From: Georgenia ruanii
GTDB lineage: Bacteria > Actinomycetota > Actinomycetes > Actinomycetales > Actinomycetaceae
Length of the DNA: 58,745 bases
NCBI RefSeq assembly: GCF_009193175.1
Contig: NZ_VUKE01000024.1
Span: forward strand, 1 to 58,745
Reading direction: 5' to 3'
Shown piece after piece: positions 1 to 58,745 of the stretch. The first letter of the stretch is position 1. The number at the start of each line of letters is the position of its first letter. Both the position numbers and the translations under genes were made by a program. The notes under the pieces were generated by a model. That model searched no databases, had not been told where the DNA came from, and saw only the letters and a list, made by a program, of their open reading frames with translations.

Positions 1-18
1 AGGTAGCGTCGGGCACGT

Positions 19-69
19 CGAGGTCTTTCAGATGGCTGGCGTAGGAACCTCCATCTTCGGAAGACCTCG
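19..69. repeat. Two-step inverted repeat near the left window edge
   Basis: The arms CGAGGTCTT (19-27) and AAGACCTCG (61-69) are perfect reverse complements. Inside them AGATGG (30-35) pairs with CCATCT (51-56), leaving a 15-base loop. The surrounding bases 1-242 show no convincing gene. The structure could be a terminator of a gene lying to the left or the end of a mobile element; the sequence alone does not decide. Confidence 0.5.
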
Positions 70-242
70 ACCTCTATCCGGCCAACGACGCGCCCACCCC
101 CGCTACACCCTCAACTGCGAAGAGCCATGAAACCGGGCACTCTCGGCGACTTTTCCGGACGTTTTGGACAACACCTGGCGTTTTGTTGCGGGCGGGACTA
201 TGGTCCCAACCAGACTCCCCTTTGGCCCTCCGGAGGTGCCCC

Positions 243-554
243 ATGACCCCGTTCAGAGCTTCTCGTCGCCCCGGCTGGTTGGCCCGCCTGACGACGGCGC
301 AGCGCGGGTGGGTGCTCCTCGGCGGCAGCCTGGCGGTCACCCTCATGCTCGCGGCCGCTGGTGCGAGCATGCCCTTCCTCTCCAGCATCCTCGCGGTGAT
401 CATGTGCTTCGGCCTGGTGCTGGCCCTCATCTCCCTGTTCGGCGGTTCGCACACCGCCGCACTGGCCGCGGCGCGCAGGGGGATGACCCCGTCGCATGGC
501 GCGTTCGGGCGCGTACCGGCCTCGTGGGAGTACTACGAGACCTTCGGCCGGTAG
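243..554 (+). CDS. Small two-helix membrane protein
   Basis: I do not recognise a named family. The 103-residue product has a basic N-terminus, two hydrophobic segments (about residues 22-42 and 46-66) separated by a short turn, and a hydrophilic tail ending in aromatic residues (WEYYETFGR). The ATG at 243 is preferred over an in-frame start 60 bases upstream because a GGAGGT ribosome site lies just before it. It ends at a hairpin shared with the convergent neighbour. It is most likely an inner-membrane protein of unknown role. Confidence 0.7.
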   Translation: MTPFRASRRPGWLARLTTAQRGWVLLGGSLAVTLMLAAAGASMPFLSSILAVIMCFGLVLALISLFGGSHTAALAAARRGMTPSHGAFGRVPASWEYYETFGR

Positions 555-591
555 ATCGGCCGTGCCTGGCTAACCGGGCGTAGGGCAGACA

Positions 592-622
592 GGCCGGGCG
601 CCGCTTGTGCGGTCGCCCGGCC
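592..622. terminator. Bidirectional hairpin between convergent genes
   Basis: GGCCGGGCG (592-600) pairs with CGCCCGGCC (614-622). Inside, CCGC pairs with GCGG around a TTGT loop, with one bulged T. It lies between the stop codons of the small membrane protein and the nitronate-monooxygenase-like gene, so it can serve both. There is no U-tract, which is common for GC-rich actinobacteria. Confidence 0.7.
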
Positions 623-641
623 TTCACCGTGCTCCGAGACG

Positions 642-1585
642 TCAGAACCGCCGCAGCAGGTCCTCGGCCCGGCCGAACTCGGCGAGAACCTCGGCCACGG
701 ACCGCTCACTTCGCAGCAGGCCCACACCCTCACCGGCGTAGATGACGGCGGTGTCGTAGTCCTCAGCCGCGCGCGCCTGGCGGAGCTGCTCGGCGGCGTC
801 GGCGTTCTCGGCAAGCTCGTCGAGCCGGTCATGCCAGGCGTCGAAGAAGGCGTTGCGCAGCGCGCGCCCGCCGTACTCGGCGGGCCAGCGGAGCCCCTGG
901 GCCACGTCGAAGACCCGTCCGTACGCCGTCGCCGTCTCAGCGGCGTCGAACAATCGCCGGCGCGCTGTAGCAGAGGTGCCCGCTTCGGTGCAGCCAAGCA
1001 ACGCCGTGCCCACCCACGCCCCGACGGCACCCGCGGCCAGCACCGCCGCCAGCCCCCGGGGCCCGGCGATCCCGCCCGCGGCGACCACGGGAACGGCCAC
1101 CGCGTCCAGGACGCTTTGCAGCAGCGCAAGTGTGGCGACCTCGCCGCGCCCGTGCCCGCCGCCCTCGGCGCCGCGGGCCACCACGAGGTCCACGCCGGCG
1201 GCCTCCGCGCGCCGCGCCTCCTCCACGGTCCCCACCTGGGCGGTGACCCGGATGCCTGCCTGCCTGACCCGGCCGACGTACGACTCGGGTGGGCCGAAGC
1301 TGATGGAGATGAGCGCGGGCCGGGCGGCGATGGCCGCGTCGAGCTGCTCGGGCCGGTCCGCGAGGGCCCACGCCATGAGGCCCACGCCGAACGGACGGCC
1401 GCGTGGGCGACATCGGCCTGCTCCGTCACCCAGTCGCCGCTGCGTGACGCATTGACGCCCACCATGCCCAACCCGCCGGCGGCGGACACGGCCGCGGCCA
1501 GCGGGCCCTCGCCCGGGCCGGCCATGGGCGCGCCGATGACCGGGACCCTGAGGTCGAATGTGTCGGTGAGCCAGGTGTCGAGCAC
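642..1585 (-). pseudogene. Nitronate monooxygenase-like gene with a one-base frameshift
   Basis: The first part reads as a TIM-barrel flavoprotein start (LDTWLTDTFDLRVPVIGAPM, then GGLGMVGVNAS) from a GTG at 1585 preceded by AAAGGAG. After about 60 residues the frame runs into unrelated sequence, while a neighbouring frame takes over with GRPFGVGLMAWAL and continues through the family's ARGAEGGGHGRG and GGIAGPRGLAAVLAAGAVGAWVG-type motifs to the stop at 642. Inserting one base near 1396-1404 restores a continuous reading frame; the 944-base span is one short of a multiple of three. NMO-family enzymes use FMN to oxidise nitronates. Either the gene is recently broken or the sequence has an error. 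It diverges from the luciferase-like gene at 1711. Confidence 0.8.
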
Positions 1586-1710
1586 GGTTGCTCCTTTGCG
1601 CTGGGGTCGCTCAGCGGCGAGGCTAGCGCCCAGGCCGGCGGACGGGGCGCCCACCACCCTGGTTACGGCCGGCGTCGATGCCGACCGGCCAAACGACGCG
1701 AGGAGGACGC

Positions 1711-2610
1711 ATGGACATCGGGTTCGCCCTGCCGGTCTCCGGCGCCTGGGCCACGCCGGCCAACATCGCCGCGGTGGCGCGGCGGGCCGAGGAGCTGGGC
1801 TACGCCTCGCTGTGGACCTTCCAGCGCCTGCTCGTCCCCGAAGGCAGCCGGTTGCCGCCGGTGTACGCCAGCGTCCTCGACCCCGTCGTCGCCCTCGGCT
1901 TCGCCGCAGCCGTGACGGAGCGCGTGCGTCTGGGCACCGCGGTCGTCAACCTGCCGTTCGTTGCGCCGGTTCTCCTCGCCAAGCAGATGGTCACGCTCGA
2001 CGTGCTCTCCGGCGGCCGGCTCGACGTCGGCCTCGGGCTCGGCTGGCAACCGGAAGAGTTCGAGGCTTCGGGCACGCCGATGGAGCGCCGCGGTGCCCGC
2101 GCCGAGGAGTACCTCGCGTGCCTGCTTGCCCTGTGGGGGCCCGACCCGGTCGAGTTCGAGGGCGAGTTCTATCGGGTGCCCCGGGCAAGCGTGCAGCCGA
2201 AGCCCGTGCAGCGCCCGGCGCCCCCTGTCCTCCTGGGCGCCTCGGCGCCGAGCGCGCTCGCTCGTATCGGGCGCCTGGCCGACGGGTGGATCAGCAGCAG
2301 CCGGGCCGACCCCGCCGACTTGGCCGACCCCATCGAGCGCGTCCGCGCCGGGGCGCGCGCCGCGGGCCGGGATCCCGACCGGCTGCGCTTCGTCTGCCGC
2401 GGCGTCCTGCGCGAGGCCCCGCGCACCATCCCGCTGACCGGGTCCTTGGAGGAGGTCCGCGCGGACCTGCCGGAGCTGGCCGCCCAGGGCATCACCGAGG
2501 TCTTCGTCGACCTCAACTTCGACCCCACCGTCGGCCACCCCGACGCCGACCCGGTCGCGTCGATGCGTCGCGCGCACGCGGTGCTGGAGGCGCTCGCCCC
2601 GGCGTCGTGA
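1711..2610 (+). CDS. LLM-class (luciferase-like) F420/flavin-dependent oxidoreductase
   Basis: The 299-residue product starts MDIGFALPVSG and carries the luciferase-like pattern of alternating strands and helices: AEELGYASLWTFQRL, RVRLGTAVVNLPFVAPVLLAKQ, LDVLSGGRLDVGLGLGW and PVLLGASAPSALARIGRLADGWI. These resemble the F420-dependent actinobacterial branch of the family, cytosolic TIM-barrel hydride-transfer enzymes. The ATG at 1711 sits six to ten bases after AGGAGG and is chosen over an upstream in-frame start at 1678. The substrate is unknown. It diverges from the broken NMO gene with about 125 bases of shared upstream DNA and converges on the DUF932 gene. Confidence 0.88.
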   Translation: MDIGFALPVSGAWATPANIAAVARRAEELGYASLWTFQRLLVPEGSRLPPVYASVLDPVVALGFAAAVTERVRLGTAVVNLPFVAPVLLAKQMVTLDVLSGGRLDVGLGLGWQPEEFEASGTPMERRGARAEEYLACLLALWGPDPVEFEGEFYRVPRASVQPKPVQRPAPPVLLGASAPSALARIGRLADGWISSSRADPADLADPIERVRAGARAAGRDPDRLRFVCRGVLREAPRTIPLTGSLEEVRADLPELAAQGITEVFVDLNFDPTVGHPDADPVASMRRAHAVLEALAPAS

Positions 2611-2619
2611 CCATCGCGC

Positions 2620-3705
2620 TCACACCGCCGCCCGCTCGTCCGCGAGCACCCGCTGCAGCGTCTTCCACACGGTGGTGTCCAGCGCGGCATAGGCGCCGGT
2701 CACCGTGCGCAGCATGTTGCGCTGGGCTCGGGAGGTCTCCCCGCGGGTGGGGCTGTGATGGTGCTCGTACGTGTTGACGGCCTGGAGCACGGCGTGCGCG
2801 GTGCCCGCCCATGGCTCCACCCGGCGGTCGTGCCGGTACAGCCCGGCGAGCGCCTCCCGCTTCTTCTCGGCGTGGCGCAGCGCCTTGGGCGGCAGCTTCT
2901 CCCCGTGCGCGCCGGTCGTGGGCACCCAGGCGTCGAGGAAGCGGTCCCAGGTGCGCCGCGAGACGTCGATCTGGCACAGCCGGGCCACCTCGGCGGCGAA
3001 GGCGTCGGCGGTGGTGTGCACGAGCGCGAGCGCCTCCCGGGCTGCGCCCAGCCGCAGGCGCGAGCTGCGGGAGTGGCGGATCTTGAGATCCTGGCCCCGT
3101 TCCCGCAGCGCCGCGTTGCGGGTGTTGTCGCACACGACGTCGGTGACGGTGCGCTTGTAGGTGGTGGCCAGGGAGCCGTCCAGGGTGGTCGTGGCGAGCA
3201 GGTTCGGCCGGAACTCCACCCCCTCGGGCGTGGTGATGGACTCGGGCACGCTGACCTCCACCCAGGCGACGGCGCCGCCCTTGAGCAGGCCCGCGGAGCT
3301 GACGGACAACGAGTCGTCGAGGATGTTGGCGAGCGAGGTGAGGAGGTACTCCGTGTACGGGTGGGGCACGTAGGCGTCGGTGAAGACGCCCAGCACGTGG
3401 CCGTCGCGCCGGTCCGAGCGGACGATGGCCTGCCGGCCGGGGACGAGCATCCACCGCATCGGTGCGCCCTCCGGGCTCAGGTGCGTCATCGTCCGCGCGT
3501 CGGCCGGGCGCTCGACGGCGATGGCCCGCGACTCGGCCTGCCAGCCGAAGAGCCGACGGGCGACGTCCTCCACCGGGATGGGGCCGGGGTAGTGGTTGGG
3601 CTCCTCGCCCTGCAGTTCGGCCCGGTAGTGCCAGGCGGTGCCGCGGTGGGTGGTGTTGCCGATGAGGGTCTGGGTGTTCAGGGTCTGCAAGGTCTCCAGT
3701 GACAT
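2620..3705 (-). CDS. DUF932 domain protein (phage/plasmid-like)
   Basis: The 361-residue product matches my recollection of the DUF932 / phage-plasmid-like family. The N-terminus includes [20 protein letters not shown] and [11 protein letters not shown]; the middle has [19 protein letters not shown], a run of strands ([19 protein letters not shown]), and the typical [14 protein letters not shown] segment; the C-terminal half is helical and basic. Members are usually carried by phages, plasmids and integrated elements; the molecular function is not established. The ATG at 3705 follows GGAGGCA. It stands alone, convergent with the LLM gene and beside a decayed SDR fragment, so it may be what is left of a larger insertion. 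Confidence 0.82.
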
Positions 3706-3889
3706 GGCATTGCCTCCTTGGCGGCAGCCAACCGCGTGGCACCGACATCGCGCCGGGGCCCTGTGGATGGCGACGGCGGACACACCGTGCAGACGGCAGC
3801 GCCGTGCGGGTCATGACTCCAGGTCCGTGGCGCCTGCCCGTCTCCACGGGGACGATGAGGGCACGAATCCGGCGGGACGACGAGGTCAC

Positions 3890-4305
3890 GAATCTGCCTC
3901 CATCCACGGCACGGTCGCGGCGGTCGGCAACGGCGCCTACACCGGCCGCCAAGCACGGCGTCGTCGGCATCACGAAGAACGCCGCCGCCGAGCACGGCCC
4001 GCAGGGCCTGCGCATCAACTGTGTCGGGCCGGGCTACATCATGACCCCGCTGCTGGAGAACAACCTCACCCCCGAGGTGCTCGGCGTGCTGCGCACCCGC
4101 CACCCCCTGCCGGCTCGGCCGCCCCGAGGAGGTCTCCCACCTCGTGTGCTTCCTGCTCTCCGACGAGGCCTCCTTCATCACCGGCAGCTACCACCTCGTC
4201 GACGGCGGCTCACCGCCGTCTGACGTGCCCAACGCCCCGGCCGACAAGGACAAGCCCACACAGACGAAGGTGAACAGGCCGCACCGCTGCGGCGCGTCAC
4301 CGTGA
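3890..4305 (+). pseudogene. SDR-family oxidoreductase remnant (5' truncated, frameshifted)
   Basis: Three pieces in different frames line up as the C-terminal half of a short-chain dehydrogenase. The first is [16 protein letters not shown] (about 3896-3943), the segment leading to the catalytic Tyr-x-x-x-Lys. The second is [20 protein letters not shown] continuing to [19 protein letters not shown]. The third is [19 protein letters not shown] to YHLVDGGS, running to a stop at 4303-4305. The Rossmann nucleotide-binding N-terminus is absent upstream. At least two frameshifts and the missing first half make this a dead gene. Confidence 0.8.
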
Positions 4306-4370
4306 CCCGCGCCGCGCCCGTGGGAGCATGTCGCCGCAGGTGGGAGCGGACGAGACCCCGAGGGGGAGAC

Positions 4371-5363
4371 GTGAGCAGCGACGCCGGCCCGAGCGCCGTG
4401 ATGACCCAGGAGGCGCGCACCCGCCAGGGGGACGTCCTCGTCGTCGACGGGCTGGTGCGCCGCTTCGGCGACCTCACCGCCGTCGACGGCGTCTCCTTCC
4501 GCATCGGCGCGGGGGAGACCTACGGCCTGCTCGGGCCCAACGGCGCGGGCAAGACGACGACGATCTCCATGATCGCCGGCCTGCTCGCCCCCGACGCCGG
4601 CGGCGTGACCGTGGCGGGGCAGCCCATGGGCCCGGACGCCATCTCCGTCAAGCGGCACATCGGCCTCGTCCCGCAGGACCTGGCCATCTACCCCGACCTC
4701 ACCGCTCGGGAGAACCTCACCTTCTTCGGCCGGCTGCAGGGCCTGGGCGGCAAGGCCCTGGCGGCCCGCGTGGACGAGGTGCTCGAGCTGGTCGGCCTGA
4801 CCGACCGCGCCAAGGACGCCACCAAGGAGTACTCCGGCGGCATGAAGCGCCGGCTGAACATCGGCGTGGGCCTGCTGCACCGGCCCCTGCTGCTCATCCT
4901 CGACGAGCCCACGGTCGGGGTGGACCCGCAGTCGCGCAACGCCATCCTGGAGTCCGTCGAGGCGCTGTCCGTCGAGGGCATGGCGGTGCTGTACACCACG
5001 CACTACATGGAGGAGGCCGAGCGCCTCTGCGACCGCATCGCCATCGTCGACTCCGGCCGGATCCAGGCCGAGGGCACCCGCGACGAGCTGATCCGCCTCA
5101 CCGGCGGCCTGGACCACATCCGGCTCAGCGGCACCGGCGACACCGCCGCCGCGGCCGAGGCGCTGCGGGCCCTGCCCGCCGTCGACCGGGTCGACGCCGA
5201 CCGGCGCACCCTGGTCCTCACGGTCCACGACGCGCCCACCGCGGTCGCCGCCATCGTCACCGGCGCCGCCGCGGCCGGGCTGACCCTGAGCGACGTCGAG
5301 ATCACCCGCCCGGACCTGGAGTCGGTGTTCCTCCAGCTGACCGGGAAGGCGCTGCGGGACTGA
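4371..5363 (+). CDS. ABC transporter ATP-binding protein (ABC-2/DrrA-like exporter)
   Basis: The 330-residue ATPase has Walker A GPNGAGKT (about residues 55-62), Q-loop VPQDL (about 100-104), signature YSGGM (about 154-158), Walker B LLLILDEP (about 173-180) and switch His in YTTHYMEEAE. The C-terminal 90 residues form the extra domain seen in drug/antibiotic exporter ATPases (ending DLESVFLQLTGKALRD). The GTG at 4371 follows AGGGGGA. It overlaps the following permease gene by one base (TGATG), so translation is probably coupled. It energises export by the two membrane proteins encoded next; the substrate is unknown. Confidence 0.92.
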   Translation: MSSDAGPSAVMTQEARTRQGDVLVVDGLVRRFGDLTAVDGVSFRIGAGETYGLLGPNGAGKTTTISMIAGLLAPDAGGVTVAGQPMGPDAISVKRHIGLVPQDLAIYPDLTARENLTFFGRLQGLGGKALAARVDEVLELVGLTDRAKDATKEYSGGMKRRLNIGVGLLHRPLLLILDEPTVGVDPQSRNAILESVEALSVEGMAVLYTTHYMEEAERLCDRIAIVDSGRIQAEGTRDELIRLTGGLDHIRLSGTGDTAAAAEALRALPAVDRVDADRRTLVLTVHDAPTAVAAIVTGAAAAGLTLSDVEITRPDLESVFLQLTGKALRD

Positions 5364-6529
5364 TGCGCGACATCCTCACCATGACCGCGTCGGACCTGCG
5401 CCAGCGGGTCCGGGACAAGTCGGTCCTGATCTTCGCGATCGTCGTGCCCCTGGGGCTGATGTTCGTGTTCAACCTCGCCTTCGGCGGCGCGCAGGACCCC
5501 GAGCTCGAGCCCGTGACCGTCGCCGCCAGCGCCGCCGACGGCGACCCGATCGCCGCGGCGGTCGTCGGCGCCCTGACCCAGATCGACGGCCTGGACGTCA
5601 CCGTGGAACGGACCGACCCCGAGCAGGTCCGCGCCCTGACCCGCAGCGGCGACGCCGGCCTGGGCCTGCTCGTGCCGGCCGGGTTCGGCGGGGCGCTCCA
5701 GCGCGGCGAGGCGACCACCGTCGAGCTCATCGAGGGCGACGGCGCCGGCCTCGAGACCGACGTGCTCGTCGCCGTCGTCCAGGGCGTGGTCGACCAGCTG
5801 ACCGCCGGCACCATCGTCGCGCACGCGGCCGGCGCGGCCGGGCTGCCGCCCGAGCGGGCGGCCGCCATCGCCCAGGCCGTGGCCCGCGAATCCGGCGCGA
5901 TCACCCTCACCGAGGGCGAGGCGTCCAGCGAGCAGCTCACCGCCTCCGGCGCCCTCGTCGCCGGCCAGGCCGGGCTGTTCCTCCTCTTCACCGTCGGGTT
6001 CGGCGTGCTCGGGCTCGTCGCCGAGCGCCAGCAGGGCACGCTGACCCGGCTGCTGTCGATGCCGGTGCGGCGCGGCAGCATCGTCACGGCCAAGGGCCTG
6101 ACGAGCTTCGTGCTCGGCGTGGTCGCCACCGCGGTCCTGCTGGCCGCCGGGTCGGCCTTCTTCGGCGTCGGCTTCGGCTCGCCGGCGGCGGTCGCGGTGC
6201 TCATCGTGTGCGTCGTCGCCGCCGCGACGTCGCTGATGTTCGTCATCGCCCGAGTGGCCCGCACCGCCGAGCAGGCCAACATCCTCCAGTCCATCCTGGC
6301 GATGGTCCTCGGGGTCGGCGGCGGGGCGTTCTTCCCCATCGCGGCCACCGGGCTGGCCGGGCAGCTCCTCGACCTCAACCCCGTCGCCGCGTTCATCCGC
6401 GGGCTGGGCATCACCGCCGGCGGCGGCGGGCTCGCCGCGATCGGGGTGCCGGTGGCGATCATGCTGGGCTTCGCCGTCGTGTGCTGGGCGATCGCCCGCG
6501 TCGTGCCGAACCGGGGGGTGGCGGCATGA
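5363..6529 (+). CDS. ABC-2 type transporter permease (first subunit)
   Basis: The 388-residue membrane protein has one N-terminal helix (about residues 17-38, VLIFAIVVPLGLMFVFNLAF), a long extracytoplasmic segment of about 150 residues, then five or so hydrophobic helices toward the C-terminus, the standard ABC-2 exporter topology. The motif ERQQGTLTRLLSMPVRRGSI before the third helix is characteristic of this family. The start ATG overlaps the ATPase stop. It ends overlapping the second permease by four bases (ATGA). The two permeases probably form a heterodimer. Confidence 0.9.
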   Translation: MRDILTMTASDLRQRVRDKSVLIFAIVVPLGLMFVFNLAFGGAQDPELEPVTVAASAADGDPIAAAVVGALTQIDGLDVTVERTDPEQVRALTRSGDAGLGLLVPAGFGGALQRGEATTVELIEGDGAGLETDVLVAVVQGVVDQLTAGTIVAHAAGAAGLPPERAAAIAQAVARESGAITLTEGEASSEQLTASGALVAGQAGLFLLFTVGFGVLGLVAERQQGTLTRLLSMPVRRGSIVTAKGLTSFVLGVVATAVLLAAGSAFFGVGFGSPAAVAVLIVCVVAAATSLMFVIARVARTAEQANILQSILAMVLGVGGGAFFPIAATGLAGQLLDLNPVAAFIRGLGITAGGGGLAAIGVPVAIMLGFAVVCWAIARVVPNRGVAA

Positions 6530-7689
6530 GCGCGGCGATGACGGTCGCGGGCGTCGAGCTGCGGCGCTTCCTGCGGGACCGGTCCAACATCTTCTTCGCG
6601 TTCATCTTCCCGCTGCTGCTGGTCGTGCTCATCGGCTCGCAGTTCGGCGCCGGCGCCATGCAGGGCCGGGCCGCCGTCGCCGGGGCGGACACCGCGCTGC
6701 GCGGGGCGCTGGTCGCCGCCCTGCAGGACGACGACGTCGCGGTCACCCTGGCCGAGCCGGACGTCGTGCGCGAGCAGCTGGCCCGGGGGCGCACGGACGC
6801 GGGGATCCTCGTGTCCGACGAGGCCGCGGCGGCCTACGACGCCGGGGAGCCGGCGCAGCTCGAGGTCATCGCCGGCAGCCAGGCCGACGCCCAGGCCGTC
6901 GTCCAGCGCGTGCGCACCGCCGTCCAGGCGCTCGCCACCGAGCAGGCCCAGCTGGCCGCCCTCGTGGCCGCCGGGATCCCGGCGGCCGACGCCCGGACGG
7001 CCCTGGCTGACGCCGCCGGCGCCGTCAGCGCGCCTCAGGTGCGGGTGACCGACGTCGACGAGGTCGCGCAGGCGTTCTCCGGGCTGGGCCAGTTCGACCT
7101 GGGCGCGGGAACGATGACGCTGCTGTTCGTCTTCCTCACCTCCCTCGCCGGGTCCGCCACCCTCATCCAGGCCCGCCGCTACGGCGTCGTCTCCCGCGTC
7201 CTGTCCGCGCCCGTCTCCACCGGTCAGCTCGTGGCCGGGCAGGCGATCGGGCGGTGGGTCATCGCGTTCTTCCAGGGCGCCTACGTCATGGCCGGCAGCT
7301 CGCTGCTGTTCTCGGTGAGCTGGGGCAGCATCGGCCTGTCCCTGCTCGTCCTGGCGGTCTTCAGCGTCGTCTCGGCCGCCGCGGGCATGGTCATCGGCTC
7401 GGTGATGGACAACGATGGCGCCGCCACGGGCATTGGGGTCGGCGCCGCCCTGATCCTCGGCGCGCTCGGCGGGTGCATGGTGCCGCTGGAGGTCTTCCCG
7501 GACACCCTGCGCGCCGTCGCCAACGTCACCCCGCACGCCTGGGCGTACGAGGCCTTCGCGCAGATCCAGCGGCACGAGGGCACGCTGGCCGACGTCCTGC
7601 CCCAGCTCGGCGTGCTGGCCGCCATGGCCGCGGTGCTGCTGGGCCTGGGCGCCTGGCTGCTGCGCCGCAGCCTCGCGCGCGCCCTCTGA
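6526..7689 (+). CDS. ABC-2 type transporter permease (second subunit)
   Basis: The 387-residue protein repeats the topology of the preceding gene: an N-terminal helix (IFFAFIFPLLLVVLIGSQF), a long external domain rich in Ala/Asp, and about five C-terminal helices. It has QARRYGVVSRVLSAPVSTGQ at the family's cytoplasmic loop and ends with RRSLARAL. ATG/TGA overlap with the upstream gene places all three in one operon (4371-7689). No regulator is directly attached. The substrate cannot be told from sequence; peptides, lipids and antibiotics are all transported by relatives. Confidence 0.9.
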   Translation: MSAAMTVAGVELRRFLRDRSNIFFAFIFPLLLVVLIGSQFGAGAMQGRAAVAGADTALRGALVAALQDDDVAVTLAEPDVVREQLARGRTDAGILVSDEAAAAYDAGEPAQLEVIAGSQADAQAVVQRVRTAVQALATEQAQLAALVAAGIPAADARTALADAAGAVSAPQVRVTDVDEVAQAFSGLGQFDLGAGTMTLLFVFLTSLAGSATLIQARRYGVVSRVLSAPVSTGQLVAGQAIGRWVIAFFQGAYVMAGSSLLFSVSWGSIGLSLLVLAVFSVVSAAAGMVIGSVMDNDGAATGIGVGAALILGALGGCMVPLEVFPDTLRAVANVTPHAWAYEAFAQIQRHEGTLADVLPQLGVLAAMAAVLLGLGAWLLRRSLARAL

Positions 7690-7796
7690 CGATCCCCGCC
7701 CGCGGCTCGCCGGCGCCGGCGCGCGAGCACCGCCGTCGTGCCGGTGTCGGTGGGGTGTGCGTGAATGGGCGGAGCGACGGCGCCGAGGAGGTCCTC

Positions 7797-9581
7797 ATGC
7801 TCCGACCCAGGGACACCGCCACCCGCGAGCGCAAGCGGCTGGACGGGCTGTGGAGCTTCGCGCTCGACCTTCAGGGCCTCGGCCGGTCCACCGGCTGGCA
7901 GTCCCGCCCGCTCCAGGGCGCCCGGGAGATCGCGGTGCCCGCCAGCTTCAACGACCTGTTCGCCGACCCCGAGGTCCGCGACTACGTCGGCGACGTCTGG
8001 TACCAGACCACGGTGCGCGTGCCGCGCGGCTGGACGGGCCAGCGCATCGTGCTCAACTTCGAGTCCGCCACCCACAAAGCCACGGTGTGGGTGGGCGACA
8101 CCGAGGTCATGACGCACGAGGGCGGCTACCTGCCGTTCGAGGCGGACGTCACCGACCTCGTCACGCCCGGCGAGGAGGTGCGGGTCACCGCCGTCGTCAA
8201 CAACGAGCTGACCTTCCAGACCATCCCGCCCGGGGTCATGGAGGACACCCCCACCGGCAAGACGCTGCGCTACTGGCACGACTTCTTCAACTACGCCGGG
8301 CTGCACCGCTCGGTCTGGCTCTACACCACCCCGCGCACCTACGTCGCCGACATCACCGTCGTCACCGGTCTCGACGGCGCCGCCGGCACCGTGGACTACA
8401 CCCTCGAGGCGGGCGGCGACGCGGCGGACCAGGCCCGGCTCGCCGTCGTGCTGCGCAACCGGGAGGGCCACGAGATCGCCGCGGTCGACGGCGCGAGCGG
8501 CACCCTGACCGTGCCGGACGTGCACCGCTGGACCCCGGGCGACGGGTACCTCTACGACCTCGAGGTCCGGCTGCTCGACGGCGAGACGACGGCGGACAGC
8601 TACCCCCTCGCCGTCGGCGTGCGCACCGTGGAGGTGCGCGGCACGGACTTCCTCATCAACGGCCAGCCGTTCTACTTCCGCGGCTTCGGCATGCACGAGG
8701 ACCACGCCACCGTGGGCAAGGGGCACAACGACGCCCACCTCGTCCACGACGTCGCCGTGCTGGAATGGGTCGGCGCGAACTCCTTCCGCACCTCGCACTA
8801 TCCGTACTCGGAGGACGTGCTGGAGTACGCCGACCGGCAGGGGCTGGTGGTCATCGACGAGACCCCGGCCGTGGGGCTGAACATGGGGCTCGGCGGCGGG
8901 ATCTTCGGCGCCCAGGGGTACACGACGTACTCGCCGGAGACCATCAACGACCAGACCCAGGCCGTGCACGCCCAGGTGATCCGCGACCTCGTGGTCCGGG
9001 ACAAGAACCACCCCTGCGTGGTGCTGTGGAGCATCGCCAACGAGCCCGAGTCCCACACGGCGGCGGCCGAGGAGTACTTCCGGCCGCTGTTCGACGTCGC
9101 CCGCGAGGCCGACCCCACCCGCCCGGTCGGGTTCGTCAACGTCATGCTGGCGCCGCACGGGCAGTGCCGGGTCTCGCAGTTCTCCGACGTGCTCATGCTC
9201 AACCGGTACTACGGCTGGTACGTCTACAGCGGGGACCTGGCCGGCGCCGAGCGGGCCTGGCGCGAGGAGCTGGCCGGCTGGGCGAGCGACGGCAAGCCGA
9301 TCATCATCACCGAGTACGGTGCGGACACCTTCCCGGGGCTGCACAACCTCGTGCCGCAGCCGTGGTCGGAGGAGTACCAGGTGGAGTACCTGGAGATGAA
9401 CCACCGCGTGTTCGACAGCGTCGGGGCGGTGGTGGGCGAGCAGATGTGGAACTTCGCCGACTTCGCCACCGTCGCCGGACCGACCCGGGTTGGCGGGAAC
9501 AAGAAGGGGGCGTTCACCCGCGACCGCGAGCCCAAGGCCGCGGCCCATCTGCTGCGCCGGCGGTGGGGCGGCGGGGTGTGA
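7797..9581 (+). CDS. uidA: Beta-glucuronidase (GH2)
   Basis: The 594-residue product is collinear with family GH2 beta-glucuronidases: an N-terminal jelly-roll (KRLDGLWSFALD, VWYQTTVRVPRGW), an Ig-like domain, and a TIM barrel from about residue 275. The acid/base Glu lies in SIANEPES (about E416) and the nucleophile in IIITEYGADT (about E506), close to the positions in the E. coli enzyme. The late NKKGAFTRDREPKAAA motif is typical of glucuronidases rather than galactosidases. It would hydrolyse beta-D-glucuronides in the cytosol; no signal peptide is visible. The ATG at 7797 follows GAGGAGG. No uronate transporter or glucuronate-degrading gene is adjacent. Confidence 0.93.
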   Translation: MLRPRDTATRERKRLDGLWSFALDLQGLGRSTGWQSRPLQGAREIAVPASFNDLFADPEVRDYVGDVWYQTTVRVPRGWTGQRIVLNFESATHKATVWVGDTEVMTHEGGYLPFEADVTDLVTPGEEVRVTAVVNNELTFQTIPPGVMEDTPTGKTLRYWHDFFNYAGLHRSVWLYTTPRTYVADITVVTGLDGAAGTVDYTLEAGGDAADQARLAVVLRNREGHEIAAVDGASGTLTVPDVHRWTPGDGYLYDLEVRLLDGETTADSYPLAVGVRTVEVRGTDFLINGQPFYFRGFGMHEDHATVGKGHNDAHLVHDVAVLEWVGANSFRTSHYPYSEDVLEYADRQGLVVIDETPAVGLNMGLGGGIFGAQGYTTYSPETINDQTQAVHAQVIRDLVVRDKNHPCVVLWSIANEPESHTAAAEEYFRPLFDVAREADPTRPVGFVNVMLAPHGQCRVSQFSDVLMLNRYYGWYVYSGDLAGAERAWREELAGWASDGKPIIITEYGADTFPGLHNLVPQPWSEEYQVEYLEMNHRVFDSVGAVVGEQMWNFADFATVAGPTRVGGNKKGAFTRDREPKAAAHLLRRRWGGGV

Positions 9582-9589
9582 GGTGCCGG

Positions 9590-9630
9590 CCGGCCGGCCG
9601 GGGCGGCCGCGAACCACCCCGGCCGGCCGG
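9590..9630. terminator. Strong hairpin between uidA and the aminotransferase
   Basis: CCGGCCGGCCGGGG (9590-9603) and its perfect complement (9617-9630) form a 14-bp stem around a 13-base loop, midway between two convergent stop codons. It is a likely bidirectional terminator. Confidence 0.75.
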
Positions 9631-9648
9631 TGCGCCTGCGCGGGAGCC

Positions 9649-11034
9649 TCAGGCCGTGAGGTCCCGGGCCAGCTCCTCGAAGCAGGCGAGGTAGGCGTCG
9701 ATCGCCTCGTCGGTGTGCGTGACCGACAGCGTCCACTCCTCCTCACGGCCCGGCGTCATGAAGATCCCGCGGTTCATGTTGAACAGCCAGGCCAGCTCGG
9801 ACAGGTCGGCGTCCTGGTTGGCCTTGAAGGTCTCGTAGTCGACGACCTTCTGCGGCGAGAACGTCACGCAGCCCTTCGAGCCGATGCCGACGGCGTAGCC
9901 GGGCAGGCCGTAGCGGTCGACGATGTCCTGGCAGCCGGACACGATGCGGTCGTTGAGCCGGTCCAGGTGCGCGTACGCCTCGGGGGTGAGGACGTCGAGC
10001 AGGCTCGCCCGGGCGGCCGCCATGGTCAGCGGGTTCCCGTTGTACGTGCCCACCTGGTACACCGAGCCGTCCTCGACGACCGACATCACCTCCGCGGACC
10101 CGCCGATGGCCCCGGCGGGCAGGCCGCCGCCGAGCGCCTTGGCGAGGGTGACCATGTCGGGCGTGACGCCGAACTTCTCCGTCGCACCGCCCGGCGCGAT
10201 GCACAGGCCGGTCTTGACCTCGTCGAAGATGAGGACGACGCCGTAGCGGGAGGTGATCTCGCGGACCGCCTCGAGGTAGCCCGGCTCGGGAAGGACCACG
10301 CCGAGGTTCATCATGGCGGCCTCCATGATCACGCACGCGGGCAGGCGGCCCTCCTGCTCGAGGCGCTGCATGCGCCGCTCCATCGCGCCGGCGTCGTTGA
10401 ACGGCACCGCCACGGTCATGTCGACGACCGCCTGGGGGATGCCGGCGCCGTAGGGGAGGGAGGCGAGGTTGTCGGGGTCGCCGATCTTGTCGTACTCCAC
10501 CCCGATGGAGACCATCACCGTGTCGTGGTGGCCGTGGTAGGAGCCGAAGATCTTCATCACGGTGTCCCGGCCGGTGTAGGCGCGGGCGATCCGGATGGCG
10601 TCCATCGTCGACTCGGACCCGGAGTTCGTGTAGCGCCACTTCGGCAGCCCGAAGCGGCGGGCGAGCTCGTCGCCGACGACGATCGCGTCCTCGGTCGGGG
10701 CGGCGAAGTGGGTGCCCAGCGGGTAGCGCGCGGCCACGGCCGCGCCGATGGCGGGGTGGGCGTGGCCCTGCACCATGGAGCCGAACCCGTTGTGGAAGTC
10801 CCAGTACTCGTTGCCGTCGACGTCGCGGACCCGCGGCCCCTGCCCGCCCTCGAGGTAGATCGGCCAGGGGTCGCGCAGCTGGTAGGACGACGCGACGCCG
10901 CCGGCGAGGTGGGCGCTGGCGCGGGCGTACGTCTCGCGCGAGCGCTGCGTGCGCGCGTCGAGACGCTCGGCCTCGCGCGCGATGAGCTCGGCGATGCGCT
11001 GACGGGAGATCTGTGCGGTATCGGTGGTGGTCAT
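9649..11034 (-). CDS. Class-III PLP aminotransferase (glutamate-1-semialdehyde aminomutase-like)
   Basis: The 461-residue product has the class-III fold: VRDVDGNEYWDFHNGFG, the phosphate-binding YTNSGSEST (about 136-143), GSYHGHHD, the PLP-pyridine Asp in IFDEVKTG (about D271), and the Schiff-base Lys in TLAKALGGGLPAGAIGG (about K299). The GGLPAGA style resembles glutamate-1-semialdehyde aminomutase, but this branch contains many aminotransferases of other function, and there are no haem genes nearby. The ATG at 11034 follows GGAGGCAACC. It diverges from a TetR gene, with a palindrome between them, so it is probably the target of that regulator. It could feed the amine/GABA block downstream, but that is inference. 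Confidence 0.85.
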   Translation of the reverse strand: MTTTDTAQISRQRIAELIAREAERLDARTQRSRETYARASAHLAGGVASSYQLRDPWPIYLEGGQGPRVRDVDGNEYWDFHNGFGSMVQGHAHPAIGAAVAARYPLGTHFAAPTEDAIVVGDELARRFGLPKWRYTNSGSESTMDAIRIARAYTGRDTVMKIFGSYHGHHDTVMVSIGVEYDKIGDPDNLASLPYGAGIPQAVVDMTVAVPFNDAGAMERRMQRLEQEGRLPACVIMEAAMMNLGVVLPEPGYLEAVREITSRYGVVLIFDEVKTGLCIAPGGATEKFGVTPDMVTLAKALGGGLPAGAIGGSAEVMSVVEDGSVYQVGTYNGNPLTMAAARASLLDVLTPEAYAHLDRLNDRIVSGCQDIVDRYGLPGYAVGIGSKGCVTFSPQKVVDYETFKANQDADLSELAWLFNMNRGIFMTPGREEEWTLSVTHTDEAIDAYLACFEELARDLTA

Positions 11035-11145
11035 GGTTGCCTCCGCCCGCGCCGGCCTGGCGCTCGGGCCCGTGATGGGTGACAAACCCGGCCGGCCTGG
11101 CGCCGGGTGCGGCGACGCGGGGCCGGCCCGGTGGCCCACCCCGAT

Positions 11146-11160
11146 ATGAACGTAGATCAT
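11146..11160. promoter_or_regulatory. Candidate TetR operator
   Basis: ATGAACGTAGATCAT is an imperfect palindrome with outer ATGA/TCAT half-sites plus inner C/G pairs. It lies in the 215-base space between the divergent aminotransferase and TetR genes and is conspicuously AT-rich for this region. TetR proteins usually bind such sites beside their own genes. The assignment is positional. Confidence 0.45.
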
Positions 11161-11249
11161 TTATGCCGGGCGGGGGGTGTTTCGTCAACCCCGCCACGCG
11201 GGGCGACGGCGCCCGCGGATCGCCCCGAGGTACGGAAGGATGGTGGGCC

Positions 11250-11933
11250 GTGACCCCAGCGCGTGACCGCCCCGAGAGTTCGCGGCCGGACCGCGCGCGC
11301 CGGCGGGGGCGCCCGGCCACGCCGGTGCTCTCCCCGGCGAAGATCACCGCGGCGGCCATGGCCCTGATCGAGTCCCGGGGGTACCGGGCGCTGACGATGG
11401 CGGCCCTGGCCCGCGAGCTGCGGGTCTCGCCGTCGGCGCTGTACAACCACGTGCGTGCCAAGCAGGACCTGCTGCGCTGGATCCAGGACCACGTCAACGA
11501 GGGCATCGACGCCTCGGGCTTCGCGACGGAGCCGTGGGACGTGGCGCTGGAGCGGTGGGCCCGGTCCTACCGGGACGCCTACGCGCGCCACGCCCCCCTC
11601 GTGCCGGTCATCGCCGTCGCGCCGGTCGCCGGGGCGACGCACACCATCGCGATGTACGAGCGGGTGGCGGCCGGGCTGCAGACGGGCGGGTGGCCGGCCG
11701 AGGCCGTCGTCGACGTCATCGTCGCGGTGGAGTCCTTCGTGCTCGCCTCGGCGCTGGACGCCACCTCCCCGCCGGACATCTTCGACGTCGGCGACCTCGC
11801 CTCCACCGCGCCGGTCTTCGCCGCGGCGGTGGCCGCGCGCCGAGCCGACGACCCGGCGGGCGCGGCCTTCGACGTCGGGCTGACCGCCCTGCTCGAGGGC
11901 CTGCGCGCCCGCCTCGCCCGGCTGCAGCCGTGA
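11250..11933 (+). CDS. TetR-family transcriptional regulator
   Basis: The 227-residue product has a basic N-terminus followed by the TetR DNA-binding domain (about residues 30-80): ITAAAMALIESRGYRALTMA, then RELRVSPSALYNHVRAKQDL. The recognition helix is SPSALYNHV. The rest is an all-helical ligand/dimer domain ending LLEGLRARLARLQP. A GTG at 11250 nine bases after GAAGGA is preferred to an in-frame upstream ATG, which would place the start across the candidate operator. It probably represses itself and the divergent aminotransferase; the inducer is unknown. Confidence 0.88.
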   Translation: MTPARDRPESSRPDRARRRGRPATPVLSPAKITAAAMALIESRGYRALTMAALARELRVSPSALYNHVRAKQDLLRWIQDHVNEGIDASGFATEPWDVALERWARSYRDAYARHAPLVPVIAVAPVAGATHTIAMYERVAAGLQTGGWPAEAVVDVIVAVESFVLASALDATSPPDIFDVGDLASTAPVFAAAVAARRADDPAGAAFDVGLTALLEGLRARLARLQP

Positions 11934-12012
11934 GACGCCAGCCGGCGAGACCGGTGGGAGCGCGCTGAGTAGCGCACTGCCCGCCGCCATGGCCGCGCCG
12001 ACCCCGGAGGCC

Positions 12013-12046
12013 GCTGCGGCGCCGGGCACGTGCCCGGCGCCGCAGC
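12013..12046. terminator. 34-bp perfect palindrome between convergent genes
   Basis: The two 17-base halves (12013-12029 and 12030-12046) are exact reverse complements centred on CACGTG. The position between the TetR stop and the aldehyde dehydrogenase stop suits a bidirectional terminator. Confidence 0.7.
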
Positions 12047-12078
12047 CCAGCGCTCCTACGTCTCGACGCGGGGGCGGG

Positions 12079-13530
12079 TTACTCCTCGCCGAGGGCGTGC
12101 ATGACGTGCTTGACCCGGGTGTACTCCTCCACCGAGTACAGCGAGAGGTCCTTGCCGTACCCGGAGGACTTGAACCCGCCGTGCGGCATCTCCGACGTCA
12201 GCAGCACGTGCGTGTTGACCCACACGCAGCCGAAGTCCAGGTCGCGCGAGACCCGCATGGCGGTGCCGTGGTCGGCGGTCCACACGCTGGAGGCGAGGGC
12301 GTAGTCGACGTCGTTGGCCAGCTCGACGGCCTCCGCCTCGGTGGCGAAGGACTGGACAGTCAGCACCGGGCCGAAGGTCTCCTCCTGCACGATCCGGTCG
12401 TCCTGGCGCACCCCGGTGACGATGGTCGGCTCGAAGAAGTACCCGACGTCCGAGGCCGGCTTGCCGCCGGTGACGACCGTGGCGTGTGCCGGCAGCGACT
12501 CCACCTTCTCCTTGACGGTGGCGAAGTGGCGGGCGTTGTTGAGCGGGCCGTAGAAGTTCTTCGAGTCGTCCGGGTCGCCGGTGGTCGTCTCGCGTGCGGC
12601 CTGGGCGAGCAGCTCGACGAACTCGTCGTGCACGGAGTCCTGCACCAGCACCCGGGTGACGGCGGTGCAGTCCTGGCCGGCGTTGAAGGTGCCGAACTCC
12701 ACCAGCGCCTGGGCGGTGGCGGGCAGGTCGGCGTCGGCGAAGACGACGGCGGGTGCCTTGCCGCCGAGCTCGAGGTGGCTGCGCTTGACGTTCTTCGCCG
12801 CGCTGGCCGCCACGGCCTTGCCCGCCCGGACCGAGCCGGTGATCGAGACCATCGCCGGGGTGCGGTGCTCGGTCATGAGCTCGCCGGTGGAGGCGTCGCC
12901 CAGGACGACGTTGAGCACCCCGGCCGGCAGGATGTCCTGGGCGATGCGCGCGATCTCGAGGGTGGACTCCGGGGTGGTGTCGGAGGGCTTGAGCACGATG
13001 GTGTTGCCCGCCGCCAGCGCCGGGCCGATCTTCCAGATCGCCATCATCAGCGGGTAGTTCCAGGGCGTGACCTGGGCGACGACGCCCACGGGCTCGCGCC
13101 GCACGTAGGAGGTGTGGCCGGGCAGGTACTCGGTGGCCGCCTTGCCCTCGAGGGTGCGCGCCGCCCCGGCGAAGAAGCGGAGGTTGTCCGCGCCGGCGCC
13201 GACCTCCTCCTGGCCGATCATCTCGCGGGGCTGGCCGGTGTTGCGGTGCTGGGCCTCCACGAGGGCGGACTCGTTGGCCTCGAGCGCGTCGGCGAGGCGC
13301 AGCAGCAACCGCTGCCGCTCGCTGGGGGTGGTGCGCCGCCACGTGCGGAAGGCGGTCGCGGCGGCCGCCATCGCGGCATCGACGTCCGCGGCGCCGGAGA
13401 TCGGGGAGACGGCGACGACCTCAGCGGTGGTGGGGTCGACGACGTCGAGCCGGCCCTCGCCGATCGCGTCGACGAACTCGCCGTTGATGAAGTTCTTCAG
13501 GACCACGGCCTCTGGCGCCACGGAGCTCAT
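12079..13530 (-). CDS. patD: Gamma-aminobutyraldehyde dehydrogenase-like aldehyde dehydrogenase
   Basis: The 483-residue product is a complete aldehyde dehydrogenase: Asn in TPWNYP (about N158), Lys in LKPSD, glycine motif ITGSVRAGK, general-base Glu in LELGGKAP (about E255) and nucleophile Cys in NAGQDCTA (about C288). The GQDCTA form is typical of gamma-aminobutyraldehyde dehydrogenases, which convert the aldehyde from putrescine deamination into GABA with NAD+. The context agrees: a PucR regulator, gabT and gabD follow. The start at 13530 follows GCAGAGAGG; a longer in-frame start at 13596 would cover the putative promoter. The 184-base upstream region has repeated GCCA-type elements (see 13640-13704). 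Betaine-aldehyde specificity is the main alternative. Confidence 0.82.
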   Translation of the reverse strand: MSSVAPEAVVLKNFINGEFVDAIGEGRLDVVDPTTAEVVAVSPISGAADVDAAMAAAATAFRTWRRTTPSERQRLLLRLADALEANESALVEAQHRNTGQPREMIGQEEVGAGADNLRFFAGAARTLEGKAATEYLPGHTSYVRREPVGVVAQVTPWNYPLMMAIWKIGPALAAGNTIVLKPSDTTPESTLEIARIAQDILPAGVLNVVLGDASTGELMTEHRTPAMVSITGSVRAGKAVAASAAKNVKRSHLELGGKAPAVVFADADLPATAQALVEFGTFNAGQDCTAVTRVLVQDSVHDEFVELLAQAARETTTGDPDDSKNFYGPLNNARHFATVKEKVESLPAHATVVTGGKPASDVGYFFEPTIVTGVRQDDRIVQEETFGPVLTVQSFATEAEAVELANDVDYALASSVWTADHGTAMRVSRDLDFGCVWVNTHVLLTSEMPHGGFKSSGYGKDLSLYSVEEYTRVKHVMHALGEE

Positions 13531-13639
13531 CCTCTCTGCGGTGGGTGCGCGACGGGGTCCGCGCACTAAATGAATAGTGGTCACTTTGGCATACATGTGA
13601 CGCGGGCGACAGCCCCTTCGGTCGCGTGGCGCCCAACGA

Positions 13640-13704
13640 CCGGATTGGCACGCTGGTCGCAGCCGGAGTGGCGTTTGTGGCTACAGCCAGAATGGCGGAT
13701 TGGC
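13640..13704. repeat. Iterated CCRGANTGGC elements upstream of patD
   Basis: CCGGATTGGC (13640-13649), CCGGAGTGGC (13663-13672) and CCAGAATGGC (13687-13696) recur at 23- and 24-base spacing. A fourth, GCGGATTGGC (13695-13704), overlaps the third. They lie in the only noncoding space between the PucR gene and patD. Regular spacing of a near-conserved decamer suggests a multi-site operator, most simply for the adjacent PucR protein. Confidence 0.5.
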
Positions 13705-13714
13705 TGCTGGGGAG

Positions 13715-15211
13715 TCAGCCCTCGAGCCGCCGTGCGGCGTCGGCCTGCAGCGCCACCCACGCGCTGACCCGGGTGCCGGGGTCGTCGAGCGAGCGGCCCA
13801 GCGCCGCCTCGATCTCCTCGACCCGGTGGCGCACGGTGTTGCGGTGCACGCCGAGCTCGGCGGCGACCCGCCCGCGCGAGCCGTGGTGGCGCAGGTACGC
13901 GCGCAGGGTGAGGACCAGGTCCGGCCGCCCGGCCAGCGGGGCGAGGTAGGAGGCGGCGAACGCGCCCGCGGCCTCGGCGCCGACCAGCGCCAGGACGCCG
14001 TCGTCGACCAGGTCGTCCCAGCGCACCAGCGGCAGCGCCGGCGTGGTCTGGGCCAGCGCGTAGCGCGCGGTGGTCGCCGCCCGCTCGCCGTCGTCCAGCC
14101 CGACGGCGGCCCCCACCCCGGCCTGCAGGCCCAGCTCGGTGAGCAGGCCGGCGGCCCGCTCGGTGCGCTCGGGGGCGTCCGCCAGGCGCACGACGTCCCC
14201 GGTGCGGGCCGCCAGCGCGCCGGCGCCCAGCTCGGCCTCCAGCGCGGCGAGGGCGTCGTCGAGCCGGTCCGCCGGCCCGCTCGCCCACGCCGCGCGCAGC
14301 CGCGCCGGCAGCCGGACCTCCCCGGGCAGGTCCTCGACGGCGGCGAGCAGCACCGCCGCGGTGCGGGCGTCGCCGGTGAGGACCAGCTCGAGGGCGCGCG
14401 CCCGCAGCCGCCGGTCGGTGTCAAGGCGGTCGCGGCGGCGCTCGGCGGCCAGGCCGAGCAGCGCCACGGCCGTGGTCACCGCGCCGCGCTGGCCGTCCGA
14501 GAGCTGGTGCGGGGTCCACGCCACGAGATAGCTGTCGGGTCGGTCGCTGAGGCCGATCGGCTGGATGAGACACGCGTGCCCGGCCAGGCCCACCGACGCC
14601 GAGGCGCGCAGCCCCTGCGGGCGCAGCCGCGCGACCTCGGCCGGGAGGTCCAGGCCCGGCGGCACCGCGGTACCGACCGCCTCCGTCACCGCGCCGCCGG
14701 CGGACACCAGCGCGGCGCCGCCGGTGAGGTGGGCCGCCAGGACGCGCAGCAGCGCCGCCGGGTCCCCGGCGCGCGCGGCGGCCTCGGTCAGCTCGCGCTG
14801 GACGGCGACGGCGCGGCGCGCGTCGGCCTGCTCGGTCTGCTCCAGCAGCTGGGCGGTCAGCCGGCTGATGGCCACGAACGTGGTGCGGTGGGGCACCTCG
14901 AAGAGGTTGACCTCCTGGTGGCGGCAGGCGCGTTCGAGCGGCGGCGGCACGGCCGCGTGGGTCAGCCCGGTGGCGAAGCCGACGGCGGCCACGCCGGCCG
15001 CCCGCAGCCGGGCGACGTACCCCTCCCACTCGTGGTCCCAGCCCTCCGCGCGCAGGCCGGTGGTGAGCAGGACCTCGCCGCCCTCGAGGAACGGGCTGGG
15101 GTCGGCCAGCTCGCTGGTGGCGACCCAGCGCACCGGCGCGAGCGGCCGCGGCACCACCACCCCGCGCAGCGCCAGCGCCGGCTGGGCCAGCACGTCTTGC
15201 ACGGCGACCAT
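13715..15211 (-). CDS. PucR-family transcriptional regulator
   Basis: The 498-residue product has the PucR architecture: an N-terminal purine-catabolism-type domain (VQDVLAQPALALRGVVVP; FLEGGEVLLTTGL; GVAAVGFATG), a middle GGDEF-like region, and a C-terminal helix-turn-helix (about residues 440-475: YLRHHGSRGRVAAELGVHRNTVRHRVEEIE). Relatives activate nitrogen-compound catabolism such as purines, GABA or polyamines. It lies between patD (same strand) and gabT (divergent), so it very likely controls both. The ATG at 15211 is preferred to a GTG at 15238, since the latter falls inside an inverted repeat that looks like an operator; no good ribosome site is visible for either. Confidence 0.88.
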   Translation of the reverse strand: MVAVQDVLAQPALALRGVVVPRPLAPVRWVATSELADPSPFLEGGEVLLTTGLRAEGWDHEWEGYVARLRAAGVAAVGFATGLTHAAVPPPLERACRHQEVNLFEVPHRTTFVAISRLTAQLLEQTEQADARRAVAVQRELTEAAARAGDPAALLRVLAAHLTGGAALVSAGGAVTEAVGTAVPPGLDLPAEVARLRPQGLRASASVGLAGHACLIQPIGLSDRPDSYLVAWTPHQLSDGQRGAVTTAVALLGLAAERRRDRLDTDRRLRARALELVLTGDARTAAVLLAAVEDLPGEVRLPARLRAAWASGPADRLDDALAALEAELGAGALAARTGDVVRLADAPERTERAAGLLTELGLQAGVGAAVGLDDGERAATTARYALAQTTPALPLVRWDDLVDDGVLALVGAEAAGAFAASYLAPLAGRPDLVLTLRAYLRHHGSRGRVAAELGVHRNTVRHRVEEIEAALGRSLDDPGTRVSAWVALQADAARRLEG

Positions 15212-15223
15212 GACGGACAGTCT

Positions 15224-15251
15224 TGCACAGCATGGCACGGCATATTGTGCA
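15224..15251. promoter_or_regulatory. TGCACA...TGTGCA inverted repeat in the PucR/gabT divergent region
   Basis: Perfect hexamer arms TGCACA (15224-15229) and TGTGCA (15246-15251) flank 16 bases, immediately upstream of the chosen PucR start. A second GCCACTGTGG (15257-15266) lies next to it and resembles the elements before patD. It is a candidate regulator site for the divergent pair. Confidence 0.4.
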
Positions 15252-15341
15252 GGTCTGCCACTGTGGCGGCGGGGACGTTGGTCCTACGGTGTGAACCACG
15301 CCCCACCGGGCGCCGGACGTTTCACTCCCTGGAGGCCTCGC

Positions 15342-16694
15342 ATGTCCCTTCTCACCCCCGCCGTCACCGGTGGCCCGGCGCTGGCGCAGGAGCGCCGCCT
15401 GGTCACCGAGATCCCCGGCCCGCGCTCGCGCGAGCTGGCCGAGCGGCAGCGGGCCGCGGTCGCCCGCGGGGTCTCCACCACCATGCCGGTGTTCGCCGCC
15501 GCGGCCGGCGGCGGCGTCGTCGTCGACGTCGACGGCAACTCCCTCATCGACCTCGGCTCCGGCATCGCCGTGACCACCGTGGGCAACAGCGCCCCCAAGG
15601 TCGTCGAGGCGGTGACCGCGCAGGTGGCCTCCTTCACCCACACCTGCTTCATGATCACCCCCTACGAGGGCTACGTGGCCGTCGCCGAGCGGCTCAACGC
15701 GCTGACCCCCGGCGACCACGAGAAGCGCACCGCACTGTTCAACTCCGGCGCCGAGGCGGTGGAGAACGCGGTGAAGATCGCCCGCGCCTACACCAAGAAG
15801 AACGCCGTCGTGGCCTTCGACCACGCCTACCACGGCCGCACCAACCTCACCATGGCGCTGACCGCCAAGAACCAGCCGTACAAGTCCGGCTTCGGCCCGT
15901 TCGCCCCCGAGGTCTACCGCGCGCCGCTGTCCTACCCCTTCCGCGACGGGCTCTCCGGCGCCGAGGCGGCCAAGCACACCATCTCCGTCATCGAGAAGCA
16001 GGTCGGCGCCGAGAACCTCGCGGCGCTCGTCATCGAGCCCATCCAGGGCGAGGGCGGCTTCATCGTCCCGGCCGAGGGCTTCCTTCCCGCCCTGGTGGAG
16101 TGGGCCCGGGCGAACAACGTGGTCTTCATCGCCGACGAGGTCCAGAGCGGCATCGCCCGCACCGGCACCTGGTACGCCAGCGAGCACGAGGGCATCGTCC
16201 CCGACCTGGTCACCACCGCCAAGGGCGTCGCCGGCGGCCTGCCCCTCTCCGCCGTCACCGGCCGCGCCGAGATCATGGACGCCGCCCACGCCGGCGGCCT
16301 CGGCGGCACCTACGGCGGCAACCCGCTGGCCACCGCCGCCGCGCTCGCCACCCTGGAGACCATCGAGAGCGACGGCCTCCTCGACCGGGCCCGCGCCGTC
16401 GGCGAGATCCTCATGACCCGGCTCGGCGCCCTGCAGCAGGGCGACCCGCGGGTGGGTGACGTGCGCGGCCGCGGCGCCATGGTCGCCGTCGAGCTCGTGG
16501 ACCCCGCCACGAAGGACCCGGACGCCGCCCTGGCCAAGAACGTCGCCGCCGCCGCGCACGCCGCCGGCGTCATCGTCCTGACCTGCGGCACCTACGGCAA
16601 CGTCCTGCGCTTCCTGCCGCCGCTGTCCATCTCCGACGAGCTGCTCGCCGAGGGGCTCGACGTGCTCGTCCACGCCTTCGAGGAGACCCGGTGA
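15342..16694 (+). CDS. gabT: 4-aminobutyrate--2-oxoglutarate transaminase
   Basis: The 450-residue class-III PLP enzyme transfers the amino group of GABA to 2-oxoglutarate, giving succinate semialdehyde and glutamate. Diagnostic parts are VDVDGNSLIDLGSGIAVTTVG, FNSGAEAVENAVKIARAYT, the AYHGRTNLTMALTAK motif of GABA transaminases, EPIQGEGGF, the Asp in IADEVQSG (about D265) and the PLP Lys in TTAKGVAGGLP (about K294). The ATG at 15342 follows CTGGAGG. It diverges from the PucR gene and overlaps the glutamate dehydrogenase gene by four bases (GTGA), so the two are co-translated. Confidence 0.94.
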   Translation: MSLLTPAVTGGPALAQERRLVTEIPGPRSRELAERQRAAVARGVSTTMPVFAAAAGGGVVVDVDGNSLIDLGSGIAVTTVGNSAPKVVEAVTAQVASFTHTCFMITPYEGYVAVAERLNALTPGDHEKRTALFNSGAEAVENAVKIARAYTKKNAVVAFDHAYHGRTNLTMALTAKNQPYKSGFGPFAPEVYRAPLSYPFRDGLSGAEAAKHTISVIEKQVGAENLAALVIEPIQGEGGFIVPAEGFLPALVEWARANNVVFIADEVQSGIARTGTWYASEHEGIVPDLVTTAKGVAGGLPLSAVTGRAEIMDAAHAGGLGGTYGGNPLATAAALATLETIESDGLLDRARAVGEILMTRLGALQQGDPRVGDVRGRGAMVAVELVDPATKDPDAALAKNVAAAAHAAGVIVLTCGTYGNVLRFLPPLSISDELLAEGLDVLVHAFEETR

Positions 16695-17959
16695 CCGCCC
16701 CCGCGTCGACGACGACGTCGGCGAGCCCGCTCGACGACGCCCGCGCCCAGCTCGCCGAGGCGGTGGAGGTGCTCGGGCTGCCCGAGGGTCTGCACCGCAT
16801 GCTCGCCACGCCGCGGCGGGAGGTGACCGTCTCCATCCCGCTGCGGCGCGACGACGGCAGCCAGGACCTGTTCATCGGCCACCGCGTCCAGCACAACTTC
16901 TCGCGCGGCCCGGCCAAGGGCGGCATCCGCTACAGCCCGCACGTCGACCTGGACGAGGTCCGCGCGCTGGCCATGTGGATGACCTGGAAGTGCGCCCTGC
17001 TCGACGTGCCCTACGGCGGCGCCAAGGGCGGGGTGCGGATCGACCCGCGCAACTACTCCGCCGCCGAGCTCGAGCGGGTCACCCGCCGGTTCACCTCCGA
17101 GATCCTGCCGGTCATCGGGCCCGCGCACGACATCCCGGCCCCGGACATCGGCACCGACGAGCAGACCATGGCCTGGATGATGGACACCTACTCCGTCGCC
17201 TCCGGGTACACCGTCCCCGGCGTGGTCACCGGCAAGCCGGTCGCGCTGGGCGGCTCGCTCGGGCGGGCCAGCTCCACCTCCCGCGGGGTGGTCGACGTGG
17301 CGCTGGCGGCGCTGCCCTCGCGGGGGCTGCGGCCGGCGACGACGACCGCGGCCGTGCAGGGCTTCGGCAAGGTCGGCCGCGGCGCGGCCCGCTTCCTCGC
17401 CGAGGCCGGCGTGCGCGTCACCGCCGTGTCCGACCAGTACGGCGCCGTCGTCAACGCCGCCGGGCTGGACGTCCCGGCCCTGGAGCGGCACGTGGACGCC
17501 ACCGGCAGCGTCGTGGACTTCGCCGGCGGCGAGGTGCTCGACGGCGGGGCCCTGCTCGAGCTCGACGTCGACCTGCTCGTGCCCGCCGCCGTCGAGGGCG
17601 TCCTGACCGCCGAGAACGCCCCGCGGGTGCGCGCCCGGCTCGTCGTGGAGGGCGCCAACGGCCCCACCACCCCCGAGGCCGACGCGATCCTGGCCGGCAA
17701 CGACATCCTCGTCGTCCCGGACATCCTCGCCAACGCCGGCGGCGTCGTCGTCAGCTACTTCGAGTGGGTCCAGGCCAACCAGGCCTACTGGTGGACCGAG
17801 TCCGAGGTCGAGGCGCGCCTGAAGGAGCGCATGCTCGGCGCCTGGGAGGCGGTCAGCGCCTACGCCGCCGAGAAGGAGCTCTCGCTGCGCACCGCCGCCA
17901 CCGCCATGGCGGTGGAGCGGGTGGCCTCGGCCCACACCCTGCGCGGCCTGTACCCGTGA
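16691..17959 (+). CDS. Glu/Leu/Phe/Val-type dehydrogenase, probably glutamate dehydrogenase
   Basis: The 422-residue product has the two-domain amino-acid dehydrogenase fold: FSRGPAKGGIRYSPHVDLDE, catalytic YGGAKGGVRIDP, APDIGTDEQTMAWMMDTY, then a Rossmann domain (TAAVQGFGKVGRGAARFLAEAGVRVTAVSD) and the C-terminal NAGGVVVSYFEWVQ hinge motif. Length and GGIRY/EWVQ motifs are those of catabolic glutamate dehydrogenases. Coupled to gabT, it would convert the glutamate made by transamination back to 2-oxoglutarate plus ammonium, keeping GABA breakdown supplied with acceptor. Leucine/valine specificity cannot be fully excluded. Confidence 0.88.
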   Translation: MTAPASTTTSASPLDDARAQLAEAVEVLGLPEGLHRMLATPRREVTVSIPLRRDDGSQDLFIGHRVQHNFSRGPAKGGIRYSPHVDLDEVRALAMWMTWKCALLDVPYGGAKGGVRIDPRNYSAAELERVTRRFTSEILPVIGPAHDIPAPDIGTDEQTMAWMMDTYSVASGYTVPGVVTGKPVALGGSLGRASSTSRGVVDVALAALPSRGLRPATTTAAVQGFGKVGRGAARFLAEAGVRVTAVSDQYGAVVNAAGLDVPALERHVDATGSVVDFAGGEVLDGGALLELDVDLLVPAAVEGVLTAENAPRVRARLVVEGANGPTTPEADAILAGNDILVVPDILANAGGVVVSYFEWVQANQAYWWTESEVEARLKERMLGAWEAVSAYAAEKELSLRTAATAMAVERVASAHTLRGLYP

Positions 17960-17964
17960 TCGAC

Positions 17965-17996
17965 CGGCCGGCGCGGGCCCCCGCCCGCGCCGGCCG
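17965..17996 (+). terminator. Hairpin after glutamate dehydrogenase
   Basis: A perfect 13-bp stem, CGGCCGGCGCGGG with its complement, surrounds a six-base loop just six bases after the stop codon. There is no U-tract. It probably attenuates transcription between the gabT operon and gabD. Confidence 0.65.
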
Positions 17997-18029
17997 ACCC
18001 GCCCGTCCGGCCCGCCGGGCGGCCCCCTC

Positions 18030-18071
18030 GCTTGCCCGCCCGGCTCCCGCTGGGCTGCTTGCCCGCCCGGC
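18030..18071. repeat. 15-bp direct repeat before gabD
   Basis: GCTTGCCCGCCCGGC occurs exactly at 18030-18044 and 18057-18071, 27 bases apart, in the C-rich leader between glutamate dehydrogenase and gabD. It may be regulatory or simply low-complexity DNA. Confidence 0.4.
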
Positions 18072-18134
18072 CCGGCCGGGCGCCCCCACTCGCGCGCCGG
18101 CACCCGCCCGGCCGCCCACCACCCGGAGGACCCC

Positions 18135-19634
18135 ATGAGCATCACCGTCACGCCCGCCGCGGGCACCGACCTGCGCGGCTACGTCGACGCCCTCGCCCCC
18201 CGTCAGGGCGTGTGGATCGACGGCCGCGGGGCCGCCGCCCAGGGCGACGGCACCTTTGCCGTGACCGACCCGGCCACCGGCACCGTCATCGCCGAGATCG
18301 CCGACGGGCAGGTGGCCGACGCCCTCGCCGCCGTCGACGCCGCCGCCCGCGCCCTGCCCGGCTGGGCCGCCACCGCCGCCCGGGAGCGCTCGGAGGCGCT
18401 GCGCCGCGCCTTCGCCCTGATGATCGCCAGCACCGAGCAGCTCGCCGCGCTGATCTCGTGGGAGAACGGCAAGTCCCTGGCCGACGCCCGCTCCGAGGTC
18501 GTCTACGCCGCCGAGTTCTTCCGCTGGTTCGCCGAGGAGGCGGTGCGCACCGAGGGCGAGTACGGCCCCTCGCCCGCCGGCGGCACCCGCACCGTGGTGA
18601 CGCACAAGCCGGTCGGCGTCGCCGCCCTGATCACCCCGTGGAACTTCCCGGCCGCCATGGCCACCCGCAAGATCGCCCCGGCGCTGGCCGCCGGGTGCAC
18701 CGTGGTCCTCAAGCCCGCCGGCGAGACCCCGCTGACCGCGCTCGCCATCGCGAAGATCCTCACCGAGGCCGGCGTGCCGGACGGCGTCGTCAACGTCGTC
18801 CCGACGAAGTCCTCCTCCACGGTGGTCACCGCCTGGCTCGAGGACCCCCGGGTCCGGAAGATCTCCTTCACCGGCTCCACCCCGGTCGGCCGGATCCTGC
18901 TCAAGCAGGCCGCCGACCGCGTGGTCAACAGCTCGATGGAGCTGGGCGGCAACGCCCCCTTCGTCGTGGGCCCGGACGCCGACGTCGACGCCGCCGTCGC
19001 CGGCGCCATGATCGCCAAGCTGCGCAACGGCGGCCAGGCGTGCACCGCGGCCAACCGGTTCTACGTCCACGCCGACGTCGTGGAGGAGTTCACCGAGAAG
19101 TTCGGCGCCGCCGTCGCCGCGCTCACCGTCGGCCCGGCGTTCGCGGAGGGCACCGAGATCGGCCCGCTCATCAGCGCCAAGGCGGTCGCCGGGGTGGCCG
19201 CCCTGGTCGACGGCGCGGTCGCGGCCGGGGCTCGCGTCACCCACCGGGCCGAGCTGCCGGCGGCCACCGACGGCGGGTACTTCTACGCCCCCACCGTGCT
19301 GCGCGACGTCCCCGCCGACGCCGAGATCCTGCGCACCGAGATCTTCGGACCCGTCGCCCCGATCGCCACCTGGCACGACGACGCCGAGCTCGTCGAGCTG
19401 GTCAACGACACCGAGTTCGGGCTCGCGGCGTACGTGTACTCCCGCGACCTGAAGTGGGCGATGCAGACCGCCGAGAAGATCGAGGCCGGCATGGTCGGCG
19501 TCAACCGCGGCGTCGTCTCCGACCCCGCCACCCCGTTCGGCGGGGTCAAGCAGTCCGGCCTCGGCCGCGAGGGCGCCCGCGAGGGCATCCGCGAGTTCCA
19601 GGAGACGCAGTACCTCAGCGTCGACTGGAGCTGA
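18135..19634 (+). CDS. gabD: Succinate-semialdehyde dehydrogenase
   Basis: The 499-residue aldehyde dehydrogenase oxidises succinate semialdehyde to succinate, closing the GABA route into the citric acid cycle. It carries ITPWNFP (about N170), LKPAGETPL, FTGSTPVGR, the Glu in SMELGGNAPF (about E269) and the Cys in NGGQACTAANR (about C303); the KPAGETPL and GNAPF forms match GabD-type enzymes. The ATG at 18135 follows GGAGG. A 175-base gap with a hairpin separates it from glutamate dehydrogenase, so it may have its own promoter, but it is on the same strand and probably in the same regulon. A 17-bp hairpin follows. Confidence 0.92.
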   Translation: MSITVTPAAGTDLRGYVDALAPRQGVWIDGRGAAAQGDGTFAVTDPATGTVIAEIADGQVADALAAVDAAARALPGWAATAARERSEALRRAFALMIASTEQLAALISWENGKSLADARSEVVYAAEFFRWFAEEAVRTEGEYGPSPAGGTRTVVTHKPVGVAALITPWNFPAAMATRKIAPALAAGCTVVLKPAGETPLTALAIAKILTEAGVPDGVVNVVPTKSSSTVVTAWLEDPRVRKISFTGSTPVGRILLKQAADRVVNSSMELGGNAPFVVGPDADVDAAVAGAMIAKLRNGGQACTAANRFYVHADVVEEFTEKFGAAVAALTVGPAFAEGTEIGPLISAKAVAGVAALVDGAVAAGARVTHRAELPAATDGGYFYAPTVLRDVPADAEILRTEIFGPVAPIATWHDDAELVELVNDTEFGLAAYVYSRDLKWAMQTAEKIEAGMVGVNRGVVSDPATPFGGVKQSGLGREGAREGIREFQETQYLSVDWS

Positions 19635-19644
19635 CCCTGGTCGC

Positions 19645-19685
19645 GCCGCCGCCGGCCCCGCCATTCTCGCGGGGCCGGCGGCGGC
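19645..19685 (+). terminator. Strong hairpin after gabD
   Basis: A 17-bp perfect stem (19645-19661 with 19669-19685) surrounds the seven-base loop CATTCTC, eleven bases after the gabD stop. It is the clearest intrinsic-type hairpin in the catabolic block. Confidence 0.8.
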
Positions 19686-19718
19686 CGCTACAGTGCGGCC
19701 CGAGAGCGAGGAGGGCCG

Positions 19719-20513
19719 ATGACGTCGACGTCGGAGCTGTGGACCGGGGGCCGGGTCACCCCGCGCGCCGCGTGCGTGCTGGGGCCGAACCCCGGGGTGA
19801 TGACGCTCGACGGCACCAACACCTGGGTGCTGCGCGAGCCGGGCGCCGGTGAGGCGGTGGTCGTCGATCCGGGCCCGCTCGACGAGGCGCACCTGGCCGA
19901 GATCCGCCGGGTGGCGGGCGAGGACGGCGGGTCCGTCGCGCTCGTGCTGCTCACCCATCACCACCACGACCACGCCGAGTCCGCCGAGCGGTTCGCGGCG
20001 ATCACCGGTGCGCCCGTGCGCGGCGCCGGGCGCGGGGAGCCGCTGGCCGACGGCGAGCGCCTCGCCGTCGGCACGCTAGCGCTCGAGGTGCTCGCCACGC
20101 CGGGGCACACCGCCGACTCGGTGAGCCTGCTCGTGCCGGGGGACAGGCTGCTGCTCACCGGCGACACCGTCCTCGGCCGCGGCACGACGGCGATCGCCTG
20201 GCCGGACGGCGACCTCACCAGCTACCTCGCCACCCTCGAGCGACTCGCGGCCCTCGTCGCCGCCGGGCGGGTCGAGCGCCTCGCGCCCGGCCACGGCCCC
20301 GTCGTCACCGACCCCGCCGGCGTCATCGCCGGCTACCGCGCCCATCGCGAGCAGCGCCTCGCCCAGCTGCTCGCGGCGCTGGAGGACGGCGCCGCCACCG
20401 TCGAAGCGGTCGTCGCCGCGGTCTACGGCGAGCTGGAGGGCTTTCGGGCCACCGCCGCGCGGCACACCGTCCAGGCGCAGCTGGCCTACCTCGGCGTAGA
20501 GCTGCCCGCCTAG
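19719..20513 (+). CDS. Metallo-beta-lactamase-fold hydrolase
   Basis: The 264-residue product has the MBL signature THHHHDHAES (about residues 79-88, giving HxHxDH), a metal His in TPGHTADSVSL, the Asp in LLTGDTVLG and a last His in LAPGHGPVV. The C-terminal winged-helix region, EQRLAQLLAALEDGAATVEAVVAAVYG, is that of LACTB2-like and hydroxyacylglutathione-hydrolase-like proteins. The ATG at 19719 follows GAGGAGG. It is cytosolic; the substrate is uncertain (thioester, lactone or RNA in relatives). The 17-bp terminator upstream suggests transcription separate from gabD. Confidence 0.88.
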   Translation: MTSTSELWTGGRVTPRAACVLGPNPGVMTLDGTNTWVLREPGAGEAVVVDPGPLDEAHLAEIRRVAGEDGGSVALVLLTHHHHDHAESAERFAAITGAPVRGAGRGEPLADGERLAVGTLALEVLATPGHTADSVSLLVPGDRLLLTGDTVLGRGTTAIAWPDGDLTSYLATLERLAALVAAGRVERLAPGHGPVVTDPAGVIAGYRAHREQRLAQLLAALEDGAATVEAVVAAVYGELEGFRATAARHTVQAQLAYLGVELPA

Positions 20514-20598
20514 GTCCGCTGCCCGGGCGCGGACGCGGGGCAGCCCGGACACGCGGTGGTGACGGGCCGGTAACGCGGGCGTTGGTATCAACCGGTCA

Positions 20599-20630
20599 GG
20601 AGCCGTCCCGCGTCGAGCGGGACGAGCTCC
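20599..20630. terminator. Hairpin between MBL-fold gene and crotonase gene
   Basis: GGAGC-CGTCCCGC (20599-20611) pairs with GCGGGACG-A-GCTCC (20617-20630) around GTCGA, with one bulged A. It sits between convergent stop codons. Confidence 0.65.
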
Positions 20631-20692
20631 GCGAACGTCGCCGACCCGGGGGCCCGCCGAAGTTCCCGCCGGCCGAGCTCCGGCGGTGACCC

Positions 20693-21496
20693 TCAGCTCG
20701 TGGGCGGCTCGCGCACCCACGCCGCGTCGCGGCGCTCGGCACGCGCGCGCATGCCCTCCTGTCCCTCCGCGGAGGCGAAGTGGCGGGCGGAGAGCTCGCC
20801 CAGGGCGGCCAGCTCGGCTGCGGTCAGCGGACCGGCGGGCGCCTCCCGCAGCAGCGTCTTGGTCGCCGCGAGGGCATCCGGCGCGCCACGCACCAGGAGG
20901 TCCGCGTACCGGCGCACCTCGGCGTCGAGCGTCTCGCCCGCCACGGCGGCGGTGAGCAGCCCGATGGCGACCGCCCGCCGCGCGTCGAACGGCTCGCCGG
21001 TGAGGAAGAGCTCGTGCAGGGCGTGCGGGGCCACGCGCCGGCGCAGCGGCGCCGCGACGACCGCGGGCACGACGCCCAGGCGCACCTCGGGGAAGGCGAA
21101 GGTGACCGTGTCGGCGGCGACGGCGAGGTCGCAGGCGGCGACCAGGCCGACGCCGCCCCCGCGTGCCGGCCCGGCCAGCCGGGCGACCACGGGTTTGGGG
21201 GAGTGCCACAGCGTCGCGATGAGGACGGGCAGGTCGGGCGCGTCGTCGGCGGGTTCGCCGCCGGCACCCCCGCCCACCCCCGCGCCGCCGGCGGCGAGGT
21301 CCGCGCCGGCGCAGAACACCGGACCGGCGTGGGTGAGGACGATGACCCGCACGGCCTGGTCGGCCAGGGCGGTGGCGAGGCGGCTTCCCAGCTGGGCACG
21401 CAGCGGCCGGGAGAGGGCGTTGCGGTTGGCGGGGGAGTCGAGGGTGATCGTGGCGACGCCCCGGTCGGTCTCGAGGCGGACGACCTCAGCGCCCAT
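20693..21496 (-). CDS. Crotonase-family enoyl-CoA hydratase (LiuC/AtuE-like)
   Basis: The 267-residue crotonase has the oxyanion-hole segments FCAGADLAAGG and GPARGGGVGLVAACD. In the first catalytic position, where classical hydratases have Glu (GGGxE), this protein has Gly (about residue 117), while the second Glu is kept in FPEVRLGVVPAV (about E137). The EVRLGxxPAV stretch is what I recall of methylglutaconyl- and carboxygeranoyl-CoA hydratases, which fits the adjacent acyl-CoA carboxylase and AtuA-like genes. An extra Gly-rich insert (about 70-82) lies after the first oxyanion segment. The start overlaps the AtuA-like stop by 11 bases. Confidence 0.86.
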   Translation of the reverse strand: MGAEVVRLETDRGVATITLDSPANRNALSRPLRAQLGSRLATALADQAVRVIVLTHAGPVFCAGADLAAGGAGVGGGAGGEPADDAPDLPVLIATLWHSPKPVVARLAGPARGGGVGLVAACDLAVAADTVTFAFPEVRLGVVPAVVAAPLRRRVAPHALHELFLTGEPFDARRAVAIGLLTAAVAGETLDAEVRRYADLLVRGAPDALAATKTLLREAPAGPLTAAELAALGELSARHFASAEGQEGMRARAERRDAAWVREPPTS

Positions 21497-23315
21497 GGCG
21501 GACCTCTGGCGGCAGCAGCTCGACCGGGACGTCGACGTGCTTGGCCCGCAGGTACTCGCCGAGCCCCTTGGCCTGGGAGTCGAGGGCGAGGCTGACCCCG
21601 ACGCCCTGGCCGAGCAGCCCGACGATGGTGGCCCCCACGGCTCGCAGGTGCGGCAGCTCCCACATCCGGAGCTCGAGCCAGGCGGCCTCCTGCAGCAGCT
21701 CGTGCACCCGCTCGGCGGTCCAGAACCGCTGGAGCCAGGCGTGCGCCGCGTCGGTGCGCGCCCACACGCCGAGGGTGGCGTTGCCGCCCTTGTCGCCGGA
21801 CCGCGCCCCGACGAGGGCGCCGAGCGGGACCCGTACGGTGTGCCCGGACCAGCCCTGGTCCGGCGGCGCCCCCTTGCCCGACGCCGTCACCTCCGACGGC
21901 ATCGCGCCCGCGCCCGCGCCGCACTCGGCCTGCGCAGCCGTGCCCGCCGGCACCTCCCACGCCCGCCCCTCGAACGTCACCCGCTGCGGGAAGTGCGCCG
22001 CCGGCATGAGGACCGGCCAGAACACCGAGCAGGCGCTGGGCGGGCCGGGCGGGCCGGTGAAGTACAGCCCCGGGTAGCCGGTCAGCCACGTCTCCACCGC
22101 CGTGCGGGCGAACCGCGCCACCCGGTCGCGGTCGTGCCCGCGCACCGCCACGGTCAGCAGCGCGACCGCCTCGCTCATGCTCGCCGGGTCCGGCCGGTCC
22201 GCGCGCAGCAGCCGGACCGCGACGTCGTCGAACGCCTCCCGCCCGCAGGGCACGCCAGACCACAGCGCCGCCTGCGCCGCGGCGGCCTTGGCCTCGACGT
22301 CGCCGCCGGTGAGGACGAACGTCGTGCTGGTGCGCCAGCCGGCCGGCACGACGGCCCCGACCTTGACCGTCGTCGGCGCGGGCTCGCCGCGGGCGCCGGA
22401 CAGCCGGACGCGGTCCGGCCCGTCCGGCTCCAGGCGGACGGTGTCGAGCCGGGCGACGACGTCGGGGGTGAGGTAGCGCGGACCGTCGACCTCGTAGAGC
22501 AGCTGCGCCGTCACCGTCTCCACGGTCACCGCCCCGCCGGCGCCCGGGTGCTTGGTGATGACCGCCGAGCCGTCCGCGTGCACCTCGGCCAGCGGGAACC
22601 CCACCCGGTCCGTGCCCGGCAGCTCGGTGAAGAAGGCGAAGTTCCCGCCGGTGGCCTGCGCGCCGCACTCGATGACGTGCCCGGCGGCCACCCCGCCGGC
22701 CAGGGCGTCCCAGTCGTCGCGCGCCCAGCCGTGGTGCCACGCCGCGGGCCCGAGCACGACGGCGGCGTCCGTCACCCGCCCGGTGACCACCACGTCGGCG
22801 CCGCCGGCCAGCGCCTCGACGATGCCCCAGCACCCCAGGTAGGCGTTGACCGCCTCCGGGACCGCCCCGGCCGGCAGCGGCTCGCCGGTGTCCAGGTGCG
22901 GCGCCGCCCAGCCGGCGTCGCGCGCCCGGGCCAGCGCCTGCGTGGCGTCGTCCCCGTCGACGACGGCGACCCGCACCTCCCGGCCCAGGCGCGCCCCGAT
23001 CCGGCGCACCGCGGCGGCGCAGCCGTGCGGGTTGAGGCCCCCGGCGTTCGAGACCACGCGCACGCCCCGGTCCAGGCAGTCACCCAGGACGTCCTCGAGC
23101 TGGGTGACGAACGTGGTGGCGTAGCCCGCGGCCGGGTCGCGGGCCCGCTGCCGGGCGAGCACCCCCATGGTCAGCTCGGCCAGCCAGTCGCCGGTGAGTA
23201 CGTCCACGGGTCCGCCGTCGAGCATCTCCCGGGCGGCGGACAGGCGGTCGCCGTAGAACCCCGAGACGTTGGCGATGCGCAGGGGCCGGCCGGCGCCGGC
23301 GGCACGGTGAGCCAC
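21486..23315 (-). CDS. AtuA-like acyclic terpene utilization protein (DUF1446)
   Basis: The 609-residue protein matches the AtuA/DUF1446 family: IANVSGFYGDRLSAAREML at the N-terminus, DVLTGDWLAELTMGVLAR, VVSNAGGLNPHGCA, YLGCWGIVEALAGGADVVVTGRVTDAAVVLGP and VIECGAQATGGNF, followed by the C-terminal LGALVGARSGDKGGNATLGVWARTD part. In pseudomonads the family is needed for citronellol/geraniol use, but its reaction is not known to me. The GTG at 23315 follows GAGAGGAG. It is transcribed with the crotonase and lies 29 bases from the TetR stop. Confidence 0.9.
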   Translation of the reverse strand: MAHRAAGAGRPLRIANVSGFYGDRLSAAREMLDGGPVDVLTGDWLAELTMGVLARQRARDPAAGYATTFVTQLEDVLGDCLDRGVRVVSNAGGLNPHGCAAAVRRIGARLGREVRVAVVDGDDATQALARARDAGWAAPHLDTGEPLPAGAVPEAVNAYLGCWGIVEALAGGADVVVTGRVTDAAVVLGPAAWHHGWARDDWDALAGGVAAGHVIECGAQATGGNFAFFTELPGTDRVGFPLAEVHADGSAVITKHPGAGGAVTVETVTAQLLYEVDGPRYLTPDVVARLDTVRLEPDGPDRVRLSGARGEPAPTTVKVGAVVPAGWRTSTTFVLTGGDVEAKAAAAQAALWSGVPCGREAFDDVAVRLLRADRPDPASMSEAVALLTVAVRGHDRDRVARFARTAVETWLTGYPGLYFTGPPGPPSACSVFWPVLMPAAHFPQRVTFEGRAWEVPAGTAAQAECGAGAGAMPSEVTASGKGAPPDQGWSGHTVRVPLGALVGARSGDKGGNATLGVWARTDAAHAWLQRFWTAERVHELLQEAAWLELRMWELPHLRAVGATIVGLLGQGVGVSLALDSQAKGLGEYLRAKHVDVPVELLPPEVRHGR

Positions 23316-23344
23316 GCTGCTCTCCTCTCGCGGCCGCGGGGCCG

Positions 23345-23932
23345 TCAGCTCGGCGGGTCGGCGGCGAGCAGGGCCCGCAGAGCCATCCGGCGCAGCAGGT
23401 CGCCGGTGCCCGCCCGGCTCAGCCGGGCGCTGTGCGGGGTGGAGTTGATGAGGCCGAGGACGGCGTGGGCGGAGGCGACGGCGGTGGGTCGGCGGGCACC
23501 GTCGGCACCGGCCGCCTGGATCTCGCGGACCCACACGTCCACGTAGCTGCGCTGGAGCCGGCGGACCGTCTCCCGGTCGGCCTCGGACAGCGCATCGAGA
23601 TCGCGCTGTTGGACGGTGATGAGCGCGGGGTGGTCGAGGGCGAAGGCGACGTGCCAGTCGACCAGCGCGGCCAGGCCCGCGCCGTCGCCGGCGGCGGACA
23701 CCCGCTCCCGGGCGCCGGTGAGCAGGTGCTCGCTGATGCCGATCAGCATCGCGGCGAGGATGGCGTCCTTGCCGGGGAAGTGCCGGTACAGCGCCGGTCC
23801 GGAGATCCCCACCGCGGCGCCGATCTCGTCGATGGACACGCCGTGGAACCCGTGGCGGGCGAACAGGTCCGCCGCCGCCGCGAGGATCTGCTCGCGCCGC
23901 GACGGTGCGGGTGGCTCCGACGGTGGGCACAT
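23345..23932 (-). CDS. TetR-family regulator of the carboxylase locus
   Basis: The 195-residue product begins MCPPSEPPAPSRREQILAAA and has a clear TetR helix-turn-helix (about residues 13-58: FARHGFHGVSIDEIGAAVGISGPALYRHFPGKD). The remainder is the ligand domain. The ATG at 23932 is chosen because a longer start at about 23982 would put the coding region over the inverted repeat at 23953-23970, the probable operator. It heads the minus-strand AtuA/crotonase operon and diverges from the carboxylase genes; it probably represses both until an acyl-CoA intermediate accumulates. Confidence 0.88.
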   Translation of the reverse strand: MCPPSEPPAPSRREQILAAAADLFARHGFHGVSIDEIGAAVGISGPALYRHFPGKDAILAAMLIGISEHLLTGARERVSAAGDGAGLAALVDWHVAFALDHPALITVQQRDLDALSEADRETVRRLQRSYVDVWVREIQAAGADGARRPTAVASAHAVLGLINSTPHSARLSRAGTGDLLRRMALRALLAADPPS

Positions 23933-23952
23933 GCGGTCATCGTAGACAGCGG

Positions 23953-23970
23953 CGTTAACGATTGCTAACG
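23953..23970. promoter_or_regulatory. TetR-type operator CGTTAACGATTGCTAACG
   Basis: Inverted arms CGTTA and TAACG flank an 8-base centre. The site is AT-rich in a GC-rich setting, 20 bases before the TetR start and 37 bases before the carboxyltransferase start. It resembles operators of TetR regulators of fatty and branched acyl-CoA catabolism. Confidence 0.55.
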
Positions 23971-24007
23971 TTCGGGCCATCATTTCATCGTTTGCTCGGT
24001 GGTGAGC

Positions 24008-25582
24008 ATGACGAGGACCCCGCAGCGCACCGGCTCGCTGGCCGAGCTCGCCGCGGACCTGCGCGAGCGCCTCGCCCTCGTGCGGCGCGGCGGCCCGGAG
24101 CCGGCCCGCGCGCGCCACGTGGCCCGCGGCAAGCTGCTCGTGCGCGAACGGGTGGACCGGCTCCTCGACCCCGGCTCGCCCTTCCTCGAGCTCTCCCCGC
24201 TGGCCGCCACCGGCATGTACGACGACGAGGTGCCCGCCGCCGGGATCGTCACCGGCATCGGCCGGGTGGCCGGGCGCGCGTGCGTCGTCGTCGCCAACGA
24301 CGCCACGGTCAAGGGCGGCACCTACTACCCGATGACCGTCAAGAAGCACCTGCGCGCCCAGGAGGTCGCCGTCGCCAACCAGCTGCCCTGCCTCTACCTC
24401 GTCGACTCCGGCGGCGCCTTCCTGCCGCTGCAGGACGAGGTGTTCCCGGACCGGGACCACTTCGGGCGGATCTTCTACAACCAGGCCCGCCTGTCCGCCG
24501 CCGGCATCCCGCAGCTGGCCGCGGTCCTCGGCTCGTGCACCGCCGGCGGCGCCTACGTCCCGGCGATGGCCGACGAGTCGGTCATCGTGCGCGGCCAGGG
24601 CACCATCTTCCTCGGCGGCCCGCCGCTGGTGAAGGCCGCCACCGGCGAGGTCGTCACGGCCGAGGAGCTCGGCGGCGGCGACGTGCACGCCCGCACCTCT
24701 GGCGTCGTCGACCACCTCGCCGCCGACGACGCCGAGGCCCTGGCCCTCCTGCGCGCCGCCGTAGCCACCACCGCTACGCCCGGCCCGCCGACGCTGCGCT
24801 GGCAGCCGCCCGAGGAGCCGCAGGAGGACCCGGCCGGGCTCTACGACGTCGTCCCGGCCGACGTGCGCACCCCCTACGACGTGCGCGAGGTGATCCGCCG
24901 GATCGTCGACGGCTCCCGGCTGCAGGAGTTCAAGGCCCTCTACGGCGCCACGCTGGTGTGCGGCTTCGCCCGCATCTGGGGCTACGACGTCGGCATCGTC
25001 GCCAACAACGGCGTCCTCTTCTCCGAGTCCGCCCTGAAGGGCGCCCACTTCGTCCAGCTGTGCAACCAGCGCGGGATCCCGCTCGTGTTCCTGCAGAACA
25101 TCGCGGGGTTCATGGTGGGCCGGGCCTACGAGAACGCCGGCATCGCCAAGGACGGCGCCAAGCTCGTCACCGCCGTCGCCTGCTCGGTGGTCCCGAAGCT
25201 CACCGTGGTGATCGGCGGGTCCTTCGGCGCGGGCAACTACGCCATGAGCGGGCGGGCCTACGACCCGCGGTTCCTGTGGACCTGGCCGAACGCGCGCGTG
25301 TCGGTCATGGGCGGGGAGCAGGCGGCGGCTGTCCTGGCCACGGTGCGCCGCGACGGCATCGAGGCCCGCGGCGGCGCCTGGTCCGCCGACGAGGAGGAGG
25401 CCTTCAAGGCGCCCATCCGCGCCCAGTACGAGGAGCAGGGCGCCGCGTACTACGGCACCGCCCGGCTGTGGGACGACGGCGTCATCGACCCGGTGGACAC
25501 CCGGCGCGTGCTCGGGCTCGCCCTGGCCGCCGCCGCCCACGCGCCCGTCCCGCCGCCCGGCTACGGCGTCTTCCGGATGTGA
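24008..25582 (+). CDS. Acyl-CoA carboxylase carboxyltransferase subunit (methylcrotonyl/geranyl-CoA type)
   Basis: The 524-residue subunit transfers the carboxyl group from biotin to the acyl-Co[21 protein letters not shown] is the hallmark of methylcrotonyl-CoA carboxylase beta subunits and the related geranyl-CoA enzyme, and differs from propionyl-CoA carboxylases. Other family parts are [53 protein letters not shown] and [20 protein letters not shown]. The ATG at 24008, after GGTGGTG, is taken; a GTG at 23999 is possible. Three bases separate it from the biotin carboxylase gene. The substrate is probably a branched, 3-methyl-2-enoyl-CoA. Confidence 0.92.
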
Positions 25583-25585
25583 GCG

Positions 25586-27663
<2,078 letters not shown>

Positions 27664-27664
<1 letters not shown>

Positions 27665-28794
27665 TGCGTACTGCGTTCACCGAGCTGGTGGGGGTCGAGC
27701 ACCCGCTCGTCGGCTTCAACCGCTCGCCCGCCGTCGTCGTCGAGGTCTCCCGCGCGGGCGCGCTGGGCGTCCTCGGCGCGACCATGTACACCACCGAGCA
27801 GCTCGACGCCCGGCTCACCTGGATGGACCAGCGCCTCAAGGGACGGCCCTACGGGGTCGACCTGCTCGTCCCGGGCTCCGTGGGCGCCGGCGACGCGGGT
27901 GACGTGCCACCGAAGCACCGAGACTTCGTGGAGCGCCTGCTCGCCGCCTACGGCATCCCGCCGCTGCCGGCCGACGCCCACCTGGACCGCACCGGGCGGA
28001 TCGACCTCAGCCTGGAGACCAACACCGACGCCCGCGTGGTCCACGAGCTGCTGGAGGTGACGTTCGAGCACCGGGTCGCCCTGGTCGCCAGCGCGCTCGG
28101 CACGCCGCCGCCGGAGATGGTCGCGCGGGCCAGGGCGGCCGGCGTGCCGGTGGCGGCGCTGGTGGGCACCGGGGAGCACGCGCGACGCCAGCTGAGCGCC
28201 GGCGTCGACGTCCTTGTCGCGCAGGGCACCGAGGGCGGCGGTCACACCGGGAGCGTCGCCACCATGGTGCTGACGCCGGAGGTAGTCGACCTCGCCGGGG
28301 ACGTCCCGGTGCTCGCCGCGGGCGGCATCGCGACCGGCCGCCAGCTCGCCGCGGCCCTCGCGCTGGGCGCGGCCGGCGCGTGGACCGGCTCCGTGTGGCT
28401 CTCCAGCCTCGAGGACCCGGCGGCCGGCGTCATCAAGGACAAGCTGCTGGCCGCCCGCAGCACCGACACGGTCGTCTCCCCGACGCGGACGGGCAAGCCC
28501 GCGCGGCAGCTGCGCAGCGCGTGGCTGGACGCATGGGGCCGGCCCGGGGCGCCGTCGCCGCTGCCGATGCCGTGGCAGTCCACGCTCGTGCGCGAGGCGT
28601 GGGAGCGCATCGACCTCGCGGCGGAGGCGGGCGACGAGCGCGCCCGCGAGCTCGAGTCGTTCTTCGTCGGGCAGGTCGTCGGGACCTTCACTCGGCTGCG
28701 CCCGGCGGGGGAGATCGTGCGCGACATCGTGGCCGGCTGCGAGCGGCGGCTGCGCGAGCTGAGGGAGCTCGCCGCGCGCGACCTGGCGGGCTGA
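27664..28794 (+). CDS. Nitronate monooxygenase / 2-nitropropane dioxygenase-like flavoprotein
   Basis: The 376-residue TIM-barrel protein has the NMO pattern: VGFNRSPAVVVEVSRAGALGVLGATMYT, then VDVLVAQGTEGGGHTG (phosphate/FMN loop and catalytic-region His), VPVLAAGGIATGRQLAAALALGAAGAWTGSVWL, and the C-terminal RTGKPARQLRSAW segment. It is complete, unlike the frameshifted relative at 642-1585. Its start overlaps the biotin carboxylase stop, so it is the last gene of the carboxylase operon. In this setting the true substrate may be an enoyl-CoA or related compound rather than a nitronate. Confidence 0.88.
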
Positions 28795-28901
28795 CGGATT
28801 GCCCGGCGTCGAAGACCGCCGCCGCGACGGCCGCGACGATACGGTTCCCTGGAGCGGTTCCCCGAGAGCACGACCGCGGCAGCGACCAAGGAGGGTTCAC
28901 C

Positions 28902-29066
28902 ATGTGGTCCTGGATCGCAGGGATCGCCCTCCTCGTCCTCGCCGTCGTCGGGCTGTGGGCCGGCAAGCCTGGCAATCGTCGCGGCGGCGATCCTCAGCCG
29001 CCCGAGGTCCCGCCAGACCCGCGCCCCTTCTACTTCGGCAGCGGGAGCAATACCGGCCCCTTTTAG
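28902..29066 (+). CDS. Small single-pass membrane protein
   Basis: The 54-residue product is MWSWIAGIALLVLAVVGLWAG followed by a Pro-rich, charged tail ending SNTGPF. One N-terminal helix spans about residues 4-20. AAGGAGGG lies eight to twelve bases before the ATG, good evidence that the frame is translated. No family is recognised. It stands between the carboxylase operon and a lipoprotein gene. Confidence 0.65.
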   Translation: MWSWIAGIALLVLAVVGLWAGKPGNRRGGDPQPPEVPPDPRPFYFGSGSNTGPF

Positions 29067-29120
29067 ACGATTTAGTCCAATTCACCGGTCCCGGGCCGGG
29101 AGGGCCGGTACCTTCCGGGC

Positions 29121-29573
29121 ATGAGAGTCCTGCCGAAGGCCGCTGCGGTCGTTGCCGGCGTGCTGCTCATGACCGGATGCGGCGCCTCCCAAGCCACCGC
29201 GCCGCCCCAGCTCGCAGCCTTCGACCAGCCCGCCACCGCCGAGGACGCACTACCCGACGGGCGGGATTTCGAGGAGTTCGCCTCGTTCCGCCGCATCGGA
29301 GAGGTCGACGGCGCACTGGTATACGCCGCGCAAGGGCCCGTCGAGCATCCCTGGTGCATCGTCGTTGTCGTCGATGGCCCCACCGAGGACGACGCCGTCG
29401 CGGGCGGGAGCTGTGCCGACGACGCGGTGTTCGCCCGGCGGGGCGTCTCTGTCGAGGTCGGCGGGCTCGGCCAGCACCGCACCGCGACGCTCCTGCCGGA
29501 CGACTTCACCGGGCAGCTCGAGGACGGGTGGGAAGTCGTGGGCCCGAACCTCGGCGCCCCTACTGGGGCATAG
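29121..29573 (+). CDS. Putative lipoprotein of unknown function
   Basis: The 150-residue product starts with a type II signal peptide: basic MRVLPK, hydrophobic AAAVVAGVLL, and lipobox LMTGC with Cys at about residue 20. The mature part is acidic, with two further Cys residues (HPWCIVVVVDG and GGSCADDAVF) that may form a disulfide outside the membrane. I recognise no domain. The gene ends directly against an HNH remnant, but its own C-terminus (VVGPNLGAPTGA) looks natural. Confidence 0.72.
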   Translation: MRVLPKAAAVVAGVLLMTGCGASQATAPPQLAAFDQPATAEDALPDGRDFEEFASFRRIGEVDGALVYAAQGPVEHPWCIVVVVDGPTEDDAVAGGSCADDAVFARRGVSVEVGGLGQHRTATLLPDDFTGQLEDGWEVVGPNLGAPTGA

Positions 29574-29746
29574 CCGTGTCGGGCACAACCTGCGCGGGGC
29601 CTGCGAGGCCTGCAACTACGCCAGGCAGGCCCCCGGCTGGTCCGCCCGCACCCCCAGGCCGACACGCCGACACGCCACCAGGTGCCCGCGCCACCGACAG
29701 CGCCCTCGAACACCGCATGCGAGCCGACTTCGTCTGGACCGCCTGA
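29574..29746 (+). pseudogene. C-terminal remnant of a DUF222/HNH endonuclease-type protein
   Basis: GHNLRGACEACNYARQAPGW in one frame is the zinc-Cys and QAPGW end of the HNH domain found in actinobacterial DUF222 (13E12-repeat) proteins. The expected continuation, a TPTGHxYxSxAPP-like segment, appears in another frame as TPTRHQVPAPPTAP. A third stretch, ALEHRMRADFVWTA, ends at a stop at 29744-29746. The N-terminal domain and the first HNH half are missing. Repeat-type DUF222 genes are multicopy and decay often in actinobacteria. Confidence 0.68.
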
Positions 29747-29772
29747 ACCGCAGCGCCGCGGCGGTACAGGCC

Positions 29773-30807
29773 CTACGCGAGCATCTCCTGCACCAGCGGC
29801 GCCACACGCGTCCCGTAGAGCTCGATGCTCTTCATGAGCCTCTCGTGGGGCAGGGTGCCCAGGGAGTACTTGAGGTCGAAGCGCGAGAGCCCGAGCGTCC
29901 GGGCGGCCCGGGCGATCTTGGTCGCCACCGTCTCCGGTGAGCCCACGAAGAGGGCGCCATCGGGGCCGAGCTCGTGCTCGAAGCGGTCCACGGTCATCGG
30001 CGGCCAGCCCCGCTCGCGGCCAATGCGCTCCTGCATGGCCCGGTAGTGCGGGAACATCTCCTCGCGCGCCTCAGCGTCGGTTGCCGCGACGTAGCCGGGG
30101 GAGTGGGCGCCCACGGGTTGGTCGGCCCGCTCGAGCTGGGACAGCGCACGGTGATAGAGGTCGACGAGCGGCGTGAACCGTGCCGGCTCCCCGCCGATGA
30201 TGGCGAGCATGAGCGGTAGGCCGTAGCGCGCGGCGCGCACGACCGACTGTGGGCTGCCGCCCACGCCCACCCAGGTGGTGAGGCGGCCGGCGTCGGTGAA
30301 CGGATAGACCTTCTGGTGGTCCAGCCCGGCGCGCGTGGTGCCCGACCAGGTCACCGGCCCCTCCGTCAGCAGCCGGCCGAACAGGTCGAGCTTCTCCTCG
30401 AAGAGCACCTCGTAGTCCTGCAGGTCGAGGCCGAAGAGCGGGAAGGACTCGACGAAGGAGCCGCGACCGAGGATCACCTCCGCGCGCCCGGAGGAGACGG
30501 CGTCGAGCGTGGCGAAGCGCTGGAAGACCCGCACCGGGTCGTCGGAGCTGAGGACGGTGACGGCGGAGCCGAGGTGGATCCGGCGGGTCTGACCGGCGAT
30601 GGCCGCCAGCACGACCTCGGGCGCAGAGACGGCGAAGTCCGGCCGGTGGTGCTCGCCGACGCCGAAGAAGCTCAGGCCGACCTCCTCGGCGAGCACCGCC
30701 TCGGCGACGACGTTGCGGATGACTTGCGGGTGGGACAGCGGGACGCCGTCGGCGCCGACGGTGACGTCGCCGAAGGTGTCCAGACCGAGCTGAAGCTGGG
30801 GTGCCAC
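29773..30807 (-). CDS. LLM-class flavin-dependent oxidoreductase
   Basis: The 344-residue product has the bacterial-luciferase fold: VVAEAVLAEEVGLSFFGVGEHHRPDFAVSAPEVVLAAIAGQT, IHLGSAVTVLSSDDPVRVFQRFATLDAVSSGRAEVILGRGSF and VGVGGSPQSVVRAARYGLPLM. The GEHHRPDF motif is that of the FMN-type LLM enzymes, unlike the F420-type member at 1711. A GTG at 30807 follows GGAAGAGAGGG. It diverges from the PNPOx-like gene with 161 bases between them. The substrate is unknown. Confidence 0.88.
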   Translation of the reverse strand: MAPQLQLGLDTFGDVTVGADGVPLSHPQVIRNVVAEAVLAEEVGLSFFGVGEHHRPDFAVSAPEVVLAAIAGQTRRIHLGSAVTVLSSDDPVRVFQRFATLDAVSSGRAEVILGRGSFVESFPLFGLDLQDYEVLFEEKLDLFGRLLTEGPVTWSGTTRAGLDHQKVYPFTDAGRLTTWVGVGGSPQSVVRAARYGLPLMLAIIGGEPARFTPLVDLYHRALSQLERADQPVGAHSPGYVAATDAEAREEMFPHYRAMQERIGRERGWPPMTVDRFEHELGPDGALFVGSPETVATKIARAARTLGLSRFDLKYSLGTLPHERLMKSIELYGTRVAPLVQEMLA

Positions 30808-30968
30808 GGGGCCCTCTCTTCCATGCAGACGTATCGACCGATGAACCCGCGCGCTGCCGGTGGTATTCCGGCCGGTTGCCGCGGCCCTCGCGTGCCGCCA
30901 TGGTGGGCCGTGGCAACGCCCGCTGGATGGCCCGACGCCCGGGGCCGACCTGGGCGAGAAGGAGCGTC

Positions 30969-31568
30969 ATGAGCAATCCCTTCGGCACAGACGTCGACCC
31001 CGACGCGGCCCCCGACCCGATGACCCTCGCGCGCGCGTGGGTCGGCGAACCGGATCGGCCTCTCGTGATGTCGCTGACCACCGTGACCGAGGACGGCGCC
31101 CCGGACGCCCGGCACGTCCACCTCTTCGCGATCGGGACCGAGGCGATCCGGTTCCACACCGACGCCCGCTCGCGCAAGGCTGTCCACCTGCAGGTCGACC
31201 CGCGGGTCGCGCTGGCGATCTTCTGGCCCGAGCCCCTGCGGCAGCTGGTCGTCGCCGGCCGCGCCGCCCCGGTCCCGGCGGCCACCCTCGACGATGACTT
31301 CGGCCGGCTCTCCCGCTACCTCCAGGTCCTCTCCTGGGTCAATGACGACGCGCTCGCCGCCCGGCCGGCGGGGGAGCGCCGCGAGGTCCTCGCCGCTTTC
31401 GAGGCGGCCCACCCCGGACCGCTCGCCCGGCCGGAGTGGTGGGTCGGTTACGCGGTGCGTCCGCACCGACTGAGCTTCTGGCGCGGCGACGACACCGGGC
31501 CGAGCAACCGCTTGGAGTACGTCCGTAACCCGGACGGCACGTGGCGCGCCACCCGCCTCGCCGGGTAG
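30969..31568 (+). CDS. Pyridoxamine 5'-phosphate oxidase-like flavoprotein
   Basis: The 199-residue split-barrel protein has MSLTTVTEDGAPDARHVHLF, FHTDARSRKAVHLQVDPRVALAIFWPE and the C-terminal RLSFWRGDD and RNPDGTWRATRL segments, equivalent to the substrate/FMN-binding ends of PdxH. The C-terminal part is nearer to true PNP oxidases than to the general FMN-binding families, yet the usual RVxRL-type motif is only partly present, so it may act on another substrate or cofactor. The ATG at 30969 follows AAGGAG. It is monocistronic by spacing. Confidence 0.8.
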   Translation: MSNPFGTDVDPDAAPDPMTLARAWVGEPDRPLVMSLTTVTEDGAPDARHVHLFAIGTEAIRFHTDARSRKAVHLQVDPRVALAIFWPEPLRQLVVAGRAAPVPAATLDDDFGRLSRYLQVLSWVNDDALAARPAGERREVLAAFEAAHPGPLARPEWWVGYAVRPHRLSFWRGDDTGPSNRLEYVRNPDGTWRATRLAG

Positions 31569-31694
31569 CGGCTTCGGCGGCGCCGCCGGTCGGACATGTC
31601 ACGCATTCGGGGAGGTTCCGGCGGGCAATGGTGGTCGGTTACTCTGGGCTGGCCTTAGTTGAAGAGGCAACGAAGGTCGTCCCCGAGGAGCCCC

Positions 31695-32339
31695 GTGAGC
31701 AATCGCAAGCAGCAGGTCCAGGAGCGCGCCGCCCGAGTCGCCGCCATGCGCGCCGAGCAGGAGCGCAAGGACCGGCGGCGCAAGTGGCTCATCTACGGCA
31801 CCTCAGGCGCCGTCGCGCTGGCCCTGATCGGCGCGGTCACCGTCCCGCTTGTCAACCACTCCCGAGAGCAGGCGGCCATCGAGGCCGCCGCCAACGCGCC
31901 CATCAAGGGTGTCGAGGAGTTCTCCGACCTCGGACGCGACCACGTGGAGGGCACGGTGGACTACGCCACCACCCCGCCGGTGGGCGGCGACCACAACGCG
32001 GTCTGGCAGAACTGCGGCGTCTACGACACCCCGGTGACCAACGAGCACGCCGTCCACTCGCTCGAGCACGGCGCCGTCTGGATCACCTACAACCCCGACC
32101 TGCCCGCCGACCAGCTGGCCGCGCTGCGCGACGCGGTCCGTGGCGACAACTACGCCCTTCTCAGCCCGTACGAGGGCCTGGACTCGCCGATCGTCATGAG
32201 CGCCTGGGGCTACCAGCTCAAGCTCGACGACGCCGCCGACGAGCGCATCCCCGTATTCCTTCAGCGCTACCTCCAGGGCGAGCAGACCCCCGAGCCCGGC
32301 GCGGCCTGCACCGGGGGCGTCGGCACGCCGGTCGCCTGA
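31695..32339 (+). CDS. DUF3105 membrane-anchored protein
   Basis: The 214-residue protein has a highly charged cytoplasmic N-terminus (QERAARVAAMRAEQERKDRRRK), one transmembrane helix (about residues 35-56) and an external DUF3105 domain: HVEGTVDYATTPPVGGDHNAVWQNCGVYD, HAVHSLEHGAVWITYNPDL. Its conserved His/Cys-rich pattern suggests metal binding, but the function is unproven. The GTG at 31695 follows GAGGAG. The stop overlaps the DUF305 start by one base (TGATG), so the two are made together. Confidence 0.86.
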   Translation: MSNRKQQVQERAARVAAMRAEQERKDRRRKWLIYGTSGAVALALIGAVTVPLVNHSREQAAIEAAANAPIKGVEEFSDLGRDHVEGTVDYATTPPVGGDHNAVWQNCGVYDTPVTNEHAVHSLEHGAVWITYNPDLPADQLAALRDAVRGDNYALLSPYEGLDSPIVMSAWGYQLKLDDAADERIPVFLQRYLQGEQTPEPGAACTGGVGTPVA

Positions 32340-33103
32340 TGTCGCGCGAGAGCCGGCCCGTGCGTGAGCACAGCCCTGCCGCGGGGGCCGACGACGGCGA
32401 CACGACCGTCGGGGACGATGGCGCCACCGCGGTGGCCGGGCCCGCCGACGACGACGCCGCGACCCCGACCGCGGGAACCCGCCGCGGGATGACCGTGGCC
32501 GCCGTCGTGCTCCTCCTCGCCCTCGCCGCGGTGATCGGACTCATCGCCGGCTCCCGGCTGGCCGCGGGGCCGCAGCACCCGTCGACGGCATCGGTGGACG
32601 CCGGCTTCGCCCGGGACATGGGCACCCACCACGCCCAGGCGGTGGAGATGTCGACGATCGTGCGCGAGCGCACCGAGGACCCCGAGACCCGCAGCCTCGC
32701 GCTCGACATCGCGCTGACGCAGCAGCACCAGCTCGGGCAGATGTACGGCTGGCTGGAGCTGTGGGACCTGCCGCAGCGCTCCTCCGAGCCCACCATGGCG
32801 TGGATGAGCGATCACACGAGCCACGCGATGCCGCCGGCGGCACCCGGCCTCATGCCGGGCATGGCCACTCGCGCCCAGATCAACCAGCTCTCCGCCGCGC
32901 AGGGACGCGACGCCGAGCGCATCTTCCTGCAGCTGATGATTCCCCACCACGAGGCGGGGGTGGAGATGGCCGAGTACGCCGCCAACGAGGCCGAAGAGCC
33001 GGCGGTGCGCCATCTCGCCACCACGATCGTCCAGGCGCAGACCTCGGAGCTGACCGTGCTGCGGGACATGCTCGCCAAGCGCGGCGGCCCGCTCAAGCCC
33101 TAG
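32339..33103 (+). CDS. DUF305 membrane-anchored protein
   Basis: The 254-residue product has an acidic N-terminus, a transmembrane helix (about residues 50-75, MTVAAVVLLLALAAVIGLIAG), then the ferritin-like DUF305 domain in two halves: FARDMGTHHAQAVEMSTIV and FLQLMIPHHEAGVEMAEYA. The paired His and Met-rich segment (MAWMSDHTSHAM, GLMPGMAT) are compatible with copper binding, a role proposed for this family. Together with DUF3105, commonly found next to it in actinobacteria, it may protect the cell envelope from copper; this is inference. Confidence 0.88.
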   Translation: MSRESRPVREHSPAAGADDGDTTVGDDGATAVAGPADDDAATPTAGTRRGMTVAAVVLLLALAAVIGLIAGSRLAAGPQHPSTASVDAGFARDMGTHHAQAVEMSTIVRERTEDPETRSLALDIALTQQHQLGQMYGWLELWDLPQRSSEPTMAWMSDHTSHAMPPAAPGLMPGMATRAQINQLSAAQGRDAERIFLQLMIPHHEAGVEMAEYAANEAEEPAVRHLATTIVQAQTSELTVLRDMLAKRGGPLKP

Positions 33104-33186
33104 CCGCTCGACTTTCGCCCGCTCCGCCCCCACCCCTTCTCCCCGTCGCCGCCGACGAGGACAATCCGTGGTGGCGAGGAGGGGTC

Positions 33187-34776
33187 ATGCGCCTGAGGAG
33201 CTCAGCGACGGAGACGAGGCCGACGCCGCCGCGCACCGCCCTGGTCGCCGCCCTCCTCGGGGTGGCGGTCACCGCCGGGGCGGTGGCCCTGGCGGAGGTG
33301 CTCACGCGCGTGGGCGGGACCGGTCCGGGGCCGGTGGCCGCCGTCGCCGGGGTTTTCATCGACAACACGCCGCTGTGGCTCAAGGAGCTCGCGATCGGCT
33401 GGTTCGGCACCCACGACAAGCTCGCGCTCGGCGTGGGGATCGGCGTGGTCATGCTGCTGCTCGCGGTGGCCGCCGGTCTCGAGGAGCGCCGACGGCGCTA
33501 CTCGGGCGGCGCCGTCGTCGTGGTGCTCGGTCTGGTCGCCGCCCTCGCCACGGTCACCCGACCCGACGGCGGCTGGGTCGCGGCGTGGCCCGTGCTCGTC
33601 AGCGCGGTCGCCGGGGCGCTCGTGCTCGTGGCGGTGGTCAACCCGACGCCGGGCGCCGCCGCGCGACCGGCGGAGGGGGCGCCGTCCGAGGCGGACGCGC
33701 CGCCCACCGGACCGGGGCGGCGCCAGCTGCTGCGGGGCGCGGGCCTGCTCGTGGGGGCGGCCGTGGTCGGCGCCGGCGTGTCCCGCCGGGTCGGGCGGGC
33801 GCCCGCCGCGGCGCCGATCGCGCTGCCGCCGCCGGCCACCCCGGCGCCGGCCACCCCGTCCCCGGCGACCGTCGGCGCCGACTTCGGGGTGCCGGGCCTG
33901 GCGCCCTATCGCACCCCCAACGCCGACTTCTACCGGATCGACACCGCCTTCGTCGTCCCCCGCGTGGACGCCGCGAGCTGGCAGCTGCGCGTGCACGGGC
34001 TGGTGGACCGGGAGGTCCGCCTCAAGCTCGTGGACCTCCTGGCCGCGCCGCTGACCCAGGCGTGGGTGACCCTGTGCTGCGTCTCCAACGAGGTGGGCGG
34101 GGACCTGGTGGGCAACGCCGAGTGGCTGGGCCTGCCGGTGCGCGACGTCCTCGCCCAGGCCGGCCCGCGGCCGGGGGCGGACATGGTGCTCTCGCGCTCG
34201 GTCGACGGCTTCACCGCCTCCACCCCGTTGGAGGTGCTGACCGACGGGCGCAACGCGCTGCTCGCCGTCGCCATGAACGGCAGCCCGCTGCCGCCCGAGC
34301 ACGGCTACCCGGTGCGGATGGTGGTGCCCGGGCTGTACGGCTACGTCTCGGCGACGAAGTGGGTCAGTGAGCTCGAGGTGACCCGGTTCGCGGACGCGGC
34401 GGCGTACTGGACCCAGCGTGGCTGGGCGCCGCGGGGGCCGGTGAAGCTCTCGTCCCGCATCGACGTCCCGCGGGCCGGCCGGCAGCTGCCCGCCGGGCCG
34501 GTGACCGTGGCCGGGGTGGCGTGGGCGCAGCACACGGGGATCGCCGCCGTGGAGGTGCGGGTCGACGGCGGCGCCTGGCAGCCCGCCGAGCTCGCCGCCG
34601 ACGTCAGCATCGACACCTGGCGCCAGTGGCGCTACCCGTGGACGGCCACGCCCGGCGCCCACACCCTGGAGGTGCGGGCGACCGACCGCAACGGCCAGGT
34701 CCAGACCGGCCGCCGGACCGATCCGGTGCCCGACGGTGCCACGGGCTGGCATCGCGTGGACGTCCGGGTCGCGTAG
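33187..34776 (+). CDS. Membrane-anchored sulfite-oxidase-family molybdopterin oxidoreductase
   Basis: The 529-residue protein has three to four N-terminal transmembrane helices (about 17-38, 78-96, 105-121, 130-152), then a Tat-like RRQLLRGAGLLVGAA stretch (about 178-192) with another helix. The catalytic domain contains PNADFYRIDTAFVVPRVD and the Moco-ligand Cys in TLCCVSNEVGGD (about C298), and a C-terminal Ig-like dimer domain (VTVAGVAWAQHTGIAAVEVRVDGGAW) follows. It would reduce or oxidise an oxo-substrate on the outer face of the membrane. The ATG at 33187 follows GAGGAGGGG. It lies downstream of the DUF305 gene by 83 bases. Confidence 0.9.
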   Translation: MRLRSSATETRPTPPRTALVAALLGVAVTAGAVALAEVLTRVGGTGPGPVAAVAGVFIDNTPLWLKELAIGWFGTHDKLALGVGIGVVMLLLAVAAGLEERRRRYSGGAVVVVLGLVAALATVTRPDGGWVAAWPVLVSAVAGALVLVAVVNPTPGAAARPAEGAPSEADAPPTGPGRRQLLRGAGLLVGAAVVGAGVSRRVGRAPAAAPIALPPPATPAPATPSPATVGADFGVPGLAPYRTPNADFYRIDTAFVVPRVDAASWQLRVHGLVDREVRLKLVDLLAAPLTQAWVTLCCVSNEVGGDLVGNAEWLGLPVRDVLAQAGPRPGADMVLSRSVDGFTASTPLEVLTDGRNALLAVAMNGSPLPPEHGYPVRMVVPGLYGYVSATKWVSELEVTRFADAAAYWTQRGWAPRGPVKLSSRIDVPRAGRQLPAGPVTVAGVAWAQHTGIAAVEVRVDGGAWQPAELAADVSIDTWRQWRYPWTATPGAHTLEVRATDRNGQVQTGRRTDPVPDGATGWHRVDVRVA

Positions 34777-34832
34777 CGCCGGTCAGCCGTGGGTCGTGCC
34801 CGAGCCGAGCGCGCAGGCGCTCCTGCCAGACA

Positions 34833-35642
34833 TCAACGGCTCGTGGAGCGCTGGTACTGCCAGGTCGCCAGGGGGACGAAGACGAGGAGGATCACCCCCG
34901 CCCACAGCACGGTGTAGAGCACGGGGTTCGCCAGCGCCCACGACGCCGGCGGCGCCGTGCCGGTGGGGTCGGGATTGCCGAACAGGTCGCGCGCGGCCTG
35001 GGTGACCGCGGAGACGGGATTCCACGCGGCGAAGGCCCGCAAGGGCCCGGGCAGCGTCTCGAGCGGCACGAAGGTGTTGGCGATGAACGTCAGCGGGAAG
35101 ATGACGACGAACGCGGCGTTGTTGACGACCTCGGGCGTGGGCACGAGCATGCCGATCCAGGCCATGATCCACGAGATCGCGTAGGCGAAGAGCAGCAGCA
35201 GCACGACGGCGAGCAGCGCCTCGGGCACCGACGTGCGGATCCGCCAGCCCACCACCAGCCCGGTCACACCCATCACGACGAGGACGAGGACGTTGTTGAC
35301 GACGTCGGACAGGGTGCGGCCGACGAGCACCGCCGAGGAGCTCATCGGCAGGGACCGGAACCGGTCGATGATGCCCTTCTTGACGTCCTCGGCCAGCCCC
35401 GCCCCGGTGATGGTGGCGCCGAAGACCACCGTCTGCGCGAAGATCCCCGCGATGAGGAACTCCCGGTAGGCGGCCCCGCCGGCCTCGCGGCCGATCGCCC
35501 CGCCGAAGACGTACGCGAAGAGCAGCACGAACATGATGGGCTGGATGGTGGTGAACACCAGCAGGTCCGGCACGCGCTTGATCTTGATGAGGTTGCGCCG
35601 GGCGACGACGCTGCCGTCGTGGACGGCGGTGCGCAGGCTCAT
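34833..35642 (-). CDS. ABC-2 type permease (DrrB-like)
   Basis: The 269-residue membrane protein has six hydrophobic segments and the DrrB-family motifs VARRNLIKIKRVPDLLVFTTIQPIMF at the N-terminus, AGLAEDVKKGIIDRFRSLPM in the cytoplasmic loop and WNPVSAVTQAARDLFGNP near the end. Relatives export antibiotics such as daunorubicin. The start overlaps the ATPase stop by four bases (ATGA), so it is the second gene of a two-gene exporter. The substrate is unknown; no biosynthetic cluster lies next to it. Confidence 0.9.
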   Translation of the reverse strand: MSLRTAVHDGSVVARRNLIKIKRVPDLLVFTTIQPIMFVLLFAYVFGGAIGREAGGAAYREFLIAGIFAQTVVFGATITGAGLAEDVKKGIIDRFRSLPMSSSAVLVGRTLSDVVNNVLVLVVMGVTGLVVGWRIRTSVPEALLAVVLLLLFAYAISWIMAWIGMLVPTPEVVNNAAFVVIFPLTFIANTFVPLETLPGPLRAFAAWNPVSAVTQAARDLFGNPDPTGTAPPASWALANPVLYTVLWAGVILLVFVPLATWQYQRSTSR

Positions 35643-36628
35643 CGCACCCCCTCGGTCGCGGGGAGGAGATCCTCGCCCTGGGGAACGTCGTCGGCGGTAT
35701 GGCCGGTGAGGGTCAGGAAGACGTCGTCGAGCGTGGGACGTCGGATGCCGATGTCGTCCACGGCGATCCCGGCGTCGTCGAGCCGGTGCAGCGCCTCGAC
35801 CAGCGCGCCGGTGCCCCCGGTGGTGGGCACGGCCAGCAGCCGGACCTTGACGTCGGTGCTCGGCGCGCCCACCGCCAGCGTCGCCAGCAGGTCGCGCGCG
35901 GCGGGCAGGGCGGCGGCGTCGCTGACGACCACCTCGAGCCGTTCGCCGCCCACCTGGGCCTTGAGCTGGTCGCTGGTGCCGCGGGCGATGACGCGGCCGC
36001 GGTCGATGACGACGATCTCGTCGGCGAGCTGGTCCGCCTCGTCCAGGTACTGGGTGGTCAGCAGGACGCTGGTGCCCCCGGTGACGAGGGTCTGGATGAC
36101 CTCCCACATGTCCAGCCGCGAGCGCGGGTCCAGGCCGGTGGTCGGCTCATCGAGGAAGAGCACCGGCGGGTCCGCCACCAGGGCCCCGGCCAGGTCCAGC
36201 CGGCGGCGCATGCCCCCGGAGTAGGTGCGGGCCGGCCGGTCGGCGGCGTCCTCGAGCCGGAACTGCGCGAGCAGCTCGCGTGCCCGCTGCCGGCTTCGGC
36301 GCCGCGGCAGGTGGTAGAGCTGGCCGATCATGTCGAGGTTCTCGAACCCGGTGAGGTACTCGTCCACCGCCGCGTACTGCCCGGAGACGCCGATGCGCTC
36401 GCGCACCGTCGCCGGTTCGGCGAGCACGTCGGCGCCGGCCACGGTGGCCCGGCCGGCGTCCGGGCGCAGCAGCGTGGTGAGGATCCGGATGCACGTGGTC
36501 TTGCCCGCCCCGTTGGGCCCGAGCAGGCCGAGCACCGTGCCGGTCGGCACGGTGAGGTCGACGGCGTCGAGCGCGAGGACGTCGCCGTACCGCTTGGTCA
36601 GCCCGACGGCTTCGATGGCGTGGGTCAT
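35639..36628 (-). CDS. ABC transporter ATP-binding protein (DrrA-like)
   Basis: The 329-residue ATPase has Walker A GPNGAGKT (about residues 38-45), Q-loop SGQYAAVDEYLTG, signature YSGGMRRR, Walker B PVLFLDEP and the switch His replaced by Gln (LLTTQYLDEADQLAD), a replacement usual in the DrrA group. A C-terminal extension ends near RPTLDDVFLTLTGHTAD. The ATG at 36628 is chosen; a longer start would be encoded by the tandem 12-mers at 36674-36709. It pairs with the permease gene just downstream. Confidence 0.91.
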   Translation of the reverse strand: MTHAIEAVGLTKRYGDVLALDAVDLTVPTGTVLGLLGPNGAGKTTCIRILTTLLRPDAGRATVAGADVLAEPATVRERIGVSGQYAAVDEYLTGFENLDMIGQLYHLPRRRSRQRARELLAQFRLEDAADRPARTYSGGMRRRLDLAGALVADPPVLFLDEPTTGLDPRSRLDMWEVIQTLVTGGTSVLLTTQYLDEADQLADEIVVIDRGRVIARGTSDQLKAQVGGERLEVVVSDAAALPAARDLLATLAVGAPSTDVKVRLLAVPTTGGTGALVEALHRLDDAGIAVDDIGIRRPTLDDVFLTLTGHTADDVPQGEDLLPATEGVR

Positions 36629-36673
36629 GGCAGGAACGCTACCGGGGGCCACCGACACCGCCCAGGGATTAGC

Positions 36674-36709
36674 CCGGCCCGGTGCCCGGCCCGGTGCCCG
36701 GCCCGGTGC
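36674..36709. repeat. Three tandem copies of a 12-bp unit
   Basis: CCGGCCCGGTGC is repeated exactly three times, with a partial fourth, in the divergent space between the DrrA-like gene and idi. It is probably slippage-prone DNA, without evidence for a regulatory role. Confidence 0.7.
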
Positions 36710-36816
36710 CCGCCGCCCGGGCACAGCGCCCGCCCGGCCGCGCCGGTCCCGCAGGGTGCCCGGGGCGCCCGATAGGCTCGGGCGACCGGCGCCTACCGAG
36801 GAAGGACACGGCCCCC

Positions 36817-37380
36817 ATGACGGACCTGGGTGACCCCGGCATCGCGGGCGTGCGCGAGGAGGTCGTGCTCCTCGACGACGCCGGCCGGCCCGTGGGCCTC
36901 GCCGACAAGGCGCGCGTCCACACCGACCACACGCCCCTCCACCTGGCCTTCTCCTGTCACGTGCTCGACGGCGCCGGCCGGGTCCTCGTCACCCGGCGGG
37001 CGTTGTCCAAGCTCACCTGGCCGGGCGTGTGGACCAACGCCTTCTGCGGGCATCCCGGGCCGGGGGAGCGCGTCGAGGACGCGGTGGCGCGGCGGGGCCG
37101 GTTCGAGCTCGGCCTGGAGGTCACCGAGCCGGTCGAGGTGCTGCCGGACTTCCGCTACCGGGCGGTGGACGCCTCCGGCGTGGTGGAGAACGAGATCTGC
37201 CCGGTGTACCTGGCTCGGGTGCCCGCCGAGCCGGCGCCCGAGCCGACGGAGGTGGCCGAGCATCGCTGGGTCGAGCCGGCCGACCTCGTGGCCGCGGTCC
37301 GCGCCGCCCCCTTCGCCTTCAGCCCCTGGCTGGGCCTCCAGCTCGCCGACGCCCGGCTGGTCGCCGCCCTCACCGCCTGA
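36817..37380 (+). CDS. idi: Isopentenyl-diphosphate delta-isomerase, type 1
   Basis: The 187-residue Nudix-fold enzyme interconverts isopentenyl and dimethylallyl diphosphate for isoprenoid synthesis. It carries the metal and active-site residues of type 1 enzymes: His in DKARVHTDHTPLHLAF (about H35, H42), Cys in WTNAFCGHPGPGE (about C77), and Glu in VVENEICPV (about E124 and E126). The ATG at 36817 follows GAGGAAGGA at moderate distance. It stands alone between two terminator-like hairpins and the DrrAB exporter; no other terpenoid genes are adjacent. Confidence 0.92.
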   Translation: MTDLGDPGIAGVREEVVLLDDAGRPVGLADKARVHTDHTPLHLAFSCHVLDGAGRVLVTRRALSKLTWPGVWTNAFCGHPGPGERVEDAVARRGRFELGLEVTEPVEVLPDFRYRAVDASGVVENEICPVYLARVPAEPAPEPTEVAEHRWVEPADLVAAVRAAPFAFSPWLGLQLADARLVAALTA

Positions 37381-37408
37381 CCCGGCTCGCGCCGGCCGCC
37401 CACGGCGG

Positions 37409-37430
37409 GCGCCCCGCGCCCTCGGGGCGC
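37409..37430 (+). terminator. Hairpin after idi
   Basis: GCGCCCCG and CGGGGCGC form a perfect 8-bp stem with a six-base loop, 29 bases after the idi stop. Confidence 0.55.
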
Positions 37431-37490
37431 ACCCTTGCCCGGGCCACGCGGCGGCGGCAGGCTGAGACCCCCGAGACCGCCGGAGGCACC

Positions 37491-37922
37491 ATGACGGGCT
37501 ACGAGGCCAGCGCCACCACCGACGTCGCCGCCCTGCCGCACACCGTCTGGACCGCGCTGACCACCCCGGAGCTGGCCGCGACGTACATGTTCGGGGCCAC
37601 CGTGACCAGCGACTTCGAGCCCGGTGGCGCGATCACCTTCGCCGGGACGTGGGAGGGGCGCCCGTACGAGGACCACGGCACGGTCCTCGACGCCGAGGAG
37701 CCTCGCCTGCTGCGCTACACCCACGTCAGCTCCGGCGGGCGGGCCGAGACCCCGGAGGACCGCCACACGCTGACCTTCACGCTCGAGGAGATCCCGGACG
37801 GCACCCGGGTCACGCTCGTCCAGGACAACAACGCCACCCCGGAGGCGGCGGAGCACGCGCGGCAGAACTGGGTGCGGGTGCTCGAGGCGCTGCGGCTGAC
37901 CGCGGAGCGCCTGGGCGGGTGA
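37491..37922 (+). CDS. SRPBCC (AHSA1-like) domain protein
   Basis: The 143-residue product is an AHSA1-type START fold: N-terminal strand YEASATTDVAALPHTVWTALTTPELAATYMFG, the FEPGGAITFAGTWEGRPYEDHGTVLDAEEPRLLRYTH strands, TLTFTLEEIPDGTRVTLVQDN, and a long C-terminal helix NWVRVLEALRLTAERLGG. Such proteins bind hydrophobic ligands or act as stress-related cofactors; the ligand cannot be predicted here. The ATG at 37491 follows CGGAGG. It is followed closely by an aldo/keto reductase gene, but a hairpin separates them. Confidence 0.86.
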   Translation: MTGYEASATTDVAALPHTVWTALTTPELAATYMFGATVTSDFEPGGAITFAGTWEGRPYEDHGTVLDAEEPRLLRYTHVSSGGRAETPEDRHTLTFTLEEIPDGTRVTLVQDNNATPEAAEHARQNWVRVLEALRLTAERLGG

Positions 37923-37930
37923 GCCGGTGC

Positions 37931-37963
37931 CGCCGCGCCGCCCCGGGTCCTCGGGGCGCGGCG
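37931..37963 (+). terminator. Bulged hairpin after the SRPBCC gene
   Basis: CGCCGCGCCGCCCCG (37931-37945) pairs, with one bulged base, to CGGGGCGCGGCG (37952-37963). It lies between the SRPBCC stop and the aldo/keto reductase start. Confidence 0.5.
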
Positions 37964-37979
37964 TCCTACGCTCGACGGC

Positions 37980-38954
37980 ATGGACTACACCCGACTGGGC
38001 CGTTCCGGCCTCACCGTCTCCGTCGTCGGCCTCGGCTGCAACAACCTGGGCCGGGCGGGCACCGCCACCGAGGCCCTCGAGGGGACCACGGCGGTGGTGC
38101 ACGCCGCCCTCGACGCCGGCATCACCCTCTTCGACACCGCCGACACCTACGGCAAGGAGCCCGGCCTCAGCGAGGAGCTCCTCGGTGCCGCCCTGGGCAG
38201 GCGCCGGGACGACGTCGTCGTCGCCACGAAGTTCGGCATGGACATGAGGGGCGCCAACGGCCCCGACCACGGCGCGCGCGGCTCACGCCGCTACATCGTC
38301 CGGGCGGTGGAGGCCTCGCTGCGCCGGCTCGGCACCGACTGGATCGACCTGTACCAGTTCCACACGCCGGACCCGCTGACCCCGATCGACGAGACGCTGG
38401 CCGCGCTCGACGACGTCGTGCACGCCGGGAAGGTGCGCTACATCGGCCACTCCAACCGGACCGGCTGGCAGATCGCCGAGGCCGAGCACGTGGCCCGCGA
38501 GCTCGGCCTCACCCGGTTCGTCTCGGCGCAGAACCACTACAACCTGCTGGACCGGCGCGCCGAGCTCGAGGTGATCCCGGCGGCGGAGCACTACGGGCTC
38601 GGGGTGCTGCCGTACTTCCCGCTGGCCAACGGCTTGCTCACGGGCAAGTACGGCCGGGGTAGCGCGCCCGAGGGCAGCCGGCTCACCCACAGCCGGCGCC
38701 AGCTGCTCGAGCAGGCGGACTTCGACCAGCTCGCGCGCTTCACCGACTTCGCCCACGATCGCGGGCTCACCGAGGTCCAGGTGGCCTTCTCCTGGCTCGC
38801 GGCGCAGCCGACCGTCGGCTCCGTCATCGCCGGCGCCACCCGGCCCGAACAGGTCACCCAGAACGCCGGCGCGGCCGACTGGCGCCCCACGGCCGAGGAC
38901 CTTGCCGAGCTCGACGCCATGTTCCCGCAGCTGCCCAAGGTCGCGCTCTTCTGA
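37980..38954 (+). CDS. Aldo/keto reductase
   Basis: The 324-residue TIM-barrel oxidoreductase has the catalytic tetrad: Asp and Tyr in LFDTADTYG (about D52, Y57), Lys in VATKFG (about K84) and His in LYQFHTPD (about H128). NADPH-binding residues lie in SVIAGATRPEQVTQNAGA near the C-terminus. RYIGHSNRTGWQI and FVSAQNHYNLLDRRAE are typical of the YajO/Tas-type subgroup. The ATG at 37980 has only a weak ribosome site. The substrate is unknown. A strong hairpin follows the stop. Confidence 0.92.
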   Translation: MDYTRLGRSGLTVSVVGLGCNNLGRAGTATEALEGTTAVVHAALDAGITLFDTADTYGKEPGLSEELLGAALGRRRDDVVVATKFGMDMRGANGPDHGARGSRRYIVRAVEASLRRLGTDWIDLYQFHTPDPLTPIDETLAALDDVVHAGKVRYIGHSNRTGWQIAEAEHVARELGLTRFVSAQNHYNLLDRRAELEVIPAAEHYGLGVLPYFPLANGLLTGKYGRGSAPEGSRLTHSRRQLLEQADFDQLARFTDFAHDRGLTEVQVAFSWLAAQPTVGSVIAGATRPEQVTQNAGAADWRPTAEDLAELDAMFPQLPKVALF

Positions 38955-38958
38955 GCGC

Positions 38959-38990
38959 GTGGGCCCGGCGGCGTGTGCCGCCGGGCCCAC
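38959..38990. terminator. Hairpin between aldo/keto reductase and aquaporin genes
   Basis: A 14-bp perfect stem (38959-38972 with 38977-38990) surrounds a GTGT loop, five bases after the reductase stop. The convergent aquaporin gene ends 43 bases further, so the hairpin may serve both. Confidence 0.75.
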
Positions 38991-39032
38991 CACGCGCCGG
39001 GCGAGTGCTGCTGCCCGGGCCTGGTCACGTGT

Positions 39033-40031
39033 TCACGGACGCCGCCCCGGCATCTCGGTCTCGCCGGGACCGGGCGCCGGCGTCTGCACCGGGCGCTCGG
39101 TCCCCTCGGGCTCGGCGCGACCCGGAGGCGGCTCCTCCTTGCCGGCGCGCTCGCGGGCGTACAGCACGTCACCGATGAAGAGGTCGTAGATCAGGATGCC
39201 GATCACACCGCCGATGAGCGGCCCGACGATGGGGATCCACCAGTAGTTGCTGAACCAGGGTCCGTTGCCGGGCATCGCGAACCCATCCCAGCCGCCGGCC
39301 CAGGCGAGCAGGCGGGGGCCGAAGTCGCGGGCGGGGTTGATGGCGTAGCCGGCGTTGGCGCCGAAGGAGATGCCGATCGCGGCGACCACCAGGCCGATGA
39401 TGAACGGCCCAAGGTTCGCCAGCACGCCCGTGTTGCGCGCGTCGACCACCGCGGCGACGAGCATGAGCAGGAACGCCGTGCCGACGATCTGGTCGATCAG
39501 CGGCCCCCAGACCGCGCCGTTGAAGTACTGCGCAGGGAACGTCGCGAAGATGGAGAAGGTCGCGAGGTTGGGCCCGCCCCCTGGCGAGATGGCCCGCTGG
39601 TAGGCGCCGATGGCGGCGTTGTAGACCAGCAGCACGAGCGCGGCACCGGCGAACGCGCCCAGCAGCTGCGCGAGCCAGTAGGGCAGCACCTTGTGCCAGC
39701 CCAGCTTGCGCCGCAGGGCGAAGGCCAGCGTGACCGCCGGGTTGATGTGGGCGCCGCTCACGCCCCCGGCGACGTAGACGCCGAAGACGACGGCGAAGGC
39801 CCACCCGAAGGCGATGAGCAGCCAGTCGCCGCTGGCCAGGAAGATCGTCGTCGGGGTCGCGGCGCGTCCGGACCCCGGCAGGGCGGCGACGGCCATCGCC
39901 ACGGACCCGCAGCCGAACGCGATGAGCACGAAGGTGCCGAGGAACTCTGCGAGGCACTCGCCCCACAGGCCTCCACGGCTCCGCAGACCGCTGCCGCGCC
40001 GGACGGCGAGCGGGGAGATCTCGTCAGACAT
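39033..40031 (-). CDS. Aquaglyceroporin (MIP family)
   Basis: The 332-residue channel has six predicted helices and the two NPA boxes, SGAHINPAVT (about 97-99) and GYAINPARDFGPR (about 232-234). The Asp after the second NPAR (about D236) and the wide loops favour a glycerol-conducting GlpF-type channel rather than a strict water channel. The N-terminus is cytoplasmic and basic; the C-terminal 40 residues are Pro/Glu-rich and probably disordered. The ATG at 40031 follows GGAGGGTCGAC. No glycerol kinase gene is adjacent. Confidence 0.91.
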   Translation of the reverse strand: MSDEISPLAVRRGSGLRSRGGLWGECLAEFLGTFVLIAFGCGSVAMAVAALPGSGRAATPTTIFLASGDWLLIAFGWAFAVVFGVYVAGGVSGAHINPAVTLAFALRRKLGWHKVLPYWLAQLLGAFAGAALVLLVYNAAIGAYQRAISPGGGPNLATFSIFATFPAQYFNGAVWGPLIDQIVGTAFLLMLVAAVVDARNTGVLANLGPFIIGLVVAAIGISFGANAGYAINPARDFGPRLLAWAGGWDGFAMPGNGPWFSNYWWIPIVGPLIGGVIGILIYDLFIGDVLYARERAGKEEPPPGRAEPEGTERPVQTPAPGPGETEMPGRRP

Positions 40032-40384
40032 GTCGACCCTCCGACCGGCACCGAGCGCGGCGGCGGGTGAGGGAGTGGGCGGCTGCGTCCAGCAGGCTCA
40101 CGGGCTGACGGGCCGTGACGGTGTCGGCTCTCAGTGAGACATCGAGTCCTGCGACCGGGTGCTCGCTCCGGCGACGGCGTCGGTCGCGAGGCGTCGTCGC
40201 CAGCCCCCTCGTCGGGGATCGAGGACGGCCCCATTGTACGGCGCGGCGGTGCGGAGAGAGCCAGCCGATCGAGCACCGACGGCCCGGTCGCCCCTCCGCC
40301 GGTCGGCGCGATGCGTCAGCCGGCCCCCGGGCGTAGCGTGAGCGCTCCGACCCGTCCGGCTCCTGGTTGAACCTGGAGGGCTTC
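40032..40384. other. Intergenic region without a gene
   Basis: The 353 bases between the divergent aquaglyceroporin and VapB-like genes show no frame with a recognisable product. They must hold both promoters; I could not pick confident -35/-10 pairs. Confidence 0.6.
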
Positions 40385-40579
40385 GTGCGCATCACCGTCA
40401 CGCTCGACGGCGAGCTGCTCAAGGAGGCGTCCGTCCTCACCGGGATCACCGAGATGTCGGTGCTGCTGCGCGCGGCGCTGGAGGCCCTGGTCGAACGGGA
40501 GACGCCGGAGCCGGAGAACCCGCCCGAGGGCGAGGACCTGCCGGAGCCCGAGGACCTGCCCGAGCCCGAAGGGGAGTGA
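40385..40579 (+). CDS. Orphan VapB-type antitoxin-like protein
   Basis: The 64-residue product begins VRITVTLDGELLKEASVLTG and continues TEMSVLLRAALEALVERE, the ribbon-helix-helix and following helix of VapB (DUF2191-type) antitoxins. In place of the usual toxin-binding tail it has a Glu/Pro-rich repeat (about residues 41-64: PEPEN, PEGEDLPEPEDLPEPEGE). The GTG at 40385 follows CTGGAGGG. No PIN-domain toxin gene follows: a hairpin terminator lies 31 bases after the stop. It may act as a stand-alone DNA-binding protein. Confidence 0.72.
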   Translation: MRITVTLDGELLKEASVLTGITEMSVLLRAALEALVERETPEPENPPEGEDLPEPEDLPEPEGE

Positions 40580-40610
40580 CCTCCCCGAGCGCGACATGCG
40601 CGACATGACG

Positions 40611-40638
40611 GAGCGGCCGGCCCGGAGGCCGGCCGCTC
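40611..40638. terminator. Hairpin between VapB-like and symporter genes
   Basis: GAGCGGCCGGCC and its complement form a 12-bp perfect stem around CGGA, between convergent stop codons. Confidence 0.75.
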
Positions 40639-40677
40639 GTCGTCGTCGTCGAGGTTCGGTCGCTGGCCCTCAGGGGG

Positions 40678-42261
40678 TCAGTGCGTCACCGCCCGCTCCG
40701 CGCCGGCCCCGGTCATCGACCGCACCTCCATCTCCGCCTGCTTGGCGGCGTCGTGCTCCGGCGAGGTGACCGCGCCGAGCCAGCCGAGGAAGAAACCGAG
40801 CGGCACCGAGACGAGCGCCGGGTTCGACAGCGGGAACCACGCGAAGTCCGCGCCGGGGATCATCGCCGTCTCCGAGCCGGAGACCACCGGGGAGAAGACG
40901 ATGAGGATCAGCGCGCTGAGCAGGCCGCCGTAGATGCTCCACACCGACCCGCGCGTGTTGAACCGCTTCCAGTACAGCGAGTACAGGATCGAGGGCAGGT
41001 TCGCGCTCGCGGCGATGGCGAAGGCGAGGGAGACGAGGAAGGCGATGTTCTGCCCGTTGGCCAGCACCCCGCCGACGATCGAGATGGCCCCGATGGTCAG
41101 CGCGGTGCGCCGGGCCACCCTGACCTCCTGGGCCGGGTCGGCCTGGCCGTGCTTGAGCACGCCGTTGTAGACGTCGTGGGCGAAGCTGGCCGACGCCGTG
41201 ATGGTCAGGCCCGCCACCACCGCGAGGATGGTGGCGAAGGCGACCGCGGCGATGATGCCGAGCAGCAGCGTCCCGCCCAGCTCGTACGCGAGCAGCGGCG
41301 CCGCGGAGTTCGCGCCGCCGGGGGAGGCCTTGATCGCCTCGACGCCCACCAGGTAGGCGGCGCCGAATCCGAGGATGAGGGTGAACAGGTAGAACGCCCC
41401 GATGAGGCCGATCGCCCAGGTCACCGACCGGCGCGCCTCCTTGGCCGTGGGCACCGTGTAGAACCGCATGAGCACGTGCGGCAGCCCCGCGGCGCCGAAC
41501 ACCAGCGCGATGGCGAGGGACACGAAGCCGAGCTTGGAGGTGGCGGAGGCGCCGTACTGGAGCATGGGCTCGAGGATGCGGTCGCCCTCGGGGTGCACGG
41601 CCACCGCCTCGCCGAGCACGTTGGAGAGGTTGAGCCCGTTGAGCGCCAGAACCCATAGGGTCATCGCGCCGGCGCCGATGATGAGCAGGACGGCCTTGAT
41701 GATCTGCACCCAGGTGGTGCCCTTCATGCCGCCGACGAGGACGTAGACGATCATGAGGGCGCCGACGACGGCGATGACGAGCGACTGCCCGACCTTGCCG
41801 TCGATGCCCAGCAGCAGCGCCACGAGCCCGCCGGCGCCGGCCATCTGCGCCAACAGGTAGAAGAAACTCACGGCGAGCGTGGAGATGGCGGCGGCGGTGC
41901 GCACCGGACGCTGCTGCATCCGGAAGCTCAGGACATCCGCCATCGTGTACTTGCCGGTGTTGCGCAGCGGCTCGGCCACGAGCAGCAGCGCCACCAGCCA
42001 GGCGACGAGGAAGCCGATCGAGTACAGCAGTCCGTCATAGCCGTAGATGGCCACGGCGCCCGCGATGCCGAGGAACGACGCGGCCGAGAGATAGTCGCCG
42101 GCGATGGCGATGCCGTTCTGGCGCCCAGTGAAGGCCCGGCCGCCGTGGTAGAAGTCGCCCACCGACGTCGTCGTGCGGGACACCCGCACGACGATGACCA
42201 GGGTGACGACGACGAACGCCAGGAAGATCGCGATGTTGAGGTACGGGTTACCGACGTCCAT
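40678..42261 (-). CDS. Sodium:solute symporter, monocarboxylate/acetate type (ActP/MctC-like)
   Basis: The 527-residue permease has about 13 hydrophobic helices and the SSS-family motifs: FYHGGRAFTGRQNGIAIAGDYLSAASFLGIAG at the N-terminus, GGMKGTTWVQIIKAVLLI, FGAAGLPHVLMRFYTVPTAKEARRSVTWAIGLIGAF and LAVVAGLTITASASFAHDVYNGVLKHG. These are characteristic of acetate/pyruvate/propionate transporters. The ATG at 42261 overlaps the DUF485 stop by one base, a pairing usual for this transporter group. A perfect CRP/GlxR site lies before the operon, so uptake is probably tied to cAMP and carbon status. Confidence 0.92.
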   Translation of the reverse strand: MDVGNPYLNIAIFLAFVVVTLVIVVRVSRTTTSVGDFYHGGRAFTGRQNGIAIAGDYLSAASFLGIAGAVAIYGYDGLLYSIGFLVAWLVALLLVAEPLRNTGKYTMADVLSFRMQQRPVRTAAAISTLAVSFFYLLAQMAGAGGLVALLLGIDGKVGQSLVIAVVGALMIVYVLVGGMKGTTWVQIIKAVLLIIGAGAMTLWVLALNGLNLSNVLGEAVAVHPEGDRILEPMLQYGASATSKLGFVSLAIALVFGAAGLPHVLMRFYTVPTAKEARRSVTWAIGLIGAFYLFTLILGFGAAYLVGVEAIKASPGGANSAAPLLAYELGGTLLLGIIAAVAFATILAVVAGLTITASASFAHDVYNGVLKHGQADPAQEVRVARRTALTIGAISIVGGVLANGQNIAFLVSLAFAIAASANLPSILYSLYWKRFNTRGSVWSIYGGLLSALILIVFSPVVSGSETAMIPGADFAWFPLSNPALVSVPLGFFLGWLGAVTSPEHDAAKQAEMEVRSMTGAGAERAVTH

Positions 42262-42656
42262 CAGGCCTCTCCCTCCAGCTCGGTGCGCAGCTGCGCCGCG
42301 ACGGGGTCGAGGGAGCGGTTGGCGTGGCGCACGTACAGCCACGTGATGAGGAACGTGCTGACGAACTGGAGCAGGCCGAAGACCAGCCCGACGTTGAGGT
42401 GCCCCAGCAGCGGCGTGGACATCGCGTCCTCGGCGTAGGTCGACAGCAGGACGTAGAGGAAGTACCAGACGAGGAACGCGACGGTCATCGGGAACGCGAA
42501 CGCCCGGAACCTGCTGCGCAGCTGGGCGAACTCGGGCGAGGTCTGGACCCGCGCGAACTCCTCGGGAGCAGCGATCCGCCTGGTCGGGCCGGACTCCTCC
42601 AGCTCCGGCAGCGGGGAGTGGCGCGGTGGCAGGTGTGCCTCTGGGTTGTCGGACAT
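42261..42656 (-). CDS. DUF485 small membrane partner of the symporter
   Basis: The 131-residue product has a hydrophilic 50-residue N-terminus, then RVQTSPEFAQLRSRFRAFAFPMTVAFLVWYFLYVLL and a second helix VGLVFGLLQFVSTFLITWLYV with a VRHANRSLDPVAAQLRTELEGEA tail, the DUF485 pattern. DUF485 proteins accompany ActP/MctC symporters and are thought to be accessory subunits. The ATG at 42656 follows AGGGGGAAA. Sixteen bases upstream lies the CRP/GlxR-type site. Confidence 0.9.
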   Translation of the reverse strand: MSDNPEAHLPPRHSPLPELEESGPTRRIAAPEEFARVQTSPEFAQLRSRFRAFAFPMTVAFLVWYFLYVLLSTYAEDAMSTPLLGHLNVGLVFGLLQFVSTFLITWLYVRHANRSLDPVAAQLRTELEGEA

Positions 42657-42672
42657 ACGTTTCCCCCTAGCG

Positions 42673-42688
42673 TGTGACGCGACTCACA
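42673..42688. promoter_or_regulatory. CRP/GlxR-type binding site
   Basis: TGTGACGCGACTCACA exactly matches the TGTGA-N6-TCACA consensus. It ends 16 bases upstream of the DUF485 start codon, so the site either overlaps or follows the core promoter, a position that would suit repression. Confidence 0.72.
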
Positions 42689-42944
42689 TCGGCGTGAATC
42701 GCGCACAAACTAGCAGCATCGGGACGACACGGCCGGAAACGTGGGCAGGTGCGCCCCGGCGTCTCCCGCCGCCACGTCGTTACCCCCTCACCGGGCGGGC
42801 GACGTCGCCCACGGTTCCGCCCGCACGGGGACCGCGCGGCGGCGACAGGGGGGGTGCCTGGCCCGGCGATGTCGTGTTGAATGACGGGCACCGAGACCCG
42901 CGGTGGGGCGAGGGCCGCGGGGCAGCGAGGGGGCGGTGGCGGAC

Positions 42945-43976
42945 ATGAGGGTCGAGTCGCGCGTGGTGTCCCTGTCGTGGATCCCCGCCGACTCCGTCGC
43001 GGCGTGGCTCCGGAACGGACTCGACGGGGGGCTCGCCCACTACGCCGAGCCGCCGCTCGCGGCGCTGCCCGGCCTGGACGCCGTCCAGCAGCTGCGCGCC
43101 GACGACCGGTTCCGCTTCGCCAACGTCCTGACGGCCTGGGCCGAGTTCGACGACGACGGCACCCCCACCGCGTGCGGCTACGGCCCGGACTCCGGCGGCG
43201 TGGTCGGCCCGACCACGGTGCGCCTGGCGTCCGTGGGGGCCACCTTCGGCGGGTACGCGCTGCCCACGCTGCAGCAGGACCCGATCCTCGAGCCGGGCCT
43301 TGCGCACGTCACCCAGACCGTGGGCGGGCGCACCGGGGTCCCGCTGCCGCGCGCGCTGCCGCACGCGCCGTTCGTGCTGTGGCAGGCGCCGATCGTGTGG
43401 ACGACCCTGGCGCTGACCCTGCGCCCGGACGGCACCGCCGAGGTCGCCATGCCGGGCGCCAGCGCCTTCCCCCGGCACTGGGTCTACGGCCCCGACGGCG
43501 CGCTGCTCCAGGGCACCGGGCTGACGGACGAGGAAGGCTGGATGACCCACGCCTTCGCCGGGCGCACCCCCTGGGGCGACCAGGACTCCGACGGGGTGGT
43601 GGCGGAGACGGAGCGGGCCGTCGAGCGCCAGCTCGCCGCCGGGCTCCTGCACCCCGGGCGCTCCCTCGAGGTGCGCCGGCTGCCCGCCGGCGCCGTCGTC
43701 GCGCGGGAGGGGGAGCCGGGGGAGGAGATCTTCTTCGTGCTCGACGGCGTGCTGGCGGTCGAGCACGACGGCACCCCGGTCGCCCAGCTCGGCACGGGTG
43801 CGGTGCTCGGCGAGCAGGCGGTGCTCGAGAGCTCCGCCCGTCCCTCGACCCTGCTGGCCCTCACGCCCGTGCGCCTCGCGGTCGCCCGCGGCGACGCCCT
43901 GGACCTCGAGAAGCTCCGGGCGGTGGCCGAGGTCTCCGGCCGCCGGGCCGGGGCTCCCGCGCCGGCCGCGGACTGA
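42945..43976 (+). CDS. Protein with C-terminal cyclic-nucleotide-binding domain
   Basis: The 343-residue protein ends in a cNMP-binding fold (about residues 235-330): RSLEVRRLPAGAVVAREGEPGEEIFFVLDGVLAVEHDGTPVAQLGTGAVLGEQAVLE, with the phosphate-binding-cassette-like GAVLGEQAVLESSARPSTLLAL. The 230-residue N-terminal part contains SLSWIPADSVAAWLRNGLDGGLAHYAEPP and YGPDSGGVVGPTTVRLASVGATFGGYALP, which I do not recognise. There is no helix-turn-helix, so it is not a CRP-like factor. The ATG at 42945 is used; a GTG at 42936 is possible. It diverges from the DUF485/symporter operon, whose promoter carries a CRP-type site. Confidence 0.8.
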   Translation: MRVESRVVSLSWIPADSVAAWLRNGLDGGLAHYAEPPLAALPGLDAVQQLRADDRFRFANVLTAWAEFDDDGTPTACGYGPDSGGVVGPTTVRLASVGATFGGYALPTLQQDPILEPGLAHVTQTVGGRTGVPLPRALPHAPFVLWQAPIVWTTLALTLRPDGTAEVAMPGASAFPRHWVYGPDGALLQGTGLTDEEGWMTHAFAGRTPWGDQDSDGVVAETERAVERQLAAGLLHPGRSLEVRRLPAGAVVAREGEPGEEIFFVLDGVLAVEHDGTPVAQLGTGAVLGEQAVLESSARPSTLLALTPVRLAVARGDALDLEKLRAVAEVSGRRAGAPAPAAD

Positions 43977-44040
43977 TCCGGCGACCCCGCCGACGCGCCC
44001 CACCGGGAACTTCAGAGCGGTGCCGTCCGTTGTTCAGGAC

Positions 44041-44616
44041 GTGAAGAGCGACAAGGACCTCCCGCCCCTAGCTCACCCCCTGGCCGACGACGTCGTCCAC
44101 GGCCGCCGGCTCCGCACCGCGGTGCAGCGGTCGGAGCCCACCGGCCGGCTCGCCGACACCCTCGAGCTCGTCGAGGAGATGGCCGCCGTCACCCGCTCCC
44201 AGGAGCAGATCTACGCCGTCATCGACCGGCTGACCGGCCTGCGCTTCGGCGAGCTGCAGGCGCTGAGCGCCGTGGCCGACGGCGCCGATCACGCCCGGGC
44301 GGTGGCCCGGGCGACGGGCCAGGTCGACGCCGCCGCCGAGGTGACCCTCGACGGCCTCGTGCGGCGGGGCCTGCTCGCGTGCCATGCGCACCCGGCCGAG
44401 CCCGCCGGCGGCAGCGCCTCGCTGGTGCACCTCACGCCGTCGGGCACCGTGGCCCTCCAGCAGGCCGAGGCGCTCCAGGTGCGCCTGCTCGACAGCGTGC
44501 TCGCGTCCCTCGACGCGGAAGAGGCCGGGCGGCTGCGCGCGGCGGTCGACCGGGTCGCCGGGGCCGTCGACAGCAGGCGCCCGGTGCTCGCCGGACTCAT
44601 CGCCGACGCGTCGTAG
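44041..44616 (+). CDS. MarR-like winged-helix regulator
   Basis: The 191-residue product contains LADTLELVEEMAAVTRSQEQIYAVIDRLTGLRFGELQALSAVADG, the entry helices of MarR proteins, then a winged helix (ARAVARATGQVDAAAEVTLDGLVRRGLLACHAHPAEPAGGSASLVHLTPSG) and a C-terminal dimer helix. The start is uncertain: GTG at 44041 or at 44020, neither with a clear ribosome site. Its last 20 bases overlap the 3' end of the convergent sigma-factor gene. Ligand and targets are unknown. Confidence 0.7.
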   Translation: MKSDKDLPPLAHPLADDVVHGRRLRTAVQRSEPTGRLADTLELVEEMAAVTRSQEQIYAVIDRLTGLRFGELQALSAVADGADHARAVARATGQVDAAAEVTLDGLVRRGLLACHAHPAEPAGGSASLVHLTPSGTVALQQAEALQVRLLDSVLASLDAEEAGRLRAAVDRVAGAVDSRRPVLAGLIADAS

Positions 44617-45946
44617 CCGCCGGGGCGGGTGCGGCCGCGCCGCCGTCCGCCTCCGCGGCCGCCCGGCCCGCCGCATCGGCGCGCTCGCGCAGCAGCGCGC
44701 GTTCGCGATCGTTCTCGGTCAGGTCGGCCGCCCGCTGGAGCTCTGCGCGCGCCTCGGCGTGGCGGCCCACGCGGGCGAGGAGGTCCCCGCGCACGCTCGG
44801 CAGCAGGTGGTACGCGGCGAGGGCCGGGTCGTCCACGAGCCGGTCGACCAGCGCGAGCCCCGCCGCCGGGCCGGACGCCATCGCCAGGGCGACCGCGCGG
44901 TTGAGCTCGACGACCGGCGAGCCGGTCAGCGCCGCGAGGCGCCCGTACAGGGCGGCGATGCTCGCCCAGTCGGTCTCTTCGGGGGTGCGGGCCCGGGCGT
45001 GGCAGGCCGCGATGGCCGCCTGCAGCGCGTAGGGCCCCGGCGCCGCCCTCTCGGCGGCGAGCAGCGCCTCGGCGCGGGCCAGGGCCGCCAGCCCGCGGTC
45101 GATGAGCACCCGGTCCCAGTGGGAGCGGTCCTGGTCAAGGAGCAGCACCGGCTCCCCGCCCGGCCCGCTGCGCGCCCGCATCCGGGAGGACTGGATCTCC
45201 AGGAGGGCGACGAGGCCGTGGACCTCGGGCTCCGCGGGCGCGAGGCGCGCGAGCACGCGACCGAGCCGGACGGCGTCCTCGCACAGCTCCGGGCGCGTCC
45301 ACCGTTCGCCGGACGTCGCGGCGTACCCCTCGTTGAAGATGAGGTAGACCACCTCGAGCACCGAGGCCAGCCGGGCGTCGAGCTCGGCCGGGGGCGGCAG
45401 CTCGAACGGCACGCCGGCGTCGGCGAGGGTGCGCTTGGCCCGCACGATGCGCTGGGCGACCGTCGCCTCCGCCACGAGGAAGGCCCGGGCGATCTCGCGG
45501 GTCGTGAGCCCGCCGACCATCCGCAGCGTCAGCGCCACCCGCGCGGGGGTGGTGAGCACCGGGTGGCACGCGATGAAGATCAGCCGGAGCAGGTCGTCGC
45601 CCACGTGGTCGTCGACGGCGGCGTCCACCGCCGCGGTCCCGTCCTCCTCGACCGTCTCGAGGTCCCGGGCGAGCTGGGCGTACTTGCGCTGGAGGTTCTG
45701 GTCCCGCCGGATGCGGTCGACGGCGCGGTGCTTCGCCGTCGCCATGAGCCACGCGCCGGCGTTGCGCGGGACGCCCTGGGTGGGCCACTGCTCCAGCGCG
45801 GCGACCAGCGCGTCCTGCGCGAGGTCCTCGGCCAGGCCCACGTCGCGCACCATGCGGGTGAGCCCGGCGATGAGCCGGCCGGACTCGATGCGCCAGACGG
45901 CCTCCACCGTGCGGTGGGTCTCGGTGACGTCGTCGTTCACGGGCAC
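44597..45946 (-). CDS. ECF42-like RNA polymerase sigma factor with C-terminal TPR-like domain
   Basis: The 449-residue product has ECF region 2 ([54 protein letters not shown]) and region 4 ([36 protein letters not shown]). It then has a 230-residue helical extension with [56 protein letters not shown] and [28 protein letters not shown], the hallmark of the ECF42 group. Such sigma factors usually lie beside a DGPF/YCII-family protein, which is absent here. GTG starts at 45946 and 45940 are both possible. The gene's end overlaps the MarR-like gene. Confidence 0.88.
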
Positions 45947-46059
45947 GAGCCAAGCATGCCGGGGCGGCCGTGCCTACTCCGCGGGGGGCCGTGTACGCCG
46001 TCCCCGGGCGCGTGGGCGTCGGGTGCGCCGCGGGCCCCGGCGCCATTAGGGTGCGTCGG

Positions 46060-47460
46060 GTGAGCGCACACCATGATGTCGTAGTCCTCGGCGCGGGCCC
46101 CGGTGGGTACGTCGCCGCCATCCGCGCGGCCCAGCTGGGGCTGAACGTCGCCGTCGTCGAGGAGAAGTACTGGGGCGGGGTCTGCCTCAACGTGGGCTGC
46201 ATCCCCTCCAAGGCGCTGCTGCGCAACGCCGAGCTGGCCCACATCGTCACCAAGGAGGCCAAGACCTTCGGCATCTCCGGGGAGGCGACCTTCGACTACG
46301 GGGCGGCGTTCGACCGCAGCCGCACCGTCGCGGAGGGCCGCGTCAAGGGCGTGCACTTCCTCATGAAGAAGAACAAGATCACCGAGTACGACGGCCGCGG
46401 GGAGTTCACCGACGACCACACCCTGCGCGTGGCGCTGAGCTCGGGCGAGACCGAGACGATCACCTTCGACCACGCCATCATCGCCACCGGCACCGACGTG
46501 CGGATGCTGCCCGGCGTCGAGCTGAGCGAGAACGTGGTGACCTACGAGAACCAGATCCTCGACCGGGACCTGCCCGGCTCGATGATCATCGTGGGCGCCG
46601 GCGCCATCGGCATGGAGTTCGCCTACGTCCTGCGTAACTACGGCGTGGACGTCACCATTGTCGAGTTCCTCGACCGGGCCCTGCCCAACGAGGACCCCGA
46701 GGTCTCCAAGGAGATCACCAAGCAGTACAAGAAGCTCGGCGTCGACATCCTCACGTCCACCAAGGTCGAGACCGTCACGGACGACGGCGGCTCGGTGCGC
46801 GTGACGTACACCGACGCCAAGGGCGCGCCGGGCGAGCTCAAGGCGGACCGGGTGATGATCTCGATCGGCTTCGCCCCCCGGGTCACGGGGTACGGGCTGG
46901 AGAGCACCGGCGTGCAGCTGACCGAGCGCGGCGCCATCGCGATCGACGACTACATGCGCACCTCGGTGCCGCACATCTACGCCATCGGCGACGTCACCGC
47001 CAAGCTCCAGCTCGCCCACGTCGCCGAGGCGCAGGGCGTGGTGGCGGCCGAGACGATCGCCGGCGCGGAGACCATGGCGCTGGGCGACTATCGGATGATG
47101 CCCCGGGCGACATTCTGCCAGCCCCAGGTGGCCAGCTTCGGGCTCACCGAGCAGCAGGCCCGGGACGAGGGCCACGAGGTCCTCGTCGCGAAGTTCCCGT
47201 TCACCGCCAACGGCAAGGCGCACGGGCTGGGCGACGCGTCCGGCTTCGTCAAGCTCGTCGCGGACGCGAAGTACGGCGAGCTGCTCGGCGGCCACCTCAT
47301 CGGTCCGGACGTCTCCGAGCTCCTGCCCGAGCTGACCCTGGCGCAGAAGTGGGACCTCACCGCCGCCGAGCTGGCGCGGAACGTGCACACCCACCCCACG
47401 CTGAGCGAGGCGCTGCAGGAGGCGTTCCACGGCCTGACCGGGCACATGATCAATTTCTAG
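46060..47460 (+). CDS. lpdA: Dihydrolipoyl dehydrogenase
   Basis: The 466-residue flavoprotein oxidises dihydrolipoyl groups of 2-oxoacid dehydrogenase and glycine-cleavage complexes. It has FAD-binding [11 protein letters not shown], the redox disulfide in [13 protein letters not shown] (C42 and C47), NAD-binding [39 protein letters not shown] and the catalytic base pair in [13 protein letters not shown]. The GTG at 46060 has no ribosome site, but CATTAGGGT lies just before it; TAGGGT at 46047-46052 could be a -10 element giving a leaderless mRNA. A 16-bp hairpin follows. Confidence 0.94.
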
Positions 47461-47497
47461 TCGGTCGCTCGGCCGTTATCGGCCGTTAAGCCTGGTC

Positions 47498-47537
47498 AGA
47501 GGCCCGGATCCGCGGAATCTAGCGGATCCGGGCCTCT
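47498..47537 (+). terminator. 16-bp hairpin after lpdA
   Basis: AGAGGCCCGGATCCGC (47498-47513) pairs perfectly with its complement (47522-47537) around an eight-base loop, followed by a short T-containing run. It marks the end of lpdA and the left edge of the lower-GC segment. Confidence 0.82.
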
Positions 47538-47649
47538 TCATGTCTTGGGGCGTCGTGGACACCTAGCGAGACGAGGCGACCAGTAGTCCATCCGAAGGGG
47601 CCATCCCTCGCCCCTGGTTGAACGACCCTGACGGGACTACGGTAGCCGG

Positions 47650-50523
47650 GTGCCGTTGTTGGACCGCGGCGAAGAGAAGCGGACCCTCGACCAAGTGCTC
47701 GACCGTGTGCGCGCCGGAGCCAGTGGGGTGTTGGTTCTTCGGGGGGAACCTGGAGTTGGGAAATCCGCCCTCCTCGACTACGCGGTCGAGCGTGCGTCCG
47801 ACCTGCGGGTCGCCAAGACGGTGGCGGTCGAGTCGGAGACGGCCCTAAGTTTCGCCGCCGTCCACCAGTTGCTCCTTCCATTCCTGTCCGTCGCGGACCG
47901 GTTGCCTGAGCCACAGCGGCGGGCGCTCGGCGTGGCCTTCGGGCTGCAGGCCGGGCCCCCGGCCGATCCGTTCCTGGTCGGCTTGGCGGTGCTGACACTG
48001 CTTGCCGAGATCGGCGCGTTTCAGCCGGTTTTGTGTGTCATCGACGACGCGCAGTGGCTGGACGACGAGTCCGCCGACGTCCTTGCCTTTGTGGCGCGCC
48101 GGCTATTGGCCGACAGGGTCGGGATGCTGTTCGCGATCCGCGAGACCATGGAGCCGGACCCTCATCTGCAAGCGTTACCCGGTCTTCCACTCGCCGGCCT
48201 GCCAGCCCAGCATGCACACGAACTTCTGGAAACCTCGGTCGGCCGGCCGATCGACGTACGAGTAGCGGCACGAATCATTGCAGAGACCGGCGGCAATCCG
48301 CTCGCCGTGGTCGAAGTCGCCCGCGAGCTGTCCTCGGAGCAACTGATCGGACGCGCGCCGCTATCCGAGCCCTTGCCTGTGGGTCACAAACTCGAAGAAC
48401 TTTTCCTGCGGCGCGTGCGTGAGCTTCCGAGGGATACGCAGACGCTGCTGCTGTTGGCGGCGGCGGAGATTCCGAGCAGGGGCGACCGGCTCTGGAAGGC
48501 GGCGGGGTCGCTGGGTGTCACCGAACTCGCCGCAGCTCCCGCGGAGAGCCGAGGAATGGTGGTGTTTGGGCCGGAGGTGCGGTTCTCGCACCCACTCGTC
48601 CGCTCGGCGGTCTACCACGGCGCGGCCCCGGGACAGCGTAGGGAGGCGCACCGCGCCCTCGCGGGGGCTTGCGATCCGCAGATCGACGAGGGTCCCCGGG
48701 CCTCGCATCTTGCCGCGGCCACTGCCGGGCCTGACGAAGGCGTCGCAGTCCAGCTCGAAATGGCAGCGGACCGGGCCAAGAGCCGTGGTGGCTACTCCGC
48801 CATGGCTGCGCTCCTTGAGCGCGCGGCCTTACTGACCCCGCTGGAGGAACGGCGAGCCGAACGACGGCTGCTGGCTGCGAAAACCCACGTTGCCGCTGGG
48901 GCACTTGACCGGGCGGAGGCCTTATTGGGCGAGGCTGCCACGGGTTTGCACGATCCACGGTCGACCGCGCAGGCGACGCAGCTGGAGGGCAGGATTCGGT
49001 TCCACCGCGGGCGGGTAGCCGAAGCAGTCTTCTCGCTTCTCTGCGCGGCGAGACGATTGCGGTCGCTCGACCCGCGTGAGGCGCGGGACGCGCTGCTCTC
49101 CGCACTGGAGGCCGCCGTGTTCGCCGGATGGGCGCCCAGCGCCCCCCTCCTGCAAGAGATCGCGCGGACGGCGCAGCATCTGCCGCACACCGGTGATCCT
49201 CCAGACTCGGCGGCCCAATTATTGCTCCAGGGTTGCATCACGCGGTTGACGAGTGGCTATGTGGCGGCGGTGCCGACGCTGCGTCGCACGGTCCAGGCCT
49301 TCCTCGCGGATGAGATAGACCAGGATGTTGCGCTCCAACGAGTGGAACTCGCCGCCGTCCTTGCCGCTGATCTGTGGGACGACTCCGCGGTCGAACAGTT
49401 GGCCGCTGACTGGATCGACCGGGCGCGTGGGATCGGTGCGTTGCCCAGGCTCGCGGCCGCGCTCGCTTTCCGGGGCGTCTACGTCGACGGGCCCGCTGGA
49501 CGGCTCGCCGCTGCCAGGGTCGCGGAATCGGAAGCGCACGAACTGGCGGAGGCGACCGGCAACCCTGCGATCGTCCCTCCCACGGGCGCTCACACCCTGC
49601 TCACCCTTGCGCTCAGCGGCCGCGAGGCGGAGGCGCGAGCCATAGCCTCGGCAGTGGCAGGGGAGGCCCCGGGCAGGGGGGCCGTCGGTGAGATGGCCAT
49701 GGCGGCGTCCTTCCTTGGCGTGCTGGAGCTCAGTCTCGGCAACTATGGTTCGGCCGTGGTGTGCCTGGATGCGGCTTACACCGATGACACGCCGCTCGTC
49801 GGGACCCGGTCACTGCCCGACCTGGTCGAAGCAGCCGTCCGTTCCGGTCGCCGAGACCTGGCAGAACGCGCACTCCATCGCTTGGAGGACCGTGCGACCG
49901 CGACCGGCACTTCCCTAGCCCTCGGGTTGCTCGCCCGGTCGCGAGCTCTGCTGGCCACCCCGGCCCAGGCCCTTGACGAGTACGAAGACGCCCTGGACAG
50001 GCTTGGCCGGACCCGAGCCGCCTCCGAGGTCGCTCGCACGCTCCTCCTATACGGCGAGTGGTTACGTCGGCAGCGCCGTCGGCGTGAGGCACGCGCCCAG
50101 TTGCGTACCGCACACGACATGTTCGATGGAATGGGCATGTACGCCTTCGCCGAGCGGGCGCGCCTGGAGTTGAGCGCCACCGGCGAGCACGTCCCGAAGC
50201 GGGAGACGGAGACGCCCGAGGACCTCACCCCCCGAGAGGCGCAGGTCGCCGCCCTGGTCAGTCAGGGTGCGGCGAATCGCGATATCGCCGCCCAGCTGTT
50301 CGTCAGTCCAAGTACTGTGGAGTACCACCTGCATAAGGTCTTCCGAAAGTTCGGCGTGACCTCGCGCACCCAGCTCGCCCACCGCGTGATCAATCAGGGC
50401 TCAGGCGCCGTGGCCCTACTCCCGGCCTCGAGCGCCCACACCTCGGCCGCCACCGACCCTGCATCTGCGATTTCGACCCAACGGCGAGGGCCAAGACACC
50501 CCGGCGCTGCGAAGGCGCGCTAA
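47650..50523 (+). CDS. Large LuxR-family regulator with AAA/STAND ATPase domain
   Basis: The 957-residue product has the LAL architecture: N-terminal ATPase with Walker A RGEPGVGKSALL (about 31-42) and Walker B VLCVIDDAQWLDDE (about 127-140), a long helical (TPR-like) region, and a C-terminal LuxR helix-turn-helix (about 858-915: DLTPREAQVAALVSQGAANRDIAAQLFVSPSTVEYHLHKVF). Such proteins activate transcription after ATP and ligand binding. The GTG at 47650 has no clear ribosome site. Three in-frame TTA codons (48829, 48922, 49219) and relaxed third positions set it apart from the GC-rich genes to the left. It precedes, and may activate, the peroxidase cassette downstream. Confidence 0.88.
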   Translation: MPLLDRGEEKRTLDQVLDRVRAGASGVLVLRGEPGVGKSALLDYAVERASDLRVAKTVAVESETALSFAAVHQLLLPFLSVADRLPEPQRRALGVAFGLQAGPPADPFLVGLAVLTLLAEIGAFQPVLCVIDDAQWLDDESADVLAFVARRLLADRVGMLFAIRETMEPDPHLQALPGLPLAGLPAQHAHELLETSVGRPIDVRVAARIIAETGGNPLAVVEVARELSSEQLIGRAPLSEPLPVGHKLEELFLRRVRELPRDTQTLLLLAAAEIPSRGDRLWKAAGSLGVTELAAAPAESRGMVVFGPEVRFSHPLVRSAVYHGAAPGQRREAHRALAGACDPQIDEGPRASHLAAATAGPDEGVAVQLEMAADRAKSRGGYSAMAALLERAALLTPLEERRAERRLLAAKTHVAAGALDRAEALLGEAATGLHDPRSTAQATQLEGRIRFHRGRVAEAVFSLLCAARRLRSLDPREARDALLSALEAAVFAGWAPSAPLLQEIARTAQHLPHTGDPPDSAAQLLLQGCITRLTSGYVAAVPTLRRTVQAFLADEIDQDVALQRVELAAVLAADLWDDSAVEQLAADWIDRARGIGALPRLAAALAFRGVYVDGPAGRLAAARVAESEAHELAEATGNPAIVPPTGAHTLLTLALSGREAEARAIASAVAGEAPGRGAVGEMAMAASFLGVLELSLGNYGSAVVCLDAAYTDDTPLVGTRSLPDLVEAAVRSGRRDLAERALHRLEDRATATGTSLALGLLARSRALLATPAQALDEYEDALDRLGRTRAASEVARTLLLYGEWLRRQRRRREARAQLRTAHDMFDGMGMYAFAERARLELSATGEHVPKRETETPEDLTPREAQVAALVSQGAANRDIAAQLFVSPSTVEYHLHKVFRKFGVTSRTQLAHRVINQGSGAVALLPASSAHTSAATDPASAISTQRRGPRHPGAAKAR

Positions 50524-50840
50524 CACCCGGTGCTGAAGCCGCTGCTCGAAGCTTGACCGAGCCGGCGCATGTAACGGCTTCGGCGCGCCGGGCGGGTGCT
50601 CCGCCCTGGCGGTCTGCGGCAGTCACCGAAACCGGTGAGGCCCCCCGATGGCCGACAGGTCGGCACGTGGCCTGCCCGACGCATCGACATCCTGGAGCCC
50701 GACTGGGCGTTTCATGGATTCCACGCCGTCCGTCGCGCCCTACCTTGTTGACACCGGACTACGCGGCCGTAGCCACCGGGGGCAGGACACCTCTCGCGTC
50801 AACGCGAGGAGTGTCTCGCGAACTCGTGTTGGGGGAAGCC
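50524..50840. other. Regulatory gap upstream of the peroxidase cassette
   Basis: The 317 bases carry no recognisable gene. A perfect TTGACA occurs at 50748-50753 with a weak TAGCCA 16 bases further on, a possible promoter for the cassette; the long distance to the start codon would leave a 5' leader of roughly 60 bases. Confidence 0.45.
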
Positions 50841-51458
50841 ATGGCAAGCACGACCAGCGAGAAGTCAGGGAAGGGCCTCACCGATGGAGTTGTTTCCGAG
50901 CTGGCGACCTACTGGAACGTCCTGCCTGGACACGAAGAGGAGCTGCGGGCGGCGACTCAGCGGTTCGCGGACATCCTGCACAGCGCCGGTCTCGAGAAGA
51001 ACATCCACACAGGCCTGCGGGACCAACGCCACGTGATCTTCGACGGCGGAGAACGGCTGATGTGGGCCACGACCTTCGAAACGGAATGGGACCCCTACTT
51101 CGACGATTTCGTCCAGATCGGCATCGAGCACTTCCTGGACTGGATGCAGCACACCACCCAATACGAGGACGTCTCAGCGTGGCTGGAGAGCTCCGGCGGA
51201 GTGGAGACTTTTCGGCTGGACAACCCTGATCTCGAGGCCCAGTTGAAGCGGAGCGTCGGCGGGCTCAAGGCGATCGTGCAGTCAGTGCAGAGCCCGGCAA
51301 CTGGCTACGTCAACAACACGGGCACGTGGACGATGCCGGAGATCGTCAAGGCGATGCGTGTGCAGCAGGCGTTCCAACAGGTGCTCGACGACCCCGCCGC
51401 CGAGGAGGCGCTGCAGCACCCGGCGCTGAAGCCCCTGCTTGACCAGGCCGCTGAGTGA
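50841..51458 (+). CDS. Predicted dimeric alpha/beta-barrel protein, function unknown
   Basis: The 205-residue product is not a family I can name. The stretch LATYWNVLPGHEEELRAATQRFADILHSAGLEKNIHTGLRDQRHVIFDGGERLMWATTF has the strand-helix-strand rhythm and G-H-E-x-x-L-R start seen in small ferredoxin-like dimeric barrels; a second half has aromatic-rich YFDDFVQIGIEHFLDWMQH and a helical C-terminus. There is no signal peptide. The ATG at 50841 follows GGGGGAAG. It is the first gene of the DyP cassette, 48 bases before the peroxidase, and may bind a haem, flavin or substrate for it; that is inference. Confidence 0.72.
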   Translation: MASTTSEKSGKGLTDGVVSELATYWNVLPGHEEELRAATQRFADILHSAGLEKNIHTGLRDQRHVIFDGGERLMWATTFETEWDPYFDDFVQIGIEHFLDWMQHTTQYEDVSAWLESSGGVETFRLDNPDLEAQLKRSVGGLKAIVQSVQSPATGYVNNTGTWTMPEIVKAMRVQQAFQQVLDDPAAEEALQHPALKPLLDQAAE

Positions 51459-51506
51459 GCCGGCGGGGCGGCAATCACTGCCGCACGCGACTGCCGAGGG
51501 GGCGCC

Positions 51507-52832
51507 GTGACAACGCAGACAGACACAGCGCTGGAGGTCAGCGACATCCAGGCCGCCGCCCTGATGCCCCGGCCTAATCCCTATGCGGGCACGTACGTGG
51601 CCGTGCGGATCGACGACCGGCACACCGGGCGGGAGCTGCTGCGGCGACTGATACCCCTGCTCGATCCGGTCGCCTCGTTCGATCCCCAACGGCCGGTCTC
51701 GCTCGGGGTCGGGTTCAGCTTCTCGGGGCTCGAGGCGATCGGTGTGCCGCCGGACTCGCTGTCCAGCTTCCCATCCGAGTTCCGGCAGGGCATGGCCGCT
51801 CGCGCGGCCTACCTCGGCGATGTGGGGGAGAACGCCCCCGAACACTGGGAGGCGCCCCTGGGCTCGAAGGACCTGCATCTCGTGGTGGCCGCCCTGGCGC
51901 GGGACACCGCCCTGATGGAGGCTCTGGTCATGCTCGCCCAAGACGCCATCCGGGACCTACCGGGCGTCTCGCCGATCTGGCAGTTGGACGTGCACGTCCC
52001 GCCGGACGGGCGCGAACAGTTCGGCTTCAAGGACAGCATCAGTGAGCCGGCGGTCGAGGGCACTGGCATCCTTGGCAGCAACCCGCACGAAGCCCCGCTG
52101 AAGGCTGGGGAGTTCGTCCTGGGTTACGAGGACGAAAACGGAGACCTGCCGCCGATCCCGCAGCCGGAGATCCTGGGCCGCAACGGCACGTTTGTAGCCT
52201 TCCGAAAACTGCATCAGCGCGTGGCGGCCTTCCGCACCTATCTGCGTCAGAACGCCGCGGACGATGACGAACAGTGGTTGGCGGCCAAGTTCGTCGGGCG
52301 CTGGCCTAGCGGTGCTCCATTGGCCCTGGCGCCGGACAAGGACGACCCTGAGCTGGGCGCCGACCCCGAACGCAACAACGCCTTCATGTACGGCGACGAC
52401 CCACGGGGGCTGAAGTGCCCGGTCGGGGCGCACGCCCGACGGATGAACGCCCGCGACGCGGCCATCACCGGCGAGGTTCGGCTGCATCGGATGATCCGGC
52501 GCGGCGCCAACTACGGTCCGTCATTGCCGCCCGGCGTGCTGGAGGACGATGGCGCTGACCGCGGACTGATGTTCGCCTTCGTCGGCGCGCACTTGGGCCG
52601 GCAGTTCGAGTTCGTTCAGCGGCAGTGGGTCAACGACGGAAAGTTCATCGGCGCGCCCGCCGAGCGGGACCCGCTGGTCGGTGTTCACGATGGCGGCCAG
52701 TTCACCATTCCGAAGCGGCCAATCCGCCGTCGCCTGCAGGGACTGCCTGACTTCGTCGTCAACCGGGGCGGCGAGTACTGCTTCATGCCCGGCTTGCGGG
52801 CGCTCCAATGGCTCGCCGATCCCGCCGCCTGA
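51507..52832 (+). CDS. DyP-type haem peroxidase
   Basis: The 441-residue product is a dye-decolourising-type peroxidase, which uses haem and H2O2 to oxidise organic substrates. The family's distal GxxDG motif appears as GFKDS (about 173-177, catalytic Asp D176, last Gly changed to Ser). The proximal His lies in CPVGAHARRMN (about H309) and the distal Arg in RMIRRGANYG (about R331-332). There is no Tat or Sec signal, so it should be cytosolic or packaged. The GTG at 51507 is preceded by a purine-rich GAGGGGGCG. It lies in tight order with the barrel-like gene and the DUF4331 gene (15 bases). Confidence 0.9.
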   Translation: MTTQTDTALEVSDIQAAALMPRPNPYAGTYVAVRIDDRHTGRELLRRLIPLLDPVASFDPQRPVSLGVGFSFSGLEAIGVPPDSLSSFPSEFRQGMAARAAYLGDVGENAPEHWEAPLGSKDLHLVVAALARDTALMEALVMLAQDAIRDLPGVSPIWQLDVHVPPDGREQFGFKDSISEPAVEGTGILGSNPHEAPLKAGEFVLGYEDENGDLPPIPQPEILGRNGTFVAFRKLHQRVAAFRTYLRQNAADDDEQWLAAKFVGRWPSGAPLALAPDKDDPELGADPERNNAFMYGDDPRGLKCPVGAHARRMNARDAAITGEVRLHRMIRRGANYGPSLPPGVLEDDGADRGLMFAFVGAHLGRQFEFVQRQWVNDGKFIGAPAERDPLVGVHDGGQFTIPKRPIRRRLQGLPDFVVNRGGEYCFMPGLRALQWLADPAA

Positions 52833-52847
52833 TTTCGGGAGATTGTC

Positions 52848-54041
52848 ATGGCCGATCACTTCTCCGGCCCGCGGGCTCTGGCCGATCCCGCCTCGGACAT
52901 TACCGACGTTTATGCCTTCCCAAGCCCGGAGCGGCCCGGTCACCTCGTGCTCGCCCTGAACGTGTTCCCGGCCGCCGCTGCGGGGGCGCTGTTCTCCGAC
53001 GCACTCATCTATCGCTTGCGCCTCCGGCCCGTGACGGCCACCACGGCGGGCGGCACACCGACCTTCGTGACCGGGGCCGAGGAGTATCTGTTCGAGTTCC
53101 GCTTCGCCGTTCCGACCCTGGAGGACAGCGCTGACGGCGTGGTGCAGCGCGGCACCTGCATCACGCCCCTGGGGGCGGAAGTCTCGTTCCAGGTCGGCGA
53201 ACGGGAGCCGACCGAAATGACCGAAAGCCGCGGTGTGCGCATCTTCGCCGGGGCTCGATTGGACCCGTTCTTCATCGACCTGGCCGCGGAGCAGGCCACC
53301 CACGCGTCGCAGCGGCTGATGTTCAGGCCCAAGGGCGTGAACGCCGTCAACGGCGCCAACGTGCTGAGCATCGTCCTCGAGCTCGACGTCGCCACGGTGC
53401 TCGACCGCGACACCGGAACGCTGCTGGGCGTCGTCGGTGAGACCGTGGCCTCCGCCGAACACCACGTCCGTATGGAGCGCATGGGCCGGCCGGAGATCAA
53501 GAACTTCATCCTGCAGGACAAGAAGTACGACACCGTCAACCGTGACCTTGAGATCCGCGACCTCTACAACGCGGAGGACGCCTTCGACCTGCGCCAGGAC
53601 TATGTCGGCGCGTACCGCGCCCGGTTGAACGCCAACCTGGCCTTCTTCGACCGCTTAGACGGCAGGATCGACTGGCCAGCGGACGAGGAGGGTGTCCATC
53701 CGTTGACCGAGTTGCTCCTGGCGGACTTCCTCGTAGTCGACGCGTCCAAGCCGTTCTCCGACGACGGCTTCCTGGAGATCGAGCGTGCCGTGCTCGCCGG
53801 CCGTCCGCACATGACCCGCGGCGGCAGGTCGCCCGACGACGACATCGTGGACCTTCTCTACACGCTCCTGGTCGGCGGCCTCGACGGACCGCGGATCAGC
53901 GACGGTGTCGACGGGCCGACCCAGCCGGCCGCTCGCAGCTTCCCCTACCTGGTCAGCCCCAATCCCGATCCGCCGGACCTGAGGGCGGTGCTTGCCGCGG
54001 CGACCGCGCCACCGAAGGAGGCAGCATCATCACCGGGATGA
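52848..54041 (+). CDS. DUF4331 family protein
   Basis: The 397-residue product shows the DUF4331 opening DHFSGPRALADPASDITDVYAFPSPERPGHLVLALNVFP, FEFRFAVP strands, and VNAVNGANVLSIVLELDV in the middle, a beta-rich fold with no catalytic motif known to me. Unlike many relatives it lacks a signal peptide. The ATG at 52848 follows GGGAGATTGTC. An in-frame TTA occurs at 53655. Its stop overlaps the TPR gene start by four bases (ATGA), indicating coupled translation and perhaps a complex. Confidence 0.85.
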   Translation: MADHFSGPRALADPASDITDVYAFPSPERPGHLVLALNVFPAAAAGALFSDALIYRLRLRPVTATTAGGTPTFVTGAEEYLFEFRFAVPTLEDSADGVVQRGTCITPLGAEVSFQVGEREPTEMTESRGVRIFAGARLDPFFIDLAAEQATHASQRLMFRPKGVNAVNGANVLSIVLELDVATVLDRDTGTLLGVVGETVASAEHHVRMERMGRPEIKNFILQDKKYDTVNRDLEIRDLYNAEDAFDLRQDYVGAYRARLNANLAFFDRLDGRIDWPADEEGVHPLTELLLADFLVVDASKPFSDDGFLEIERAVLAGRPHMTRGGRSPDDDIVDLLYTLLVGGLDGPRISDGVDGPTQPAARSFPYLVSPNPDPPDLRAVLAAATAPPKEAASSPG

Positions 54042-55075
54042 TCGAGGACGGCCGCCGAGTACCCACCACCAGCGGGGTCATCGCCGTGGCCAACCTCCAG
54101 GCCCAAGTCGACGGTCTGGTGGCTCGTCTCCCCACTGCACGATTCGCGCGGACGGCACTGTCATCTCCGGCGGTGGCCGAACGGGCGCTTCTGGTCGACC
54201 TGCTCATCCTGCGCGGGCAGGTGTCAGGCCGCATCACGGACTACGAAAGCGCCGCGGCTCTGGCCGAGGCACTGGTCCGGGACGCCCCGGACGAGAGCAC
54301 GTCGTGGTTGGTTCGGGCCAGGACGCGAGCGATCTTCCACCAGTTCGCGCGCACACTCGCCGACCTGGATGCCGCGGGGCGGTGCGGTGCCGACCGGGCC
54401 ACCGTGCAGGCGGAGCGGGCGGCGATCCTCCAGGCTGTCGGCTGCTACGCCGAAGCCCTAGCGCTGCGCCGGGACGCGGCGCAGCGCCGACCCGACTTCG
54501 CGGCGCTCGGTGCGCTGGCCGTGCTCGAGGCGGAGCGCGGGCGGGTCGACCGGGCGGAACGCCTCTTCACGCAGGCGAGCCACCGCTACCGGGGTGTCTC
54601 GCCGTTCCCCTTGGCTTCGCTGAATTTCCGGCGTGGGCTGATGTGGCTCGGCGAGCGGGATCTCACGGTCGCCCGTGCCTGGTTCCGCGCCGCCGTAACT
54701 TTAGTGCCGGCCTACGCTCCGGCGCTGGGTCACCTCGCCGAGGTCGACGCGGCCCTGGGCGCCCGTGAGGCGGCCATCGGCCGACTGCGCCGCCTGGCGG
54801 AATTCAGCGACGACCCCGAGTACGCGGCCGAGCTCGCCGGCGTGCTTCGCGACGCCGAGCAGATTCAGGAGGCCGAGCACTGGCGCAGCATCGCAGCGTC
54901 CCGTTACGACGAATTGGTATTACACCATCCGGAGGCCTACGTGGACCATGCGGTCGAGTTCTGGCTCACCGTGGGGGCCGATCAGCCAAAAGCTCTCCGA
55001 TTAGCGTCGCAGAGCCACGCGAGCCGGGCAGCTCAAAGGCTCGCCATGCCGCACGGCGACATTCCAATTGTCTGA
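54038..55075 (+). CDS. TPR-repeat protein coupled to DUF4331
   Basis: The 345-residue all-helical protein has tetratricopeptide-like pairs: SAAALAEALVRDAPDESTSWLVRARTRAIFHQFARTLADLDAAGR, AAILQAVGCYAEALALRRDAAQRRPDFAALGALAVLEAERGRVDRAERLF, then RAWFRAAVTLVPAYAPALGHLAEVDAALG. It has no signal or membrane segment and probably mediates protein contacts. The start overlaps the DUF4331 stop. Three in-frame TTA codons (54701, 54920, 55001) suggest foreign origin or translational control. TPR proteins following DUF4331 genes are a recurrent pair as far as I recall, of unknown role. Confidence 0.82.
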   Translation: MIEDGRRVPTTSGVIAVANLQAQVDGLVARLPTARFARTALSSPAVAERALLVDLLILRGQVSGRITDYESAAALAEALVRDAPDESTSWLVRARTRAIFHQFARTLADLDAAGRCGADRATVQAERAAILQAVGCYAEALALRRDAAQRRPDFAALGALAVLEAERGRVDRAERLFTQASHRYRGVSPFPLASLNFRRGLMWLGERDLTVARAWFRAAVTLVPAYAPALGHLAEVDAALGAREAAIGRLRRLAEFSDDPEYAAELAGVLRDAEQIQEAEHWRSIAASRYDELVLHHPEAYVDHAVEFWLTVGADQPKALRLASQSHASRAAQRLAMPHGDIPIV

Positions 55076-55115
55076 TGGCTACCCGATCTCGACGACCAAG
55101 CCTAGGCATGCTGCC

Positions 55116-56552
55116 ATGGACAAGAGCTACGACCTGGTAGTGATCGGCGCCGGTCCTGCCGGGGAAGTCGCGGCCGAGCTAGCGAGCGCCTTCGGGCGCG
55201 CTGTGCTCGTCGTCGAGCGGAGCACGCCAGGCGGGGTGGTTACGACCACCGGCGGCGCCCCTACGAAGGCCCTGCGCGAAGCCGCGCTCTACCTGACCGG
55301 CTACCGCCAGGAGGAGGTTTACGGCGTACGGGCCGCAGCGCCGCTGCAAGCCGTGATGCCTACTCTGGGTGTCAGGATCGAGCAGGTCCGCGATGTCCTG
55401 CAGGACGCTGTCGCACGCCGCTTCGTCGCTCGCGGCATCACGTACCTTCAGGGAGTTGCCCGAATCGACACGGACCGCACAGTGCACATCACCTCACCTG
55501 ATGGAACGGCGCACGCGGTCGCGTCTCGCGCGGTTGTGATCGCAACGGGGTCACGCCCCACGCATTACTCCGGCATTCCCTTCGACGACCCGGACGTCTA
55601 CGACTCCGATGAGATCTGGGCGCTGCCCGCTGCTCCGACAGACATCGTCATCGTCGGCGGCGGCCCAATCGGCGTCGAGTTCGCCACCGTGTTTACCGCC
55701 CTCGGCATCCCCGCCACACTTGTCAACAAGTCCGATCGCCTCCTGCCGACCGTCGACGGCGAGTTGGCCGGGCTGCTGGCCGAGGAGTTCCAGCGGCGCG
55801 GAGTCCGGCTGGTACTGGGCGCGGGCGCGGACGGGGTGAGGCGCGTCGACGGCCGGCTCCTGGTCACGCTCTCGAACGGCACGGCCCTGGAGGGGGACGC
55901 GGTCTTGTTCGCCGCTGGTCGCACTGCCAACACGGAGGCCCTCGGTCTCGAACAGGCCGGCGTGCGACTCGACGCCGCCGGCCGGATCATCGTCGACCGC
56001 TACTACCGGACGACCGCTCCAGGAATCTACGCAGCCGGCGACGTGGTGCGACCCGGCCTCGCCTCCAGCGCTATGCAACAAGGACGAGCAGCGGCGGCTC
56101 ACGCCTGCGGACTGGTCTTCGGTGTCGAGATCGACCAGACGGTAAGTACCGCTGTCTACGGCCTACCCGAAGTGGCCAGCGCCGGTGCGACCGAAGAACA
56201 GATCCGCTCCAGCGGCATCCCGTACGCGGTGGGCCGCTGCGACCTCTCCACCACCCCACGCGGAGCAATCGCCGGACACGGTGGACTGCTCAAGCTCATC
56301 TTCCACGCCGATAACCGCAAACTGCTCGGCGTCCACTGCTTCGGCGACATCGCCTCCGAGGTGGTCGGCCTGGGCCACGTGGTCCTCCAGCTTGGTGGCA
56401 GGATCGAAATGTTCTTGACACTCGCGCTCAACACGCCCACGTACAACTATGCGTATCACGACGCAACTGTCGACGGCCTGACCCGACTGACGAAGCTGAT
56501 GGGCATGCCCGAGAGCGGGGAATCGCCAGTACAGAGATCTCGGGCTTCATAG
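55116..56552 (+). CDS. SthA/Lpd-like flavoprotein lacking the redox cysteines
   Basis: The 478-residue product has the pyridine-nucleotide-disulfide reductase fold: FAD motif VVIGAGPAGEVAA (about 8-20), NAD(P) motif IVIVGGGPIGVEFATVF, IYAAGDVVRPGLASSAMQQG, and the C-terminal dimer domain. ALREAALYLTGYRQEEVYG is characteristic of soluble transhydrogenases (SthA). Where Lpd has [13 protein letters not shown] this protein has GGVVTTTGGAPTK: both cysteines are replaced (Val42, Gly47, same numbering as lpdA in this window). It may transfer electrons between NADH and NADPH or reduce another protein without a disulfide. The ATG at 55116 is preferred to a TTG at 55068. Confidence 0.86.
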   Translation: MDKSYDLVVIGAGPAGEVAAELASAFGRAVLVVERSTPGGVVTTTGGAPTKALREAALYLTGYRQEEVYGVRAAAPLQAVMPTLGVRIEQVRDVLQDAVARRFVARGITYLQGVARIDTDRTVHITSPDGTAHAVASRAVVIATGSRPTHYSGIPFDDPDVYDSDEIWALPAAPTDIVIVGGGPIGVEFATVFTALGIPATLVNKSDRLLPTVDGELAGLLAEEFQRRGVRLVLGAGADGVRRVDGRLLVTLSNGTALEGDAVLFAAGRTANTEALGLEQAGVRLDAAGRIIVDRYYRTTAPGIYAAGDVVRPGLASSAMQQGRAAAAHACGLVFGVEIDQTVSTAVYGLPEVASAGATEEQIRSSGIPYAVGRCDLSTTPRGAIAGHGGLLKLIFHADNRKLLGVHCFGDIASEVVGLGHVVLQLGGRIEMFLTLALNTPTYNYAYHDATVDGLTRLTKLMGMPESGESPVQRSRAS

Positions 56553-57482
56553 CCGTGCATTGACGCCCGTTTTCGGCGGTTCACGGGCTGCTTGGGCGGG
56601 CAATTATGGTCGCAGGCGGCACCATTCTCCGGTTGGCAGGTCGCAACCAGCACCCTGGGTCGGACAGTCATCCCGCTGGGGCTCAGCCTCCGTCACAGCG
56701 ATTTGGTCGCGCCCCCGTTCGCCAATGCCGCCGCCGGTCTCGACCGGCCCCTGTTGCGGGCACATTGTGCGCGTCGTCACGCCAGGCAGTTTGAGTCAAA
56801 CGATTGCAGGATCGCCGAGTAGGTGCCGAGGCGATCAGACGGGCCTCGAGAGCGGGGCTGGTCGGTACCAATGGGGCGCCTTCGGGGAAGAGCGCGAACG
56901 TCGGCTATGAGGGAACCTAAGAACGATGCGCTGCTGCGGATGACCCGTGGCTCGGTAGGGTTGCCAGTGGCGGGTCTGTGTTGCCCACTCGAGATCACGA
57001 CGTGACCGTCAGGGTCTCGCCACCTCCGTCTCGGCGGGGGAGTGCGCACGCGCCCCGATTCCCCAGGGTTCCCCCACGGGCCCGGCTCACGGCGAATCCG
57101 CAGGTCAGGGCGAGTTCGAACAGTTCAACGTCTAAGCGTCGGTGTCTGCGGCGCCGGGGTAGGTGTTCCTGATCCTGGAGCTCCGAGTCTGGAGCGCGCC
57201 GTGGGCACCCGCCCCCAAGCCCCGCCGAGCCGACGTACACCCCGTTGCCGTCCACTTGGGTCGCAGCGCTCAGAGTTTGCCGCTGGCGTACCCGATCGTT
57301 GTGCCCTTGGCCGATGAGCGTGCCGTCGTCGTCATCCTGTAGTGGCACGCAGGGGGCACGAGCGCCGTACAGCGGAACCGGAATCCGCAGAGTTCCAACC
57401 GTTCCGGACCCTTCGGACGAGACAATCATGACTGCCTTCGGCCGTAACCGGCTGACTCACTCGCTCGCTTGGGAACGGTTCC
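56553..57482. other. 930-base stretch without a recognisable gene
   Basis: Both strands contain short open frames, none with a known motif or a convincing codon pattern. A 144-codon frame on the minus strand (56995-57429) starts with ATG but has a low-complexity Arg/Asp-rich product. The region looks like degraded, lower-GC DNA at the right side of the probable island. Confidence 0.55.
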
Positions 57483-57920
57483 TCAGGTGGTCTTGCCGCG
57501 ATGCTCGGGCCCCTGTTCCACCGGCCGGCCGCGCTTGTCGTTCATTCCGACCAGCATGGTGTGTATTTCCCGGGTGAGGTCGGTGTTGGTCTTCAACTCG
57601 AGCTCTTGCTCGACGAAGTCGTGGTCAGCCTTGGCCTGCTGGAAGGAGGCTTGTCGGTTCTGACCGATCATCACGAAGGTCGACAGGAAGATCGCCTCGA
57701 GCGACACGGCCAAGGTGAGGGTGGGCCAAGGGCTGTCTTCGAGCACGAGCATCCACACCGCGAAGACGGCGACGTGGACGTAGACGAAGGGCATTGACCC
57801 GGCGAACTTGGTGATCTGGTCGGCGATCCGCAACTGCACGCTCTGGGCGCGCTTCAACCTCGCCTCGACGAGCGCCGGGTGCTTCGCGGCCGGCAGGGCG
57901 AGGGCGTGGTGTGTGTTCAT
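57483..57920 (-). CDS. DUF1003 membrane protein
   Basis: The 145-residue product has two transmembrane helices (FAGSMPFVYVHVAVFAVWMLV and LTLAVSLEAIFLSTFVMIG) and the DUF1003 markers ADQITKFAGSMPFVYVHVAVF, followed by NRQASFQQAKADHDFVEQELELKTNTDLTREIH, a coiled-coil-like tail. The ATG at 57920 follows GGAGACGTC. The function of DUF1003 is not established. It stands alone, antisense in orientation to the peroxidase cassette. Confidence 0.88.
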   Translation of the reverse strand: MNTHHALALPAAKHPALVEARLKRAQSVQLRIADQITKFAGSMPFVYVHVAVFAVWMLVLEDSPWPTLTLAVSLEAIFLSTFVMIGQNRQASFQQAKADHDFVEQELELKTNTDLTREIHTMLVGMNDKRGRPVEQGPEHRGKTT

Positions 57921-58225
57921 GACGTCTCCATCGGGCTCGCAGCAGGTGGTGCGGCGCGGTCAGGGCACGTGCCCCGATCGCCGGAGCCAACGATATTGCG
58001 GTCCAACTTCCCACGGATCGGCGCCTGTTCAACCCCGGACGCAGGCGCCTTGAGCCCTGCTTCCATGCCGTGATCGTCGCGTGGTGGTCACCGCGTGGCG
58101 GTACCGCATGGTGCATGCGTGACGACACCGGGAACCTCTTCATCCGTCGCGGACGGTGGCCGCGATGATGGCGGGCCGCTGCTGGCCATGCCGCAGACGC
58201 CACCTCGTAGATTCGTCTATCCGCG
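57921..58225. other. Intergenic region without a gene
   Basis: These 305 bases separate the DUF1003 gene from the ASCH-domain gene on the same strand. I see no convincing frame, only the DUF1003 promoter region. Confidence 0.5.
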
Positions 58226-58745
58226 CTAACGGCGGCGTGGTCCCGGATAGAGCACCGTGAAGGTCTCCAGCACCACGGGCATGTCGGCGCGGAACGTCCG
58301 TCCGTAGGCGGCGAGCGTGTCGGTGAACTCGCGCTGGCGCTGGCGGCGCCAGTGCTCCAGGCTCCGGTCGTCCTCGCCCTCGGCGGCCGCGTGCTCGGCC
58401 GGCACCTGGTCGAAGGGCCGGACGTCGACCGTCTCGATGCGCACGAGCACCTGCGGCTGGCCGTTGCCGTCGCAGATGATCGACAGGTCTCCGGGGTTCG
58501 GTTGCTCCTCGCCCTGCTCCTGCCGTTCCCACAGGCTGCTCGAGGTCGCGGTCTTCACGCCCGCCAGCACGAGCGCGAGCAGCTGGTCCGCCTCCTCGGG
58601 GGTCGAGCCGAAGGACCACGCGGGCGGTGTCAGCGCGGCGAGCTCGCTCTTCCCGACGACGACGTCGAGGCCGGTGATGTCGGCGACCTTGCTTGCCAGG
58701 GCCCAGAACCGCTCGACGGCCTCGTCCTGGGGAGGGGCGGACTCC
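58226..58745 (-). CDS. ASCH-domain protein (partial, N-terminus beyond window)
   Basis: The open frame runs from the right edge of the window to a stop at 58226 (173 visible codons). It reads FWALASKVADITGLDVVVGKSE, WSFGSTPEEADQLLALVLAGVKTATSSSLW, then SIICDGNGQPQVLVRIETVDVRPFDQV and EHWRRQRQREFTDTLAAYGRTF, the ASCH (EVE/PUA-like) pattern with G-x-K-T-A-T-S-S and the HWRRQRxxxF motif. ASCH proteins bind RNA or nucleotides. The internal ATG at 58570 is not the start, since the domain begins upstream of it. GC content here is again high. Confidence 0.84.
   Translation of the reverse strand, partial: ESAPPQDEAVERFWALASKVADITGLDVVVGKSELAALTPPAWSFGSTPEEADQLLALVLAGVKTATSSSLWERQEQGEEQPNPGDLSIICDGNGQPQVLVRIETVDVRPFDQVPAEHAAAEGEDDRSLEHWRRQRQREFTDTLAAYGRTFRADMPVVLETFTVLYPGPRRR

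Follow-up and report, generated by a model that had tools for sequence, protein, structure and literature searches.

A six-gene cassette carrying a conserved barrel–DyP peroxidase pair with exchangeable partners

In encapsulin–DyP systems, a leaderless DyP is accompanied by a dedicated partner gene. A DyP, EfeB, is also encoded within a multi-gene operon, efeUOB (PMC8197335). The DyP of Deinococcus radiodurans (DrDyP, PDB 8RE2/8RE3) was reported to be six-coordinate low-spin, inactive, and unable to bind H2O2 at pH 7.5 when alone. The authors of that study raise the questions of which substrates DyPs act on physiologically and of what might activate DrDyP, and their text nowhere uses the word "operon" (PMC10820274). 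DrDyP proved to be the closest solved relative of the DyP studied here, matching it with 427 bits over nearly the full length.

The 58,745-nt stretch of Georgenia ruanii DNA that was analyzed (the window) carries six ORFs, all on the + strand, at positions 47650–56552. Our ORF check agreed with the original prediction of five same-strand genes following a LuxR-family regulator, the intergenic gaps being 317, 48, 15, −4, and 40 nt in cassette order. The regulator (47650..50523), presumably of the LAL type, has an AAA_16 ATPase domain at the N-terminus and a GerE HTH at the C-terminus (Pfam), a 79% identical ortholog in Streptomyces hirsutus, and a homolog in locus L072. It is followed by a barrel-like protein of 205 aa with no family name (50841..51458), a DyP-type heme peroxidase (51507..52832), a DUF4331 protein (52848..54041), a TPR protein recognized by Pfam (54038..55075), and a FAD/NAD(P) oxidoreductase resembling soluble transhydrogenases (55116..56552). 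After review of the start sites, the barrel most likely begins at ATG 50841 rather than at TTG 50553 of the mechanical ORF, and the flavoprotein at ATG 55116, giving the last of the gaps. The DUF4331 and TPR genes overlap by ATGA, and TPR is present in 7 of 11 DUF4331 loci, in line with the coupled pair proposed earlier. No leader or membrane helix was seen by hydropathy in the five downstream proteins, which agrees with the predicted cytosolic location of the DyP. The promoter and terminator scan gave one promoter-like site (0.5 in shuffles) and four terminator-like sites (3.9 in shuffles).

The window DyP scored 105.4 bits against TIGR01413 (cut-off 100.5) and retains the catalytic Asp, distal Arg, and proximal His (D176, R265, and H327). 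Its GXXDG motif is incomplete (GFKDS), with Ser at position 5, where 49 of 68 aligned DyPs have Gly; the protein is still classed as a DyP because the Met of DrDyP at this position is reported not to affect activity (PMC10820274). The two proteins are thus alike in having a residue other than Gly there and differ in which one. The D. radiodurans DyP locus, as seen in one isolate, likewise has a barrel ORF directly upstream of a DyP with the same Met, whereas the third partner downstream is catalase-like, unlike the DUF4331–TPR pair of the window. The uncharacterised partner gene that is conserved beside the DrDyP subfamily makes a direct candidate for the activating factor being sought. As in efeUOB, the window DyP belongs to a multi-gene arrangement; that system was rejected, no iron-transport family being found among the six genes and TIGR01412 giving 17 bits against a cut-off of 428. 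Similarly, the window DyP resembles the encapsulin-linked ones in being leaderless with a partner gene, and an encapsulated DyP system was rejected since no encapsulin Pfam family was found in the six genes, LPD or DUF1003.

The core of the cassette is the barrel together with the DrDyP-type DyP, and the six genes are not a fixed unit. The genome survey concerned one phylum, other phyla being represented by plasmid records. A barrel profile made of 21 sequences, every one from a DyP-containing locus, matched 36 of 394 class genomes, the 46 match rows corresponding to 40 distinct places (38 fetched loci, the window, and G352, that is, L071). A DyP adjoins the barrel at all 40 places, a count that could miss DyP-less barrels since the profile came from DyP-adjacent barrels only and at most nine candidates were scored per genome. 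The DyPs at these places (39 scored of the 40) gave 323–672 bits with our own DyP profile. When the DyP was taken as the starting point, a barrel was present in 14 of 16 plasmid loci hand-picked from 81 DyP-matching records, and the two loci without it (L156 and L158) had the lowest DyP scores of 67. Both genes are present in 64 fetched loci, a set that includes near copies. Three of these have the genes fused; the other 61 all have them on the same strand, with the barrel upstream in 60. Barrel and DyP distances were correlated over 66 loci (r 0.66, 0 of 2000 permutations), as co-inheritance also predicts. The fused ORFs are L022:4217-8488, L157:4396-7452, and L159:2968-7299, the first of which, from Pararhizobium, joins P450, barrel, and DyP in one chain.

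The window barrel matched no Pfam or NCBIfam family, and its profile gave one chance-level match in the PDB. Its relationship to dimeric alpha/beta barrels (ABM/EthD/NIPSNAP) was tested: ABM was matched by one of 21 relatives with E 0.051, and NIPSNAP gave an hhalign probability of 0.5%. The predicted model (pLDDT 39 from a three-sequence alignment) was discarded, so the barrel fold is a putative one.

The partners of the core were counted over 66 loci gathered by barrel plus DyP (64 fetched, the window, and S. hirsutus). Within the stretches fetched, cassette-type DUF4331 was present in 11, a catalase-like protein in 14, and a 337-aa protein in 23, never two together. Co-occurrence of all five downstream genes, proposed earlier as a check, is complete in S. 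hirsutus, but only the barrel and DyP are constant over the 66 loci. A single six-gene system was not borne out: besides the 11 loci with DUF4331, the matching type of flavoprotein is restricted to the window and S. hirsutus, and a full-length LuxR homolog to these two and L072, where it lies divergently beside barrel, DyP, and catalase-like genes. The flavoprotein and the LuxR regulator are local additions to the core. L060 and L116 gave weak flavoprotein matches, which we assigned to other flavoproteins. The order barrel–DUF4331–DyP, with no TPR match, was found in L070, L130, L134, and L135.

The 337-aa protein (L017:6956-7966, L018, L020, L120–L129, L131–L133, L136–L141, and L153) is encoded between the barrel and DyP genes at 13 loci and 3' of DyP in Nostoc L020, L131–L133, and L136–L141. 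Its members are 59–100% identical to that of L017, which had no Pfam match, and the protein looks like a third alternative partner of the barrel–DyP pair. The label "catalase-like" was taken from how relatives are publicly annotated, the L072 protein having no PDB, Pfam, or NCBIfam match; annotated catalases in L019 and L161 fail the catalase-like profile and were left out of the 14. The catalase-like gene was not found in any of the five genomes with cassette-type DUF4331 and was found in seven of eight hand-picked comparison genomes (one being the query's own source, and two of the matches being weak), numbers too small to prove genome-wide exclusion.

On a DyP tree of 68 rows, at least four changes of the DUF4331 label were required, on strongly supported branches, and this label interleaved with the catalase-like one. 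Both labels were more clustered on this tree than in most shuffles, DUF4331 being as low in only 9 of 500, so partner exchange is not free. The DUF4331 proteins of L012 (Sinorhizobium) and L013 (Bradyrhizobium) group as sisters with 100/100 support, and grouping of their DyPs was rejected (AU p 2.3e-97, for a pair picked after the trees were seen); hence, DUF4331 and DyP recombined at least in these two loci.

The proximal His is replaced in at least nine barrel-linked DyPs forming one clade (L020:6962-8320, L131, L132, L133, L136, L138, L139, L140, and L141), with MNRRRMIRRG at that place and Arg at GXXDG position 5; the barrel is kept, and the 337-aa protein is encoded 3' of the DyP. These are possibly non-peroxidase DyPs, so the barrel–DyP module may not always perform peroxidase chemistry. 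The L011 DyP has Lys at the His position, and L155 and L156 likewise have no His.

The window DUF4331 protein (397 aa, starting with MADHFSGP) matched PF14224 with 93.8 bits (cut-off 27), its best stretch covering profile positions 156–421. It is not the long whole-profile form and has no leader by hydropathy (maximum 19-aa window 1.63), such as is visible in L068, L075, and L081. The cassette-type clade is separated from four ordinary members in the tree with 100/100 support and scored 486–647 bits with its own profile, against 0–90 in 28 loci fetched for ordinary members. Ordinary DUF4331 is common (PF14224 in 68 of 396 phylum genomes, the window's own included), and a TPR match stands beside it in 5 of the 28 loci (L068, L074, L075, L079, and L081); in L078, the TPR match overlaps the ordinary DUF4331 on the opposite strand. 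The cassette type was found in 4 of 394 class genomes, in all four beside barrel and DyP, in six plasmid records, always within about 1 kb of a DyP, and by the core also in G028 and S. hirsutus. The DUF4331 profile had no match in the PDB, and the predicted model, with pLDDT 40 (two-sequence alignment), was discarded. A full-text search of open-licence PMC papers returned "DUF4331" in no paper, and no barrel–DyP or DUF4331–DyP system was found among the matches listed. The cassette gives a functional context for one DUF4331 clade. In L068:4867-8901, an ordinary DUF4331 is followed by TPR and then by a NicO-family nickel-transport-like protein.

The best NCBIfam match of the flavoprotein was NF003585, the soluble transhydrogenase (418.2 bits, under the cut-off of 465), and SthA, the soluble pyridine nucleotide transhydrogenase, was also its best PDB match, so the transhydrogenase-like assignment (with Pfam Pyr_redox) was upheld. 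Like SthA, it has no CxxxxC pair. Its earlier description as "Cys-less" is loose, since the protein contains three cysteines, though not this redox pair.

The cassette is horizontally acquired and looks foreign in the genome of the window. GC3 is 0.77–0.87 in the cassette, 0.97–0.98 in three left-flank genes, and 0.90–0.94 in two right-flank ORFs. Alignment to the same-genus genome G773 (within 35 kb of it) ends at 47569, just beyond a perfect 16-bp hairpin (47498..47537) 3' of the host dihydrolipoyl dehydrogenase gene. This point is likely where the inserted segment starts on the left; its right edge was not located, and no convincing repeats were found at its ends. Of 61 family genomes searched, the 60 others lack the DUF4331 gene. 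S. hirsutus has all six genes in unchanged order, with protein identities of 70–87% and flanks that do not align, so the gene order is conserved elsewhere; a single co-transferred gene set is supported. S. hirsutus also has a second barrel copy upstream. Phage origin was rejected, PHROGs giving no match for four cassette proteins and scans of viral contigs with the DUF4331 and DyP proteins finding no relative. Anti-phage defence was rejected as well: PADLOC gave only weak matches to LuxR domains and none for the other five proteins.

The genes around the core may bear on its substrate. Fatty-acid genes adjoin it in L016, L021, L023, and L160 (Deinococcus, Acinetobacter, Roseomonas, and Novosphingobium) and in L134, and lie about 7 kb away in Bradyrhizobium L013. 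This link comes mostly from catalase-type loci of other phyla and is seen neither in the window nor in S. hirsutus. In L134, enoyl-CoA hydratase and molybdopterin oxidoreductase follow (Pfam), as they do by resemblance in L070. Rhizobial loci have acetoacetate decarboxylase and an SDR-like ORF (L015) or cytochrome c, 2Fe-2S, and molybdopterin genes (L012 and L013) downstream of the module; in L012, hemA genes flank it on both sides. The fatty-acid neighbours together with the P450–barrel–DyP fusion suggest organic, perhaps lipid, substrates. Fungal proteins like linoleate diol synthase fuse a heme dioxygenase, whose peroxidase-like domain belongs to another family, to a P450. The predicted L022 protein is comparable in combining a putative heme oxygenation domain with a P450. 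A HupE/UreJ gene is annotated downstream of the L012 module.

A peroxide- or substrate-handling complex, as originally suggested, is a reasonable hypothesis. The reading we tentatively favor, giving it a little less than an even chance, is a horizontally acquired operon of exchangeable modules, whose core would be a two-component heme enzyme (DrDyP-type DyP plus partner) most likely oxidising or detoxifying organic peroxides or substrates. The barrel would bind the DyP and supply or activate what the DyP lacks alone. The DUF4331–TPR pair would be one of three alternative accessory modules, its place being taken elsewhere by the catalase-like or the 337-aa protein. In the closest relatives, the flavoprotein may supply or balance NAD(P)H, and the LuxR-type ATPase may control the gene set. 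The most likely job would be oxidation or detoxification of organic, probably lipid-derived, peroxides or substrates.

An ordinary oxidative-stress operon seems rather improbable. In it, H2O2 or small peroxides would be removed by the DyP, reducing power would come from the flavoprotein, and the other proteins would be structural or redox accessories. The window DyP retains its catalytic Asp, Arg, and His, DUF4331 stands where relatives have the catalase-like protein, and in Granulicella L154 Fur and katG lie near the core instead of fatty-acid genes, all as such an operon would have it. We take DR_A0145 to be the D. radiodurans DyP and DR_A0146 its catalase-like neighbour. The putative peroxidase DR_A0145 and catalase-like DR_A0146 were reported to be raised after UVC/vacuum (PMC5731708), which also fits, but DrDyP reportedly did not bind H2O2 under the conditions cited above, DRA0146 is reported to scavenge H2O2 less efficiently than KatE1 (PMC7143949), and fatty-acid genes adjoin the core at several loci.

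A more specific form of the favored two-component enzyme appears unlikely: the DrDyP-type DyP would be no stand-alone peroxidase but the heme subunit of an oxygenase or peroxygenase that has the barrel as its second component and acts on lipid-derived substrates, and DUF4331–TPR, the catalase-like, and the 337-aa proteins would be three non-homologous stand-ins handling its product or peroxide.

Large LuxR regulators often control degradative or biosynthetic clusters. This role, the metabolic and redox genes after the module in L015, L012, and L013, and the P450 fusion would suit a pathway fragment that degrades or makes one particular small molecule, in which the barrel would be an oxygenase- or cyclase-like enzyme in its own right and the DyP would do the tailoring. 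We consider it doubtful, as the neighbours vary by lineage while the core is constant and no common substrate-specific gene was seen. Equally doubtful is a barrel that delivers heme to the DyP or helps to assemble it, the remaining cassette being passengers on a mobile segment, which would account for the constant barrel–DyP linkage, the hemA genes around the L012 module, and the inconstant flavoprotein and LuxR, but not for the His-less DyP clade that retains the barrel or for the fact that our searches gave no cassette-clade DUF4331 at a distance from the core.

Two further features were observed near barrel–DyP pairs. In the Streptomyces plasmid L008, two barrel ORFs (11917-12627 and 18552-19262) with an identical predicted protein lie 6.6 kb apart, with transporter-like and TetR-like ORFs, recognized by eye, between them. 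SBF (sodium/bile-acid-symporter-like) or annotated sodium-dependent transporter genes lie near the pair at L017:9383-10264, L018:10125-11267, and L020:4441-5307.
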